NCBI GenBank assembly: GCA_018335035.1
Contig: JAGXKT010000012.1
Coordinates: forward strand, 1-64,000
DNA from: Phycisphaerae bacterium
Lineage (GTDB): Bacteria; Planctomycetota; Phycisphaerae; SM23-33
DNA length: 64,000 nt
Direction: 5' to 3'
In this document: one piece after another, positions 1-64,000 of the stretch
Layout of the letters: every line of letters begins with the position of its first letter
Numbering within the stretch: the stretch's first letter is position 1
Notes under the pieces: model-generated
Told to the model about the DNA's origin: nothing
Databases searched by the model: none
The model's input: the letters and a program-made list of their open reading frames with translations, nothing else
Made by a program: the position numbers and the translations under genes

Positions 1-2136
1 CACTCCAACGCGCGCGGCAACATCGACCAGATCCGTCAGCTCGCCGGCATGCGCGGGCTGATGAGCAAGCCCTCCGGCGAGATCATCGAGACGCCCATCA
101 AGGCGAACTTCCGCGAGGGGTTGACGGTGCTGGAGTATTTCTCCTCGACGCACGGGGCGCGCAAGGGGCTGGCCGACACGGCGTTGAAGACGGCCGACAG
201 CGGCTACCTCACGCGCAAGCTGGCCGACGTCGCCCAGAACGTGATCGTCAACGAACTGGACTGCGGGACCGTCCAGGGCGTGCCGAAGTCGGCGATCTAC
301 AAGGGCGAGGAAGTCGACGTGCCGCTTGGCGAGTTGATCGCCGGCCGCGTGGCGCGCGAGAACGTGGTCAACCCTGTGACCGACGAGACCATCGTCGCGG
401 AGAACCAGGTGATCACGTACGAGATGGCCCGCCGGATTGAGCAGTTGGGGCTGGAAACGATCCGGGTTCGCAGCCCGCTGACGTGCGAGAGCCCGCTGGG
501 CTGCTGCGCGCGGTGCTACGGAACGGACATGTCGACGGGCAAGCTGGTCGAGGAAGGCATGGCCGTCGGGATCATCGCGGCTCAGTCGATCGGCGAGCCG
601 GGGACGCAGTTGACGATGCGGACCTTCCATACCGGCGGCGTGGCGACGCGCGCGGTGGTGACCTCGGAGATTACCGCCCCGGTCGCCGGGCACATCGAAT
701 ACCGCGACCTGAACGCCGTGGACGACCACGAGGCGCCGACGCGGGGCGGCAAGAGCGGGCAGGGCTGGATCGCCCTGAAACGCAACGGCGAAATCGCCGT
801 CCTGGACGACAAGGACCGCGAACTGGACAAGTTCAAGGTGCCTTACGGCGCCCGGCTGACCGTGCCCGACGGGTCGAAGGTCAAGAAGGGCCAGCGCCTC
901 GTCTGGTGGGACCCGCACCTGGTGCCGATTCTCGCCGAGGCCGAGGGCACCGTTCGCTTCCAGGACATCGAAGAGGGTGAGACGGTCCGTATCGAGTCCG
1001 AGCGTGCCCAGCAGCGGTACGTGGTCATCGAGCACAAGGGCATCAAGCACCCGCGGATCGTGGTGGAGGATTCCAGCGGCAAAATCCTGGATTTCCACTA
1101 CCTGCCGGCCAAGGCACGCATCGAGGTCTCCGAGGGCCAGAAGGCCCGCCCGGGCACACTGCTGGCCCGCCAGCCGCGCGAGATGTCCGGCACGCAGGAC
1201 ATCACCGGCGGCCTGCCGCGGGTGACGGAAATCTTCGAGGCCCGCAAGCCGAAGGAGCCGGCCGCGATGGCGGAAATCTCCGGGCGGGTGGAACTGCGCA
1301 CCGATAAGCGCCGCGGCAAGATGACGATCATCATCCGCAGCGAGTCGGGCATGGAGCGGGAGCACCACGTGCCGCACGACCGGCACCTGCTGGTGCATAC
1401 CGGCGACTACGTCGAGGCGGGCGATCCGCTGACCGAAGGTCCGCTCGTTCCGCACGAGATCCTGAGCATCCGCGGCGAGGAAGAGCTCTACAGGTATTTG
1501 CTGACGGAAGTCCAGAGCGTCTATCGCGGCGTGGGCGTGACGATCAGCGACAAGCACTTGGAGATCATCCTGTCACAGATGCTTCGCAAGGTTCGGGTCG
1601 ATACGGCCGGCGACGGCGAGCTTCTGCCCGGGGATGTGGTTGACAAGTTCACGTTCCGGCAGGAAAATGAACGACTCGCGCAATCGGTGAAGATTGTCGA
1701 GCCGGGCGACACGGAGTTCTCCAAGGCGCAGATCGTGTCCAGGGAGAAGCTCGAGCAGGCGAACATGGACGCCGAGGAGATCGGCGGCAACCCCGCCAAG
1801 ACGCGCAAGCCGCGTCCGGCGACGGGCAAGACGTTGCTGCTGGGCATTACCAAGGCGTCGCTGCAGTCGGAGAGCTTCCTGTCGGCGGCGAGCTTCCAGG
1901 AAAGCACGAAGATCTTCACCGAGGCCTCGCTGGCCGGTAAGGTCGACGAGCTGCGCGGGCTGAAGGAGAACGTGATCCTGGGCCATCTGATCCCGGCCGG
2001 GACGAGCTTCAAGCCGTACCTCGACATGCAGATCAAGCACAATGTCGGGTTGCCGGTGATCGGCGAGTCGGAAGAGGATCTGACTGAGGCCCAGATTACC
2101 GAGGCGGTGCAGCAGGCCCTCAGTGGGCAGGAGTAG
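1..2136 (+). CDS. rpoC: DNA-directed RNA polymerase subunit beta' (3' part)
   Basis: This is the C-terminal 711 residues of the beta' subunit of RNA polymerase. The reading frame is open from the first base, so the 5' part lies outside the window. The motif [18 protein letters not shown] near the edge is typical of beta'. The second zinc site is complete: cysteines at codons starting near 262, 484, 505 and 514 have the 74-7-3 spacing of the family. The trigger-loop region is present ([21 protein letters not shown], bases about 574-636), as is the conserved C-terminal end. It heads the ribosomal supercluster, with rpsL 79 bases downstream, as in most bacteria. Confidence 0.97.
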
Positions 2137-2215
2137 ATACGTCAGGCCGGCGCCGGAGGCGCAGCGTGACGGAACGTGATGGACGCGGCGCTGCCGCGGA
2201 GCAACGAGGACGACG

Positions 2216-2587
2216 ATGCCGACGATCAACCAATTGGTGCGCAAGGGCCGGAAGAAGCAGCGGGCAAAGAAGAAGAACGTCTCGCTGGATCAGTGCCCGC
2301 AGAAGCGCGGCGTATGTCTTTCGGTCAAGGCGGTGACGCCCAAGAAGCCGAATTCGGCGTTGCGGAAAGTCGCGCGGGTGCGGCTGAGCAACGGCAAGGA
2401 GGTCACGGCCTATATTCCGGGCATCGACCATAACCTTCAGGAGCATAGCATCGTGCTGGTGCGCGGGGGACGCGTCCGGGATCTTCCCGGCGTTCGGTAC
2501 CACGTGGTCCGGGGCACGCTGGACGCCCTGGGCGTCGACGGGCGCAAGCAGAGCCGCAGTTGCTACGGCACGAAGCGACCGAAGTAG
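2216..2587 (+). CDS. rpsL: 30S ribosomal protein S12
   Basis: S12 sits in the decoding centre of the small subunit and affects translational accuracy. The 123 residues have the usual length, starting [14 protein letters not shown] and containing [15 protein letters not shown] and GVRYHVVRG, the conserved loops near the A site. It follows rpoC and precedes rpsG, the standard str-operon order. The stop codon overlaps the left edge of a long inverted repeat that fills the gap to rpsG. Confidence 0.97.
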
Positions 2588-2660
2588 CTTTCAGCCCTCA
2601 GCGTTCAGCTGTCCGCGTTCGTTGCGGCAGCTGTTGGCTGATCGCTGACCGCTGATAGCT
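2586..2660. repeat. Heptad-built inverted repeat between rpsL and rpsG
   Basis: Three TCAGC units on the left (2591, 2598, 2605) and three GCTGA units on the right (2637, 2644, 2651) are spaced exactly 7 bases apart and share one centre of symmetry at base 2623. The ends AGCT (2586-2589 and 2657-2660) share the same centre. An inner hairpin (CAGCTG-T-CCGC, loop, GCGG-CAGCTG; 2606-2633) is an alternative fold. The element occupies nearly the whole gap. It could be a short repetitive (MITE/STRR-like) insertion or a regulatory hairpin comparable in position to the S7 repressor site of the E. coli str operon. Confidence 0.7.
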
Positions 2661-2671
2661 AGAGAAGAAAA

Positions 2672-3148
2672 ATGGGATACAAGCGATTCACGGCATCGGG
2701 CAAGCAGTTGGAACCGGACCCGCGATACGGCAGCAAGCTGGTCAGCAAGTTCATCAACTGCTTCATGCGGGACGGTAAGAAGGCGGTCATGCGGCGTGTC
2801 TTCTATGACGCGATGGACATCATCGACGAGAAGATATCCGACGCGACGCCGCTGGAGGTCTTCGAGAAGGCGGTGGAAAACGTCAAACCGCTGATTGAGG
2901 TCCGTTCCAAACGCGTCGGCGGTGCGAGCTATCAGGTGCCGCGGCAGGTGACGCGCAAACGCCAGTTGTCGCTCGCTATCCGCTGGTTGCGCGAGGCCGT
3001 CGGCAACCGACAGGGCAAACCCACCAGTGTTCGCATGGCCGAGGAACTGATGGCCGCCTACAACGGTGAAGGCGCCGCCATGCGGACGCGAGAGAACGTG
3101 CATAGAATGGCCAATGCGAACAAGGCCTTCGCGCACTTCTCCTGGTAA
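2672..3148 (+). CDS. rpsG: 30S ribosomal protein S7
   Basis: S7 nucleates assembly of the 30S head and contacts the E-site tRNA. The 158-residue product has family length and the conserved blocks [29 protein letters not shown]-like ([10 protein letters not shown]) and the C-terminal [18 protein letters not shown] purine-rich stretch (AGAGAAGAAAA) precedes the ATG. It follows rpsL after the heptad inverted repeat. An unusually long 298-base gap separates it from fusA. Confidence 0.97.
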
Positions 3149-3199
3149 TCGCAGACGCGTACATCCGAGGCCGCATCGCTGGCCGAAAAGCGGTGATGG

Positions 3200-3310
3200 T
3201 TGAATCGCCCGTAGGGGCGATCCCGGTGGGATGAGCCCGCCGGGACTCAGACCGTGAGATAAGACAACCGGGCCGGCCTGAAGACACTGGACAAGGCCGG
3301 TGCCCGCCGC
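3200..3310 (+). other. Cluster of hairpins in the rpsG-fusA gap
   Basis: The 298-base gap between rpsG and fusA has no convincing gene. It contains three consecutive stem-loops: ATCGCCC-GTAG-GGGCGAT (3204-3221); a 9-bp stem with one G.U pair (3222-3230 with 3236-3244); and CGGG-CCGGCCT paired with AGGCCGG-TG-CCCG (3269-3306). None is followed by a T-run, so a simple terminator is unlikely. A structured mRNA leader of fusA, or an RNA processing site inside the str operon, is possible. This is inference from pairing only. Confidence 0.45.
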
Positions 3311-3446
3311 CTCCTGGTGACGGGCGGAACGCTCCATGTATTTGCGCGCCGTCGTGGCTGCGCGCTTGCGGGGGCGTAGATGCCGCGTGACGGCGCATTG
3401 CGCCGAGCCGGACGGACGGGCGACGCGGCGAGACAACGCACAACGA

Positions 3447-5525
3447 ATGGCCAAGGACCTCAGGACAATACGGAATATCGGCATCATGGCCCACATCGAT
3501 GCCGGCAAGACGACCGTCACCGAGCGGATTCTCTACTTCGCCGGGCGGACGTACAAGATCGGCGAGGTGCACGAAGGCACCGCGGTGATGGATTACCTGT
3601 CTGAGGAGCAGGAGCGGGGGATCACCATTACCTCGGCGGCTACGTCGCTGACGTGGCGCAAGCATACCGTCAACCTGATCGACACGCCGGGACACGTGGA
3701 TTTCACGATCGAGGTCGAGCGAGCGCTGCGCGTTCTGGACGGGGCGATCGCGGTGTTCTGCGGCGTGGGCGGCGTCGAGGCCCAAAGCGAGACCGTCTGG
3801 CACCAGGCCGAGCGGTACCACGTTCCACGGCTGTGCTTCGTCAACAAGATGGACCGCGTCGGCGCGGATTTTGAGGCGGCCGTTAAGGACATACGCCAGC
3901 GGCTGGGTGCCAACCCGGTCATACTGCAGTACCCCCTCGGCGCCGGCGAGGATTTTGTCGGACAGATCGACCTGATTCGGCGCGTGGCGCTGTACTACGA
4001 CCCGGCCGACGTGGCGACCACGCTGCGCGAGGAGCCGATTCCCGCTGACGAGTCCGACCATGTGGAGGTGCTCCGTCACGAGCTTCTGGAGAAGGTCGCC
4101 GAGTACGACGACGCGCTGATGGACAAGTACCTCCACGACAAGGCAATCACCGAGGCCGGAATCCATCGTGCGATTCGCGCCGGCACGCTGTCCGGGACGC
4201 TGCACCCGGTCCTGTGCGGCTCGGCGTTACAGCACATAGGCGTTCGCCCGTTGCTGGAGGCGGTCGTGGAGTACCTGCCCAGCCCCTTGGAGGTGCGCCC
4301 GGTGCAGGGGCGCGGCGTCGGCAAGCATGCCGAGGAGGTTATGGAGCGACCGGCGGATGCAGACGGCCCGTTGGCGGCGCTGGTCTTCAAGATCACGTCG
4401 GATCAGCACGGCGACTTGCACTTCATCCGCGTGTACTCGGGGCGGCTGCCGGTCGGCACGCGCGTGCTCAACAGCACGCAGGACGAGAAGGAAGCGGTCT
4501 CGCGCATCTGGCAGATGCACGCCAAGGAACGCATCGCGCGGGACGAGGCCGTCGCCGGTGATATCGTCGCCGTCGTCGGGCTCAAGAAGAGCTTGACTGG
4601 CGATACGCTGTGTGATCCGCGGCATCCGATCGTTCTGGAGAAGCTGGAGTTTCCCGAGCCGGTCATCATGATGTCGATCGAGCCGCGCACCAACGCCGAC
4701 AAGCAACGGCTCGCCGAAGCGCTGGGCGCACTGCGGCGCGAAGACCCCAGCTTCGGCGCCAACTACGATGAGGAAACCGGCCAGACCATCATCTCGGGCA
4801 TGGGCGAACTGCATCTGGAGATCATCTACAACAAGCTCGTGCGCGATGTGGGCGTGGACGTTCGCGTGGGGCGCCCGCACGTGGCCTACAAGGAGACGAT
4901 TCGCTCGACGGCCGAGGCCGAGGGGCGATTCGTTCGCCAGACCGGCGGGCGCGGACAGTTCGCCGTCGTGGAGCTTCGCGTCGAGCCGCACGTGCCGGAT
5001 GAGGACGAGGCGGCGATCGTCTTCGAGGATGCGACCAAGGGGGGCGTGATCCCGAAGGAGTTCATGCGCTCGGTGGAGCAGGGCGTCTACGACGCGGCCG
5101 GGAGCGGACCGCTGGCGGGGTACCCGATGCTCAACGTCAAGGCCGTCGCCGTCGACGGCAAGCACCACCCCGTGGACAGTTCAGACATTGCCTTTCAGCA
5201 GGCCGGCGCCATGGCGTTTGACGCGGCGTGCAACCGGGCCGAGCCGGTCTTTCTCGAACCGATCATGCGTGTCGCCGTGATGACGCCGGAGGACTACCTC
5301 GGGGCGGTCACGGCGGATTTGAACGCTCGCCGTGCGGAGATCAAGCACATGGCCAATCGTGGTCGATTTCGCTCCATCACCGCCGAGGTGCCGCTTGCGG
5401 AGACCTTCGGGTATACGACGCAGTTGCGGTCGATCACGCAGGGCCGGGCTACGAGCACGATGGAGCCGTGCCGCTACGCGCCGGCGCCGGCGCAAGTGGG
5501 CGAGGAGATCCTTCGCCATGTCTAG
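3447..5525 (+). CDS. fusA: Elongation factor G
   Basis: EF-G is the GTPase that drives translocation. The start was placed at the ATG giving MAKDLRTIRNIGIMAHIDAGKTT, because the open frame upstream has no EF-G homology. The 692-residue length is typical. The GTPase motifs are all present: AHIDAGKTT (G1), RGITITSAAT (G2), DTPGH (G3), NKMD (G4) and CGSAL (G5). Domain IV and the C-terminal GYTTQLRSITQGRAT motif are intact. Wording such as CGVGGVEAQSETVW resembles the spd/mitochondrial-type EF-G1 group known from planctomycetes, spirochaetes and deltaproteobacteria. That subgroup call is inference. No tuf gene follows it. Confidence 0.96.
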   Translation: MAKDLRTIRNIGIMAHIDAGKTTVTERILYFAGRTYKIGEVHEGTAVMDYLSEEQERGITITSAATSLTWRKHTVNLIDTPGHVDFTIEVERALRVLDGAIAVFCGVGGVEAQSETVWHQAERYHVPRLCFVNKMDRVGADFEAAVKDIRQRLGANPVILQYPLGAGEDFVGQIDLIRRVALYYDPADVATTLREEPIPADESDHVEVLRHELLEKVAEYDDALMDKYLHDKAITEAGIHRAIRAGTLSGTLHPVLCGSALQHIGVRPLLEAVVEYLPSPLEVRPVQGRGVGKHAEEVMERPADADGPLAALVFKITSDQHGDLHFIRVYSGRLPVGTRVLNSTQDEKEAVSRIWQMHAKERIARDEAVAGDIVAVVGLKKSLTGDTLCDPRHPIVLEKLEFPEPVIMMSIEPRTNADKQRLAEALGALRREDPSFGANYDEETGQTIISGMGELHLEIIYNKLVRDVGVDVRVGRPHVAYKETIRSTAEAEGRFVRQTGGRGQFAVVELRVEPHVPDEDEAAIVFEDATKGGVIPKEFMRSVEQGVYDAAGSGPLAGYPMLNVKAVAVDGKHHPVDSSDIAFQQAGAMAFDAACNRAEPVFLEPIMRVAVMTPEDYLGAVTADLNARRAEIKHMANRGRFRSITAEVPLAETFGYTTQLRSITQGRATSTMEPCRYAPAPAQVGEEILRHV

Positions 5526-5571
5526 CGCTGACGCCTGGGAAAAAGGTTATGGAAAAACCGCAGCGACGCTA

Positions 5572-5599
5572 TTGACAGCGTCGGCGGAATGCGTATGCT
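5572..5599 (+). promoter_or_regulatory. Sigma70-like promoter before rpsJ
   Basis: A perfect -35 box TTGACA (5572-5577) is followed after 16 bases by TATGCT (5594-5599, 4 of 6 matches to TATAAT). It lies in the fusA-rpsJ gap, where a separate S10-operon promoter would be expected when tuf is absent. The predicted transcript would start about 55 bases before the rpsJ ATG. Confidence 0.6.
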
Positions 5600-5662
5600 T
5601 GGAAGACTCTGCATCTTGCGCCGGCAGAGAGCACTCCAACCGGCGCGGCCGGAGATTACTTC

Positions 5663-5971
5663 ATGGTGCATGACAAGATACGTATTCGTATGGAAGCGTA
5701 CGACCACCGGGCGCTGGACAGCTCGGCGCGGGAGATCGTGGATCACGCCGAGCGGACGGGTGCTCGCGTGTGCGGGCCCGTGCCGCTTCCGACGCGCGTG
5801 GAGAAGTACACGGTGCTTCGTGGTCCGCACGTGGACAAGAAGGCGCGTGAGCAGTTTGAGATGCGGACGCACAAGCGCATCATCGACATTCAGGAGCCGA
5901 CTGTACGGACGATCGAGGCGCTGAACCGCCTGGTCGTCCCGGCCGGCGTGTTCATCAAGATCAAGGCATAG
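5663..5971 (+). CDS. rpsJ: 30S ribosomal protein S10
   Basis: S10 is a small-subunit head protein and, as NusE, a transcription antitermination factor. The 102-residue product has family length, with [23 protein letters not shown] and a [17 protein letters not shown] block. A GGAGA Shine-Dalgarno sequence at 5651-5655 supports the ATG at 5663. It opens the S10 operon, and rplC follows after 6 bases. Confidence 0.97.
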
Positions 5972-5977
5972 GCGACC

Positions 5978-6631
5978 ATGCTGGCGGCACTGTTGGGTCG
6001 AAAAATCGGGATGACGCAGGTGTACGATGACGACGGTCGACTCCTGCCGGTGACGGTCGTCCAGGGCGGTCCGTGCGACGTGCTCCAGGTCAAGACGCCT
6101 GAGATCGACGGGTACAACGCCGTGCAGATCGGCCTGGGCGACGCCAAGCCGCATCGGGCGACCCAGTGTCAGATCGGGCATGCCGGCCGCGCCGGCGTGG
6201 CGCCTAAGCAGGTTGTCCGCGAGGTGCGCCTGGAGGAGCAGCCCGACGTCGAGGCGGGGCAGCAGTTGACCGTCGAGCAGTTCGAGGGCGTCCAGTGGGT
6301 GGACGTGATCGGCACGAGCAAAGGCAAGGGCTTTGCCGGCGGGATGAAACGGCATGGCTTCTCGGGACAACGCGCCAGCCACGGCGTCAAGCGCGTTCAC
6401 CGCAAGCCCGGCTCGATTGCCTCGCACGCCTCGAACGCGGGGACCGGCCCGAAGCCCAAGAAGGGCAAGCGGATGGCCGGGCACATGGGCTCGCGGCGCT
6501 GCACGACGCGGCATCACCGGCTGGTCCGCGTGGACAAGGAAAACAACCTGCTGCTGATTCAGGGCGCCGTGCCCGGCGCCAAGCAGTCACCCGTATTGGT
6601 GCGGATCTCGAAGACGAAGAAAGCAACGTAA
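5978..6631 (+). CDS. rplC: 50S ribosomal protein L3
   Basis: L3 is an early-assembly protein of the large subunit that reaches toward the peptidyl-transferase centre. The 217-residue product begins MLAALLGRKIGMTQVYDDDG and contains GTSKGKGFAGGMKRHGF and GSIASHASNAGTGPKPKKGK, typical of the extended central loop (Q/S-rich in most species). It sits directly between rpsJ and rplD, the universal S10-operon order. Confidence 0.96.
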   Translation: MLAALLGRKIGMTQVYDDDGRLLPVTVVQGGPCDVLQVKTPEIDGYNAVQIGLGDAKPHRATQCQIGHAGRAGVAPKQVVREVRLEEQPDVEAGQQLTVEQFEGVQWVDVIGTSKGKGFAGGMKRHGFSGQRASHGVKRVHRKPGSIASHASNAGTGPKPKKGKRMAGHMGSRRCTTRHHRLVRVDKENNLLLIQGAVPGAKQSPVLVRISKTKKAT

Positions 6632-6654
6632 CACGCTTCGGAACGTGAAAGACG

Positions 6655-7308
6655 ATGGTTGAAGTACCCGTATACAACATGAGCGGCGAGCAAACCGGCA
6701 CGATGGAGGTCGACGAGGCCGCCTTCGGAACGACCGTCAACGCGCCGCTGCTCAAGCAGGCCGTTGTGGCCTACCAGGCCAACCGGGCGCGACGAACCGC
6801 CGCGACGAAATCCCGCGCGATGGTTCGCGGCGCGGGCCAGAAGCTCTTCAGGCAGAAGGGCACCGGGCGGGCTCGGCGCGGCACGATCCGCACGAACGTG
6901 CTCCGCGGCGGGGGCGTGGCGTTCGCCAAGCGTCCTCGGACGCCGGGCAAGAAGCTGCCGCGCAAGATGCGCCGTGCCGCAGTGAGGTCCGCGATCTGCG
7001 CCAAGTTGCTCGGGGGCGACCTGGGCGTCGTCGACGACGTGCGCCTGGATGCCCCGAAGACCGCCGCTTTGGCGGGAATGCTCCGCGGCATCGGCATCGA
7101 TCGGACGTGCCTGCTCGTGCTGGCGGCGCGGGATGCCACCGTGCAACTCAGCGCCCGCAACCTGGCGGACCTGGCGGTGCGCACGATCGTGGAACTCAAC
7201 GCCTACGAGGTCGCGACGCGGCGGAAGCTTCTGGTGACCCGTGCGGCGATGGACGCGTTGGTCAGCGGCGAGCAGCCCGCGGGCGTCGGTCAGGAGGTCG
7301 AGGCGTGA
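6655..7308 (+). CDS. rplD: 50S ribosomal protein L4
   Basis: L4 lines the nascent-peptide exit tunnel and in many bacteria represses its own operon. The 217-residue product contains the conserved tunnel-loop region (KSRAMVRGAGQKLFRQKGTGRARRG-like, about residues 50-80) and VVDDVRLDAPKT. Its TGA stop overlaps the GTG start of rplW in a GTGA arrangement, which implies translational coupling. Confidence 0.95.
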   Translation: MVEVPVYNMSGEQTGTMEVDEAAFGTTVNAPLLKQAVVAYQANRARRTAATKSRAMVRGAGQKLFRQKGTGRARRGTIRTNVLRGGGVAFAKRPRTPGKKLPRKMRRAAVRSAICAKLLGGDLGVVDDVRLDAPKTAALAGMLRGIGIDRTCLLVLAARDATVQLSARNLADLAVRTIVELNAYEVATRRKLLVTRAAMDALVSGEQPAGVGQEVEA

Positions 7309-7589
7309 AGGACGAAGTCTACGAGATCGTGGTTCGGCCTCTGGTGACGGAAAAGGGCACCTGGCAGGCGGAGACCGCCAACGCGTATGCGTTCGAGGTG
7401 CATCCCAAGGCGAACAAGGCCCAGATCAAACGGGCCATTGAACGGATTTACGACGTGAAGGTGCAGAAAGTGCGGACGGCTAACCGCAAGGGCAAACCCC
7501 GGCGGACGGGCTACAAGTGGGGTACGACGAGCCACTGGAAGAAGGCAGTCGTGGTCCTCGACCCCGAGCATCGGATTGACCTGTTCTAG
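7305..7589 (+). CDS. rplW: 50S ribosomal protein L23
   Basis: L23 is a tunnel-exit protein and docking site for trigger factor and SRP. The product is 94 residues, starting at a GTG that overlaps the rplD stop (GTGA at 7305-7308). It contains VVRPLVTEKGTWQ, YAFEVHPKANKAQIKRAIE and VRTANRKGKPRR, all characteristic. A longer open frame runs upstream, but only the GTG gives a canonical N-terminus and the usual length. Confidence 0.94.
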   Translation: MKDEVYEIVVRPLVTEKGTWQAETANAYAFEVHPKANKAQIKRAIERIYDVKVQKVRTANRKGKPRRTGYKWGTTSHWKKAVVVLDPEHRIDLF

Positions 7590-7609
7590 CTTGACGAGGC
7601 GCACAGGCG

Positions 7610-8461
7610 ATGGCGATCAAGGTATACAAACGAACCAGCCCCGGACGGCGCAACAGTTCCGTTAACCTGCGGGACGACGTGACCTGTTCGACGCCGCACA
7701 AGCCGCTGCTTCGACCGGTGAAGAGACGCGGCGGGCGGAATCACCGCGGCGTTATCACGACGTGCCACCGCGGCGGCGGGCACAAGCGCCAGTATCGCGT
7801 GATCGACTTCCGCCGCGATAGGGACGGCGTGGCGGCCGAGGTTCGGACCATCGAGCGCGACCCGAACCGCTCATGCAACATCGCGCTGGTCCGGTATGAC
7901 GACGGCGAAATGCGGTACATTCTCGCTCCCGCCGGTCTGCGTGTGGGGCAGAAGCTGTATTCCGGTCCGGACGCCGAGCCGCGGCCGGGCAATACACTGC
8001 CGTTGCGGAATATTCCTCCCGGGCTGGAGATTCACAATATCGAACTCAACCGCGGGCAGGGCGGCAAGCTGGTGCGATCGGCGGGGCAGTCGGCCCGGCT
8101 GTCCGGCCGCGAGGGCGCTTACGCCCACGTCGTGCTGCCCTCGGGCGAGATGCGGATGATTCACGTCGACTGCCGCGCGACGATCGGGCAGTTGAGCAAC
8201 GCGGAGCATCAAGGCCAGCGGATCGGCAAGGCCGGGCGCAAGCGTCATCTGGGCCGGCGGCCGCACGTACGCGGCTCGACCATGAATCCCGTTGATCACC
8301 CGATGGGCGGTGGCGAGGGACGTCGTGGCGGCGGGCGCCATCCGTGCTCGGCGACGGGCAAGCTGGCCAAGGGCGGCAAGACGCGCAAGCGCCGCAAGCA
8401 GTCGAACCGCATGATCCTGCGACGCCGGCGGAACGTTCGCAACGGGCAGTTGGTGTTGTAG
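7610..8461 (+). CDS. rplB: 50S ribosomal protein L2
   Basis: L2 binds 23S rRNA near the peptidyl-transferase centre and helps subunit association. The 283-residue product has [31 protein letters not shown] and the C-terminal [18 protein letters not shown] block, which holds the histidine implicated in peptidyl transfer. The ATG at 7610 fits the family start [14 protein letters not shown]. Confidence 0.97.
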
Positions 8462-8478
8462 AGCAAGGACCTGCACCC

Positions 8479-8748
8479 ATGACACGAAGTGCGAAAAAGG
8501 GACCGTACGTAGACGAGAAGCTGTTCCGGAAGGTGCAGCGGATGGAGGAGTCCAGACGGCGCGAGCCGATCCAGACGTGGGCCCGCGCATGCACAATCGT
8601 CCCGGAGTTCATCGGGCATACGTTCATGGTTCATAACGGCAAGACGTTTCACAAGGTGCTCGTGGCCGAGGACATGGTCGGTCACAAGCTTGGTGAGTTC
8701 AGTCCGACGCGGACGTTCCGCGGACATCACGCCGGCGCGCGGCGGTAG
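8479..8748 (+). CDS. rpsS: 30S ribosomal protein S19
   Basis: S19 is a small-subunit head protein that contacts S13 and the A-site finger. The 89-residue product starts [19 protein letters not shown] and contains RRSTI-like [34 protein letters not shown] and [16 protein letters not shown]. The ATG at 8479 is chosen over an upstream in-frame extension because it gives the canonical start and clears rplB. Confidence 0.96.
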
Positions 8749-8767
8749 TTCGCACGAAGGTTTACTG

Positions 8768-9097
8768 ATGGCTTGGCAGGCAGCCCACAACTACGCACGA
8801 ATCAGCCCGCGAAAGGCGCGGGTCATCGCGGATTTGATCCGCGGACGCGACGTGCAGGATGCGTTGGACATCCTGAAGTTCACGCACAATCGCGCCGCAG
8901 GTATGTTCGCCAAGGTCGTCACGAGCGCCGTGGCCAATGCCAACGAGGCCGAGGCCGAGGTGGACCTGCTGTACGTGCAGGAAGTCCGCGCCGATGAAGG
9001 TCCGACGATCAAGCGCTTCCGCGCGAAAGATCGCGGCAGGGCGCACCCCATCAACAAACGAACGAGCCACCTGCTGGTCACGGTGGAGCAAGGATAG
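8768..9097 (+). CDS. rplV: 50S ribosomal protein L22
   Basis: L22 has a beta-hairpin that lines the exit tunnel. The product is 109 residues from the ATG at 8768, which has an AAGG at 8757-8760 in front. Conserved stretches are ARISPRKARVIADLIRG, ALDILKFTHNRAAGMFAKV and the C-terminal hairpin GPTIKRFRAKDRGRAHPINKR. It stands between rpsS and rpsC as expected. Confidence 0.96.
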   Translation: MAWQAAHNYARISPRKARVIADLIRGRDVQDALDILKFTHNRAAGMFAKVVTSAVANANEAEAEVDLLYVQEVRADEGPTIKRFRAKDRGRAHPINKRTSHLLVTVEQG

Positions 9098-9107
9098 GGC
9101 GTCAGGC

Positions 9108-9956
9108 ATGGGTCAGAAGGTTTCGCCAATCGGCTTTCGGACGGGCGTGACGATCGGCTGGAAAAGCCGCTGGTACGCTCCCAAGAGCAACTTCGGCGAG
9201 TTTCTCGTCGAGGACGAGAAGATCCGGCGGTTCATCGACCACCAGTTGAACCGGCAGCCGCCGTTCGCCGCCATCAGCAGTATCGACATCGAGCGGACGC
9301 GCGAGGACGTGCGGATCCACCTGCGGACCGCCCGGCCCGGTCTGGTGATCGGCCCGAAGGGCGCGGAGGTTGACCGCCTCCGCGGCGAGCTTGAGGAACT
9401 GACCAACCGGCGCGTGAACATCAACATCATCGAGGTCAAGAATCCGGATCTGGACGCCCAGCTCGTCGCCGAGGGCATCGCCGAGCAGCTTCGTCGGCGT
9501 GCGAGCTTCCGGCGGACGATTCGCCAGCGGGCGGACGCGGCGGTACAGGCCGGTGCCAGCGGCGTGAAGATTCAGGTCTCGGGCCGGCTGGGCGGAGCGG
9601 AGATGTGCCGCCAGGAGACGCAACTGAAGGGCTCGATTCCGTTGCACACGCTCGAGGCGGACGTGGACTACGGCTTCGTGCCGTGCTTCACGAAGTACGG
9701 GTCGATCGGCGTGAAGGTATGGATTTATCGCGGCATGTTCGCCGAGCAGCAGGCCGAAGAGGATGTCGCTCAGGAAAAGGCCAAGAGCCGCGCGCGGCGC
9801 CGTCGGCAGGACCGCACCCCGCAGCGCGGGCGGCGTCAAAGCCGGGAGGGGTCGGCGCCACAGGGTGCGGCGGCGCCCTCAGGGGCCGCGGCGACGCAAA
9901 CACCGACCCCCGAGAACGAAACGCCCCCGCAGGGCGAGCAGAGCGAGCAGGGCTGA
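9108..9956 (+). CDS. rpsC: 30S ribosomal protein S3 with low-complexity C-terminal tail
   Basis: S3 sits at the mRNA entry channel of the small subunit. The product is 282 residues from the ATG at 9108 (MGQKVSPIGFRTGV). The KH domain is present with its GPKGAEVDRLRGEL loop, and the C-terminal S3 domain ends at VWIYRG. After that comes a tail of about 60 residues: first a basic stretch (RARRRRQDRTPQRGRRQ), then an Ala/Pro/Thr/Glu-rich segment. Such tails vary between lineages and have no assigned function. Confidence 0.95.
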   Translation: MGQKVSPIGFRTGVTIGWKSRWYAPKSNFGEFLVEDEKIRRFIDHQLNRQPPFAAISSIDIERTREDVRIHLRTARPGLVIGPKGAEVDRLRGELEELTNRRVNINIIEVKNPDLDAQLVAEGIAEQLRRRASFRRTIRQRADAAVQAGASGVKIQVSGRLGGAEMCRQETQLKGSIPLHTLEADVDYGFVPCFTKYGSIGVKVWIYRGMFAEQQAEEDVAQEKAKSRARRRRQDRTPQRGRRQSREGSAPQGAAAPSGAAATQTPTPENETPPQGEQSEQG

Positions 9957-9959
9957 ATC

Positions 9960-10379
9960 ATGGCGTTGATGCCGAAACGCGTTAAGCACCGCAAACAGCA
10001 GCGCGGCAATGCCAAGGGCAACGCGACGCGCGGGCAGACCGTCTCCTTTGGCGACTTCGGGCTGCAGACCACGCAGATGGGCTGGATCACCGCGCGGCAG
10101 CTCGAAGCCGGGCGCGTCTCGGCGACGCACTACCTGCATCGCGAGGGGCGCGTCTACATTCGCGTCTTTCCGGACAAGCCGGCCAGTTCCACGCCGCTGG
10201 AGACGCGGATGGGCAAGGGCAAAGGCGAGACGAAGGACTGGGTCGCGGTGGTCAAGCCCGGGACGGTTCTGTTCGAGATCGGCGGAACGGATGAAGAGAC
10301 GGCCCGCAGTGCACTGCGGCTGATCGCGCACAAGATGCCGGTTCGTTGCCGCATGGTCGGTCGCCGGCCGGCAATCTAG
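9960..10379 (+). CDS. rplP: 50S ribosomal protein L16
   Basis: L16 helps position tRNA at the A and P sites. The 139-residue product has PKRVKHRKQQRG, FGDFGLQTTQMGWITARQLEA, VFPDKPASSTPLETRMGKGKG and AHKMPVR, all diagnostic. The ATG at 9960 lies 3 bases after rpsC. A second in-frame ATG (9969, MPKRVKHRK) is the alternative start and matches the usual family N-terminus slightly better. Confidence 0.95.
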   Translation: MALMPKRVKHRKQQRGNAKGNATRGQTVSFGDFGLQTTQMGWITARQLEAGRVSATHYLHREGRVYIRVFPDKPASSTPLETRMGKGKGETKDWVAVVKPGTVLFEIGGTDEETARSALRLIAHKMPVRCRMVGRRPAI

Positions 10380-10396
10380 CTTCGGGACGCTTTGGA

Positions 10397-10603
10397 ATGA
10401 AGATCAGCGAAGTACGTGAATTGACGGAAGAGGAACTTGCGACGGAGCTGGCGCGGCTACGGCGGCACCTGTTCGATCTGCGCAGCCAGGCCGTCACCGA
10501 AAAGCTCGAAGACCCGAGCATGCTTGTCGGCACGAAGCGCGACATCGCGCGCATCCTGACCGTGATGCGCCAGCGGGAGCTGGCGGAGGCCCGAGAAGCG
10601 TAG
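10397..10603 (+). CDS. rpmC: 50S ribosomal protein L29
   Basis: L29 lies beside the tunnel exit next to L23. The 68-residue product starts MKISEVRELTEEELATEL and has the long helical pair with LRRHLFDLRSQ and RDIARILTVMRQREL. The ATG at 10397 is used because the upstream in-frame codons overlap rplP and lack similarity. It lies between rplP and rpsQ. Confidence 0.94.
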   Translation: MKISEVRELTEEELATELARLRRHLFDLRSQAVTEKLEDPSMLVGTKRDIARILTVMRQRELAEAREA

Positions 10604-10620
10604 CGGAAGTGTGACGAATC

Positions 10621-10908
10621 ATGACAGAGGCGACGGAACAGAAACAGAAGCCCAAGGCGCGGCGAACACGCGTGGGCACGGTGGTGTCGGCTCGCGAAGA
10701 CAAGACGGCCCGAGTCGTTCTCCAGACGTTGGTCAAGCATCGGCAGTACGGCAAGTACATCCGAAAGCGGACCAAGCTGGCGGTCCACGACCCCCAGAAC
10801 CAGGCGCAGGAGGGCGACCAGGTGGAGATCGCCCCGTGCCGACCGCTGAGCAAGTCGAAGTCCTGGCGGCTGGTTCGCGTCGTTCGGACGCGAGAGATCG
10901 AGCGGTAA
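10621..10908 (+). CDS. rpsQ: 30S ribosomal protein S17
   Basis: S17 is a primary 16S rRNA-binding protein with an OB fold. The 95-residue product has [31 protein letters not shown] and [21 protein letters not shown], which are the family blocks. The N-terminal 15 residues are rich in Gln, Lys and Glu and are slightly longer than in E. coli. It closes the S10 operon block, and rplN follows. Confidence 0.95.
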
Positions 10909-10927
10909 GCGCGAGCGAGGTGGATCG

Positions 10928-11314
10928 GTGATTCAGCACGAAACACGCTTGAACGTGGCCGACAACACCGGTGCCCGCCAGGTGGCGTGCATCAAGGTGC
11001 TCGGCGGGTCGACGGCGCACAAGGGCTTCAAGCGCCGCACGGCGGACCTCGGCGACGTGATCGTCGCGTCCGTCAAGCGCGCCATGCCGGGCAGCGATGT
11101 CAAGGCCGGCGAGATCGTCCGTTGCGTGATTGTTCGGACGAAGTACCCGGTGCGGCGCAGCGACGGCAGCTACGTCCGGTTCGACAGCAACGCGGCCGTG
11201 ATTTTGGATAACGACGGCAACCCGCGGGGCACGCGGATTTTCGGCGCGGTGGCTCGCGAATTGAGAGAGCGAAACTACATGAAGATCGTGTCGTTGGCCT
11301 CGGAAGTGGTCTGA
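10928..11314 (+). CDS. rplN: 50S ribosomal protein L14
   Basis: L14 takes part in an inter-subunit bridge. The 128-residue product begins at a GTG (10928) with [17 protein letters not shown] and contains [26 protein letters not shown]-like [19 protein letters not shown] and [25 protein letters not shown] upstream supplies a weak ribosome site. It is the first gene of the classical spc block. Confidence 0.96.
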
Positions 11315-11338
11315 GGCGGCGCACGCGGCAGAAGGCAG

Positions 11339-11662
11339 ATGGCACGGCACGTACGAAAAGGCGACACGGTGATGGTCATCGCCGGAAACGACAAGGGTCG
11401 GACCGGCGAGGTGCTGCGCGTGGACCCGCGAGCGAACAAGGTTGTGGTCCAGGGCGTCAACCGCGTGTATCGGCACCTGCGCCCGTCCCGGCAGCACCCA
11501 CAGGGCGGGCGGATTCAGAAGGAGATGCCGATTGACCTGTCCAACGTGCTTCCGGTGGACCCGGAGACGAATCTGCCGACGCGCGTCGGGGTGCGGGCCA
11601 ATGAGGACGGCACGAAAGAACGGTACGCCAAGCGCTCAGGTGCGTCACTGGGCAAGGTCTGA
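11339..11662 (+). CDS. rplX: 50S ribosomal protein L24
   Basis: L24 is an assembly initiator of the large subunit. The 107-residue product has the KOW motif (RKGDTVMVIAGNDKGRTGEV) near the N-terminus and the conserved EMPIDLSNVLPVDP stretch. It follows rplN by 24 bases and precedes rplE. Confidence 0.95.
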   Translation: MARHVRKGDTVMVIAGNDKGRTGEVLRVDPRANKVVVQGVNRVYRHLRPSRQHPQGGRIQKEMPIDLSNVLPVDPETNLPTRVGVRANEDGTKERYAKRSGASLGKV

Positions 11663-11683
11663 GCGAGAGAGTAATTCGCTGCA

Positions 11684-12229
11684 ATGATTCCGCGACTTCA
11701 GGAAAAATACCGCAACGACGTAGCGCCGGCGCTTCAGGAGCGATTCGCCTACAAGAACGCTCTCCAGGTGCCGCGACTGTCGAAGATTACGGTCTCCATG
11801 GGCATCGGCGAGGCCCACAGCGAGGATGCGAAGCTCGAGGAGGCCCAGAAGCACCTGGCGCGCATCACCGGGCAGAAGCCGATCGTCACGCGCGCCCGGC
11901 GCGCCGTGAGCAACTTCAAGGTCCGCCGCGGCATGAAGGTCGGCCTGAAAGTGACGCTGCGGCGGTCGCGGATGTACGAGTTTCTCGATCGTCTGGTGAC
12001 GCTGGCGATCCCGCGCGTCAAGGACTTCCGCGGGCTGTCGGCGTCGAGCTTCGACGGGCGCGGATCGTACAACATGGGGCTGGTCGAGCAGTCAGTGTTC
12101 CCCGAGATTGATCCGAACTCGATCAGCCACACCCAAGGCATGAATATCGCGATCACGACGACGGCAAAGACCGACGAAGAAGCCCGTGAACTGCTGCGGC
12201 GGATGGGAATGCCGCTGCAGAGCGAGTAA
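11684..12229 (+). CDS. rplE: 50S ribosomal protein L5
   Basis: L5 binds 5S rRNA and forms an inter-subunit bridge. The 181-residue product has LQEKYRNDVAPALQERF, the P-site loop region VTRARRAVSNFKVRRGM, and the C-terminal FPEIDPNSISHTQGMNIAI. Its length and position between rplX and rpsN are standard. Confidence 0.96.
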   Translation: MIPRLQEKYRNDVAPALQERFAYKNALQVPRLSKITVSMGIGEAHSEDAKLEEAQKHLARITGQKPIVTRARRAVSNFKVRRGMKVGLKVTLRRSRMYEFLDRLVTLAIPRVKDFRGLSASSFDGRGSYNMGLVEQSVFPEIDPNSISHTQGMNIAITTTAKTDEEARELLRRMGMPLQSE

Positions 12230-12247
12230 CGAGAGGACCGCGAGCGA

Positions 12248-12433
12248 ATGGCAACCAAGGCGCAAGTGGCAAAGGCCAAGAGACCTCCGAAGTTCGCGAC
12301 GCGAAAGGTGCGGCGATGCGAACTGTGCGGGCGCCAGCGCGCCGTATACCGCAAGTTCCGTATCTGCCGGATTTGCCTGCGGATGCTGGCCAACCAGGGC
12401 AAGATCCCCGGGATGCGAAAGGCAAGCTGGTAG
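12248..12433 (+). CDS. rpsN: 30S ribosomal protein S14, zinc type
   Basis: S14 is a head protein of the small subunit. This is the short zinc-binding (type Z) form: 61 residues with two CxxC pairs (CELC and CRIC), ending in GMRKASW. A genome with this form does not need the longer zinc-independent paralogue, though that may exist elsewhere. It keeps its usual place between rplE and rpsH. Confidence 0.96.
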
Positions 12434-12445
12434 CGAGGTGCCCCG

Positions 12446-12844
12446 ATGAGTCTGTCTGATCCGATTGCCGATATGCTCACCCGCGTGCGGAACGCCGCGC
12501 GGAATCACAGCGAGGCCGTCAACGTCAAGGCCTCCAAGATCTGCGAAGGCGTCTGTCGCGTCCTTAAGGAAGAAGGGTACATCAGCGACTACCAGCGCAT
12601 TGACGAGGGATGTCAGGGCGCGATTCGCGTGTACTTGAAATACGGCCGTGGCGGCGAGGACGTCATCACGGAGCTGAAGCGTGTCAGCCGCCCCGCCTTG
12701 CGGCGGTATGCGGGAGCGGACGATCTGCCGCGTCCGCTGAACGGAATGGGTATTTCGATCGTCTCAACCTCGGCCGGCGTGCTGAGCGACCGCCAGTGCC
12801 GCGACAAGCACGTCGGCGGCGAGGTGCTCTGCACGGTCTGCTGA
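12446..12844 (+). CDS. rpsH: 30S ribosomal protein S8
   Basis: S8 is a primary 16S rRNA binder and, in E. coli, the repressor of the spc operon. The 132-residue product begins MSLSDPIADMLTRVRNA and ends in the conserved GISIVSTSAGVLSDRQCRDKHVGGEVLC, a family signature with an extra cysteine-rich finish. It lies between rpsN and rplF. Confidence 0.96.
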   Translation: MSLSDPIADMLTRVRNAARNHSEAVNVKASKICEGVCRVLKEEGYISDYQRIDEGCQGAIRVYLKYGRGGEDVITELKRVSRPALRRYAGADDLPRPLNGMGISIVSTSAGVLSDRQCRDKHVGGEVLCTVC

Positions 12845-12860
12845 ATGTAGGTGAAGCACG

Positions 12861-13439
12861 ATGTCGCGTATAGGAATCAAGCCGATCCCCATCGCCGACG
12901 GCGTCACGGTTACGCTCAGTGGGCATTCGATCTCGGTCGAAGGCCCCGTAGGCAAACTGAACTGGGCGTTTCGCGAGGAGATGACCGTCGAGGTGAACGA
13001 GGCCGACAAGCAGATCGTTGTCCGGCGGCCGGATGACAGTCGCCTGATGCGCAGCTTGCACGGCATGACGCGCAGCATTATCGCGAACATGGTTTCGGGA
13101 TGCGCTCAGGGATTCACCAAGGCGCTGGAGGTGTACGGCGTCGGCTACGGCGCGCAGGTGCAGGGGCGAACGCTCTCGATCACCTGCGGGCGCAGCCATC
13201 CGGTGGCGCTGGCGATCCCCGACGGACTCGACGTGGAGGTCCAGACGCCGCAGGCGCGTGGCGATACGCAGCCGGCTCGCTTCACGATTCGCGGAGCGGA
13301 CAAGCAGGCGGTGGGCGAGTTCGCCGCTCGTGCGCGGCGCGTGCGTCCGCCCGAGCCGTACAAGGGCAAGGGCGTTCGCTACGCCGGAGAGTACGTGCGT
13401 CGGAAGGTCGGAAAGGCCTTTGCCGGCGGAGCGGCGTAA
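12861..13439 (+). CDS. rplF: 50S ribosomal protein L6
   Basis: L6 lies near the factor-binding site. The 192-residue product has two similar domains, with SRIGIKPIPIADGVTV at the N-terminus and the C-terminal signature RPPEPYKGKGVRYAGE. A short alanine-glycine finish follows. It sits between rpsH and rplR as in all spc operons. Confidence 0.96.
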   Translation: MSRIGIKPIPIADGVTVTLSGHSISVEGPVGKLNWAFREEMTVEVNEADKQIVVRRPDDSRLMRSLHGMTRSIIANMVSGCAQGFTKALEVYGVGYGAQVQGRTLSITCGRSHPVALAIPDGLDVEVQTPQARGDTQPARFTIRGADKQAVGEFAARARRVRPPEPYKGKGVRYAGEYVRRKVGKAFAGGAA

Positions 13440-13472
13440 GACGGTCTGTACGAACCGACAGGACGTGGAACG

Positions 13473-13838
13473 ATGAAAGCAGCCAAGCATAAGACCCTGC
13501 GGCGGCAACGGCGAAAACGCCGGGTGCGGAAGCGCGTCACGGGCACGCCCGGGCGCCCCCGTCTGACGGTCTTCCGCAGCCACAAGAATATCTACGCACA
13601 GATCGTGGACGACACGCTCGGGCAGACGCTCGTGGCGGCCTCGTCCCGCGAGAAACCATTGCGCGACAAGGGCTTTGGCGGCAACGCGGCTGCGGCCAAA
13701 GCGGTCGGCGAGGCGCTGGCCAGCAAAGCTGACCAGGCCGGCATCCAGGAAGTCGTCTTCGACCGCAACGGGTATCCGTACCACGGGCGGGTCAAGGAAC
13801 TGGCCGAGGCGGCCCGCGCCAGCGGGTTGAAGTTCTAG
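13473..13838 (+). CDS. rplR: 50S ribosomal protein L18
   Basis: L18 binds 5S rRNA. The 121-residue product has a basic N-terminus ([20 protein letters not shown]), the [17 protein letters not shown] strand pair, and the ending [20 protein letters not shown], the family signature. It is positioned between rplF and rpsE. Confidence 0.95.
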
Positions 13839-13873
13839 GCGTCGTAACAAGGCGCGTACAGGAGCGAAGTATC

Positions 13874-14386
13874 GTGGCAAAGCAACACAGACGCAGAGGC
13901 AGGGCCGCTGACGCCCTCGAGGAAGCAGGTCTGCAGGAAAACGTCGTGCAGATCTATCGCTGCTCGAAGGTGGTCAAGGGCGGCCGGCGATTCAGCTTTG
14001 CTGCTCTCGTCGTCGTGGGCGACGCCAACGGCAAAGTGGGCATGGGCTACGGGAAGGCCAACGAGGTGCCCTTGGCGGTTGACAAGGGCATCGTCGAAGC
14101 CAGGAAGACGATGGAGCCGGTCAGTCTTGACGGACGGACCATTCCGCATGCCGTGCTCGGCCGGTGCGGCGCGTCGCGCGTCAAGCTCGTGCCGGCGTCG
14201 GAGGGCACCGGCGTGATCGCCGGCAAGAAACTCCGCCCGCTGTTGGAGCTTGCCGGCATCCACGACGTGCTGACCAAGGCCCATGGATCGACGTCGCCGA
14301 AGAACCTCATCAAGGCCGGTCTGGACGCGTTGCGGAAGCTGCGTTCGGTGGAACAGGTTTCGGAGTTGCGCGGAGTCGAATTGTAA
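13874..14386 (+). CDS. rpsE: 30S ribosomal protein S5
   Basis: S5 is at the mRNA entry and affects decoding accuracy. The 170-residue product starts at a GTG (13874) and has VVKGGRRFSFAALVVVGD, GMGYGKANEVPLAV and the C-terminal GSTSPKNLIKAGLDAL. Its TAA overlaps the rplO ATG by one base (TAATG). L30 (rpmD), which often lies between rpsE and rplO, is missing here. Confidence 0.96.
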   Translation: MAKQHRRRGRAADALEEAGLQENVVQIYRCSKVVKGGRRFSFAALVVVGDANGKVGMGYGKANEVPLAVDKGIVEARKTMEPVSLDGRTIPHAVLGRCGASRVKLVPASEGTGVIAGKKLRPLLELAGIHDVLTKAHGSTSPKNLIKAGLDALRKLRSVEQVSELRGVEL

Positions 14387-14829
14387 TGAAGCTTGACGAG
14401 ATTCTCAGCACGGCCGGGCGCAACAAGCGCCGTCGGCGCGTCGGTCGCGGCGACGGGTCCGGAAATGGAAAGACCTGCGGGCGCGGGCACAAGGGCTACG
14501 GCTCTCGCGCGGGCGCCAAAAGGCAGTTCGGCTTCGAGGGCGGGCAGACGCCCGCGCTGGCGCGCATGCCGAAGCGCGGGTTTTCGAATGCCCGCTTCCG
14601 TCGCCGTTTCCAGATCGTCAACGTCGCGTCGCTTGAGGCATTTGAAGCCGGGCAGCGCGTCGACGCGGCGGCCCTGGCTGCCGCCGGGCTGATCGACGAC
14701 GCCGACAAACCCGTCAAGATTCTCGCCAACGGCGAGATCAGCAAGAAGCTGGCGGTTGTGGCAACGGCGTTCACGGCCGCCGCTGTCAAGAAAATCGAGG
14801 ACGCCGGCGGGTCGACGGAGCAGTCCTAG
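14386..14829 (+). CDS. rplO: 50S ribosomal protein L15
   Basis: L15 is a large-subunit core protein. The 147-residue product from the ATG at 14386 has the glycine-rich start RVGRGDGSGNGKTCGRGHKG and FEGGQTPALARMPKRGF. The ATG overlaps the rpsE stop by one base, so the pair is probably translationally coupled. secY follows after 21 bases. Confidence 0.95.
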   Translation: MKLDEILSTAGRNKRRRRVGRGDGSGNGKTCGRGHKGYGSRAGAKRQFGFEGGQTPALARMPKRGFSNARFRRRFQIVNVASLEAFEAGQRVDAAALAAAGLIDDADKPVKILANGEISKKLAVVATAFTAAAVKKIEDAGGSTEQS

Positions 14830-14850
14830 AGGTTCAAGCGGGTACCAGCG

Positions 14851-16413
14851 ATGATGTTCAGGATTTTCAGATTCGCAGTGGGAGTGGTTCTGGCCGCGGT
14901 AGCGGCCTGGCTGATCTCACGGGGCGCGGTGGGCCTGGCCGGGCAGCTCGGTCAGCCCCTGCGTGTCGCTGCGCTGGTCTCGCCCATTACGAACATCGCC
15001 GGCGGCCTGGTGGTCCTGTGGCTGTATTGGTTCGCCCTCTGGACGGATTCCCGCATTCACCGCGTGATGGAGAACATCTTCTCCGTCCCGGAGCTCATGC
15101 GCAAGCTGGCGTTTACCGTCGGGCTGCTGTGCATCTATCGCATTGGTTTCCACGTGCCGCTGCCCGGGCTGGACCAGCATGAGATCGGCGAGTGGGCCAA
15201 AGCCGCTGAGAGCGGCATCTTCGGCCAGGCGATGAGCTACTTCAGCTTGTTCACCGGAGGCAGCTTGGGCAAGTCCACGCTCTTCGGGCTTGGCATCATG
15301 CCGTACATCTCGGCATCGATTATTTTCCAGTTGCTGACCACCGTGGTCCCCGCGCTGGAGCGCCTCCAGAAGGAAGGTCCCGCCGGCCGGAAGAAAATCC
15401 AGGAATACACCCGCTACGCCACGGTGTTTCTGTGTCTGGTCCAGGCGATGTTCTGGGTCAAGTTCATGCGGTCCCAGGGCTTGCTCTATCCGCGTTACAC
15501 CAACTCCGCCCTCATCTACGTCATGTGCGTCGTCGGGCTGACGGCCGGGACGATTTTCCTGATGTGGTTGGGCGAGCAGATTGACGAATACGGCATCGGC
15601 AACGGGATCAGTCTGATCATCATGGCCGGCATCCTCGCCCGGTTGCCCAATGCGATCGGCCAGCTGTCGGGCACGACCAGCTTGACGCTGATGGGGCAGC
15701 AAGGTCAGTTGGGGATACTCCACGTTCTGTTCCTGCTGGGCGCGTTTGTGTTCGTGGTGGCCGGGGCGATTCTCATCACGCAGGCCCAGCGGCGGATTCC
15801 CATTCAGCAGGCCAAGCACACGCGCGGCCGGCGGGTCTATGGCGGACAGCGTCAGTATCTGCCGCTTCGTGTCAATCACGGCGGCGTGATGCCGATCATC
15901 TTCGCCTCGTCGTTGATGATCTTCCCCAACGTGCTGTTCGGCTGGCTCTCGAAGGTCTGGCGGAACGAATTTACGACGACGCTTCAGGGCGCGTTCCAGA
16001 TGGGCAGCTACGCCTACGTGGTTGCGTATATCGGCCTGATCTTCTTCTTTGCCTACTTCTGGACGACGGTACAGTTCCGGCCGAAGGACATGGCCGAGCA
16101 GCTTCGCGACCACGGAAGCTTCATTCCGGGTCTGCGCCCGGGCAAGCGGACGGCAGATTACCTCGAGCGCGTCATGGAGCGGATTACCTATTGCGGCGCT
16201 GCGTTCCTCGCGGCAATCGCGGTGATCCCGAGCGTGGTGAACAGCAAGCTGGGCATCCCGTTCGCGGCGGCGAATTACCTCGGCGGGACCGGACTGCTGA
16301 TTATGGTTTCGGTGGCGCTGGATCTCGTCCAGCGCATCGAGGCGAACCTCGTGATGCGGAACTACGGCGGCTTCCTGGGCGGAAGCTCACGGATCAAGGG
16401 AGCATACGGTTGA
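14851..16413 (+). CDS. secY: Protein translocase subunit SecY with extra N-terminal membrane segment
   Basis: SecY is the channel of the Sec protein translocase in the inner membrane. The body is canonical: IFSVPELMRKLAFTVGLL, a plug region after TM1, GIMPYISASIIFQLL, and a C-terminal GGFLGGSSRIKGAYG. The 520-residue product is longer than the usual 430-440 because about 72 residues precede the normal start. They hold two hydrophobic stretches (about residues 5-30 and 42-64). A start at the internal ATG (15067, MENIFSVPEL) would give a standard SecY but leave a 237-base gap after rplO. The first start fits operon spacing (21 bases), so I prefer it. Confidence 0.93.
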   Translation: MMFRIFRFAVGVVLAAVAAWLISRGAVGLAGQLGQPLRVAALVSPITNIAGGLVVLWLYWFALWTDSRIHRVMENIFSVPELMRKLAFTVGLLCIYRIGFHVPLPGLDQHEIGEWAKAAESGIFGQAMSYFSLFTGGSLGKSTLFGLGIMPYISASIIFQLLTTVVPALERLQKEGPAGRKKIQEYTRYATVFLCLVQAMFWVKFMRSQGLLYPRYTNSALIYVMCVVGLTAGTIFLMWLGEQIDEYGIGNGISLIIMAGILARLPNAIGQLSGTTSLTLMGQQGQLGILHVLFLLGAFVFVVAGAILITQAQRRIPIQQAKHTRGRRVYGGQRQYLPLRVNHGGVMPIIFASSLMIFPNVLFGWLSKVWRNEFTTTLQGAFQMGSYAYVVAYIGLIFFFAYFWTTVQFRPKDMAEQLRDHGSFIPGLRPGKRTADYLERVMERITYCGAAFLAAIAVIPSVVNSKLGIPFAAANYLGGTGLLIMVSVALDLVQRIEANLVMRNYGGFLGGSSRIKGAYG

Positions 16414-17075
16414 GAATCGTTTTGATGGGACCTCCCGGCGCCGGCAAGGGCACGCAGGCCAAACGCCTCGTCGAGGCATTCGGCATGGCGCACCTGTCCA
16501 GCGGCGATATCTTCCGCGCTGAGCGTGCGTCCGGATCGGCGTTGGGCGAGAAGCTCGCCGGCTACATGGACGCAGGCGAACTCGTTCCGGACGAGCTGGT
16601 GGTGGAGATCATGGCCAAGGCCGTCCAGGACAACGACGGCCCGACCGGGCTCATGCTCGATGGTTTCCCGCGCACGGTCGCCCAGGCCGAGGCGCTGGAC
16701 GAGCAACTGGCGTCGGCCAAGCGACCGCTGGATGCCGTGGTGGTCATTCGGGCGTCGGACGCGGTCGTGGTGGAGCGCATCACCGGGCGGCGCAGTTGCC
16801 CGGAGTGCGGCAAGCTTTATCACATGACGTTCATGCCGCCGGCCGACGACAGCGTCTGTGACGACTGCGGCGTGGCGTTGACGCAGCGCGAGGACGATAC
16901 CGAAGACGTCGTCCGCCAACGCCTGGCGGCGTATCGTCAGCAGACCGAGCCGGTCGTGGACTACTATCGGCGCCGCGGGGAGGCGGAGTTGATCGAGATC
17001 GACGGCGACAAAGCGCCGGACGACGTTAGTCAAGACATCACGGCGGCCCTGAATAACCTGCCCCTGGGAAGGTAG
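16410..17075 (+). CDS. adk: Adenylate kinase
   Basis: Adenylate kinase converts AMP and ATP to two ADP in the cytoplasm. The 221-residue product starts at a TTG (16410) overlapping the secY TGA (TTGA). A later ATG would cut off the first beta strand before the P-loop GPPGAGKGTQ. The motifs DGFPRT and the long-type LID are present. The LID has four cysteines (CPEC and CDDC), so this is a zinc-binding form, followed by the RxxDT-like REDDTEDVVRQRL helix. Its position secY-adk-map is common. Confidence 0.96.
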   Translation: MRIVLMGPPGAGKGTQAKRLVEAFGMAHLSSGDIFRAERASGSALGEKLAGYMDAGELVPDELVVEIMAKAVQDNDGPTGLMLDGFPRTVAQAEALDEQLASAKRPLDAVVVIRASDAVVVERITGRRSCPECGKLYHMTFMPPADDSVCDDCGVALTQREDDTEDVVRQRLAAYRQQTEPVVDYYRRRGEAELIEIDGDKAPDDVSQDITAALNNLPLGR

Positions 17076-17083
17076 CCGCCTGG

Positions 17084-17857
17084 ATGGCGATTACGCTTAA
17101 GAAAGACGAGCAGATAGATCAGATGCGGCGGGCGGGGCGAATCGTCCGTCAGGTCCTTGACCGCATGGGCGAGCTGGCCGCACCCGGCGTGACAACGCAG
17201 GAGTTGGATGCCGAGGCGGAGCGGATCTGCGCCGCCGCGGGAGGAGCATGCCTGTTCAAGGGCGTGCCGGGCCGCGGCGGGGCCGGACCGTTTCCCGGGA
17301 ATATTTGTGCCTCCATTAACGAGGAGGTCGTCCACGGGATTCCGTCGAGCCGGGCGCTTCGCGACGGCGACGTGATCGGCATCGACTTCGGCGTGAACGT
17401 GGACGGCTGGTGCGGCGACGCGGCCGAGACGTTCGTCGTCGGAACGGTGGACGAGCGCGTTCAGCGGTTGGTTTCGGTAACGCGAAATGCGCTGGCGATG
17501 GTGATCGAGATGGTCCGGCCGGGACGGTTATGGTCGGAAATTGTCGGTCCGATGCAGAGCTATATCGAGTCCGAGGGCTTCGCGGTGGTTCGCGAGTTCG
17601 TCGGTCACGGTATCGGGTCGCGTATGTGGGAAGACCCGAAGGTGCCGAATTACGTTTCGCGCGAATTGCTGGCGCGCGATATCGAATTGCGTGAAGGAAT
17701 GACATTCGCCGTCGAGCCGATGGTGAACCTTGGCCTGGCTGCGGTTGAGTACGCGGACGACGGGTGGACGGTCGTAACCCGCGACCGGCTGCCGTCGGCG
17801 CACTTTGAGCATACGCTGGCCGTGACGGCCGGTGGCGTGGACGTGTTGACGAGCTGA
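17084..17857 (+). CDS. map: Methionine aminopeptidase, type I
   Basis: This enzyme removes the N-terminal methionine from nascent proteins. The 257-residue product has all five metal ligands of the pita-bread fold: Asp in IDFGV, Asp in GDAAET, His in GHGIG, Glu in VEPM and Glu in HFEHT. It lies 8 bases after adk and just before rpmJ, a typical arrangement. infA, often found here, is absent. Confidence 0.96.
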
Positions 17858-17894
17858 CGCCGGCCCGACGGGCCGGGCGGAAACAGGTGCTGCC

Positions 17895-18008
17895 ATGAAG
17901 GTACGGGCCTCAGTAAAGCGGATTTGCGAAAATTGCAAGATCATACGGCGCAAGGGCGTCGTGCGGGTGATCTGCACGAACCCGAAACACAAGCAGCGGC
18001 AGAAGTAG
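17895..18008 (+). CDS. rpmJ: 50S ribosomal protein L36
   Basis: L36 is a tiny zinc-ribbon protein of the large subunit. The 37-residue product begins [15 protein letters not shown] and ends in NPKHKQRQK. Cys11, Cys14, Cys27 and His32 form the C+ type zinc site. GGTGCTGCC precedes the ATG. It lies between map and rpsM, the standard place. Confidence 0.95.
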
Positions 18009-18029
18009 CCCGTTGCAGGAGTAAGCGGT

Positions 18030-18413
18030 ATGCCTCGAATTGCCGGTGTCGACATTCCGGATAACAAGCCCGCGGGAATCGCGCTGCGCTACATCCACGG
18101 GATCGGACCGACCAGCGCGGCGCAGATCTGCGAAAAGGCACGGATTGATCCCCACATTCGCGCCAAGAAGCTCAGCGAAGAGGAGCTTTCGCGGGTCGCA
18201 TCCATTCTGGACAGCGACTATGTCATCGAGGGTCAGCTTCGTCGGCAGTTGCAGCAGAACGTGGCGCGGCTGCGGGACATCCAGTGCTATCGCGGCCTGC
18301 GGCACCGTCGGGGCTTGCCCGTCCGCGGACAGCGCACGCGCACCAACGCACGCACGCGCAAAGGGCCCAAGAAGACCGTTGCCGGGAAGAGGTCGGTCAA
18401 GGAGATGCGGTAA
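18030..18413 (+). CDS. rpsM: 30S ribosomal protein S13
   Basis: S13 contacts the P-site tRNA and forms bridges to the large subunit. The 127-residue product starts [26 protein letters not shown] and has the C-terminal block [26 protein letters not shown] in shortened form typical for the family. It opens the alpha operon, followed at 3 bases by rpsK. Confidence 0.96.
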
Positions 18414-18416
18414 GCC

Positions 18417-18812
18417 ATGGCGAAGGCGACAAAGAAGAACAAGCCAAAACGAGCCAGGAAGAGTGTCGGGGCGCGCGGCGTCGCGCACATCCGCGCGACG
18501 TTCAACAACACGCTGGTAACGATCACCGATCAGGACGGCGACGTTATCGCCAGCGCTTCGGCCGGGACGCTCGGGTTCAAGGGCTCGCGAAAGAGCACGC
18601 CGTTTGCGGCGCAGCGCGCCGCCGAAACGGCCGCGCGCAACGCCAAGAAATCGGGCATCAGAGAAGTTGAGATCGAGGTCAAAGGCCCGGGCAGCGGGCG
18701 GGAGAGTGCGGCCGCGGCGCTTCAAGGCGCCGGGTTGAAGATCCTGTCGATTCAGGACGCCACGCCCATCCCGCACGACGGGTGCCGCCCGCGCAAGAAG
18801 CGACGCGTCTAG
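18417..18812 (+). CDS. rpsK: 30S ribosomal protein S11
   Basis: S11 lies on the platform near the E site. The 131-residue product has [35 protein letters not shown] and the C-terminal [18 protein letters not shown], all diagnostic. It sits between rpsM and rpsD in the alpha operon. Confidence 0.96.
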
Positions 18813-18840
18813 TCGGGCTGCGACGAGGAGCACAGGAATT

Positions 18841-19473
18841 ATGGGACGCTATACGGGACCGTCATGCAGACTATGCCGCCGGGAAGGCATCAAGTTGATG
18901 CTCAAGGGCGCCCGGTGCGAGACGGCCAAGTGCCCGATGGAGCGCCAGTGGCGTAACAGCCCGCCGGGACAGCACAGCTGGCGCCGCGGGCGAGGCAGCG
19001 AGTATCGTCTGCGCCTGCGCGAGAAGCAGAAAGTCAAGCGGTATTACGGCGTTTTCGAGACGCAGTTCCGCCGATACTTCGCCGAGGCCGAGCGTGTCCG
19101 CGGCAATACGGGCGCCGAGTTGCTGCGCCTGCTGGAGCGCCGCCTGGACAACGTGGTGTATAAACTGGGTTTGGCGCCGTCGCGCGCCGCGGCCCGGCAG
19201 ACGATCGTTCACGGACACATCTACGTCAACGGGCGGCGGGTGACGACGCCCAGCCGGTCGGTGGGCACGGGCGACAAGGTTTCGATCAAGGATTCCGACC
19301 GTTCGCGGCAGTTGATCCGAACGCGGCTGGAAGAGCTCGGGGAGCCGCACCTGCAGAATTGGCTCAAAATCGACATGACGAAGCTCGAAGCCGAGGTGAC
19401 GGCCATGCCCAGCCGGGACGACGTGATGATCCCGGTTGAGGAGCAGCTCATCGTCGAGGTGTGCAGTCAATAG
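18841..19473 (+). CDS. rpsD: 30S ribosomal protein S4
   Basis: S4 initiates 16S rRNA assembly and, in many bacteria, represses the alpha operon. The 210-residue product begins [16 protein letters not shown]. Cys9, Cys12, Cys26 and Cys31 give the zinc-binding C+ form. The S4 RNA-binding domain has [21 protein letters not shown] and NGRRV. The gap to rpoA (86 bases) holds an 8-bp stem (19485-19492 with 19507-19514), but no U-run follows. Confidence 0.96.
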
Positions 19474-19559
19474 GACCAGCAGCGCCTCGGCGGCGAGCGC
19501 ACGCGGCGCCGAGGGCCTGAACAACGATACGAACGCCTAGCGGATGGAGGCATAGGGCA

Positions 19560-20582
19560 ATGCGAATACGGTGGCGTGGTCTGGAATTGCCGACACGGGT
19601 GGTCAGCGACCAGGCGGCCTCGACCCCGACCTACGGTCGGTTCACGGTCGAGCCGTTCGAACGCGGTTTCGGCACGACGATCGGGAACGCGCTGCGGCGT
19701 GTCCTTCTGAGCAGTCTGGAAGGCGCTGCCGTTACGAGCATACGGATTGAAGGCGCTGAACACGAGTTCACGTCGCTGCCCGGTGTGCTCGAGGACGTGA
19801 CCGACATCGTCTTGAACGTCAAGTCCCTGGTCATCAAGTCGCACAGCGACCAGCCGAAGACGCTGCGCGTTCGAAGCGAGGTCAAAGGACCGATACGCGC
19901 TGAGATGATCGAGGCCGACCCGAGCATCGAGATCATCAATGGCGACCTGGTCCTGGCGACGCTGACCGACGACGTCAGCTTCGACATGGAGATGCAGGTC
20001 GAGACGAACCGCGGCTACCTGCCGGCCGAGGAGATGATCGACGCTGACGAGGAGCAGGAGGTGGGTCGGCTGCAGGTAGACGCCGCGTTTTCGCCCGTGC
20101 AGCGCGTTCGTTACCGCACGGAGGACACCCGTGTCGGTCAACGGACGAACTACGACCGCCTGGTGCTGGAGATCTGGACCAACGGAACGATCACGCCTGA
20201 AATGGCGATGGTCGAGGCGGGCAAGATCCTGCGGAAGCACCTCAATCCAGTCGTACAGTATTTCGAGCTGGGCGAGCAGATCGCTCAGTCGTCCAAGGGC
20301 GAGCAGGGACGGACTGTCGATACCGAACTGGAGCGGAAGCTTCGCATGAGTATCCACGAGCTGGACCTGTCGGTGCGATCGAGCAATTGTCTCGAGGCCG
20401 CACAGGTCGAGAGCGTCGGGCAACTCGTGAACATGACGGAGGCGGAACTCCTGAAGATTCGAAGTTTCGGAAAGACCTCGTTGCGCGAGGTCAAACGCAA
20501 GCTCGAGGACCTGGACCTGTCGCTGGGCATGGACGTGGCCTTGCCGGAGCGGGAAGCCGGCGCCGAGGCGGCGGTGGAGTAA
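19560..20582 (+). CDS. rpoA: DNA-directed RNA polymerase subunit alpha
   Basis: The alpha subunit dimerises to start polymerase assembly, and its C-terminal domain binds promoters and activators. The 340-residue product has the N-terminal FTVEPFERGFGTTIGNALRR dimer motif. The C-terminal domain has ELDLSVRSSNCL and LLKIRSFGKTSLREVKRKL, matching the helix-hairpin-helix of alpha-CTD. It lies between rpsD and rplQ. Confidence 0.97.
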   Translation: MRIRWRGLELPTRVVSDQAASTPTYGRFTVEPFERGFGTTIGNALRRVLLSSLEGAAVTSIRIEGAEHEFTSLPGVLEDVTDIVLNVKSLVIKSHSDQPKTLRVRSEVKGPIRAEMIEADPSIEIINGDLVLATLTDDVSFDMEMQVETNRGYLPAEEMIDADEEQEVGRLQVDAAFSPVQRVRYRTEDTRVGQRTNYDRLVLEIWTNGTITPEMAMVEAGKILRKHLNPVVQYFELGEQIAQSSKGEQGRTVDTELERKLRMSIHELDLSVRSSNCLEAAQVESVGQLVNMTEAELLKIRSFGKTSLREVKRKLEDLDLSLGMDVALPEREAGAEAAVE

Positions 20583-20615
20583 CGCCGTCGATATCAGCAA
20601 GCAGAAGGTGAACGA

Positions 20616-21263
20616 ATGCGCCACCGTGTAGCAGGCAAGCAGTTGAGCCGTTCGACGAGCCACCGGCGAGCAACGCGTCGGAACATGGCCGCCGCGCTGT
20701 TCCAGCATGGCGCCATTCGAACGACGGAAACTAAGGCGAAGGAGCTGCGCCGCTTCGTCGAGAAGCTCATCACACAGGCCAAGAAGGGCACCCTTCACGC
20801 GCGCCGGTTGGTGATCCGCGAATTGGGCGACCAGCGCATGTACGACGAAGAGGGCGAGATGCTCGAACAAACGGTCGTACAGAAGCTTTTCGGCGAGTTG
20901 GCTCCGCGCTATGCCGACCGGCCCGGCGGTTACACGCGGCTCATCCGACTGTCAGATCGGCGGATCGGCGACGCGGGCCAGCAGGTGCTGCTCCAACTCG
21001 TCGAGGAAACGCCGGCCGAGGCCGCCGCACCCTCGTCGACGTCGCGGCGACAGCGTCGAGCCGCCAAACGCCACTCGGCCGCCCGTGGCGCGCGGAAACG
21101 CCGCACCGGTGCAGTGACGGGCGCTGCGCCCGAGCCGGATGCGGAAGCCGCGTCAGCCGAGGGCGCCGAGTCGGCCGAAGCCGGCGCCCAGGATGAGCCC
21201 GCCGCCACGGACAGTGCCGAGAAGGCCGCGGACGAGCAGGACGCCGCGGACGACAAGCAGTAG
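20616..21263 (+). CDS. rplQ: 50S ribosomal protein L17 with long acidic Ala-rich tail
   Basis: L17 is near the tunnel exit. The first 120 residues are canonical: RHRVAGKQLSRSTSHRRA, LFQHGAIRTTETKAKELR and GGYTRLIRL. A tail of about 85 residues follows, first basic (RRQRRAAKRHSAARGARKRR) and then acidic and alanine-rich (EPDAEAASAEGAESAEAG and similar), giving 215 residues instead of about 120-130. The alpha operon ends here. The start has a GAAGGTGA Shine-Dalgarno sequence. Confidence 0.95.
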   Translation: MRHRVAGKQLSRSTSHRRATRRNMAAALFQHGAIRTTETKAKELRRFVEKLITQAKKGTLHARRLVIRELGDQRMYDEEGEMLEQTVVQKLFGELAPRYADRPGGYTRLIRLSDRRIGDAGQQVLLQLVEETPAEAAAPSSTSRRQRRAAKRHSAARGARKRRTGAVTGAAPEPDAEAASAEGAESAEAGAQDEPAATDSAEKAADEQDAADDKQ

Positions 21264-21315
21264 AGACGGTGCGACCCGGCATCTCAATGGACGGCGTCCC
21301 ATCGCGGGGCAAGCG

Positions 21316-21344
21316 TTGACATTTGCGCCGCCGGCCTGTGCAAT
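21316..21344 (+). promoter_or_regulatory. Promoter before the HIT gene
   Basis: A perfect TTGACA (21316-21321) is followed after 17 bases by TGCAAT (21339-21344, 4 of 6 matches). It lies in the 125-base gap between rplQ and the HIT gene and would begin a new transcript about 40 bases before that ATG. Confidence 0.55.
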
Positions 21345-21388
21345 GACCCCTAGATGACGCTCCGCAGAACGTCACCGGGAGGCAAGCC

Positions 21389-21817
21389 ATGGCCGAGACA
21401 AACACAGAGTGCATCTTCTGTAGAATCGCCGCCGGCGAGATACCCGCCGAGCGCCTTGTCGCCGATGAGGCGTCCCTGGCGTTCATGGACATCGGCCCGC
21501 TCGCCGAAGGACACGTGCTGCTGGTCCCGCGCGAGCACTATGAGACACTGGACGACATGCCGGCCGAGACGGCGGGCGCCATGCTGCGTCACCTGCCCGC
21601 GCTGGTTCGTGCCGTGCAGACGGCAACGGGCTGCCAGGGCGTCAATGTTCTCCAGAACAACGGCCGCGTCGCTCACCAGGTTGTTCCGCACGTGCATTTC
21701 CACGTGATCCCGCGCGACGAGGGTGATGCGTTCGCGTTTAACTGGCCGGCCGGAAGCTACGCCGAGGGGCGCATGGCGGAGTTGGCCGAGCAGATCCGCT
21801 CGCACATGCCGGAGTAG
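21389..21817 (+). CDS. HIT family nucleotide hydrolase
   Basis: HIT proteins hydrolyse or transfer nucleoside phosphates such as AMP-lysine or AMP-tryptophan adducts. The 142-residue product has the family start CIFCRIAAGEIPAERL and the catalytic triad motif HVHFHVIPR (about residues 105-113). Length and layout match the Hit/HinT group. It has its own promoter-like sequence upstream. The exact substrate is unknown. The ATG at 21389 follows GGGAGGC. Confidence 0.92.
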   Translation: MAETNTECIFCRIAAGEIPAERLVADEASLAFMDIGPLAEGHVLLVPREHYETLDDMPAETAGAMLRHLPALVRAVQTATGCQGVNVLQNNGRVAHQVVPHVHFHVIPRDEGDAFAFNWPAGSYAEGRMAELAEQIRSHMPE

Positions 21818-21906
21818 TACTACGACCAGGGGCGGCCGGCGGCGGCCCAACGCGCGTGCAGTGCTGCCGCGGAAGCGAATTGTGCGAACAAGCCGGAGGA
21901 AGCACC

Positions 21907-23022
21907 ATGAAGTACGTTGAATACGGCCGGACGGGAAAGCGGGTCTCGGTGATCGGCTTCGGCGGAATGCGGTTCGACCAAGACCGCCCCGATGAGCAGA
22001 ACGCGGATTTGGTGCGTTACGCATGCCGGCAGGGCATCAACTACTTCGACACGGCGCCGGGCTACGGAAGAAGCGAAGACATCTTCGGGGTGGCGTTCAA
22101 GGATATGCCGGGGGCGTACTACGTATCGACCAAGGCGATGCCGACCAGTTATGACACCGCCGGCGCCGCGCGCGATGCGGTCCATAAGTCCTTGGACCGT
22201 ATGGGGATCGACAAGATAGATTTCTTTCACGTCTGGTGCCTTCGGAAGATGGCTCACTATGAACTCGCTGTTCGGCCCGGCGGCATGTACGAGGGGCTCT
22301 GCGCCTGTCGTGACGAGGGGCTGATCGAGCATATCGTTTTCTCAAGCCACCAGCCGGGCGGCGAGATTCGGGACATTGTCGATTCTGGGCGTTTTGAGGG
22401 CGTGCTGCTGGGCGTGAACCTTCTGAACTTTCCCTATCGCTGGGAGGGTGTGGAGGCGGCTCACGCCGCGGGGCTGGGTGTCGTCGCGATGAACCCCCTG
22501 GGCGGCGGGGCGATCCCGCAGCATGACGGGGACCTCGCGCGGTTGGCGCGCGAGGGTGAGACGACGACCGAGACGGCGTTGCGGTTCATTGTCGGAGCGC
22601 CGCAGATCACCGTGGCGCTGGTCGGGTTTACCGATCCCGAGCACGTGGACTTCGCCTGCCGCATTGCCGATGCGGCCGCGCCGTTCGATGAGGCCGACCT
22701 CCGGCGGACGCGCGACCGCCTCGACGCCAACATGAACGAGTTGTGCACGGGCTGCGGATACTGTGAGGGGTGCCCCAAGAACATCCCCGTTCCCGCCTAC
22801 ATGCAGTGGTATAACGACAAGCTCATTTCAGCCAAATCCGACGAGGAGATGGTCAAGTCGGTCGAGGGGCAGCACGACTGGGGGTTGCTGGTGGGGCGCC
22901 AGGCCGACGCCGACGCGTGCATCGAATGCCGCCAGTGCGAGGAGGCCTGCACGCAGCACCTGCCGATCATCGAGCGGCTGAAGGAAATCGCCGCCTGGGA
23001 GAAGGCCGCCAAGGGCGAGTAG
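21907..23022 (+). CDS. Aldo/keto reductase with C-terminal 4Fe-4S ferredoxin region
   Basis: The N-terminal two thirds form an aldo/keto reductase barrel (GFGGMRFDQD, FDTAPGYGRSED, HVWCL region). The C-terminal third carries two cysteine groups: CTGCGYCEGCPKNIPVP (about residue 280) and CIECRQCEEACTQHLPI (about residue 340). These resemble two 4Fe-4S binding sites. This family is annotated as ferredoxin-type oxidoreductase, and its substrates are mostly unknown. The start at 21907 is chosen because GGAGGA lies 6 bases upstream. It is convergent with the BatA-like gene. Confidence 0.9.
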   Translation: MKYVEYGRTGKRVSVIGFGGMRFDQDRPDEQNADLVRYACRQGINYFDTAPGYGRSEDIFGVAFKDMPGAYYVSTKAMPTSYDTAGAARDAVHKSLDRMGIDKIDFFHVWCLRKMAHYELAVRPGGMYEGLCACRDEGLIEHIVFSSHQPGGEIRDIVDSGRFEGVLLGVNLLNFPYRWEGVEAAHAAGLGVVAMNPLGGGAIPQHDGDLARLAREGETTTETALRFIVGAPQITVALVGFTDPEHVDFACRIADAAAPFDEADLRRTRDRLDANMNELCTGCGYCEGCPKNIPVPAYMQWYNDKLISAKSDEEMVKSVEGQHDWGLLVGRQADADACIECRQCEEACTQHLPIIERLKEIAAWEKAAKGE

Positions 23023-23047
23023 CGCATCACCGCACCCCGCGCGAGCC

Positions 23048-23064
23048 CGGCGCAAGCTGCGCCG
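23048..23064. other. Hairpin between convergent genes
   Basis: CGGCGCA-AGC-TGCGCCG is a perfect 7-bp stem with a 3-base loop in the 63-base gap between two convergent genes. There is no T-run on either side, so a bidirectional terminator is only a possibility. Confidence 0.3.
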
Positions 23065-23085
23065 CCCGGCGGGTTGTGCCGTGCG

Positions 23086-25344
23086 TCACGACGGACTCGC
23101 GCCCGGGTGTGCCGGCATGCGTTGGCGCCGGTTGGCGATGACGGCCTCCACGACGAGCAGCGCCACGACGGCGGCCAGTACGTAGTCCCACCAGGGACGC
23201 CGCGGCGGCGCGGCGCTGACGGCGGGCCCGGGTGCGGGCAGTTCCGTCGCGACGGTGACGCCCTGTAGGCCCTTTGCTTCGAGTCGCGCCTTCAGTTCGG
23301 CTGCATCGACCGGGCGAAAGTCCGATTCGACCAGGGGCATGTGAACGAACAGCGCCCCACCGGCGACCCGGCCGCCACGGGGTGCTTGGGCAACCCAGTC
23401 ATACCGTCCGACGTGCCACGTGTCGGCGAAGACCGCCCGGTCGTTCCGCAGCGTTACGGTTTGTTGGGCTGCCTCGGGGGGCATGACACTGACACGCACG
23501 TCAGGCGGAAGGTCGCTTGGAAGGGGCAGCACGGCCGAAGCGCCGACGGCATACAGATTGTCCGCAAGCACCTGAGTCGTTTCGCCGGTCGCCATGCGCA
23601 CCACCATCGGCAGGAAGATCGGTCGCGCCGCCAGGTTGCTCCACTCGGACGACGCGGTCGTCGTACAGAGCATGACGTGACCGTCGCCGAACGGGGCGGT
23701 CACCAGCACCGGGTCGCCGGCGTCGTTGGCCGCGGCGCGCGTGTGCCGCAACGGGACCTGCGCATCGCCTTGCCGCAGATCGACCGGGTAGTACCGCATT
23801 ACGGCCGGGGGACGGTAGCGCGAGGGCTCCTCGTACAGACCGGCCAGCAGCGGATGGGTCGCGTCCGGTCGGCGGGTCAGCACGCCGTCGGACGTGTCGC
23901 CGACCCGCCCGACGGCGGGCCGCAGGACGCCCGGCAACAAGCCGACGCCAGTGGCGCCGAGCCGCCGGTTGTAATTGTCGACGTCCACCTGCGGGCCGAG
24001 AAACAGCGCCACACGCCCGTCACGGCGTGCGAACTGCGCGACGGCTTCGGCCTGCGCGGCGGAAAAGGCCGGCACGTCGACGAAGAATGCCGCGTCCATG
24101 CCGCCAAGCTGATCGGGCTCGAATGCCGAGGCGGCGATTCCGTCGGCGGGGCGCACGGCGATTGACCACGCTTGGGACGGGTCATCGAACGGGCTCAGCG
24201 CCGTACGCAGCCACTTCGAGGGGTCGTAGCCCGATGCATCGCCCTCGCGCGGGCCGTAGACCACCAGCACGCGTGCCCGGTCGCGAATGTCCACACGGAA
24301 CGGCAACGCGTTATCGAGCGCCGCTGCATCGCGCGTCGCCGCGCCTTCCGGGCGGATGTGCACCCGCCCTTCGAAGGCGCCAACGGTGTCCGGCACGTAG
24401 TCGAAGCCCACGCGCCGGCGGTCACCGTCCGTGCCGGCTGAGGCGAGCCGGATCGGCTTCAGTTTCGCGACGGACGCGCCTTTGACGGTGAGCTCGGGCG
24501 TGACGCGGGCCGGCACGGGCGCGAAATTCCGCACCAGGGCTTCGATGCGCACCGGGCGGCCCAGCACGCCGGCTCCCATGACCGACAGGTCGGCGGCGGC
24601 GACGTTGGGCGGCGCCCCATCGCCGGGGCGGACAACGGCAAGACGGATCCCCGCCGCGGCGAGTTCCGCGGCCACACGCTCCAGTGCCTTGCCGACGCCG
24701 GGTTGAGCGTCGGTGAACACGTATACGGCGCGCTGTTCGGGCTCGGCGCGCCGCAGCAGCTTGATGGCGCGGCGCAGGCGGACCATCAGGCGGTCAGCGC
24801 CGCCGCGCGGCGCAGCCAGCGCGGCGAGTCGGCTCGGCAGGGCCTCGCGATCACGGTCGAGGCGTTGCGGCGCGGTGCGCGGCGCGTTTGGCTCGGGCTC
24901 GTTTGTGGTCAGCACGGCCGCCTGCACGGGCGGGTGGCTCCCGCCAAGCAACCGCGCCGCCTGGGTCTTGGCGCGTTCGAACAGCGTGGGCCCTTCGGGC
25001 AGCGTCACGTCGGCGTCGGCTGCCATCGACAAACTGTTGTCCACAATCAGCACGGCGGCGTAGGGGCGCGTCCCGGTCGGCGTGTCCGCCGCGGATTGCG
25101 AGTAGGGCTCGGCGACGGCGAAAGCCAGAAGCCCCAGTAGCAGCGAGCGAAGCAGCAGCAGGAGCCAGTTACGGACGCGCCGGCGCCGTGCGGTGCGCTG
25201 CATGCTGCGACGCACGAATCGCAACGTGGGGAAGGCAACCTCGCGCGCTCGCGCGCTCGCGAGCAGGTGCAGTGCGACGGGGATCGCCGCCGCGACCGCG
25301 CCGATCAGCAACGCGGGTGTGGTGAATTGCAGCGCGAGAATCAT
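23086..25344 (-). CDS. BatA-like membrane protein with von Willebrand A-type domain
   Basis: The 752-residue protein begins with the BatA N-terminal pattern: a hydrophobic helix (about residues 5-25), a basic stretch, and a second helix (about 58-80). Then comes a vWA-like region with the MIDAS-type motif VDNSLSMA, long beta-rich domains, and a final helix (WWDYVLAAVVALLVVEAVI) with a short basic tail. This is a common planctomycete protein coupled to DUF58 proteins and often to MoxR ATPases. Its role is unproven; aerotolerance and envelope assembly are suggestions from related Bat operons. The ATG overlaps the stop of the DUF58 gene (ATGA), so the two are translationally coupled. Confidence 0.85.
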   Translation of the reverse strand: MILALQFTTPALLIGAVAAAIPVALHLLASARAREVAFPTLRFVRRSMQRTARRRRVRNWLLLLLRSLLLGLLAFAVAEPYSQSAADTPTGTRPYAAVLIVDNSLSMAADADVTLPEGPTLFERAKTQAARLLGGSHPPVQAAVLTTNEPEPNAPRTAPQRLDRDREALPSRLAALAAPRGGADRLMVRLRRAIKLLRRAEPEQRAVYVFTDAQPGVGKALERVAAELAAAGIRLAVVRPGDGAPPNVAAADLSVMGAGVLGRPVRIEALVRNFAPVPARVTPELTVKGASVAKLKPIRLASAGTDGDRRRVGFDYVPDTVGAFEGRVHIRPEGAATRDAAALDNALPFRVDIRDRARVLVVYGPREGDASGYDPSKWLRTALSPFDDPSQAWSIAVRPADGIAASAFEPDQLGGMDAAFFVDVPAFSAAQAEAVAQFARRDGRVALFLGPQVDVDNYNRRLGATGVGLLPGVLRPAVGRVGDTSDGVLTRRPDATHPLLAGLYEEPSRYRPPAVMRYYPVDLRQGDAQVPLRHTRAAANDAGDPVLVTAPFGDGHVMLCTTTASSEWSNLAARPIFLPMVVRMATGETTQVLADNLYAVGASAVLPLPSDLPPDVRVSVMPPEAAQQTVTLRNDRAVFADTWHVGRYDWVAQAPRGGRVAGGALFVHMPLVESDFRPVDAAELKARLEAKGLQGVTVATELPAPGPAVSAAPPRRPWWDYVLAAVVALLVVEAVIANRRQRMPAHPGASPS

Positions 25345-26243
25345 CGCAGAACCGCCCTCCGGCGTTCGAGGTAGCGCAGCAGCATGCGGTCGTACGGCTC
25401 ATCAGTGCGGGCGATGACGTACTCGATGCTCCGTTCCGAGCACTCGCGCCGGTAACGCTCGATGAACGCGTTGACCTCACTTTGGTAGGCCTCGCGGATC
25501 TGTCCCGCGTTGGCCAGGATGCGAGCCCCCGTCTCCATGTCCACGAAGGTCTGGAGGCGTTCGAACGGCAATTCCAATTCGGCCGGATCCAGCATGTGAA
25601 ACAGGATAATCTGGTGCTTCTTGGCGACGAAATGCTGCAAGGCGCGGACAATCTCGTCCTGGTCTTCGTACAGATCGGAAATCACCACGACCAGTCCGCG
25701 CTTGGCGATACGCTCGGCGAGTTGGTGAAACGTCTCGGCCAGGGCGGTGCGTCGCCCGGGGCGTAGCATCTCCAGCCGCTTGAACAAGCGGTCGAGATGA
25801 GCCGGCGTGGACGACGGGCGGAGGTGAAACCGCACGGCCTCGTCGAAGGCGATCATGCCGACGGCGTCCTGCTGGCGGCACATGAGGTAGCTCAGGCACG
25901 CGGCCAAGAAAGCACCGTATGCGAATTTGGTCAGTGGTGCGCCGTGGCGGTAGTTCATGGAGGCGCTGGCATCCAGCAGAATGTGGGCGCGGAGGTTGGT
26001 CTCCTGCTCGTACTGCTTGATGTAATAGCGGTCGGAACGTCCCCAGGCGACCCAGTCCAGGTGGCGGACGTCGTCGCCGGGGGCGTACTCGCGATGCTCG
26101 GTGAACTCCACCGAAAAGCCGCGGTGCGGGCTGCGGTGCAGGCCGGAAATAAACCCTTCGACGGCCGCCTTGGCGACCAGGTTCAACCTGCGCAGGCGGG
26201 CGATCTTGTGCGGCTCGAAGTACGTGTGGGGGATCCGGGCCAC
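25341..26243 (-). CDS. DUF58 domain protein
   Basis: DUF58 proteins are vWA-like partners in MoxR/Bat operons. The start is placed at a GTG (26243) giving MARIPHTYFEPHKIARLRRLNL, because TAAGGAGGT lies 11 bases upstream; the longer open frame reaches back into rsmD without similarity. The 300-residue product shows the DUF58 block EHREYAPGDDVRHLDWVAWGR and a MIDAS-like LLDASASMNYRHG. No moxR is adjacent. It sits between rsmD and the BatA gene in one operon. Confidence 0.88.
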   Translation of the reverse strand: MARIPHTYFEPHKIARLRRLNLVAKAAVEGFISGLHRSPHRGFSVEFTEHREYAPGDDVRHLDWVAWGRSDRYYIKQYEQETNLRAHILLDASASMNYRHGAPLTKFAYGAFLAACLSYLMCRQQDAVGMIAFDEAVRFHLRPSSTPAHLDRLFKRLEMLRPGRRTALAETFHQLAERIAKRGLVVVISDLYEDQDEIVRALQHFVAKKHQIILFHMLDPAELELPFERLQTFVDMETGARILANAGQIREAYQSEVNAFIERYRRECSERSIEYVIARTDEPYDRMLLRYLERRRAVLR

Positions 26244-26247
26244 GGCG

Positions 26248-26832
26248 TCAGCGTACCTCCTTACCGACGCCCAACAGCGCAACGCGCATGTCACCGTAGC
26301 GCTTGAGTCGCTCAACGACGAGTCCGCCGAGCGTCTGCGGCGCGGGCACGTCGTCCGGCAGTCGCAGAACAACTACGCCGTCCGCGGGCAGATGCGCCGC
26401 CAGGGGGGCGAAGATGCGCTGCTCCGCGCGGCGCCAGTGCCAGCGGCGCACGGCCGCGTAGGGCGGGTCCACGAATGAAACGTCTACGTCCGCGGCGAGA
26501 TCGTCCAGCCACGCCGCCAGTCGTCGCATCACGTCGCCGCGCCAGACGCAGCAGCGGTCCTCGGCGCCCAATGCGGCGATGTTTCGCTCCAGCCGCGCCA
26601 CCACGGCCGGGTCGCGCTCGGCGAAAGCCACCCGCGCCGCACCACGGCTCAGCGCTTCCAGCCCGAGCGTGCCCGTTCCGCAGTACAGGTCCGCGATGAC
26701 GGCATCGTGCACGCGCTCGGCGAGGATTTGGAAAAGCGATTCTTTCGCTCCGCCGGTCATGGGGCGCGTCCCCGCGCCCTTGGGGGGCGACAACAGGTTG
26801 CGCCCTTTGTGCGTTCCGGCGACGATTCGCAT
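26248..26832 (-). CDS. rsmD: 16S rRNA (guanine(966)-N(2))-methyltransferase
   Basis: RsmD methylates G966 of 16S rRNA. The product from the ATG at 26832 is 194 residues, starting MRIVAGTHKGRNLLSPP, with TRPMTGGAKESLFQIL, the SAM-binding ADLYCGTGTLGLEALSRGA and the catalytic DPPY. A GTG/ATG-rich upstream extension to 26925 has no family similarity. Its stop is 5 bases before the DUF58 start, and the DUF58 Shine-Dalgarno lies inside its last codons. Confidence 0.93.
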   Translation of the reverse strand: MRIVAGTHKGRNLLSPPKGAGTRPMTGGAKESLFQILAERVHDAVIADLYCGTGTLGLEALSRGAARVAFAERDPAVVARLERNIAALGAEDRCCVWRGDVMRRLAAWLDDLAADVDVSFVDPPYAAVRRWHWRRAEQRIFAPLAAHLPADGVVVLRLPDDVPAPQTLGGLVVERLKRYGDMRVALLGVGKEVR

Positions 26833-26968
26833 GCCGCGCATCCTTCCGACGCCGAGTGGCGTCGCTACGGACATCATACCGCCGGGGGCGCCTGGCGTGA
26901 AAGCGCGACTGTGGCGGTCCCGCACGCACGCTCATAGGGTCGGGATGCACGGAATCGCCGCGGCGCGG

Positions 26969-26974
26969 TATAAT
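26969..26974 (+). promoter_or_regulatory. TATAAT -10 box before alr
   Basis: A perfect TATAAT lies 25 bases before the alr ATG, inside the divergent rsmD-alr gap. No good -35 box is visible at 16-18 bases. It fits a short leader, and the context GCGGTATAAT recurs upstream of the M24 gene (36881). Confidence 0.5.
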
Positions 26975-26999
26975 TCCCTACCAGTTTCTGGAAGGCCAC

Positions 27000-28253
27000 A
27001 TGCCCTCGAATACGCGCGAAACGAATCAGACGGCATCGGGCGACCGCGCCGCGGCGCCGCGGGGCCGCTACCTGCCTGCTGACGCGAGTATTTCGGCCCG
27101 CCCGGCAGCCGGAGGACGGGGAACGTATCTCACGGCCCATGTTTCGGCCGCGGCGGTGCGGGCGAATCTCGCCGTGCTGCGCCGCGCGGTGGGCCCGACG
27201 ACGGCGCTCTGTGCGGTGGTCAAGGCCGATTGCTACGGCCACGGGCTTTCGGGGCTTCTGGAGACGCTCGCCGTCGAGGCCGACTGGCTCGCCGTCAGCA
27301 CGCCCGCCGAGGCGATTGCGCTGCGAGACCTGGGCTACGACGGGCCGCTGCTGATGTTCTTCTCGGCCGGGGCGCTGGACGAGGCGGATCGGGCCGCCGT
27401 CTTGCGAGAACTCCTCGCCCGCGACGTGACGCTAACGGTGGTCTCCTCCGGGGAATTGCGCGAGCTGCGCCAGGCCGCCCGCGCCGCCGACCGGCCCGCG
27501 CGGGTCCACGTGATGGTCGATACCGGCATGGGCCGTTCCGGTGCGCCGGCCGGGAAGGTCGCCGCGCTGGTCGCGGACATCCGGGCGGCCGAGGGCTTGA
27601 CGCTGACCGGGCTGTACACGCACTTCGCCGTCGCCGACGAGCCGGTCGCCGATGCCGGCGCGGACGCCACGGCCGATCAGATGCGCCGCTTCCGCGAGGC
27701 GGTCGAGCTGTGCCGCGGCCGGGACCGCCTTCGGCTGCATGCGGCCAACTCCGCCGCCACGCTGACCCGCCCGCAGACGCACCTGGACATGGTCCGCCCG
27801 GGCATCGCCGTTTACGGCTACCGGCCGAACGACGACCTGCCGCTGGATGCCCGCCTGACACCCGCGCTGCGCCTGACGGGCCCGCTGATGCAGGTCAAAG
27901 ACGTGCCCGCCGGCGGCGCGTGCGGCTACGGCCTGACGCATACCTTTCGGCGCGACAGCCGCATCGGGCTCGTGCCCGTCGGGTACGCCGACGGCTACGA
28001 CCGCGCGCTGTCCAACCGCGGCGTGATGCGGGTTCGCGGGCGCGACGTGCCCGTCTGCGGGCGCGTCTCCATGGATCAGACCATCGTCGACCTGACCGAC
28101 GTGCCGGGCGCGCGCGTCGGCGACGCGGTCGAGATCATCTCGGCCGACGCGGGCGCGCCGAACAGCGTCGAGCACATCGCGCGACTGTGCGAGACCATCC
28201 CCTACGAGGTTACCTGCCGCCTCGGCGGCCGCATCCGACGCATGGTCGAATAG
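27000..28253 (+). CDS. alr: Alanine racemase
   Basis: Alr makes D-alanine for peptidoglycan using PLP. The PLP-lysine motif AVVKADCYGHG (near residue 75), the CGYG tyrosine region and GYADGYDRALSNRG are present. The product is 417 residues, with about 40 residues before the usual N-terminus that look unstructured; the ATG at 27000 has GGAAGG upstream. A start closer to TYLTAHVSAAAVRANLA cannot be excluded. Presence of alr supports an organism with at least some peptidoglycan. Confidence 0.94.
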   Translation: MPSNTRETNQTASGDRAAAPRGRYLPADASISARPAAGGRGTYLTAHVSAAAVRANLAVLRRAVGPTTALCAVVKADCYGHGLSGLLETLAVEADWLAVSTPAEAIALRDLGYDGPLLMFFSAGALDEADRAAVLRELLARDVTLTVVSSGELRELRQAARAADRPARVHVMVDTGMGRSGAPAGKVAALVADIRAAEGLTLTGLYTHFAVADEPVADAGADATADQMRRFREAVELCRGRDRLRLHAANSAATLTRPQTHLDMVRPGIAVYGYRPNDDLPLDARLTPALRLTGPLMQVKDVPAGGACGYGLTHTFRRDSRIGLVPVGYADGYDRALSNRGVMRVRGRDVPVCGRVSMDQTIVDLTDVPGARVGDAVEIISADAGAPNSVEHIARLCETIPYEVTCRLGGRIRRMVE

Positions 28254-28269
28254 CCGGAGAGCCGCGACG

Positions 28270-28980
28270 ATGAAGCACGGCACAGGCCTCAGCGCGCACA
28301 CATCACCGGTGGTGCGGGCGCTGCTTGGCGCCGAGGTCGTCGCCTACGTGGCCGTGTTCATCGCGTACGTATGGATCGCGCTGCCGGACGCGGGGCGTTT
28401 GGGGGCGTGGAACGCGGCCTTTGGCGTCTTCGCCATCGGCGTTCCGGTGGCGCTGAACCTTCTGCACGGCGACCGCCCGCGCGACTCGGGCATTCGGCTG
28501 GATACGCTGGCTTGCGCGACGCGGGGCGTCGCGCTCGCCACGGCCGTCATGGGCGGCGGCGTGGTCGCGACCGGGCTGGTCGTCGGCGGATTGCACTGGG
28601 ACGGCTGGGCGCGCTTCGGTGAACGGATAGGGCTGTATCTTGCCTGGGGCCTCGTGCAGCAGTATCTCCTTCAGGCGTTCGCGCTGCGGCGGCTGCGGCA
28701 GGCGGGGCTGCCGGTGGCGCCGGCGGCAGTTCTGGCGGCGGGGCTGTTCGCGGCCGTGCATGCGCCCAACTGGCCGCTGGTCGCCCTGACGGCGGGGGCG
28801 GGATGCGTGTGGTGCGTGCTGTTTATCCGAACGCCGAACCTGCTGCCGCTGGGCGTGGCGCACGCGGCGCTGGCGGTGGCCGTGTATTACGCCTGGCCGA
28901 TGGACTGGCACATGGGCCTGGCGATCGGACCGGAATATCTCCAGCGCGCCGCCGACGTGGCGCGCTTCGGCTGGCCGTAG
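28270..28980 (+). CDS. CPBP-family membrane protein (Abi/CAAX protease-like)
   Basis: The 236-residue protein has about six to seven hydrophobic helices and the layout of CPBP intramembrane proteins: LAWGLVQQYLLQAFALRRL, then FAAVHAPNW, then GVAHAALAVAVYYAW. In the usual motif 1 the pair is EE; here it is QQ, so the catalytic glutamates seem replaced. The two histidine motifs are kept. Protease activity is therefore doubtful. It follows alr by 16 bases with a GGAGA ribosome site, so it is probably in the same operon. Confidence 0.7.
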   Translation: MKHGTGLSAHTSPVVRALLGAEVVAYVAVFIAYVWIALPDAGRLGAWNAAFGVFAIGVPVALNLLHGDRPRDSGIRLDTLACATRGVALATAVMGGGVVATGLVVGGLHWDGWARFGERIGLYLAWGLVQQYLLQAFALRRLRQAGLPVAPAAVLAAGLFAAVHAPNWPLVALTAGAGCVWCVLFIRTPNLLPLGVAHAALAVAVYYAWPMDWHMGLAIGPEYLQRAADVARFGWP

Positions 28981-29244
28981 CGACGCGAGCGCAGTCTCCT
29001 GTGTTTTCGCCGCGTTCCCATGTGGCGCGGCGCCAGAGACCGCGGCGGACGGTCAGGGCGTTCGACGTTCGGAGGTCGACGTTCGACGACCCGCGCCATG
29101 CTCCGTGTCGTTTGAGCCCGTCGCTGTAGCGTGTCTTTGTCCCTCTATGGCTATCTGCTCCGTTCTGCGTAGCGGCTGAGCAGAGCAGGGCTGTGTCGCA
29201 CGCCCTTTGGGCCGCCGCCGTGCCTGCGAGCGGGACCTGACGTG
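28981..29244. other. Non-coding gap with short GACGTTCG repeats
   Basis: No gene is supported in this convergent gap. Around 29059-29093 GTTCGACG/GACGTTCG units are repeated closely (CGTTCGACGTTCGGAGG followed by TCGACGTTCGACG). I see no terminator with a T-run. Confidence 0.4.
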
Positions 29245-29847
29245 TTACCCGAGCTTGCGGAGCACTTCGTCGATGGCGTCGTATTCCTGCTGCATCTGGT
29301 CGCGCTGCTCGCGGACTTCCGCGACGACCTCCGGCGGGGCGGTGTTGACGAATTCCTCGTCGTCGAGCTGGTCGGAGAACTGCTCGATCCGCTCGCGGAG
29401 CATCTCCATCCGCCGGCGCAGCAGTTCGATGCGCTCGGCCTTGCTGGCCGGGCCTTCCATCAGCGTCTCCATGACGCCCTCGGCGACGTAGATGGGCGTG
29501 TCCATGGCGGCGCCGAGGGCGATCGCGTCGGAGGGGCGCGAATCGATCTCCAGCATGCCGCCATCCTGACGAATGTGCAGCCGCGCGTAGAACGTGTGCT
29601 CGCGCAGGTCGTTGATGACGATCTTTTCGAGCTTCCCGCCCATGGCGTGAATGACGCCGGCCAGCAGATCGTGCGTCATCGGGCGCGGTGTCTCGATGCC
29701 CTTGAGGCGGCGGTCGATCGCCAGGGCCTCATTGATGCCGATCAGGATTGGAAAGCCGCGGTCGCCGTCGACTTCCTTCAGGAAGACCACCTGCTGTTCG
29801 CCCAATTCGGTGATGAGGATCCGCGACAGCTCAACGGGGATGTCCAT
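29245..29847 (-). CDS. Bifunctional nuclease family protein with ValRS-like coiled-coil tail
   Basis: Residues about 1-130 match the bifunctional nuclease (DUF151) domain: MDIPVELSRILITELGEQ, FPILIGINEALAID, RPMTHDLL and SRPSDAIALG. In most relatives this is followed by nothing or a UVR motif. Here the last 65 residues form a coiled coil that aligns without gaps to the C-terminal arm of the ValRS encoded 1.1 kb away (LDDEEFVNTAPPEVV against LDNENFVEKAPAEVV; 23 of 61 identical). A promoter (TTGTCC 29913-29918, 18 bases, TAGAAT 29889-29894) sets a leader that excludes the longest start. The ATG at 29871 is a second option. Function is probably nucleic-acid related. Confidence 0.85.
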   Translation of the reverse strand: MDIPVELSRILITELGEQQVVFLKEVDGDRGFPILIGINEALAIDRRLKGIETPRPMTHDLLAGVIHAMGGKLEKIVINDLREHTFYARLHIRQDGGMLEIDSRPSDAIALGAAMDTPIYVAEGVMETLMEGPASKAERIELLRRRMEMLRERIEQFSDQLDDEEFVNTAPPEVVAEVREQRDQMQQEYDAIDEVLRKLG

Positions 29848-29888
29848 GGCGACTCTCGCTTCTTGGCCCATGAGGGGCCTGCAGGTGA

Positions 29889-29918
29889 ATTCTAGCGTCC
29901 CCGCCCCCGAGCGGACAA
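29889..29918 (-). promoter_or_regulatory. Promoter of the bifunctional nuclease gene
   Basis: Reading the minus strand, TTGTCC (29918-29913, 4 of 6) is followed after 18 bases by TAGAAT (29894-29889, 5 of 6). Transcription would begin near 29882, about 35 bases before the chosen ATG at 29847. Confidence 0.5.
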
Positions 29919-29943
29919 GCAACCCCTGTCCGGCGACGGGCGT

Positions 29944-30378
29944 TCAGTTGACCAGCAGCTTCTGAAAGCGAACGGCGCGGACGATCGCCTGCGGCAGAGC
30001 GGCGTTAAATCGCTGACGGAGGTCGGCGGCGGCGCGCCGCCGGCCGTCTTCACCGCGCAATGCCGTCGGTGGCTGATCGGCGAAGTACAGTATCGCCGCG
30101 TTACGCAGCACGGGGGCCTGCGTCTCGACGAGGTGCGCCGCCGCGCGGTCTTCCTCAGCCAGGCCGATGTCGATGACCGCTTCCACGCGCCGGTCAAGCG
30201 ATGGCGTTCGGGCGTTGGTGCGAATCTCGCCCAGGCGAACGTATGTCGCCGCCGGTGGCTCAGCGCCGAATGCGGACCAGTCGACGCCCCAGCCGGGCTC
30301 GCCGGCGCAGCCGGCCGCCAGAATCGCCACCGCGATCGCTCCCGTCCGCAACGTCCCGTATTGAAGCACCCGTAACAT
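29944..30378 (-). CDS. FliL-like lipoprotein (second of pair)
   Basis: A 144-residue exported protein with a signal peptide and lipobox LAAGC (Cys24). The remaining 120 residues follow the pattern of the FliL domain: ATYVRLGEIRTN, a strand pair, an APVLRNAAILYFADQ helix, GEDGRRRAAADLRQRFN and a final strand AVRFQKLLVN. FliL stabilises flagellar stators, but FliL-like domains also occur in other membrane proteins. No flagellar gene is nearby. It lies 18 bases after its FliL-like partner and is likely co-transcribed. Confidence 0.65.
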   Translation of the reverse strand: MLRVLQYGTLRTGAIAVAILAAGCAGEPGWGVDWSAFGAEPPAATYVRLGEIRTNARTPSLDRRVEAVIDIGLAEEDRAAAHLVETQAPVLRNAAILYFADQPPTALRGEDGRRRAAADLRQRFNAALPQAIVRAVRFQKLLVN

Positions 30379-30396
30379 GGCCTGTTCGCTCGCTTC

Positions 30397-30834
30397 TCAG
30401 TGCACGGCGAATTCCGTGAACACCACGCGCCGCACGACGCCCTCGCCCAGGATGTCGTTGAGCCGCAGGCGAATGTCGTTCTGAAGCCGCCTGAGCCCTT
30501 CGGCGCCGACCAACTCGTCGAGCGAGCGGCCGGCAAGACATCGCACAAGCTTCTCGCGGAGGGCGAGCCAGTCGGACTCCAGACGCTGGCGGACCTGGGG
30601 CGACGCCTTTTGGGAAACGCCCACGGCGACCGTCGCCCTCAGGTAGCGCGCCTGGTCGGGCCGGGCCAGTGTCGCCATGGCCGGCTCGAGCGTGTGATAG
30701 ACAAGCGGCGCCTCGCCGGCCGGGTTGGCGCGGGCGTTGCTCGCGGCGCTGCCCGTATCGTTCGCCAGCCCCTCCAGCGTGCAGCCGCAGGCGAGGCAGA
30801 CGCAACCGGCCAGTATGAGCGTCCGTCCGTGCAT
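30397..30834 (-). CDS. FliL-like lipoprotein (first of pair)
   Basis: A 145-residue protein with a short hydrophobic signal containing LAGC and CGC lipobox candidates. From about residue 65 it matches the FliL domain closely: RYLRATVAVGVSQ, a long helix (LESDWLALREKLVRCL), RSLDELVGAEGLRRLQNDIR, LNDILGEGVVRRVVFTEF and a C-terminal Val-His. The start at 30834 (MHGRTLILAGCVC) excludes a long basic extension without similarity. It sits 73 bases after valS on the same strand. Stator-like or envelope roles are possible but unproven. Confidence 0.72.
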   Translation of the reverse strand: MHGRTLILAGCVCLACGCTLEGLANDTGSAASNARANPAGEAPLVYHTLEPAMATLARPDQARYLRATVAVGVSQKASPQVRQRLESDWLALREKLVRCLAGRSLDELVGAEGLRRLQNDIRLRLNDILGEGVVRRVVFTEFAVH

Positions 30835-30907
30835 TGGCGTTCCGGTCAACCGCCCCCGCAATGGCGGCATTGTACGCGCCGCGTCCGGTCGCCTACAAGG
30901 GCGCGTA

Positions 30908-34924
<4,017 letters not shown>

Positions 34925-34972
34925 AGGGCTCGTGTGCGGGCGGTTGGGGGCGAACCGGCCGCGGTCGGGGCG

Positions 34973-36574
34973 TTAGGCATCCTCGGCGTCCAGCTCGCAC
35001 AGGAGTTTGTATTCGACGGCGTCAACCAGCGCCAGCCAGGACGCTTCGATGATATTCTCGCTGACGCCGACACTGCCGAAGTACCCGTGGCCGCTTTCGT
35101 CGTGCCAGTCGATCATCACGCGGACCTTGGCGGCGGTCTCCGCGGCCGTGTTGACCACTCGCACCTTGTAGTCCACCAGGTGCAGCGCGTCAACGGCCGG
35201 ATAATGACACCGCAGCGCCGCGCACAGCGCGCGGTGCAGCGAATCGACGGGCCCGTGCCCTTCGGCGACGGTATGACCAAGCTCGCCGTCCACCCGCAGC
35301 TTGACGATGCCTTCTGTGCCCGCCTCGGTGCCGTCGTGTTTGAAGATCACGCAGCGGTAGTGGTCCAGGTCCCACAACGGCCGATACCACGTCCCCCCCA
35401 GCGTCTTGCGGATGAGCACCTCGAAGCTGGCCTCGGCCGCCTCGAACTGCCAGCCGTCGCCTTCGAGTTCCGCCAGGCGGTCGAGGACGCGACGCTGGGC
35501 GTCCTTGTCCTCGGCGAGGTTGAATTTCGCCGGGGCGTTGGCGGCGATGGTGCTGAGCCCCGACAGCTCGCTGACCAGCACGCGCCGCGTGTTGCCGACC
35601 TGCTCGGGGGCGATGTGCTCGTACGTCCGGGCGTTTTGCTGCACGGCGTGGACGTGCATGCCGCCCTTGTGGGCGAAGGCGCCGGGCCCGACGAACGGCT
35701 GATTCTGCCGCAGGTTCAGGTTCGCCAACTCGCAGAAGTAGCGGTTCGTCTCGGTCAGGTGTTCCAGCGTGCCGGCGCGGAGCACGTCGTAGCCGTACTT
35801 CAACGCGAGATTCGCCACCACGGCCGTCAGGTCCGCGTTGCCGCACCGCTCGCCGACGCCGTTGAGCGTGCCCTGGACCTGCACGGCGCCGCTGCGAACC
35901 GCGGCCAGCGTGTTGGCCACGCCCACGCCGGCGTCGTCGTGGCAGTGAATCGCCAGTGGCGCGTCCGGTAGGGCGTCCCGCGCGGCGGCGACGCCTTCGG
36001 CGATCTGTTCGGGCAGCGAGCCGCCGTTGGTGTCGCACAGCGCCAGGCAGCTTGCCCCGGCCTCAGACGCGGCGCGAAGCGTGCGGATCGCATAATCGGG
36101 GTTCGCCCGCCATCCGTCGAAGAAATGCTCGGCGTCGAAGACGACTTCGCGCCCCGCATCGACGCAGTAGCGGACGGAGTCGGCGATCATGGCGAGGTTC
36201 TCGTCGGCGTCGGTCCGCAGGACCTCGCGAACGTGCAGGTCCCAGCTTTTGCCGACCAGCGCTACCACAGGCGTCCCGGCCGCCAGCAGCGCCGCCAGCC
36301 CGGCGTCCTCGGCCGCCGCGACGCCCTTGCGCCGTGTCATGCCGAAGCCCACGATTTTCGCATGCGTCAGCCCCCGCGAGCGGATCTGCTCGAAGAACGC
36401 CTGGTCCTTCGGATTGCTCAGCGGGTAGCCGCCCTCGATGTAGTCCACGCCGAGCTTGTCGAGCGCCTCGGCGGTGGCCAGCTTGTCCTCGACGGACAAG
36501 CTGATGCCCTCGGTCTGCGCGCCGTCGCGAAGCGTGGTGTCGTAGACTTCGATGCGTTGTCCGTGTGATGGCAT
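34973..36574 (-). CDS. cimA: (R)-citramalate synthase
   Basis: CimA condenses pyruvate and acetyl-CoA to citramalate, the threonine-independent entry to isoleucine. The 533-residue product has the HMG-CoA lyase-like barrel ([41 protein letters not shown]) and a C-terminal LeuA-type regulatory domain (about 400-530). Motifs such as [12 protein letters not shown] and [10 protein letters not shown] favour citramalate over isopropylmalate synthase. It lies 48 bases before valS on the same strand. Its leader has a full attenuator. The ribosome site just before the ATG is weak (CTGGAAC). Confidence 0.93.
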
Positions 36575-36591
36575 TGGTCTGTTCCAGGTAT

Positions 36592-36624
36592 AGAAAAACG
36601 GCCCTGAGGGGCTGCCTCAGGGCC
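36592..36624 (-). terminator. Intrinsic terminator in the cimA leader (attenuator)
   Basis: On the minus strand a perfect 10-bp stem GGCCCTGAGG / CCTCAGGGCC (36624-36615 and 36609-36600) with a 5-base loop is followed by GTTTTTC. It lies 18 bases before the cimA ATG, downstream of the leader peptide, so it must be conditional. Confidence 0.9.
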
Positions 36625-36665
36625 TTGGGACGAAGATAAAAGTCCGCCGCACCTGCCCTAAGGCA
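36613..36665 (-). promoter_or_regulatory. Antiterminator pairing overlapping the leader stop codon
   Basis: The segment UGCCUUAGGGC (36665-36655), which spans the stop codon of the leader peptide, can pair over 11 bases (one G.U) with GCCCUGAGGCA (36623-36613), the 5' arm of the terminator. The two pairings exclude each other. A ribosome at the stop codon would cover the upstream arm and allow termination. A ribosome stalled at the Ile/Val codons 6-11 codons earlier would leave it free. Confidence 0.8.
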
Positions 36666-36792
36666 CACGAGGGGCAACTACCGCAATAATGGCGATAGCG
36701 GGGCAGCCGCCCGGCCGCCCGTCCTGGCAGACGCATTCGACGCCGACCGCGGTCGCCGTCTCGCACAACGTTCGTGTCTGCGACAGCCGCAT
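36658..36792 (-). CDS. cimA leader peptide rich in Ile and Val
   Basis: A 44-codon frame starts at ATG 36792 with GGGAG (36804-36800) 7 bases upstream. It ends PAIAIIAVVAPRVP: three Ile and three Val codons within 11 codons (positions 33-43), just before the stop. Ribosome stalling here when charged Ile- or Val-tRNA is scarce would control the terminator below. The first 30 residues are cysteine- and threonine-rich and probably have no function as protein. The pattern matches the classical ilv/leu leader peptides of enteric bacteria but is independent in sequence. Confidence 0.82.
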   Translation of the reverse strand: MRLSQTRTLCETATAVGVECVCQDGRPGGCPAIAIIAVVAPRVP

Positions 36793-36827
36793 CTCAGGAC
36801 TCCCGTGCCTCTCAGGGCATGCTGTAG

Positions 36828-36855
36828 GATATATCGGCCGGCGGGCGGACGTCAA
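36828..36855 (-). promoter_or_regulatory. Promoter of the cimA leader
   Basis: Reading the minus strand, TTGACG (36855-36850, 5 of 6) is followed after 16 bases by TATATC (36833-36828, 4 of 6). The start near 36821 gives a leader peptide ATG about 29 bases into the transcript. Confidence 0.65.
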
Positions 36856-36880
36856 TCAGGATTTTGCCGCCGCCGGGCGG

Positions 36881-36886
36881 TATAAT
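36881..36886 (+). promoter_or_regulatory. TATAAT -10 box before the M24 gene
   Basis: A perfect TATAAT lies 61 bases before the M24 GTG, in the shared 373-base gap with cimA. The region upstream has no clear -35 box. It is about 25 bases from the -35 box of the divergent cimA leader promoter, so the two promoters may interfere. Confidence 0.45.
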
Positions 36887-36947
36887 CCCGCCTTGTTGAA
36901 GCCCGCAGCGAGACCGCCGCCGGCTTCGAGAGCGACGGAAACTGCCC

Positions 36948-38057
36948 GTGACCCCTGCCGAAGAGCGACAGATCAAGCATCAACGCGTGGTGGGCTATCT
37001 CGACACGCACGATCTGGACGGCGTGCTGCTGAGCCGACGCTGCAACTTCAACTGGTATACCGGCGGGGCGCGCAATTACGTCGCCGAGGCCTGCGATGCG
37101 GGAAACAGCGCCCTGCTTGTGGAGCGGGCGGGGGCGACCGTTCTGGCCAACAACACCGAAGCGCCCCGGCTGGCGGCCGAGGACCTCGCTGCCGCCGATC
37201 TCGATTTTCAAACGTTCGACTACTACGACGCCACGGGCGCGGGAAAGGCATTCGACGCGGCACTGAGCGGCAAGCGGGTCGCCGCGGATGTCCCCGCGGC
37301 CGGACGCGAACTGCCATCGCTCGACGCGATGTTTGATCGCCTGCGATGGGAGCTGACGCCCGCCGAGATCATGCGATATCGCGCTGTGTGCCGAGACGTG
37401 GCGGAGGCATTGGAGGCGGCGGCCCGAACGGCCGAGCCGGGCCGCAGCGAGCACGACCTGGCCGGCGAAACGGCCCTGCGACTTCGCGCGGCCGGCTGTA
37501 CGCCCTGGCTCTTGCTGGTCGGCACTGACGAGCGCATTGCCGCCTATCGCCACCCCTTGCCCACGGACAAACGCCTCGAACGCAAGGCCATGCTCGTGAC
37601 CTGCGCCGAGCGGGGGGGGCTGGTCGCGGCGATGACGCGGCTCGTGCATTTTGGGGCGATTCCGGACGAACTGGCCGAGCGTCACCGGGCGGCCGCAACG
37701 GTCACCGCGGCGCTGCTGACGGCGATGCGCCCGGGCCGGACGCTGGGCGCGCTGTTCGCTGAGGCGCAGGCGGCGTTTCGTGAGGCCGGCTTCGCCGACG
37801 AGTGGCGCGCGCTGCACGTGGGCGGCTCGTGCGGCTACCTGCCGCGCGAACGCAAGGCCGCACCCGGCGACGACACGGCGGTGCTTGCCGATCAGGCGTT
37901 TGCATGGAACCCCTCGGTCGCCGGAACCAAGTGCGAGGACACCGTCCTGTGCACGGACGAGGGCTGGCAGCGCCTCAGCGGGCAGACCGGCTGGCCGATG
38001 GAGGCGGCGGCCTGGAAGGGCGAATCGTTCGAACTACCGGGCATTCTTTCCCGATAG
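36948..38057 (+). CDS. M24 (aminopeptidase P-like) protein, probably inactive
   Basis: The 369-residue product has the two-domain layout of aminopeptidase P/creatinase proteins, with a creatinase N-terminal domain (about 1-130) and a pita-bread domain. Four of the five metal ligands of active family members seem replaced: the Asp pair appears as MLVTCA and AAMTRL, the GHGIG histidine region as HVGGSCGY, and the first Glu as AFAWNPSV. Only the second Glu (KCEDTVL) remains. Related proteins with WNPS are known in other phyla, but their role is unclear. The start is a GTG (36948) with weak ribosome site. Peptidase activity is unlikely. Confidence 0.75.
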   Translation: MTPAEERQIKHQRVVGYLDTHDLDGVLLSRRCNFNWYTGGARNYVAEACDAGNSALLVERAGATVLANNTEAPRLAAEDLAAADLDFQTFDYYDATGAGKAFDAALSGKRVAADVPAAGRELPSLDAMFDRLRWELTPAEIMRYRAVCRDVAEALEAAARTAEPGRSEHDLAGETALRLRAAGCTPWLLLVGTDERIAAYRHPLPTDKRLERKAMLVTCAERGGLVAAMTRLVHFGAIPDELAERHRAAATVTAALLTAMRPGRTLGALFAEAQAAFREAGFADEWRALHVGGSCGYLPRERKAAPGDDTAVLADQAFAWNPSVAGTKCEDTVLCTDEGWQRLSGQTGWPMEAAAWKGESFELPGILSR

Positions 38058-38113
38058 CGCGTCAGCGCGAACGCGGCGCCCGACGCGCATGGTGGTCGCA
38101 AGCGGCGTACGGC

Positions 38114-40018
38114 TTAGGACGATTTGCCCCCGTCGTCTGAGTTCTTGTCGCCGTCCTGTGCCTTCGTTGACGTATCGTCGGACTTCTTCTTACGCCGGTG
38201 CTTCCGCCCGCCGCGGCGCCCGCGCCGCGTCTTCTTTTTCTTGCTGGCCGATGAGCCGCCGTCGTCTTTGGCGTCCTTCGTGTCCTTGCGCTCCTTGTCG
38301 GCCTTGGCGTCGGTGGCGTTGCCGGAGTTGTCGCTTTTGGATTCGTTCGCGCTGTCGGCGTCGGCGGCTTTCTTCTTGCGGCGCGAGCGTTTTCGCCGAG
38401 GGCGCTTCTTGCCCTCGCCCGCCTCGGCGTCCAGGATTTCCTGCACGTTGCGGGTCGATAGCTTGTCTTTGCCGCCCTTGGTCGACGGGGCGGCCTCCAG
38501 CGCCACCTCCGCGCCGCGGGCGTTCGTGCAGGTCATACGGACCTCGCTGCCGGGCAGATTCTCGTCAGCGCGGATCCGGATGGTCTTGGCGGCGGCTTCC
38601 TCCAATTCGGCCAGGCGGCGGCGTTCGTCGTTGGCCAGGTGATGGGCCACCGACGGCGTGACGGCGACTTCGATGGTGGCGACCTTTTCGTCGGACGCGG
38701 CGCGCTGGAGGGCGCGCATCACCTGAAGGGCCTGCGATTCCTCGCTTTTGATGCGCCCGCTTCCCTCGCAGTGGGAGCAGCGGCGATAGACGCTGCGCTC
38801 GAGCGACGGGCGGACGCGCTGGCGCGTCATCTCCACGATGCCGAAATTGCTCATGCGCGACGTCTTGCTCTTGGCGCGGTCGCTCTTCAGCGCGTCACGG
38901 AGGGCCTTTTCGACCTGGCGTCGCTTCTTGTCGTGGGCGAGATCGATGTAGTCGATGATGATGACGCCGCCCATGTCCCGAAGCTTGAGCTGGCGGACAA
39001 TCTCGTCGGTCGCTTCCAGATCCGTCTTCAAGGCGGTGGTTTCCGCGTCACTGTGCTTTCTGAAGCGGCCCGAGTTCACGTCGATGGCCACCAGGGCTTC
39101 GGTCTGATCGATCACGAGCGACCCGCCCGACGGTAGTTCCACCTTGCGGGCGTAGACCTTCTCGATCTCGTCGTCCAACCCGGAGTCGTGAAACAGCCCC
39201 TGGCGTCCGGTGTACAGCTCGACCTTCGTCTTGCTGCGCGGCGCGATCATGGTCAAGAACTCATGCACGCGGCGGGCGACGGCCTCCTCGTCGCAGATGA
39301 TCCGGCGGATGTCCGTGTCGTATACGTCGCGGATGGTTCGAATGACAAGGTCGGATTCGCCGTGGATGACGGCCGGTGTGTTCGACGTCTTGATCCGCTC
39401 GTCGACGGCCTTCCAGAGGCGAACGAGGTAGTTCAGGTCTCGCTGCAGTTCGCGCTTGGACCGACCGACGCCCGCCGTACGCACGATGAAGCCCATCTCC
39501 GACGGCAGGTTGAGGTCTTCCAGGGCTTTGCGGGCCTTGACGCGGGTGTCGTCGTCCTCGATCTTGCGCGACACGCCCAGCCGTCGCATGCCGGGCATCA
39601 TCACCAGCATCCGACCGGGGATCGATAGGTACGTCGTCATCGTCGGGCCCTTGGTGCCAATGCCCTCCTTGGTCATCTGCACAACGACTTCCTGCCCCCG
39701 CTTGAGACACTTCTGAATCGGCGGACGTTGCCTGCGGGGACGCTTGTGACCGACGGCCTCGGCCTTGTCTTTGCTGTCCGGGAAGTAATCCGGATGCAGG
39801 TCGGAGACGTGAAGAAAGCCGTTCTTTTGTGCGCCGAAGTCGACGAACGCCGCCTGGATGGACGGCTCGACGTTCGTCACGCGGGCCTTGTAGATGTTGC
39901 CAAGCTGGCTGGCTGCGGAGGTGCGTTCAATGTAGAGTTCCTCCAGGTTGCCGCCCTTGACGATGGCGATGCGGCACTCTTGTGCCTGCACCGCGTTGAT
40001 CAACATTTCGCATGCCAT
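38114..40018 (-). CDS. Ribonuclease E/G family protein
   Basis: RNase E/G enzymes process rRNA and start mRNA decay. The 634-residue product has an S1-type domain (about 35-125, LGNIYKARVTNVEPSIQAAFVDFG), catalytic Asp motifs VAIDVNSGRF and VIIIDYIDL, and a zinc-link region CSHCEGSGRI. A tail of about 120 residues, lysine-, arginine- and serine-rich, is of the kind that anchors partners or RNA. The ATG at 40018 gives MACEMLINAVQAQ, starting 5 bases after the DUF2344 stop; 40006 is also possible. The genes are probably co-transcribed. Confidence 0.92.
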   Translation of the reverse strand: MACEMLINAVQAQECRIAIVKGGNLEELYIERTSAASQLGNIYKARVTNVEPSIQAAFVDFGAQKNGFLHVSDLHPDYFPDSKDKAEAVGHKRPRRQRPPIQKCLKRGQEVVVQMTKEGIGTKGPTMTTYLSIPGRMLVMMPGMRRLGVSRKIEDDDTRVKARKALEDLNLPSEMGFIVRTAGVGRSKRELQRDLNYLVRLWKAVDERIKTSNTPAVIHGESDLVIRTIRDVYDTDIRRIICDEEAVARRVHEFLTMIAPRSKTKVELYTGRQGLFHDSGLDDEIEKVYARKVELPSGGSLVIDQTEALVAIDVNSGRFRKHSDAETTALKTDLEATDEIVRQLKLRDMGGVIIIDYIDLAHDKKRRQVEKALRDALKSDRAKSKTSRMSNFGIVEMTRQRVRPSLERSVYRRCSHCEGSGRIKSEESQALQVMRALQRAASDEKVATIEVAVTPSVAHHLANDERRRLAELEEAAAKTIRIRADENLPGSEVRMTCTNARGAEVALEAAPSTKGGKDKLSTRNVQEILDAEAGEGKKRPRRKRSRRKKKAADADSANESKSDNSGNATDAKADKERKDTKDAKDDGGSSASKKKKTRRGRRGGRKHRRKKKSDDTSTKAQDGDKNSDDGGKSS

Positions 40019-40023
40019 AATTC

Positions 40024-40839
40024 TTAGTTCCCATTGGCGCGCCATCCGGCGGCGCCGGTGTCTTGCAGGCCGTAGTCCACCTCCGTGCGGACCACACGGC
40101 CGAGTTCCGTGTTCTCATCCAGCCCCACCAGCCGTAGAACTTCGGCCGGGCGCGCCCAGATGTCGTTGTCGGGGATGAGCCGCCACCGCAACATTCCGCC
40201 GTCTGCGTGCAGGATGTTCACGAGGCGGCGCAGATCCAGGCGTTTCGTGCCGCGACGTACGGCGCGCTCGGCGGGCCAGTGACGGCGCCCGTCGAGGCGT
40301 TCAACGCGCCGCCTCACGCCGGGCCGTTCGGATGCAGCGAGCGGCATTTCGTACGTTGCGGACAGCGGGTGGGGGGTACGACCGTGCGGCAGGGGGGCGG
40401 CGGCGACCACGTCCATCTCGTGCGGGGCTGTGCGCCCGAGGCGGGCGGTCCATGTCGCGGCCTGCGCGGGCGGGGGGGGAGGCGCCAGGGCGACCACAAG
40501 CATCTCGTCGCGCGAGGCGACGCCGACGGGGCGCGGGCAGGGCAACGAGAGGATCGGGTGTGGATTGAACCCCTGGCTGTAGCGCACGGGCAGCCCGGCA
40601 CGGCGTACAAGCCGCGCCGCGGCGCGCATCATGTCGCGGTGGGACGCAAAGCGCAACCGTCCCGCAACCGTAAAGCGAAAGCCCCATGTTTCGGAGCAGA
40701 CAGAGATACGCCGAGTTCCTCTCCGGCGCGCCGGGGCGGTTTTCGACCGGTGCGATGACCGATCGAGGCGCCGCCGGGTCCGCCGGTGGTCTGGGACGCC
40801 CGCTTCCTCGGGTCCGTGCCGCCGCAGGAAACGCACCAT
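40024..40839 (-). CDS. Radical SAM-linked DUF2344 (TIGR03936) protein
   Basis: The segment FRFTVAGRLRFASHRDMMRAAARLVRRAGLPVRYSQGFNPHP is the hallmark of the DUF2344 family, which is often fused to or beside a radical SAM protein and next to RNase E/G. The 271 residues include about 46 N-terminal residues without similarity, so the start is uncertain (ATG 40839 is the only one before the conserved part). No radical SAM gene is adjacent here. Function is unknown; RNA- or tRNA-related roles are suggested by its neighbours. Confidence 0.8.
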   Translation of the reverse strand: MVRFLRRHGPEEAGVPDHRRTRRRLDRSSHRSKTAPARRRGTRRISVCSETWGFRFTVAGRLRFASHRDMMRAAARLVRRAGLPVRYSQGFNPHPILSLPCPRPVGVASRDEMLVVALAPPPPPAQAATWTARLGRTAPHEMDVVAAAPLPHGRTPHPLSATYEMPLAASERPGVRRRVERLDGRRHWPAERAVRRGTKRLDLRRLVNILHADGGMLRWRLIPDNDIWARPAEVLRLVGLDENTELGRVVRTEVDYGLQDTGAAGWRANGN

Positions 40840-40865
40840 GCGGACGTCGTGTTTCGAGACAGTCC

Positions 40866-42608
40866 CTACTCGGGATACGCCTCCGGAAGGATGTTGCGCA
40901 GTTCCGCCCGGAGATAGTTAACCGTTTCTTTGTCCGAGTCGAACCCCATCACGCGCCGGGCGACTTCCCGTGCATGCTGAAGCGTCGTCGAACGGATAAT
41001 CTTCTTCACTTCCGGAATGGTCGGCGGCGCGCACGAAAACACGCGCAGTCCCAGGCCTATCAGCAGCAACGTGTAGGTCGGGTCCCCGGCCATCTCGCCG
41101 CACAAGCTGACCGAGACGCCGTGGCGCTGTCCGGCACGTATCGTCTCCTGGATCAAGCGCAATACGGCGGGGTGAGCGACCGTAAACAGCGACGCCACCC
41201 GTTCATTTCCTCGGTCTACGGCCAGCGTGTATTGTACCAAATCGTTCGTCCCGATGGAAAAGAAGTCCACTTCCCGCGCAAAATCGTTGCATTGCAGCGC
41301 CGCCGAGGGCGTCTCGACCATCATGCCGATCGGCATGTCGGGCTTGTGGTCAATCCCCTCTTCCTCCAGGTCTTCGGAGATATCCCGGACGATGGTCTTG
41401 GCCTGGCGAAGCTCCAGCATGTTGCTGATCAGCGGAAACAGCAGCGATACCTCGTAGCCGGACGCCGCGCGCAGGATCGCGCGCAGTTGCGTGCGGAACA
41501 TCGGAAGGTTCTGCAGACAGAAGCGGATGCTCCGCAGCCCCAGGAAGGGATTACGCTCCGGAACACGCGCGCGGGACTGCGTGTATTTGTCCGCCCCGAG
41601 GTCCAGCGTGCGGATGACGACGGGCCGGCCCGCGCAGGCGTCGAGAACCTTACGATAGGCTTTGTAGTGGTCCTCTTCGCTCGGTTCGCTGTCCGAGCCG
41701 AGATACAGAAATTCCGTGCGATACAGGCCGATGCCCTGACCGCCCTTGTCCAGGACCGCCTGGACCTCGTCGGGGAACTCGATGTTGCCCAGAAGGGTCA
41801 TCTCGTGCCCGTCGCGCGTCGCGGCCGGCAGATCGCGCAACTGCTCCAAGCTGTGGGAGAAGGCGACCTGTTGCTCGGCGTATTGCTCGTATTCCCTACA
41901 CGTGTCCTCGTCGGGATCGATGACCACCATGCCCCGGTAGCCGTCGACGATGATGGTGTCGCCGGCGGTCGCCTCGCTGGTGACGTCGTTGAGGCCCACC
42001 ACGGCCGGGATGCCCAGCGTGCGGGCCACGATGGCGGTGTGGCTTGTCTTGCCGCCGGCGTCGACGGCGAGCCCACGGACGTGCTCGCGGTCCATGCCGG
42101 CCGTCTGGGACGGCGTGACGTCATGGGCCAGGACGACCACGTCCTTGGTCAGGTGGGTCAGGGACTGGCGGCTCTGCCCGATGAGATTCCGCAGCAGGCG
42201 CTTCTCGATGTCATAGACGTCCTTGACGCGCTCAGCAAGGTATTGGGGCATGCCGTCGAACTCGCGGGCGTAGGCCCGCAGGACGGTGGCGACGGCGTAC
42301 TCGGCCGTCACGTGCCCGCTGAGGACGGTGTCGGAGAATTTCTCGTGCAGGGACTCGTCGTCCAGCATGCCCAGGTGGAAATCGAAGATGCTGGCGGTTT
42401 CCTTTCCGAGCTGCTCGGCGGTCCGGTCGCGCAGGTCGACGATCTCCTGGCGGCTGGTGGCGATGGCGTTGTCGAGACGGTCGAGTTCCGCCTTGGCGCG
42501 GTCCACGGGCACATGTCGCTGCGGGATGTCGTATTCCTCGGCGTCGAGGATGACGCCCCGCGCGATGCCCACGCCGGCGGAAACACCGATGCCTTTTCTG
42601 ACGATCAT
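40866..42608 (-). CDS. ptsI: Phosphoenolpyruvate-protein phosphotransferase (PTS enzyme I)
   Basis: Enzyme I takes the phosphate from PEP to HPr. The 580-residue product has the N-terminal HPr-binding domain, the active-site GGKTSHTAIVAR, and the PEP-binding barrel (GLYRTEFLYLG, LDLGADK, FFSIGTNDLVQYTLAVDR, SLCGEMAGDP). A TTG at 42632 is an alternative, longer start. It follows HPr and an EIIA gene, but no sugar permease is in the window, so the chain may serve regulation. Confidence 0.93.
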   Translation of the reverse strand: MIVRKGIGVSAGVGIARGVILDAEEYDIPQRHVPVDRAKAELDRLDNAIATSRQEIVDLRDRTAEQLGKETASIFDFHLGMLDDESLHEKFSDTVLSGHVTAEYAVATVLRAYAREFDGMPQYLAERVKDVYDIEKRLLRNLIGQSRQSLTHLTKDVVVLAHDVTPSQTAGMDREHVRGLAVDAGGKTSHTAIVARTLGIPAVVGLNDVTSEATAGDTIIVDGYRGMVVIDPDEDTCREYEQYAEQQVAFSHSLEQLRDLPAATRDGHEMTLLGNIEFPDEVQAVLDKGGQGIGLYRTEFLYLGSDSEPSEEDHYKAYRKVLDACAGRPVVIRTLDLGADKYTQSRARVPERNPFLGLRSIRFCLQNLPMFRTQLRAILRAASGYEVSLLFPLISNMLELRQAKTIVRDISEDLEEEGIDHKPDMPIGMMVETPSAALQCNDFAREVDFFSIGTNDLVQYTLAVDRGNERVASLFTVAHPAVLRLIQETIRAGQRHGVSVSLCGEMAGDPTYTLLLIGLGLRVFSCAPPTIPEVKKIIRSTTLQHAREVARRVMGFDSDKETVNYLRAELRNILPEAYPE

Positions 42609-42641
42609 CTCTGATTCAACGCTGACGACCAACCGGCCGTG

Positions 42642-42914
42642 CTAGTCCTCGCCGAAGCCGCTGCGGATCAGTGTCGCCAGCGCTTCGACCGCGGCTTCGG
42701 CATCATTACCGTCGGCGGTGATCCGAAGGGTTGTCCCGTGGACGGCGCCGAGCCGCATCACCGACATGATACTTTTGGCGTCCACGGTCAACGTGCCGTT
42801 GGACACCTCGATTGTGCTGGCGTACTGGTTCGCGATTTCCACGAACTGCATCGCCGGACGGGCATGAAGCCCGAATTTATTCGTGATTTTCGTTTCCCGT
42901 TCAACGGTGCCCAC
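42642..42914 (-). CDS. ptsH: Phosphocarrier protein HPr
   Basis: HPr carries phosphate on His in GLHARPA (about residue 17). The regulatory serine site is conserved in AKSIMSVMRLGA, so control by an HPr kinase is possible. The product is 90 residues, starting with GTG. It lies between the EIIA gene and ptsI, all on the minus strand at gaps of 33-34 bases. Confidence 0.93.
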   Translation of the reverse strand: MGTVERETKITNKFGLHARPAMQFVEIANQYASTIEVSNGTLTVDAKSIMSVMRLGAVHGTTLRITADGNDAEAAVEALATLIRSGFGED

Positions 42915-42948
42915 GGCGGTATCCCGGTTCTACGGTCGGCGGCGCCGC

Positions 42949-43416
42949 TTAGCTCATCTCGTCGGCCTCGCGGATCAGGTCGACAATCGCCTCGCTCGTC
43001 TCGCTCTGGCGAAGGAATTTACGGAACATGTCCCGCTGGACATGCTTGAATATCGCTTCCATCGCCTGGAGATGCTCGTCCGGATTGTCCGGGCTGGACA
43101 GCAGCAGGAGCACCGAGTAAACCGGTTTGGAATCCAGAGCCGAAAAGTCGATCCCCTCGGCCGAACGGCCGATCGTCCCAATCGGCGCCTCCAGACCCTT
43201 GAGCTTGGCATGGGGAAGGGCCACGCCCTTGCCGATACCGGTCGTGGCCTGCTTCTCGCGTTCAAGAACGGCTTTCTCGGCCTGCTCGGCGCGAGCGGCC
43301 GACCATCCCTTCGCCTTGGCCAGTGTCTGTATGAGTTCGGAGATCGCCTCGTTGCGCGTGTGCGCATTCAACTCGGGAACGACCGCCTCGCTGACCATGA
43401 TATCCGCTAGCTTCAT
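42949..43416 (-). CDS. PTS EIIA (fructose/nitrogen type)
   Basis: The 155-residue product has the EIIA-Ntr/Fru fold, with the phospho-acceptor histidine in GVALPHAKL. It lacks EIIB or EIIC parts. AGGAG 6 bases before the ATG supports the start at 43416. It heads the EIIA-HPr-EI operon. PtsN-like regulation of metabolism or ion transport is likely. Confidence 0.9.
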   Translation of the reverse strand: MKLADIMVSEAVVPELNAHTRNEAISELIQTLAKAKGWSAARAEQAEKAVLEREKQATTGIGKGVALPHAKLKGLEAPIGTIGRSAEGIDFSALDSKPVYSVLLLLSSPDNPDEHLQAMEAIFKHVQRDMFRKFLRQSETSEAIVDLIREADEMS

Positions 43417-43657
43417 CCTCTACTCCTGTTGCCGATGCCCCGGCGTCCGACCCGGTTCGGCGCGTCTGAGACCGTCGAACGGCGCCGCCGTGCGCGGCCC
43501 GCTGAACACCCGCGCGCCCAAGCCGCCCGGAGCATCCGCAGCCGCCGTCAAGGGCAGGCGACAAGTGTACCGCGAGCGGGCGGGCTTCGCCAAGGAAGTT
43601 TGTCGGTCGGCGCGCCGGCGGCGCCGGCCTTTGGCGGCGGGTCCGTTCCCCCGGCCG
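43417..43657. other. Non-coding gap
   Basis: No supported gene. It contains the start region of the EIIA gene and the end of the CoA-transferase gene. I see no clear promoter or terminator here. Confidence 0.4.
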
Positions 43658-45526
43658 TCAGGCCTCCGGCGTCAACAGCAGCTCGATGCTGTAGGTTTCG
43701 CCGTCAAATTCTGTGCTGACGTGGAAGCCGGAATTCTCGAAGATCGCCAGCATGGCCCGGTTTTCCGGCAGGACTTTGGCGTAGAATTTCCGCACGCCGC
43801 GCTGGCGGGCGATTTGGGCGAGATAGTCCAGCAGGAACGAGCCCATGCCCTTCTGCTGCCACTCATCCTGAACGATGAAGGCCACCTCGGCGGCCTGGGT
43901 CTTCGGGTCCAGAAAGTACTGCGCGATGGCCACGATGTCCCCCTCGCCGGGGCCGGGCACCAGCGCGACGATCGCCAGGTCTCGCCGGTAGTCGATGTTC
44001 GTGAGTTTTTGAACGTCCTTGTGCGGGAACGTCATTGTGGCCGTGAAGTACCGCGTGCGGACGGACTGGCGGCTGAGCGAGTAGAGCATCTCGCTCAGGG
44101 CGGGCTCGTCGCTGGGCTTGACCGGGCGGAAGAAGATTTCCGTTCCGTCGCGGAGCGTCTCGTTGCGCTCGAGCTGCTCGGGGTAGTGCATCCGGTCCCA
44201 GTCCGGCTCGATCTGATCCTCGTGCAGGTAATTCTGCTCCTTGGCGGCCTGGATCAGCTCGTTGCGGAACTTGGGGTGGGCGATGTCGATCAGTTCAAGG
44301 CAGCGCTGGCGGATGCTCTTGCCGTGCAGGTAGGCGATGCCGTATTCGGTCACGACGTAGTGCACGTCGCCGCGCGTGGTGACCACGCCGGCGCCCTCGG
44401 TCAGGTGGCTGACGATGCGCGAGACTTTTCCGCCGCGGGCGGTCGAGGGCATGGCGATGATGGCCTTGCCCTCCCGGCTGCGCGCGGCGCCGCGGATGAA
44501 GTCCACCTGTCCGCCGATGCCGCTGTAGAACTTGTAGCCCAGCGAGTCCGAGCAGACCTGACCGGTCAGGTCCACCTCCAGTCCGACGTTGATGCCGACC
44601 ATGCGATCGTGCCGGCTGATGACGTACGGGTCGTTGACGTATTCGGTGGGATGGAACTCGAACAACGGGTTGTTGCCGATGTAGTCGTACAGCCGCCGGG
44701 AGCCCATGGCGAAACTGGCGACGACCTTGCCCCGATTGATGGTCTTCTTGGTGCACGTGATCGCACCGCAGTCGATCAGGTCGATGATCCAGTCGCTGAA
44801 CATCTCCGTGTGCACGCCGAGGTCCTTCTTGTTACGCAGGAACTCGGCCAGGGCTTGCGGAATCCGCCCGATGCCGCACTCGATCGTGCTGCCGTCCTCG
44901 ACGAGGCGCGCGATGTTCTGGCCGATGCGGCGCAGCGTCTCGTCCGGCTGGCGGACGGGCACCTCAATAACCGGTTCGTCGTGGGGGACGAGCATGTCGA
45001 TCTGGTTGACGTGGATGAAGCTGTCGCCCAGCGTCCGGGGCATATTCGCGTTGACCTGGGCGATGACGTAGCGCGCGTTGGCGACGGCCGACTTGACGAT
45101 GTCCACCGACACGCCGAAGCTGCACAGCCCGTTGTCGTCCGGGGGCGTCACGCTGACCAGCGCCACGTCGATGGGGATCCGGCCGGACTCGAACTCCCGC
45201 GGGATGTCCGACAGGAAGATCGGCGTGTAGTCACCCACGCCGCGCGCCAACGCGTGGCGGACGTTGTCGGCTACGAAGAAGCTGTTCATCTTGAACCGCT
45301 CGCGGAACTTCTCGTCGGCGTACGGCGCCTCGCCCATCGTCAGCAGGTGGATGATGTGCGCATCGTAGATGTGCCCGGAATGCGTGACCAGGGCGTCGAC
45401 GAGGTGCTGCGGCTGGGCGCAGCCGGTGCCGATGAAAATGCTGTTGCCCGGGCGGATCTGCTTCATCGCCGTTGCGGCCGAGGCGATCTTATCCGCGTAC
45501 TTCTCCTGCCAGTTCGCTTCTGCCAT
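43658..45526 (-). CDS. CoA-transferase/acetyl-CoA hydrolase fused to GNAT acetyltransferase
   Basis: Residues about 1-430 match the acetyl-CoA hydrolase/4-hydroxybutyrate CoA-transferase family (FIGTGCAQPQHLVDAL, ECGIGRIPQALAEFL, GIGGQVDFIRGAARS, VTEYGIAYLHGKSIRQR). Residues about 460-620 are a GNAT domain with the acetyl-CoA binding stretch DEWQQKGMGSFLLDYL. This joins an acyl-CoA-handling enzyme to an acetyltransferase, similar in idea to Pat, which couples an acyl-CoA-ligase-like domain to GNAT. The start is ATG 45526 with GAAGG 9 bases upstream. It is followed upstream by acd and acuC-like genes. Confidence 0.88.
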   Translation of the reverse strand: MAEANWQEKYADKIASAATAMKQIRPGNSIFIGTGCAQPQHLVDALVTHSGHIYDAHIIHLLTMGEAPYADEKFRERFKMNSFFVADNVRHALARGVGDYTPIFLSDIPREFESGRIPIDVALVSVTPPDDNGLCSFGVSVDIVKSAVANARYVIAQVNANMPRTLGDSFIHVNQIDMLVPHDEPVIEVPVRQPDETLRRIGQNIARLVEDGSTIECGIGRIPQALAEFLRNKKDLGVHTEMFSDWIIDLIDCGAITCTKKTINRGKVVASFAMGSRRLYDYIGNNPLFEFHPTEYVNDPYVISRHDRMVGINVGLEVDLTGQVCSDSLGYKFYSGIGGQVDFIRGAARSREGKAIIAMPSTARGGKVSRIVSHLTEGAGVVTTRGDVHYVVTEYGIAYLHGKSIRQRCLELIDIAHPKFRNELIQAAKEQNYLHEDQIEPDWDRMHYPEQLERNETLRDGTEIFFRPVKPSDEPALSEMLYSLSRQSVRTRYFTATMTFPHKDVQKLTNIDYRRDLAIVALVPGPGEGDIVAIAQYFLDPKTQAAEVAFIVQDEWQQKGMGSFLLDYLAQIARQRGVRKFYAKVLPENRAMLAIFENSGFHVSTEFDGETYSIELLLTPEA

Positions 45527-45624
45527 GTTACTGCCTTCAGTCGGCCTTACGGGCCTGCCTTTCGGTAATCGGCCCTTGCCCACGGCCTTCCGGCCGCGGC
45601 TTCGTCCAAACGGCCCTGACGGAC

Positions 45625-47772
45625 CTACTGCTTTTTCGCGACGCGCATGCGGGCGTCGACGGCGACGGGGGGCGTGCCCGGCGGGCCGACGAGGAAGGGG
45701 TTGATGTCCACTTCCTGAAACGACGGGAACTCGGTCACGAGCTGGCTGAGCCGCTGGAGTCCCTCGGCGATCGCGTCGAAGTCCACGTCCTGGCGCTCAT
45801 TGTCGCTGTCCAGAAGGTGATACGTCCGCGTGCGGACCAGCATTTCCATCGCCTCCTGCGCCGTCAGCGGGGCGGGGTAGAACGCCACGTCCTTGAGCAC
45901 CTCGACCATCACGCCGCCCATGCCGACCATCATCAGCGGCCCGAACCGCGGGTCGCGATTCATTCCGAGCACCAGCTCCTGGCCCGACGTGAACATCTCC
46001 TGGATCAGCACGCCGATGATGTCGGCGTCGGGGACCTTGCGCGGGATGCGGTACATCATGAGATCGAACGCGTCCATAACCTCCTGGGCGCTGGTCAGCG
46101 CGACCTTGACGCCGTCGACCTCCGATTTATGCAGGATGTCCGGCGACCAGATCTTCAGCACGACGGGATACCCGATCTGCTCGGCAAAGTTGACGGCTTG
46201 CTCTGAGCTGGTCGCCACCTGTCCCCGCGGCGTGACGAAGCCGTACGCCTCGAGTATGTCGTGGGCGTCGGCCTCGCCGACATCTTCGGCGCCCTGGCGC
46301 AGGTGGCGGTCGATGATCGTCTCCACCTTGCGGCGGTTGACGGGGAACAGCTTGACCACGCGTTTCGGCCGGCGGCGCCAGCGAGCGTAGTCGGCCATCA
46401 CCTTCAGCGTCGCCACGGCCGCCTCGGGCGAATCGTAGTGGGGCACCCCTGCCCGGCGCAGAACCGTCTTGGCGTTCTCCACGCGCCGAGCGCCCAGGAA
46501 GCAGGCGACGACGGGCTTGTTCGGCTTGTCGCTCGTGACGCGCGCGACCGCCTCCGCCGTTGCATCGCATTCGGTCATCGCGTGCGGCGAGAGGAGCACC
46601 AGCACGCTGTGGACGGCGTCATCGTCCAGGACCGTGTTCAGCGCGAACTCGTAGCGGTCGGCGAGGGCGTCGCCCAGGATGTCCACGGGATTGTTCGTGC
46701 TGGCGGTTTCAGGCAGCGTCTCGGTCAGCGTCCGCGTCGTCTCGTTCGCCAATTCGGCCAGCGCCAGACCCTCGCGCTCGATCGCGTCGGCGGCCATGAT
46801 GCCGGCGCCGCCGGCGTTGGCGATGATCGCGACGTGGTGCCCGTCCGGAAGCGGCTGCGTGGCGAATGCCCGGGCGTAGTCGAACTGTGCCTTGATGGAC
46901 CCGCATCGGACCACGCCGGCACGCTCGAAGATGCATTCATACGCCATCTCCATGCCCGCCAGGCGCCCCGTATGGCTCGATGCCGCCCGCTCGCCGGCGC
47001 CGGTGACGCCGGCCTTCATGATGAGAATGGGCTTGTCGCGGCTGACGCGCTCGGCTTCGCGGACGAAGGCGTCGCCGTCGTCGATGGTCTCCAGATAGCC
47101 GCCGATGACGTGTGTCTGCTCGTCGCGCCCGAGCGCCTTGATGGCCTCGACCTCGTCGATGTCCGCCTTGTTGCCGATCGAGAGCATCCGGCTGAAGCCC
47201 AAGTCGTACTCGCGGCCCATGTCCGCCATTGCCGCCAGCAGGGAACCGGACTGCGAAAAGTACGCCACGCGCCCCGGCGGGGGCAACTGCCCGCCGAACG
47301 AGGCGTTGAGTTTCTGTCCCGGAACCATCAGCCCGATGCAATTCGGGCCCAGGATGCGGATGCCCGCCCGCCGCGCTTCCTGGAGTAGGATGCGTTCCAG
47401 CCGGTTGCCCTTGTCGCCTGACTCCCGGAAGCCCGATGAGATGATGACCATCGCCTTGATGCCCAGGCGACTGCACTGGCGGACCGTTTCGAGGACGCCC
47501 GGGGCGGGGATCGTCACGATCACCAGATCCGGCGTCGGCTCGGCCGAGGCGAGATCCGGATAGCACGCCAGACCCTCGATCTCCTCGGCGTTGGGATTGA
47601 TCGGCAGGATTGGGCCCTCGAAGCCGCCGGCGATCAAGGCGGCGAGGATCTCGTGGCCGACCTTGCCCGGCGTGCGCGACGCGCCGACGACGCCAACGGC
47701 CTTCGGTGCGAAGAACGCCTCCAAACCGGTAACGCCGGCCATGCGGGTTCGGGTTGTCTGCTGTTCGCCCAT
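45625..47772 (-). CDS. ADP-forming acyl-CoA (acetyl-CoA) synthetase
   Basis: The alpha and beta parts of the NDP-forming acyl-CoA synthetase are in one chain. Residues about 10-460 hold a CoA-binding domain (VGVVGASRTPGKVGHE, ILGPNCIGLM) and the ligase domain with phosphohistidine SSHTGRLAGMEMAYE. Residues about 480-715 form the ATP-grasp part (GYPVVLKIWSPDILHKSE, GVLIQEM, PLMMVGMGG). It makes ATP from acetyl-CoA or the reverse. The ATG at 47772 is chosen; 47742 is an alternative. It lies between the GNAT-fusion gene and the deacetylase. Confidence 0.9.
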   Translation of the reverse strand: MGEQQTTRTRMAGVTGLEAFFAPKAVGVVGASRTPGKVGHEILAALIAGGFEGPILPINPNAEEIEGLACYPDLASAEPTPDLVIVTIPAPGVLETVRQCSRLGIKAMVIISSGFRESGDKGNRLERILLQEARRAGIRILGPNCIGLMVPGQKLNASFGGQLPPPGRVAYFSQSGSLLAAMADMGREYDLGFSRMLSIGNKADIDEVEAIKALGRDEQTHVIGGYLETIDDGDAFVREAERVSRDKPILIMKAGVTGAGERAASSHTGRLAGMEMAYECIFERAGVVRCGSIKAQFDYARAFATQPLPDGHHVAIIANAGGAGIMAADAIEREGLALAELANETTRTLTETLPETASTNNPVDILGDALADRYEFALNTVLDDDAVHSVLVLLSPHAMTECDATAEAVARVTSDKPNKPVVACFLGARRVENAKTVLRRAGVPHYDSPEAAVATLKVMADYARWRRRPKRVVKLFPVNRRKVETIIDRHLRQGAEDVGEADAHDILEAYGFVTPRGQVATSSEQAVNFAEQIGYPVVLKIWSPDILHKSEVDGVKVALTSAQEVMDAFDLMMYRIPRKVPDADIIGVLIQEMFTSGQELVLGMNRDPRFGPLMMVGMGGVMVEVLKDVAFYPAPLTAQEAMEMLVRTRTYHLLDSDNERQDVDFDAIAEGLQRLSQLVTEFPSFQEVDINPFLVGPPGTPPVAVDARMRVAKKQ

Positions 47773-47824
47773 CAGTGCTGTCTTGTTGCCTCGGATGTAC
47801 TCGTTTCGGATGCGCCGGCGTGGG

Positions 47825-49012
47825 CTACAACCCATGAACCGGGAAGACGTTGGCCTTGACGTCGTCAACCGTCTGGCGAATCACGCGATCGACGGCCTGG
47901 CGCATCGGGTGGCTGGGCGCCATCGCGCGGTCACGCAGCCCGCCGTGCCAGTCCGTGCTTTCCAGCATGACGCCGCCCAGCCCGTACGCCAGCGATTCGC
48001 CTGTGTCCCGCTCCGCCAATTCCGCCCACAGCAGCGCCCACCCGCGCGCCGTGTTGGCCTGATGGTACCCACCGCCGCCCGTCGCCGCCACCGGCTTGCC
48101 CCAGCCGAGCACCTCGCGCACGACGTCCACATAGGCGTTATTGGTCAGGGTCATCCCGGCCAGCGGATCGCCCGAGAGGCAATCCATGCCGACTTCGAAG
48201 ACGATCACGTCCGGGTCATATGCCCGGGCGATCGGCGGGGCGAGGGCCCGGAACGCCCGCAGGTACGCCTCGTCATAGGTCCCGGGCGGCAACGGAACGT
48301 TGACGGTGTAACCCTCGCCGTCACCGACGCCCGTCTCTCCCGCGAAGCCCGTGCCGGGAAACAGCGTCTTGCCCGTCTGGTGGAAGCTCATCACCAGCAC
48401 GTCGGACCGATCGTAAAACGCATCCTGCACGCCGTCGCAGTGATGCACGTCGATATCGAGGAACAGCACGCGCCGGCCGGCCTCGGTCAGGCGGTCGCAC
48501 GCCAGCGCGATGTCATTGATGTAACAAAAGCCGCCCGCTTTGGCGGGGTGGGCGTGGTGGTAGCCGCCGGACGGGTTGAACGTCCGCCGCGCGCGCCCGT
48601 CCGTGACGGCGTCGACGGCCGCGAGTGTGGCTCCGCAGGCCAGCGCGGCGTACTCGTACATGCCGCCGAATACGGGCGTCTCCGGCGTGCCCAGGCCCAT
48701 TTCGAGTCCCTCGACGCCCATGTCGCCGTTCGGCGCGTCACGGAGCATGTCGAGATAGGCCGGCAGATGGAAACGCTCGATCACGTCGCGCGGCGCGGCC
48801 TCGGCCGACACCATGTCCGCGTCATCCAGCAGGCCCATGGATTGCAGCAACTCGACCGTTCGCTGCGCCCGCTCCGTTTTGAAGGGGCAGTCGGGCGGGT
48901 AGTGATAGGCCTGCAGCGCGGCCGTGTGGACGAACAGCGCCGTATGCGTCGAAGCGTCGGGATCGAAGATGGTTTTCCGGCCGGGCGCGTCCGACCGGCG
49001 GCCGTGAGCCAT
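47825..49012 (-). CDS. AcuC-like histone deacetylase family protein
   Basis: These zinc enzymes remove acetyl groups from lysines; in Bacillus AcuC activates acetyl-CoA synthetase. The 395-residue product has GGYHHAHPAKAGGFCYIND, the zinc ligands in FLDIDVHHCDG and EVGMDCLSGDP, and GGGGYH. The ATG at 49012 is supported by AGGAAAGG 8 bases upstream. It is near acs, an ADP-forming synthetase and a GNAT fusion, which fits control of acetate activation. Confidence 0.88.
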   Translation of the reverse strand: MAHGRRSDAPGRKTIFDPDASTHTALFVHTAALQAYHYPPDCPFKTERAQRTVELLQSMGLLDDADMVSAEAAPRDVIERFHLPAYLDMLRDAPNGDMGVEGLEMGLGTPETPVFGGMYEYAALACGATLAAVDAVTDGRARRTFNPSGGYHHAHPAKAGGFCYINDIALACDRLTEAGRRVLFLDIDVHHCDGVQDAFYDRSDVLVMSFHQTGKTLFPGTGFAGETGVGDGEGYTVNVPLPPGTYDEAYLRAFRALAPPIARAYDPDVIVFEVGMDCLSGDPLAGMTLTNNAYVDVVREVLGWGKPVAATGGGGYHQANTARGWALLWAELAERDTGESLAYGLGGVMLESTDWHGGLRDRAMAPSHPMRQAVDRVIRQTVDDVKANVFPVHGL

Positions 49013-49102
49013 GCTGCGCGCCTTTCCTGTGCCAACCCGTGTAAGTCTATCCCGGCGCAGGCGCGCGAACAAGGCGAAACGCGCCGTGCGCCGGACGCGG
49101 CG

Positions 49103-49639
49103 CTAGCGGATCAATCGTGCGATCTGGCGAAAGGCGGGATGCTCGGCCGTGCGCAGCAGCTCGAACAGCGCACATTCAACGCTCGTGATCGTCGCGCCGG
49201 CGGCGCGGGCGCGGTCCAGGCCGATTTGGCGATTCTCCGCCGTACGGGAGGAAACCGCGTCGGCGACCACGTGCACCTCGAAGCCGTCGGCAACCAGATC
49301 GGCGGCCGTCTGGAAGATGCAGATGTGCGTTTCGATGCCGGTCAGCAGGACCTGACGGCGCCCGGCGGCGCGGAGCGCATCGTTGAACGCCGGCTCGCCG
49401 CAGCAGGAGAAGGCCGTCTTGGTGATGGGGGGGCGGTCGAGGCATTCGGCGACCTCGCGGACGGTGGGCCCGAGCTTGTCGGGCGCCTGCTCGGTTCGGA
49501 GGATCGCCAAGTCCAGCGCCTCAGCGGCGCCGATGAGCGTGGCGACGTTGGCATACAACGCGTCGCGCTGGTGGATCAGCGCCGCGAGCTTGCCCTGGAT
49601 GTCCACGACGGCCAGAATGGTGTTGTCCACGGTAAGCAT
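49103..49639 (-). CDS. Isochorismatase-fold hydrolase
   Basis: The 178-residue product has the cysteine hydrolase triad of this family: Asp in VVDIQGKL, Lys in ITKTAFS and Cys in GIETHICI. AGGAG upstream supports the ATG at 49639. Members hydrolyse amides or vinyl ethers; the substrate is not predictable. It is in the acetate block and may share a transcript with the deacetylase gene 90 bases downstream. Confidence 0.85.
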   Translation of the reverse strand: MLTVDNTILAVVDIQGKLAALIHQRDALYANVATLIGAAEALDLAILRTEQAPDKLGPTVREVAECLDRPPITKTAFSCCGEPAFNDALRAAGRRQVLLTGIETHICIFQTAADLVADGFEVHVVADAVSSRTAENRQIGLDRARAAGATITSVECALFELLRTAEHPAFRQIARLIR

Positions 49640-50010
49640 GCCGATCTCCTGCCGCGATGCGCGTCCCGACGGTCGCGTGGCGTGCCCGGAGGATACTGCC
49701 GCGGGCGGCGGGCGTAAATCCTGAATCGCCAGGCAGCGGGTTGACGTTGTCGGGCGGCGCTGTCATAATCCGTCCCGTTTGGCGATTTCGGCCGCTTTGC
49801 GGGGCGTGTCCGCTTGCCCGCGCCGTGATCGGTTGTGTGTATTCGTCGCGTATAGCGCCACGTGGCGCAGGTACTTACCCTCGGATGAAGCCGTTTGCCC
49901 GTTCCCTCGTTTCGGGACTCCTGCCGCAGGACACTCCGGCGGCGAGTCGCCGCGACGGGCCGGTGCGGGCGGCTGGCTTCGAATGCTAACGGAGAAAGGA
50001 TCGCAGCAGC
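49640..50010 (+). other. 371-base gap with long acs leader
   Basis: No gene is supported in this divergent gap. It holds the acs promoter and a leader of about 235 bases. The last part has the Shine-Dalgarno GGAGAAAGGA. GC-rich inverted stretches (for example AGTCGCCG around 49945) could fold, but no known riboswitch class was recognised. Confidence 0.45.
49741..49769 (+). promoter_or_regulatory. Promoter upstream of acs
   Basis: TTGACG (49741-49746, 5 of 6) is followed after 17 bases by CATAAT (49764-49769, 5 of 6). It is one of the best sigma70-like promoters in the window. The resulting mRNA leader before acs would be about 235 bases. Confidence 0.65.
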
Positions 50011-51999
<1,989 letters not shown>

Positions 52000-52086
52000 G
52001 CCCCGCCAACTGATGCGTGCCGCCGGCGCCTCTTTCCGTGCCGGCGGCACGCACTTTTGTCGCATCTGCCGAAGGAGCAGAACGCC

Positions 52087-53691
52087 ATGGACGAACAGAA
52101 AGTGACGAACCGCGGGCTGGTGGTTCTCGGTGCGATTCTGATTCAGTTGTGCCTGGGCGCGATCTACGCCTGGAGCGTGTTCACGCCGGCGTTGACCGCC
52201 GAGGATCCGGCCGACGTGGCGACCATCTATAGCGCCCGGAAACTCGGCATGGAGAAGGCCGCACTCGCCGAGATGCGCGAGAAGCTCGCCGCGCCGAAGG
52301 GCGCGCTGAAGGGGTCGGCCAAGGACCTGGCCCAGGTCCGCAAGGAGCACGGCGAGGACTCGGCGCAGTACAAGGCGGCCGCGGCGGCGCACGAAGGCAC
52401 CGTCATCTCTCAGCGGACGGCGATGGACGCCATCGTCGCGGAGTACGACGTAGATGAGCGCGTTGAGGAGCTGACCTATGCGATGAGCAAGTCGCAGACG
52501 CAGGCGATCTTCGCGGCCGGGCTGGCGGCCTTCGCGGTGGTGATGGTCCTGGCCGGGCGGATGATGCCGAAGGTCGGGCCGCGGAAACTCGCCATCGCCG
52601 GTGGCGTGGTGCTCGGGGCGGGCTACGTGCTGGCCGGGCTTGTCAACCCCGGGCAGTTCGCCGCGACGTTTGCCTTTGTGGGCCTTGTCGGCGGGGCGGG
52701 GATCGGGCTGGCGTATGTCGTTCCCATCGCCGTCGGCATGAAGTGGTTCCCCGACAAGAAGGGTATGATTACCGGTCTGGCCGTGGCGGGCTTCGGTTTC
52801 GGGGCTTTGCTGTGGGTCAAGCTCGGCGGCAGGATTCTGGGGTGGAACATGTTGATCGGCCAGCTCGGGCTGGGGCACACGTTCCTGATCTACGGTGTCG
52901 TCTTCTTCCTGATGTGCGCCATCGGCGGGGCGTGGATGAAGAACCCGCCGGAGGGCTGGACGCCGCCCGGCTACACGCCGCCGCAGGTCGCTGACGGCGG
53001 TGCCAAGCCGGTCGCCGGAACGGTCAACTTCACCACCGGTCAGATGCTCCGAACGCCGCAGTTCTACATGGTGTTCTTCTGTTTCATGGTCGGCGCCGGT
53101 GCGGGACTGATGAGCATCGGCCTGATGAAGCTCTTCCCCGGCGAGGCGCTGGAGGCGGCGGGCTATTCCGCGGCCGAGGCCAGCGGCATCGCCGGTATTG
53201 CCATGGCCGTGTTCTTCTCTCTGGCCAACGGGCTGGGACGCATCCTGTGGGGCACGGCCAGCGACAAGCTCGGGCGCAAGCTGTCGATCTTCGTGATGCT
53301 TGCCAGCCAGGGCGTGTTCGTGATTCTGTTCCAGTACATGGCCGGTCAGCCGGCGATGCTGTACCTGTTTGCGGCGCTGATCGGATTCAACTTCGGCGGC
53401 AACTTCGCGTTGTTCCCGACTATCACGGCCGATACGTTCGGCACCAAGTACGTGGGGCAGAATTACGGCTGGGTATTCCTGTCCTACGGCGTGGGCGGCA
53501 TCTTCGGGCCGATGCTGGGCGGACTGCTGGGCGACCTCGGCAACTTCCCGCTGGCGTTCAGCATCTGCGGCGGCTTGTGCCTTGTCGCGGCATTGCTGAT
53601 CGCGGCGGTTCGGCATCCGAATCCGCCGGCGGCTGAGCCCGCCCTTGCCACGGCGGCCGAGGCGGAAGCCGACGGCCAGACGCAGGACTAA
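52087..53691 (+). CDS. OFA-type MFS transporter with long first periplasmic loop
   Basis: The 534-residue product begins with the OFA (oxalate/formate antiporter) motif RGLVVLGAILIQLCLGAIYAWSVF and has about 12 helices. Between the first and second helix there is an extra stretch of about 95 residues (alanine- and glutamate-rich, mostly helical, about 39-135) that most relatives lack. Substrates of the family are small carboxylates. Pairing with acs suggests acetate or a similar acid. The ATG at 52087 has AAGGAG upstream. Confidence 0.85.
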   Translation: MDEQKVTNRGLVVLGAILIQLCLGAIYAWSVFTPALTAEDPADVATIYSARKLGMEKAALAEMREKLAAPKGALKGSAKDLAQVRKEHGEDSAQYKAAAAAHEGTVISQRTAMDAIVAEYDVDERVEELTYAMSKSQTQAIFAAGLAAFAVVMVLAGRMMPKVGPRKLAIAGGVVLGAGYVLAGLVNPGQFAATFAFVGLVGGAGIGLAYVVPIAVGMKWFPDKKGMITGLAVAGFGFGALLWVKLGGRILGWNMLIGQLGLGHTFLIYGVVFFLMCAIGGAWMKNPPEGWTPPGYTPPQVADGGAKPVAGTVNFTTGQMLRTPQFYMVFFCFMVGAGAGLMSIGLMKLFPGEALEAAGYSAAEASGIAGIAMAVFFSLANGLGRILWGTASDKLGRKLSIFVMLASQGVFVILFQYMAGQPAMLYLFAALIGFNFGGNFALFPTITADTFGTKYVGQNYGWVFLSYGVGGIFGPMLGGLLGDLGNFPLAFSICGGLCLVAALLIAAVRHPNPPAAEPALATAAEAEADGQTQD

Positions 53692-53723
53692 CGCGCCGCA
53701 ACAAGGCGTCTTGTGACCTGTCA

Positions 53724-53754
53724 CGGGCCCGCGGCCGATCCGGTCGCGGGCCCG
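53724..53754 (+). other. GC-rich hairpin after the MFS gene
   Basis: CGGGCCCGCG and CGCGGGCCCG (53724-53733 and 53745-53754) form a perfect 10-bp stem with an 11-base loop 33 bases after the MFS stop. The nearest T-run (ATTTTT) is about 20 bases further, so termination is plausible but unproven. Confidence 0.45.
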
Positions 53755-53789
53755 CTCTCATGCGTGGCACGCGATTTTTCGGTTTTGTC

Positions 53790-53820
53790 TTGGTCAAATG
53801 TTAGCCATGCCTAATAATAT
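53790..53820 (+). promoter_or_regulatory. Promoter and DtxR-type operator before the dtxR-feoB genes
   Basis: TTGGTC (53790-53795) and AATAAT (53813-53818) are 17 bases apart. Between them lies TTAGCCATGCCTAA (53801-53814), an inverted repeat with one mismatch pair that resembles DtxR/IdeR-type boxes. A repressor bound there would cover the spacer and the -10 box. Confidence 0.65.
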
Positions 53821-53834
53821 GCTCCGGTGACCGC

Positions 53835-54296
53835 ATGACCGCAGCGAAACGAAAGCCCACCGCCTCGCAGGAGGATTACCTCGAGGCGATCCTCGCGCTG
53901 TTGCGTGACGGGGGCACGGCGCGAGTACGCGACATCGCCCAGCGGCTCGGCGTGTCCAACCCGTCGGTCAGCGGGGCGCTCAAGACGCTCGCGCGGCGCG
54001 GCTGGGTCTGCTACGAGCCCTACGGGCGCGTGGAGTTGGCGGCGGCGGGACGCAAAGCGGCCCAGCGCGTCACGCGCCGCCATGAGGTCCTGCAGCGTTT
54101 CCTGACGGAGCTCGCCGGTCTGGAATCCGCAACGGCCGAGCAGAACGCCTGCCGCATCGAGCATGTCGTCGATGAGGCGACCATGCGCGCCCTGCGCCAC
54201 CTGATGGACTTCGCAACGCATAGTGCGGCCGGGCGGCGCTTCCTGGCCGCGCTGGGCAAGGCCCGCGACCGCGACGGCGCAGAACGCAAGGCATAG
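53835..54296 (+). CDS. DtxR/MntR-family metal-dependent repressor
   Basis: The 153-residue product has a winged helix (DIAQRLGVSNPSVSGALK) followed by a metal-binding/dimer domain with CRIEHVVDEATMRALRHLMD, the Glu-His pattern of MntR and IdeR. It lacks the C-terminal SH3-like domain, as MntR does. It lies directly upstream of feoB and just downstream of a fitting operator, so autoregulated iron control of both genes is likely. Iron rather than manganese is inferred from feoB. Confidence 0.85.
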   Translation: MTAAKRKPTASQEDYLEAILALLRDGGTARVRDIAQRLGVSNPSVSGALKTLARRGWVCYEPYGRVELAAAGRKAAQRVTRRHEVLQRFLTELAGLESATAEQNACRIEHVVDEATMRALRHLMDFATHSAAGRRFLAALGKARDRDGAERKA

Positions 54297-54302
54297 CACC
54301 CC

Positions 54303-56504
54303 ATGGCTTCCAACGACGCTCCCAGGCGCATCACCGTCGCCCTGGCCGGCAACCCCAACGCCGGAAAGACCACGGTCTTCAACGCCATGACCGGCGCCCG
54401 CCAGCACGTCGGAAATTACCCCGGCGTGACGGTGGAAAAGAAGGTCGGCCGGGCGCGCGGCGGCGATACCGTCATCGAGGTGGTGGACCTGCCCGGCACG
54501 TATAGTTTGTCCGCCCGCAGCGCCGAGCAGGTGGTGGCGCGGAACTACCTGATCGACGAGCGCCCGGACGTGGTCATTGACGTGGTTGACGCGTCGAACC
54601 TCGAGCGGAATCTCTACCTGGCGTTGAACTTCATCGAACTGGGCGTGCCGGTGATTCTCGCGTTCAACATGTGGGACGTCGCCCAGGGGCGCGGGCTTCT
54701 CGTGGAGACCGCCGAGCTGGCCCGGCTGCTCGGGGTGCCCATCGTGCCGACCGTGGCCCACAAGGGGCGCGGAATCGAGGAGCTTCTTGACGCGGCCGTC
54801 GCGATGGCCGGCGACCGCGAGCGGGCTGTCGCCGAGCAGGCACGGATCGGCTACGGCGCGGAGGTCGAGCCGCACGTGACGCAGCTCGCCGAGCGTATCG
54901 CCGCCGGGTGCGACTCGCGGCGGCCGCGGTGGTTTGCGCTGAAGCTGCTGGAGGATGACGCCCCGGCGCAGCAACGGCTGGGCAGCATGTGTCCCGACGA
55001 GGCCGGGACGTGGATCGCAGAGGCCGGGCGCCTGCGACGGCACATTGAGCACGTCTGCGGTCAGCCGGCGGAGGTCGTTCTGGCCGATCGGCGATACGGC
55101 TTCATTGCCGGCGCCTGTGCGCGGGTCGTGCATCGCGAGCAGCTCCGCCGGACCTGGTCCGACCGCATCGACACGGTGCTGACGAATCGCTGGTTGGGGT
55201 TGCCGATCTTCGCCGTGTTAATGTACCTCGTGTTTCAGGTCACGTTTGCCCTCGGCAATCCGATCGTGGGCGCGCTGGACGCGGGCCTGGCAACGCTGGC
55301 GGGGACGATACGCGACGCCTGGGTTGGCGGGGGACTGCTGCGCGACCTTCTGGTCGACGGCGTGCTCGGCGGCGTGGGCGCGGTGTTGGTCTTCCTGCCG
55401 TTGATCGTGTTTCTGTACATGGCGATCGCGCTGCTGGAAGACACCGGCTACATGGCGCGGGCGGCGTTCCTGCTGGACCACTGGATGCAGAAGATCGGGC
55501 TGCACGGAAAGAGCTTCATCCCGATGCTGATCGGCTTTGGCTGCACCGTCCCGGCCGTGCTGGCCACGCGAACGCTCGAGACGCGCCGCGATCGGCTCAC
55601 GACCATTCTCGTGCTGCCGCTGATGAGCTGCGGTGCACGGTTGCCGATTTACGTGCTCATCCTGGGCGCGTTCTTCCCGGCGCGGACACTGTGGCGTCCG
55701 CTGGGGCTGTTCGACGTGACGAATCAGGCGGTGATCCTGTTTGGCTTGTATGCCCTGGGTGTGCTTCTGGCGATTATCTGCGCGAAGCTCTTCCGCCTGA
55801 CGCTGCTTCGCGGCCGGCCCGAGCCGCTCGTGCTGGAACTGCCCCCATATCGGACGCCGACCGTTCGCGGCGTGATCGTGCACATGGTCGAGCGGGCGTG
55901 GGAGTACGTCCGCAAGGCCGGCACGATCATCCTGGCGATCGTGATTGTGCTGTGGGCGCTGAAGACCTGGCCGGCGCTGCCCGAGGATCGCATCGCCGAG
56001 TTCGACCGACGCGCGGACGCCGTGCGGGCTCGCGAGGACCTGTCGGCGACCGAGCGCGCCGAGGCGCTGGCGCGCGTGCGGCACCGGCGTCGTGAGGCCG
56101 AGCGGGAGTACTCGGCCATCGGGCGGATCGGACGCGGCATCGCGCCGGCGATGCGCCCGTGCGGGTTCGACTGGAAGATCGCGACCGCCGCGGTCGGCGC
56201 CTTCGCCGCCAAGGAGGTCTTCGTCAGTCAGATGGGGGTCATACACGCCATCGGCCCGGACACCGGGGCGGACTCGAACACGTTGCAGGACATCCTGGCG
56301 TCGACCTACACGTCGCTGCAGGGGATGTGCATCATGCTCTGGGCGTTGATCGCCACGCCGTGCATGGCGACGGTGGCCGTGACGGTCCGCGAGAGCGGCT
56401 CGTGGAAGTGGGCGCTGCTGCAATTCGGCTACCTGACGGTCCTGGCGTGGATCGTGGCGGCGGTGGTCTATCAGGTCGGCTCGGCACTGGGGTTCGGGGC
56501 ATAG
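54303..56504 (+). CDS. feoB: Ferrous iron transport protein B
   Basis: FeoB imports Fe(II). The 733-residue product has a GTPase domain (GNPNAGKTT, DLPGTYS, NMWD) and helices with the GFGCTVPAVLATRTL gate motif and a second gate region (FAAKEVFVSQMG). It follows the DtxR gene by 6 bases. No feoA is seen. The 3' end is 8 bases from the convergent fhs stop. Confidence 0.95.
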   Translation: MASNDAPRRITVALAGNPNAGKTTVFNAMTGARQHVGNYPGVTVEKKVGRARGGDTVIEVVDLPGTYSLSARSAEQVVARNYLIDERPDVVIDVVDASNLERNLYLALNFIELGVPVILAFNMWDVAQGRGLLVETAELARLLGVPIVPTVAHKGRGIEELLDAAVAMAGDRERAVAEQARIGYGAEVEPHVTQLAERIAAGCDSRRPRWFALKLLEDDAPAQQRLGSMCPDEAGTWIAEAGRLRRHIEHVCGQPAEVVLADRRYGFIAGACARVVHREQLRRTWSDRIDTVLTNRWLGLPIFAVLMYLVFQVTFALGNPIVGALDAGLATLAGTIRDAWVGGGLLRDLLVDGVLGGVGAVLVFLPLIVFLYMAIALLEDTGYMARAAFLLDHWMQKIGLHGKSFIPMLIGFGCTVPAVLATRTLETRRDRLTTILVLPLMSCGARLPIYVLILGAFFPARTLWRPLGLFDVTNQAVILFGLYALGVLLAIICAKLFRLTLLRGRPEPLVLELPPYRTPTVRGVIVHMVERAWEYVRKAGTIILAIVIVLWALKTWPALPEDRIAEFDRRADAVRAREDLSATERAEALARVRHRRREAEREYSAIGRIGRGIAPAMRPCGFDWKIATAAVGAFAAKEVFVSQMGVIHAIGPDTGADSNTLQDILASTYTSLQGMCIMLWALIATPCMATVAVTVRESGSWKWALLQFGYLTVLAWIVAAVVYQVGSALGFGA

Positions 56505-56512
56505 GCGCAGCG

Positions 56513-58249
56513 CTAGAACATGCCGACGATGTTGCCGTCGTCGTCGACGTCCACACCGAGAAAGGCCGGTCGGCTCGGCAGGCCGGGCATGGTGCGGATT
56601 CGTCCCAGCAGGGGGTATAGGAACCCCGCGCCGGCCGAGAGCCGGACTTCCCGCACCGGCACGGTAAACCCGCGCGGCACGCCGGTCAGCGCCGGATCGT
56701 GGCTGAGCGACAGGTGCGTTTTGGCCATGCAGATCGGCAGGTGTCCGAAGCCCGCCTGCTCGTAGCGGTCGATCTGCTCTTGGGCCCGCTGCGAGAAATC
56801 CACGCCGGCGGCAAGATAGACCTCCCGGGCGACGGTTTCGATCTTCTCGCGGACGGGCATGTCGTCCTCGTAGAGGAGGCGCGGTTGGCTGGGCTGGTCA
56901 CACGCGGCGACGACGGCTTCGGCGAGGTCGATCGCGCCCTGCCCGCCGCGGGTGTAGTGATCGCACACCACGGCCGCGGCGGCGCCGCCCGCTTCGGCCG
57001 CAGCGCGAATGCGCTCCAGTTCGGACGCCGCATCGGTCTCGAAGCGGTTGATCGCCACCACCACCGGCACGCCGAAGGCGCGGGCGATCTCGATGTGCCG
57101 CAGCAGGTTGGGCAGGCCCGCCTCGACGAGCTTGAGGTTTTCCCGCGTGTAGGCCTCATCGAGCGTGACGCCCGGGGTGACCTTCGGCCCGCCGCCGTGG
57201 ACCTTCACGGCGCGGGCCGTAGCGACAAGCACGACGCAATCCGGGCGCAGGCCGCTGGTGCGGCACTTGATGTTGAAGAACTTCTCCATCCCGAGTTCCG
57301 AGCCGAAGCCGCTTTCGGTGACGACGTAGTCGGCCAGCTTCAGCGCCATGCGATCGGCGATGATCGAGCTGTTGCCGTGGGCGATGCTGGCGAAGGGCCC
57401 GGCGTGGACGAAGGCCGGCTGCCCCTCGAGCGTCTGCATGAGCGTCGGCTTGACGGCGTCCTTGAGCAGCACGGCCATCGCGCCGGCACAGCCGATCTGC
57501 TCGGCCGTGACCGGTTCGCCGCGCCGGTCGGCGCCGATGACGATCCGCCCGAGCCGCCGGCGCAGGTCGCGCTGGTCCCACGCCAGAGCAAGGACGGCCA
57601 TGATCTCACTGGCGACGGCGATGTCGAACCCGGTCCGGCGGCGCGGGCCGTCCATCCAACTGTCGCTCAGTCCCGTTTCGATCGAACGCAGGGCGGCGTC
57701 GTTAACGTCTACCACGCGTCGCCAGGTGACCGTCTCGGGCGCGATATCCAACCGGTCCAGACCGGTACGGGCCCAGCGTTCGTCGTCGGCGTGCTCCTCG
57801 TGTTTGATGCGTGCGTCGATCGCGGCCGCGAGCAGGTTGTTCGAAATGCTCACCGCGTGGATGTCGCTGGTCAGGTGGAGGTTAAACTCCTCCATCGGGA
57901 TGACCTGACTGCAGCCGCCGCCGGCCGCACCGCCCTTGATGCCGAATGTCGGCCCCATCGAGGGTTGGCGGATGCACAGGAACGGGCGGTGGCCCAGGGC
58001 GCCGAGGGCCTGTGTCAGCCCGACCGAGGTGGTCGTTTTGCCTTCGCCCAGCGGGGTGGGGGTCAGCCCCGTCACATCGATGTACTTGCCATCGGGTTGA
58101 TCGGCCATCCGCCGGCAGAGGTCCAGGCGGACCTTGGCCTTGACGTGCCCGTAGGGTTCCAGCTCGTGCGGCCAGATGCCCGCTTCCGCGGCGACCTCCG
58201 AGATCGCTCTCGGTCGCACGCTGCGCGAGATGTCGATGTCGGAACTCAT
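56513..58249 (-). CDS. fhs: Formate-tetrahydrofolate ligase
   Basis: Fhs makes 10-formyl-THF from formate and ATP. The 578-residue product has the ATP loop TPTPLGEGKTTTSVG and typical blocks GPTFGIKGGAAGGGCSQVIP and GGGPKVTPG. A start at 58249 (MSSDIDISRSVRP) is preferred over the upstream extension. It is common in anaerobes and C1-using bacteria. Its neighbour is a Pta-N-like protein on the other strand. Confidence 0.95.
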   Translation of the reverse strand: MSSDIDISRSVRPRAISEVAAEAGIWPHELEPYGHVKAKVRLDLCRRMADQPDGKYIDVTGLTPTPLGEGKTTTSVGLTQALGALGHRPFLCIRQPSMGPTFGIKGGAAGGGCSQVIPMEEFNLHLTSDIHAVSISNNLLAAAIDARIKHEEHADDERWARTGLDRLDIAPETVTWRRVVDVNDAALRSIETGLSDSWMDGPRRRTGFDIAVASEIMAVLALAWDQRDLRRRLGRIVIGADRRGEPVTAEQIGCAGAMAVLLKDAVKPTLMQTLEGQPAFVHAGPFASIAHGNSSIIADRMALKLADYVVTESGFGSELGMEKFFNIKCRTSGLRPDCVVLVATARAVKVHGGGPKVTPGVTLDEAYTRENLKLVEAGLPNLLRHIEIARAFGVPVVVAINRFETDAASELERIRAAAEAGGAAAAVVCDHYTRGGQGAIDLAEAVVAACDQPSQPRLLYEDDMPVREKIETVAREVYLAAGVDFSQRAQEQIDRYEQAGFGHLPICMAKTHLSLSHDPALTGVPRGFTVPVREVRLSAGAGFLYPLLGRIRTMPGLPSRPAFLGVDVDDDGNIVGMF

Positions 58250-58310
58250 CGTCGTGCTCGAAAACGCCGGCGTTTGCAGTCGGAGGCGTGCTGTTTGCGG
58301 CGGCATCTCC

Positions 58311-58316
58311 TATAAT
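58311..58316 (+). promoter_or_regulatory. TATAAT -10 box before the BioD/DRTGG gene
   Basis: A perfect TATAAT lies 72 bases before the GTG at 58388 in the divergent gap. No convincing -35 box is present. It is the third perfect TATAAT in front of a + strand gene in this window. Confidence 0.4.
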
Positions 58317-58387
58317 TGCACGCCGCAGCGGCACATGCCCGTTCGGCCATCATACGTATTGACCGCCTCAGCGATAGGAAAACCAGC

Positions 58388-59482
58388 GTGCGACCGCTCT
58401 TCATCGTCGGCACACAACGCGATATCGGCAAAACGACGACCTCAATTGGGCTTCTTCACGCCTTTCGGCGTCGTGGGCTTTCCGTGGGCTACATGAAGCC
58501 GCTGGGCCAGCGGATCAAGGGGTCGGCCGGGCACGTCCTGCACGACGACGCGATGCTGATCGCCTCGGTCCTGGGCCGACAGTTCGACCAGGAACTGGAC
58601 ACGGCGATTCCCCTGCCGTCGGGGCGCGTGGAGAAGGAGCTTGAGGACCTGGACTCCGATGCGCTTCGCGGGCGGGTACGCGAGTTCTACGAGCGCCTGG
58701 CGAGCCAGTACGACGCCATCGTCGTCGAAAGCATGGGACACGTCGCGGCCGGGTCGTGCCTGGGGGTCTCATCGGCCGAGGTCGCCGTAACGCTCAACGC
58801 CCGGACGCTGCTGATCTCCGGCGGCGGCATCGGACGGGCGCTGGACGAGATCGCCCTGTGCTCCACGTTCCTGACCGCACGCGGGGCGGACCTCGTCGGC
58901 GTCGTGGTCAACAAGGTCTGGCGGTCCAAGTACGACCGCGTCAAGCACGCGACGGGGCGCGGGCTGGCGTATTTCGGGCTCGACTGCTTCGGCGTTGTGC
59001 CCTTCGAGGAGATGCTGGCCTCGCCCACCGTCCACCAGGTCTACGGGCACGTCGGCGGCGAACTGATCGCCGGGCGGGACTACCTGGAAAATCGCGTTCG
59101 TAACACGATCGTCGCGGCGATGGAAACCGAGCACATGATGCGCTATCTCAAGGCGGGCACGCTCGTCATCACGCCCGGCGACCGCAGCGACAACATCCAC
59201 GCGGCGCTCAGCGCGCACATGCTGGGCGAGAAAGGCAAGGGATCGGTCTCCGGATTGATCCTGACCGGCGGGATCGCCCCGGGCGCGGCGGTCAAGCGGC
59301 TGATCGACGATGCGCGCCTGCCGGTGGTCCTGTCCGACGAAGACACCTACAGTGTCGCCAGCCGGCTGCGCGAAAGCGTTTTCAAGATCACGCCGGAGGA
59401 CCACGACCGGATCGAACAGGCCACGCGCGTGATCGGCGAGCACGTGGATGTGGACCGCCTGGTGGAGTTGATGGACGTCTAG
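58388..59482 (+). CDS. P-loop (BioD-like) and DRTGG domain protein
   Basis: The start is a GTG (58388) with AGGAA 7 bases upstream. Residues about 1-210 form a BioD-like P-loop domain (VGTQRDIGKTTTSIGLL). Residues about 210-330 form a DRTGG domain. This is the layout of the N-terminal half of long phosphotransacetylases, but the catalytic Pta domain is absent. Such stand-alone proteins are thought to have regulatory roles. It lies next to fhs, near acs. A free nucleotide-sensing role is inference. Confidence 0.8.
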   Translation: MRPLFIVGTQRDIGKTTTSIGLLHAFRRRGLSVGYMKPLGQRIKGSAGHVLHDDAMLIASVLGRQFDQELDTAIPLPSGRVEKELEDLDSDALRGRVREFYERLASQYDAIVVESMGHVAAGSCLGVSSAEVAVTLNARTLLISGGGIGRALDEIALCSTFLTARGADLVGVVVNKVWRSKYDRVKHATGRGLAYFGLDCFGVVPFEEMLASPTVHQVYGHVGGELIAGRDYLENRVRNTIVAAMETEHMMRYLKAGTLVITPGDRSDNIHAALSAHMLGEKGKGSVSGLILTGGIAPGAAVKRLIDDARLPVVLSDEDTYSVASRLRESVFKITPEDHDRIEQATRVIGEHVDVDRLVELMDV

Positions 59483-59639
59483 CCCCAAAACGGTTTGACG
59501 TGCGTGCGGGGTGGTCAGGGGGCGGTCCGTTACGGGCGCCGAATGCGTAGCAGGCAATACCGTCGCGTTTGCGATGCCCTCTGAGGCAGCCGGGGGGGGC
59601 ATGCGGCCGGCATGACCGCTGCAAAGCACCGGCGTCCGC
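59483..59639. other. Convergent non-coding gap
   Basis: No gene is supported. It contains G-runs and short repeats, but no hairpin with a T-run. Confidence 0.35.
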
Positions 59640-60242
59640 CTAGTGCGTTTCCGCCGCAAGCAGTTCCGCGGCGCGGGCGCGAATGTCCGCGGCGAGGCGC
59701 TGCTCCAGATTTGAATCGCGCCCCAGTTCGACGAGGTGGCTGTCGGGGCCGTCCGGTCGCGCCCCGTCAACGCGTTCACGGCGGACGTCGAGCTCCCTGC
59801 GGGCGTGCCCCGTGTAGAGACTTCGGGCCTGCGAGGTACTCGTAACCTGCAGGGCCGGGCGATTCGACCGCGCGACGTCGACATGGACGGCGACGTCGAA
59901 GGTCCCGCCGTCCTCGTCCGTCCCGCGGATCTCGACGGTGGCCGTGCGGTAAATCGTCTGCAGTGAGCTTTCCGCGATCTGCGCTGGCGTCGTGCTGTCT
60001 GTTCGCCAGAACTCGGTGACGTGCATGCCGGTCATCGGGTCGGTCTGAATCGTCCCGCTGCGCCGGTCGGACCAATCGATGTCGAAGCGGTAGTCGCGCA
60101 GCACTTCGTGACTGGCCTGCCAGAACCCTTGGAAGTTCCGCTCGGCCGGACTGAGCCGGCGGTGCCCCGTCCAGAGGTGCGGGCGCTCGCATCCGGCGGC
60201 CAACGCGGTCAAGACCACAACGGTCGTCAGGAGGTGTCGCAT
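59640..60242 (-). CDS. Predicted lipoprotein of unknown function
   Basis: The 200-residue product starts at ATG 60242 with a signal peptide and lipobox LAAGC (Cys18). The mature part has mixed strands and helices, and I do not recognise a family. It is rich in charged residues. A promoter-like pair (TACAAT at 60297-60292) upstream would begin transcription near 60285, which excludes the longer start at 60284. It is convergent with the BioD/DRTGG gene. Confidence 0.65.
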   Translation of the reverse strand: MRHLLTTVVVLTALAAGCERPHLWTGHRRLSPAERNFQGFWQASHEVLRDYRFDIDWSDRRSGTIQTDPMTGMHVTEFWRTDSTTPAQIAESSLQTIYRTATVEIRGTDEDGGTFDVAVHVDVARSNRPALQVTSTSQARSLYTGHARRELDVRRERVDGARPDGPDSHLVELGRDSNLEQRLAADIRARAAELLAAETH

Positions 60243-60291
60243 CGCGGCAGGCCTTTCTGTGCTATCGGCGGGCTCGGTTTGCATGGGGCGT

Positions 60292-60319
60292 ATTGTATCG
60301 TATGGTACTGGTGGAACAA
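60292..60319 (-). promoter_or_regulatory. Possible promoter of the lipoprotein gene
   Basis: On the minus strand TACAAT (60297-60292, 5 of 6) lies 16 bases after TTGTTC (60319-60314, 3 of 6). The -35 match is weak. Confidence 0.35.
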
Positions 60320-60422
60320 GTTGACAGTTGCGTCGAACCTCCCCGGTTCGGCGCGTGTCCCGCAGCCCCGGCGTCCCGCCCGCGTCGGGGCGATTTATTG
60401 CGCGCCGCCGCGGCTGCTGCGC

Positions 60423-60451
60423 TTGACACCGTCGTCGCCGGACCGTAGCTT
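60423..60451 (+). promoter_or_regulatory. Promoter of tRNA-Leu
   Basis: A perfect TTGACA (60423-60428) with a 17-base spacer leads to TAGCTT (60446-60451, 3 of 6), 10 bases before the tRNA. Confidence 0.6.
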
Positions 60452-60461
60452 GGCGTTGTCG

Positions 60462-60548
60462 GCCCGGGTGGCGGAATTTGGCAGACGCGCTAGGTTGAGG
60501 GCCTAGTCGGCCGTTAGGTCGGTGCTGGTTCGAATCCAGTCCCGGGCA
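60462..60548 (+). tRNA. tRNA-Leu (anticodon GAG)
   Basis: The 7-bp acceptor stem GCCCGGG/CCCGGGC is perfect (60462-60468 with 60541-60547). The anticodon stem CTAGG/CCTAG has a 7-base loop with GAG at 60497-60499, which reads the Leu codon CTC. The variable arm is long, as expected for tRNA-Leu, and the T arm contains GGTTCGAATCC. The CCA end is not encoded. Confidence 0.95.
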
Positions 60549-60717
60549 GTAGGCACGTTGCCGGCGATCGGTCCACGGATGCCGCCGCCGGCGGGGTGGA
60601 ATCCGGCCGTTTCAACTGGTTGAAGCTTGCAATTCACGCCCCCGCGCGGGACAATAAAACAGCGTGTAGGCGAGGTGTTTCCGTGGCGATAGGGTGCCAC
60701 CGATAAGGATCGGATCG

Positions 60718-60954
60718 ATGGGACGCGTCCGGGATGTGACCGGGGACATAATGCAGGCGGCAGAGGTCGAGAGCCGCCTGCGGGCGGGCCTGTCGGCAAC
60801 GGCCGCTTCCGTGGCACGCGCCGAGTGCTTCGACGCCGAGCAGCGGGCGGAGGTCTACGCAATTCTTGACTCGCTTCGCGCCGACACCGAGGCACACGGC
60901 GCCTGTGTCGGTCGATGGGTCAACGATCAGACGGGAGAGGGCAGCGATGTATGA
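60718..60954 (+). CDS. Small hypothetical protein upstream of a helical protein
   Basis: A 78-residue frame starts at ATG 60718 with AAGGA 8 bases upstream. The product is mostly helical and charged (AAEVESRLRAGLSATAASVARAE). I do not recognise a family. Its end overlaps the next small gene by 8 bases. Both likely form a two-gene operon. Confidence 0.5.
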   Translation: MGRVRDVTGDIMQAAEVESRLRAGLSATAASVARAECFDAEQRAEVYAILDSLRADTEAHGACVGRWVNDQTGEGSDV

Positions 60955-61138
60955 ACAGGCGGTACTGGCGGAGCGTTTTGAATCGTTGCTGAGCGACGCC
61001 CGCAGCGCCGAGCAAATCTACGCCCGAATGGCATCGCACATCGACGACCCGCAACTGCGCGAGCAGGTCGAGCAACTCCACCGCGAAAAGCGGCGCCACG
61101 TCGAGTTGACCGAGCGCCTGCTCGAAATCGTCGCGTGA
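60947..61138 (+). CDS. Small helical protein, ferritin-like half
   Basis: The 63-residue product (ATG 60947, GGAGAGG upstream) has two amphipathic helices with SAEQIYARMASHI and LHREKRRHVELTERLL. The glutamate-histidine pattern is like one half of a ferritin/rubrerythrin bundle, so a metal-binding dimer is possible. That is inference only. It overlaps the upstream gene by 8 bases. Confidence 0.55.
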   Translation: MYEQAVLAERFESLLSDARSAEQIYARMASHIDDPQLREQVEQLHREKRRHVELTERLLEIVA

Positions 61139-61274
61139 CGGCCGCATTCGCGCGGGAACGTTGTTCCCGAGGGCCCCGGCGGGCCAGGCGTCGCCGGCGC
61201 TGTGTTCGTGTTGTCTCGCCCGGCTCGGTGTCTATCATGTCCTCGGACGCTTATTTGCATGCCTGAGGACCGCT

Positions 61275-62285
61275 ATGAACTATCGCAAGCTTGGACGTAC
61301 CGACATCGACGTTTCCGTTATCTGCCAGGGGTGCTGGTCCCTCGTCAGCGACGATTTCAATTGGGGGCACAACGACCTGCAGGATTCCATTGCCGCCATT
61401 GAGGCATCCCTCGATGCAGGCGTGAATTTCTTCGACACGGCCGAGGGGTACGGCGACGGCGAGTCCGAGGAGATTCTCGCGCGAGCGCTGGGCGGACGCA
61501 GCAAGGAGGTCGTCATCGCCACGAAATGCTCGCGCGGCAACCTCGCGCCGGATGACATTCGCGAGCATTGCGAGGCGTCGTTGAGACGTCTGAAGCGCGA
61601 CACGATCGACCTTTATCAAATCCACTGGCCGCGCCCGGACATCCCCGTGGCCGAGTCGATGGGCGCCATGGAGCAGTTGCGCGACGAGGGCAAGGTCCGC
61701 GCCATCGGCGTCAGCAACTTCGGCGTCAGCTACATGCAGGATCTGCAGCGTGCAGGACGAGCCGAGAGCAATCAGCTTTGCTACAGCTTGCTGTGGCGGC
61801 CCATCGAGCATGCCGTTGGACCCATGTGCGTCGAGAACGACTGGAGCATCCTGTGCTACAGTCCCATCGCTCAGGGGCTCTTGACGGGTAAGTTCGCCTC
61901 GGTCGACGAGATCCCCGACAAGCGCGTTCGGACACGGCTGTTTTCGTCCCAACGGCCCAACACGTCGCACGGCGAGCCCGGCTGCGAGCATGAGATGTTC
62001 GACGCGATCGCCCGCATCCGAGAGATCAGCGAGTCACTCGGTCAGCCGATGGGTAACGTGTCGATGGCATGGTTGCTGGCTCAACCCGGCGTCGGCTCTG
62101 TGATCGTCGGCGGGCGCAACCCCGGGCAGGCGCGCCAGAATGCGGCCGCGGGCGACCTGGCGCTGGACGAGGAGGTGGTCGACCAACTCAGCGAGGCGAC
62201 CGAGCCGGTCAAGCAGGCCGTCGGGACCAATTGCGACATGTGGGAGCACGAAAACCGCATGGAAAAGCCCGGCCATGTACAGTGA
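61275..62285 (+). CDS. Aldo/keto reductase
   Basis: The 336-residue product has the aldo/keto reductase pattern: NYRKLGRTDIDVSVICQGCW, FFDTAEGYGDGESEEILARAL (the catalytic Tyr is in EGYG), and VIVGGRNPGQARQNAAA at the NADPH-binding end. It lacks the ferredoxin tail of the other AKR in this window. The ATG at 61275 follows TGAGGA. Its end overlaps the MBL gene by 11 bases. The substrate is unknown. Confidence 0.9.
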   Translation: MNYRKLGRTDIDVSVICQGCWSLVSDDFNWGHNDLQDSIAAIEASLDAGVNFFDTAEGYGDGESEEILARALGGRSKEVVIATKCSRGNLAPDDIREHCEASLRRLKRDTIDLYQIHWPRPDIPVAESMGAMEQLRDEGKVRAIGVSNFGVSYMQDLQRAGRAESNQLCYSLLWRPIEHAVGPMCVENDWSILCYSPIAQGLLTGKFASVDEIPDKRVRTRLFSSQRPNTSHGEPGCEHEMFDAIARIREISESLGQPMGNVSMAWLLAQPGVGSVIVGGRNPGQARQNAAAGDLALDEEVVDQLSEATEPVKQAVGTNCDMWEHENRMEKPGHVQ

Positions 62286-63090
62286 CCGCGTCCCCGGCCC
62301 GTCAGAAGACGCCAGCGCGATGCCCGATACCGCAGCGGAAACGCCGAAGATCATCACCGTCGCCGACGGGCTCGGCGTTCGCCAAGAGGTCGACAACTGC
62401 ACGTGGATTGACTTGGGCGGCTACGCTGTCGTTGTCGACGCCCTGGAGCATCGCCACAAGGCCGCCGACGTCATCGCCGCGGTCCGCGACGGGCTAGGCG
62501 AGGTGCCCGTTCGCTATGTGATCAACACGCACACGCACTACGACCACGTCGCGCTGAACCCGGACTTCCAGGAGCAGTTCGGCGCCGAGATCGTCAATCA
62601 CAGCACCCGCGACATACCGCCGGAGGGGCTGACGTTCCGTGGCTCGCGCCGCCCGGCGCAGATGATACCCGCCGGCGGCTGCCACACCGACGGCGACTGC
62701 GTCGTCTGGGTTCCCTCGGATCGCACGCTGCTGACGGGGGATCTGTTCGGCTGGGGTGTTCTGCCGCTCACCCAGCCGTTGCGCCCGGAGCTGGCGCAGC
62801 ATCTGGAAGCCACGTACGAATGGCTGATTGCCTTCGAGCCCGAGACGGTCATCCCGGGGCACGGCCCGCTGGCGACCGGCGAGCACCTGGCGCGGTGGCT
62901 GGCGTACTTCCGCTCGCTTGTCGAGCACATCAGCGAGGCCTGCCGCTGCGATCAAACCGACAAAGAGATTCTGGCGTCCACGGCGCCTCCGGCCGATATG
63001 CGCCATTGGTGGCGATTTGCCGACTGGAAGCACGACCGCAACGTGCGGGTTGTGCTGCGAGCGGTCCGGCGAGGCGGACTGGGCGCGTGA
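62275..63090 (+). CDS. MBL-fold metallohydrolase
   Basis: The 271-residue product has the metallo-beta-lactamase motif THTHYDHVAL, a later GGCHTDGD histidine, LLTGDLF (Asp ligand) and IPGHGP. Two starts are possible: ATG 62275, overlapping the AKR gene, or ATG 62320. These enzymes hydrolyse thioesters, lactones and other substrates; this one is unassigned. It follows the AKR and precedes the cupin, likely one operon. Confidence 0.85.
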   Translation: MYSDRVPGPSEDASAMPDTAAETPKIITVADGLGVRQEVDNCTWIDLGGYAVVVDALEHRHKAADVIAAVRDGLGEVPVRYVINTHTHYDHVALNPDFQEQFGAEIVNHSTRDIPPEGLTFRGSRRPAQMIPAGGCHTDGDCVVWVPSDRTLLTGDLFGWGVLPLTQPLRPELAQHLEATYEWLIAFEPETVIPGHGPLATGEHLARWLAYFRSLVEHISEACRCDQTDKEILASTAPPADMRHWWRFADWKHDRNVRVVLRAVRRGGLGA

Positions 63091-63121
63091 GCGTCGGCGG
63101 ATCGCGGACGGGAAGGCGCCA

Positions 63122-63445
63122 ATGGATACGGGCAACATCTTTTCCGACGTGCCGGCGGATATGCTGGACGAGGACGTCAGCGAGCTGCTCGTGGGGTCGG
63201 CGTCGCGTGTCGAGCGGATCGTCTCCCGCGGGCACGCCTCGCCGCCCGAGGGCTGGTACGACCAGGACGAGCACGAATGGGTCCTGCTGCTCAGCGGCGG
63301 GGCGGAGGTGGAATTCGCCGACGGGGAGACGGTGATGCTGACTCCCGGCGACTGGGTGAACATTCCCGCCGGGACGCGCCACCGCGTGCTCTGGACGGAC
63401 GAGGACCGCGACAGCGTCTGGCTGGCGGTCTTCTATCGGTCCTGA
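63122..63445 (+). CDS. Cupin domain protein
   Basis: The 107-residue single cupin has the metal-site pattern EHEWVLLLSGGAEVEF, then GDWVNIPAGTRHRV. The ATG at 63122 has GGAAGG upstream. Its 3' end overlaps the convergent truA end by 13 bases. Function unknown; small cupins often bind metals or sugars. Confidence 0.82.
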   Translation: MDTGNIFSDVPADMLDEDVSELLVGSASRVERIVSRGHASPPEGWYDQDEHEWVLLLSGGAEVEFADGETVMLTPGDWVNIPAGTRHRVLWTDEDRDSVWLAVFYRS

Positions 63446-64000
63446 CCGCATGCAGGCGTGTTCGCGTCGGCCGGCTTCGAAACCGACGCCGCCGCGGCGG
63501 GCGCGTTCGGGGGATAGTGCACGCAGATCAGATAGAGCCCGTCCGGCGGCGCCGTGGGCCCGGCGTCGCGCCGGTTGCACGTCGCCAGAATCCGGTCGAT
63601 TCGTTCAGGCGTCCAGCGCCCCCGTCCGACCTCCACCAACGTCCCGGCGATGATGCGAACCATGTTGTACAGGAACCCGTCGCCCTCGACCGTAATGTGC
63701 ACCTCCTCGTCGGTCTGTCCGATTTCGCAGCGGCGGATGGTCCGCACGGAGGTCCGACGCTCCTCGGCCGAGGCAGCGAACCCGACGAAGTCGTGTGTGC
63801 CCACCAGCCGCCCGGCCGCATCCCGCATCGCCGGTACGTCCAGCGTGCGGAAGTAGTGATAAACCTGCCCGGCCGCCATCACGTCGCGCAACGGCGCCAC
63901 GCGGATACGGTAGCGGTACGTCTTGCCCACCGCCGATCGCGATGCGTGGAAGCCATTCGCCGCGTCCGCCGCCGAGCGGATCACGATGTCGCCCGGCAGC
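63433..64000 (-). CDS. truA: tRNA pseudouridine synthase A (3' part)
   Basis: TruA makes pseudouridine at positions 38-40 of tRNA anticodon arms. The frame is open to the window edge at 64000, so the N-terminal part with the catalytic Asp lies outside. The visible 188 residues contain ASRSAVGKTYRYRI, GTHDFVGFAA and FLYNMVRIIAGTLVEVGRG, all TruA blocks. The last 30 residues are alanine- and proline-rich. It overlaps the cupin gene tail to tail. Confidence 0.93.
   Translation of the reverse strand, partial: LPGDIVIRSAADAANGFHASRSAVGKTYRYRIRVAPLRDVMAAGQVYHYFRTLDVPAMRDAAGRLVGTHDFVGFAASAEERRTSVRTIRRCEIGQTDEEVHITVEGDGFLYNMVRIIAGTLVEVGRGRWTPERIDRILATCNRRDAGPTAPPDGLYLICVHYPPNAPAAAASVSKPADANTPACGQDR

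Follow-up and report, generated by a model that had tools for sequence, protein, structure and literature searches.

In the window, i.e. the whole 64,000-nucleotide stretch of DNA analysed, the minus strand carries a promoter, a short leader reading frame, cimA and valS (Table 1). The cimA product exceeds the NCBIfam equivalog cut-off for citramalate synthase, and on its sequence the assignment is unambiguous. valS begins 48 bp past the end of cimA, and it was found 3' of cimA on the same strand in all family loci with enough downstream sequence, except L013, which has a stop within its cimA frame. The operon is cimA-valS. About 980 bp are inserted in frame within valS of the window (33311-34291, minus strand), between profile positions 205 and 210; the insertion encodes a RAYT-like transposase (REP_Tyr_transpos, 75 bits, below the cut-off of 80) flanked by opposed clusters of REP/GTGVSPV repeats. 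The enlarged gene may encode a functional ValS, or the insertion may be an assembly matter. About 90 bp from the promoter starts a divergent gene (36948-38057, plus strand), whose product has weak similarity to Xaa-Pro dipeptidases.

Table 1. Features of the cimA-valS leader region and the genes that follow it
Feature	Position	Strand	Remarks
Sigma70-like promoter TTGACG-16-TATATC	36828..36855	-	TTGACG 36855-36850, TATATC 36833-36828, spacer 16; letters and promoter scan
Segment 1, putative 5'UTR protector (TGCCCTGAGAGGCACGGGAG)	36800..36819	-	MFE of the untranslated transcript; covarying counterpart in relatives
Shine-Dalgarno site GGGAG	36804-36800	-	
Leader ORF, 44 codons + TAG	36658..36792	-	ATG at 36792, TAG at 36660-36658; peptide MRLSQTRTLCETATAVGVECVCQDGRPGGCPAIAIIAVVAPRVP
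Control codons ATC GCC ATT ATT GCG GTA GTT (Ile/Val run)	36676..36696	-	
Segment 2, 5' arm of the antiterminator (TGCCTTAGGGC)	36655..36665	-	Contains the stop codon
Segment 3, 3' arm of the antiterminator (GCCCTGAGGCA)	36613..36623	-	Doubles as 5' arm of the terminator
Intrinsic terminator and U-tract	36592..36624	-	10 bp, loop of 5
cimA, (R)-citramalate synthase	34973..36574	-	ATG at 36574; TIGR00977, 644.6 bits, cut-off 450
valS, valyl-tRNA synthetase	30908..34924	-	Sole copy found in the genome; in-frame REP/RAYT insertion

A promoter scan returned a promoter-like site at 36855-36826, where 0.1 such sites are expected in the region, and the relatives have TTGAC...TATAAT-like boxes at the corresponding position. 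The C-terminal part of the 44-codon leader reads PAIAIIAVVAPRVP. The antiterminator consists of 11 bp including one G-U pair. The terminator (GGCCCTGAGG-cagcc-CCTCAGGGCC, 36624-36600, followed by GTTTTTCT) has a fold z-score of -4.35, and none of 200 shuffled sequences was equally stable. The features of an attenuator are present: a leader ORF with a ribosome-binding site between the promoter and the first gene, an intrinsic terminator between leader and cimA, and an antiterminator, exclusive of the terminator, whose 5' arm can be covered by a ribosome that has reached the stop codon. An earlier, sequence-only reading of this DNA had given the order promoter, 44-codon leader, Ile/Val run, antiterminator, terminator and cimA, and its description proved exact to the base.

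Taken by itself, the element of the window is a single sequence known from DNA alone, and it could also be read as a constitutive terminator or insulator behind a chance ORF, with cimA expressed by read-through or from another promoter. The comparison with relatives makes this reading hardly credible. The combination of leader, terminator and antiterminator was found in 16 of the 28 cimA upstream regions of relatives from the same family and order, and in only 8 of 1053 control windows of similar sequence (0.8%). Conservation, covariation and frame-specific codons, seen in about 20 genera, also speak against a constitutive terminator, and the arrangement is no coincidence. The covariance model R1 detected the element 5' of cimA in at least 20 of the 35 genomes of the family, and also in the two order-level genomes in which a cimA was identified; about ten family members lack it at this gene. 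Because R1 was trained on 15 cimA elements, the weight rests on the independent matches, namely G023 (E = 2.5e-23), G001 (3.2e-12) and all matches at ileS. Most relatives bearing the element encode a leader peptide of the form M-R-x...(V/L)-R-A-G-I-I-x-(I/V)...V-P-stop; the VRAG motif is absent from the window's own leader. In distant genomes the covariance model gave weak matches (E>1e-4), most of which were no more than bare hairpins; they were not counted among the relatives.

Some individual loci deserve mention. In L009 (genome G006) the attenuator 5' of cimA is interrupted directly behind segment 2 by a sequence with REP-like hairpins, and its leader ends prematurely; the switch is apparently broken. 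Two loci of the same class (L034 and L035) retain the start-codon hairpin (GUGCGGACAG/CUGUCCGC) and the VRA(G) motif 5' of cimA, and neither an Ile/Val run nor a clear terminator was seen there. A further covariance-model match (L177 in G265, E = 7e-8) has a Val/Ile-containing leader before an ORF of 235 amino acids.

In the alignment of the relatives 95% of the antiterminator cells and 96% of the terminator cells are paired, and pairing falls to 63% or less for both helices when the partners are slid by one to three columns. The two pairings, which the sequence-only reading had claimed to be mutually exclusive, are both kept in the relatives and have one arm in common. The same reading had proposed to check whether relatives conserve the Ile/Val run and show covariation in the stems, and the comparison confirmed both.

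Two covarying helices had been missed earlier, one pairing the 5'UTR with the leader end, the other the start codon with the middle of the leader. The first, helix 1:2, joins in the relatives a segment just 5' of the Shine-Dalgarno site, mostly GGCACGC, to the leader end (GCGUGCC) over 7-10 bp. Compensatory pairs occur in L002 (GGCGCGCAGC/GCUGCGCGCC), L009 (GGCAUGC/GCAUGCC), L013 (GGUUGG/CCAACC) and L007 (GGUACGUG/CACGUGCC). The pairs belonging together were more stable than permuted ones (-14.6 vs -12.6 kcal/mol, p=0.00025, 18 genomes, kinship ignored), and the helix also appeared in six ileS leaders that were outside its definition (p=0.04, permutation, kinship ignored). In the second helix the start region UGCGGAC pairs with the mid-leader sequence GUCCGCG, which corresponds to the VRAG codons (-16.3 vs -12.7, p<5e-5, 22 sequences, permutation, kinship ignored); L036 has a compensated pair, GCGAACG/CGUUCGC. 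In the window segment 1 overlaps the Shine-Dalgarno site, and its helix with the leader end is extended (36819-36800), so that according to the folding model the antiterminator arm would be almost entirely sequestered when the ribosome is absent.

A terminator-bearing leader in front of an amino-acid gene would also fit control of cimA by a T-box or a riboswitch, the ORF being incidental. We consider this very improbable: covariance-model searches of the window and 15 relatives gave no Rfam match at the gathering score, the matches at E up to 10 were at chance level, and T-boxes, riboswitches and other Rfam RNAs, including the Rfam leader families, were rejected on this ground. Moreover, the Ile and Val codons are restricted to one frame. 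In the stretch following VRAG they account for 48% of the codons of the relatives in frame, against 4% and 1% when read out of frame, and almost all relatives have the stop codon or the leader end inside the switch helix.

The choice among synonymous codons in the run is biased. GTA is enriched relative to the cimA genes (18/38 vs 26/723, p=2e-14), and so are ATT and ATA taken together (26/51 vs 59/358, p=2e-7); the enriched codons GTA and ATT are the rare ones within cimA itself. Constraints of RNA structure could contribute to this bias. The same element occurs 5' of ileS in at least eight genomes (G007, G010, G012, G018, G021, G025, G033 and G035), in weaker form in G030 and G036, and as a remnant in G031. 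The ileS leaders are rich in Ile and poor in Val codons (I29:V5), whereas the cimA-valS leaders are balanced (I51:V51; Fisher p=2.5e-4; Mann-Whitney p=2e-4 for the Val counts). The control codons therefore track the downstream genes; no other evidence discriminates as well in favour of sensing through codons. The sequence-only reading had matched the codons to the pathway of cimA. This holds for Ile, which is made by the citramalate route; cimA alone leaves the Val codons half explained, and they are accounted for by valS, overlooked in that reading, because it shares the operon.

The conservation of VRAGII reaches beyond the Ile/Val run, as would be expected if a metabolite made the nascent peptide, through its conserved Arg-Ala-Gly-Ile-Ile, arrest the ribosome, the Ile/Val codons being of secondary importance. 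However, the VRAG codons form the 3' strand of the covarying helix with the start codon, which can explain why they are conserved, and the window's leader does without the motif. The agreement of codon identity with the downstream gene also argues against peptide arrest, as does the enrichment of rare synonymous codons, for which a peptide mechanism has no need. We regard peptide arrest as improbable, and favour sensing through the control codons.

Folding calculations that included a ribosome footprint were consistent with such a switch, provided that the RNA was cut before segment 4, which was needed to reproduce switching. Under these conditions the mean probability of the antiterminator over 18 sequences was 0.64 with the ribosome stalled at the Ile/Val codons and 0.00 with the ribosome at the stop codon. 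In the window the antiterminator is opened best by a ribosome stalled at GTA or GTT, and poorly by one stalled at the first Ile codons. Simple equilibrium folding did not reproduce the switching, since the terminator prevailed in almost all states; the switch must therefore be kinetic, i.e. decided during transcription. Without a ribosome the modelled leader of the window goes to the terminator, whereas the relatives are mixed, with antiterminator probabilities from 0 to 1 before segment 4. In the model, then, 'default off' in the absence of a ribosome is firm for the window and not general, and given the mixed behaviour of the relatives the 5'UTR helix is a putative protector.

On this sequence evidence the element very probably controls the cimA-valS operon by ribosome-mediated transcription attenuation. 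We infer that the leader is translated, that the ribosome can stall in it, and that termination is regulated with the participation of helix 1:2. RNA polymerase would transcribe the leader with a ribosome following behind. If Ile-tRNA or Val-tRNA were scarce, the ribosome would stall on the Ile/Val run and leave segment 2 free, the 2:3 antiterminator would form ahead of the synthesis of segment 4, and cimA-valS would be transcribed. With both tRNAs charged the ribosome would advance to the stop codon inside segment 2, masking this segment and allowing the 3:4 terminator to form. In an untranslated leader the 5'UTR segment would pair with the leader end (1:2), probably assisted by the hairpin between start codon and mid-leader, and termination would be favoured.

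The nearest named genomes belong to Planctomycetota, the closest being a Phycisphaerales MAG with 69% CimA identity. Among 80 named cimA loci, assigned to phyla by hand from the record titles, the combination of leader, terminator and antiterminator was detected in 8 of 17 from Planctomycetota, against 1 of the 63 loci from elsewhere (p=7e-6). The eight loci, which include two Gimesia, Planctomycetaceae, Gemmataceae and Phycisphaeraceae, have unrelated leader sequences; the two Gimesia loci (L056 and L057) have a comparable cimA leader. Ile-rich leaders precede cimA in two genomes of other classes, and in another Planctomycetota genome (L221) a leader with six Leu codons, MNNQSTNFSLLLSLLLRRGS, lies directly 5' of a leuA-like gene. 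In view of these loci, leader attenuation of genes for branched-chain amino acids looks common in Planctomycetota. In the genome of the window itself a search gave no significant second copy of the element, and its ileS (L203) has no such leader.

A different kind of leader was seen at ilvB. Val/Leu-rich leader ORFs (for example ...RALPALLAVVVR-stop) precede this gene on contig 48 of the window's genome (L248) and at L231, L234, L236, L243, L244, L246, L247, L249 and L250. In several of the ilvB leaders a hairpin covers or follows the stop codon but lacks a U-tract, and an intrinsic terminator was absent after 12 of 13, which suggests a second, perhaps Rho-dependent, type of attenuator.

It is instructive to compare the element with known attenuators. 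Like those of ilvGMEDA, ilvBN, leu and trp of E. coli it has a leader, here probably translated, in which pathway codons lie close to the stop, an antiterminator and a terminator that exclude each other, and, as a putative counterpart, a protector pairing; it differs from them in leader sequence, phylum and target. The protector segment of trp lies within the leader coding region, whereas segment 1 of the cimA element is in the 5'UTR, just 5' of the Shine-Dalgarno site or overlapping it, and a second hairpin includes the start codon. The Corynebacterium ilvB-II motif and the ilvB-OMG and Leptospira ilvB motifs likewise combine a uORF rich in codons for branched-chain amino acids with a proposed terminator and antiterminator (PMC10272879, where uORFs are given for ilvB motifs 'from various bacterial phyla'), but they precede ilvB, and no Rfam model matched the cimA element. 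Leaders with cognate codons control synthetase genes in Streptomyces (leuS and trpS; PMC1262725, which also covers actinobacterial ilvB), in Rhodobacterales (cysS, uORFC-8-2; PMC8632094) and in E. coli (pheST). In contrast to these, valS is here in an operon with a biosynthetic gene, both behind a single leader that mixes Ile and Val codons, and related elements with mainly Ile codons precede ileS. A survey from 2010, to which leader-peptide systems had previously been known only in Proteobacteria and Actinobacteria, added the His leader peptide of Bacillus hisZ/hisS* (PMC2965389); it resembles our case in lying outside those two phyla, and differs from it in amino acid, phylum and sequence. 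We found no published attenuator on cimA, on valS or in Planctomycetota in a literature search of incomplete coverage. This agrees with the sequence-only reading, to which such a system seemed not to have been reported from this phylum or for cimA. Both the phylum and the targets are probably new, and what we describe is probably the classical mechanism of ribosome-mediated attenuation with a variant architecture.

A broader proposal, to which we give slightly less than an even chance, is that the elements form a distinct attenuator family of Planctomycetota, common to cimA-valS and ileS, in which the codons are retuned for each target. The 5'UTR:leader-end helix and the start-codon hairpin would hold the operon silent as long as the leader is not translated, hence the switch would read translation initiation as well as the charging of Ile- and Val-tRNA.

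If our interpretation is correct, classical attenuation extends to a phylum for which we found no report of it, and it would link isoleucine synthesis by the citramalate route to the supply of valyl- and isoleucyl-tRNA synthetases. The cimA-valS and ileS versions amount to a natural experiment, in which the control codons agree with the target gene, and the conserved helices around the start codon lead to precise, testable predictions.
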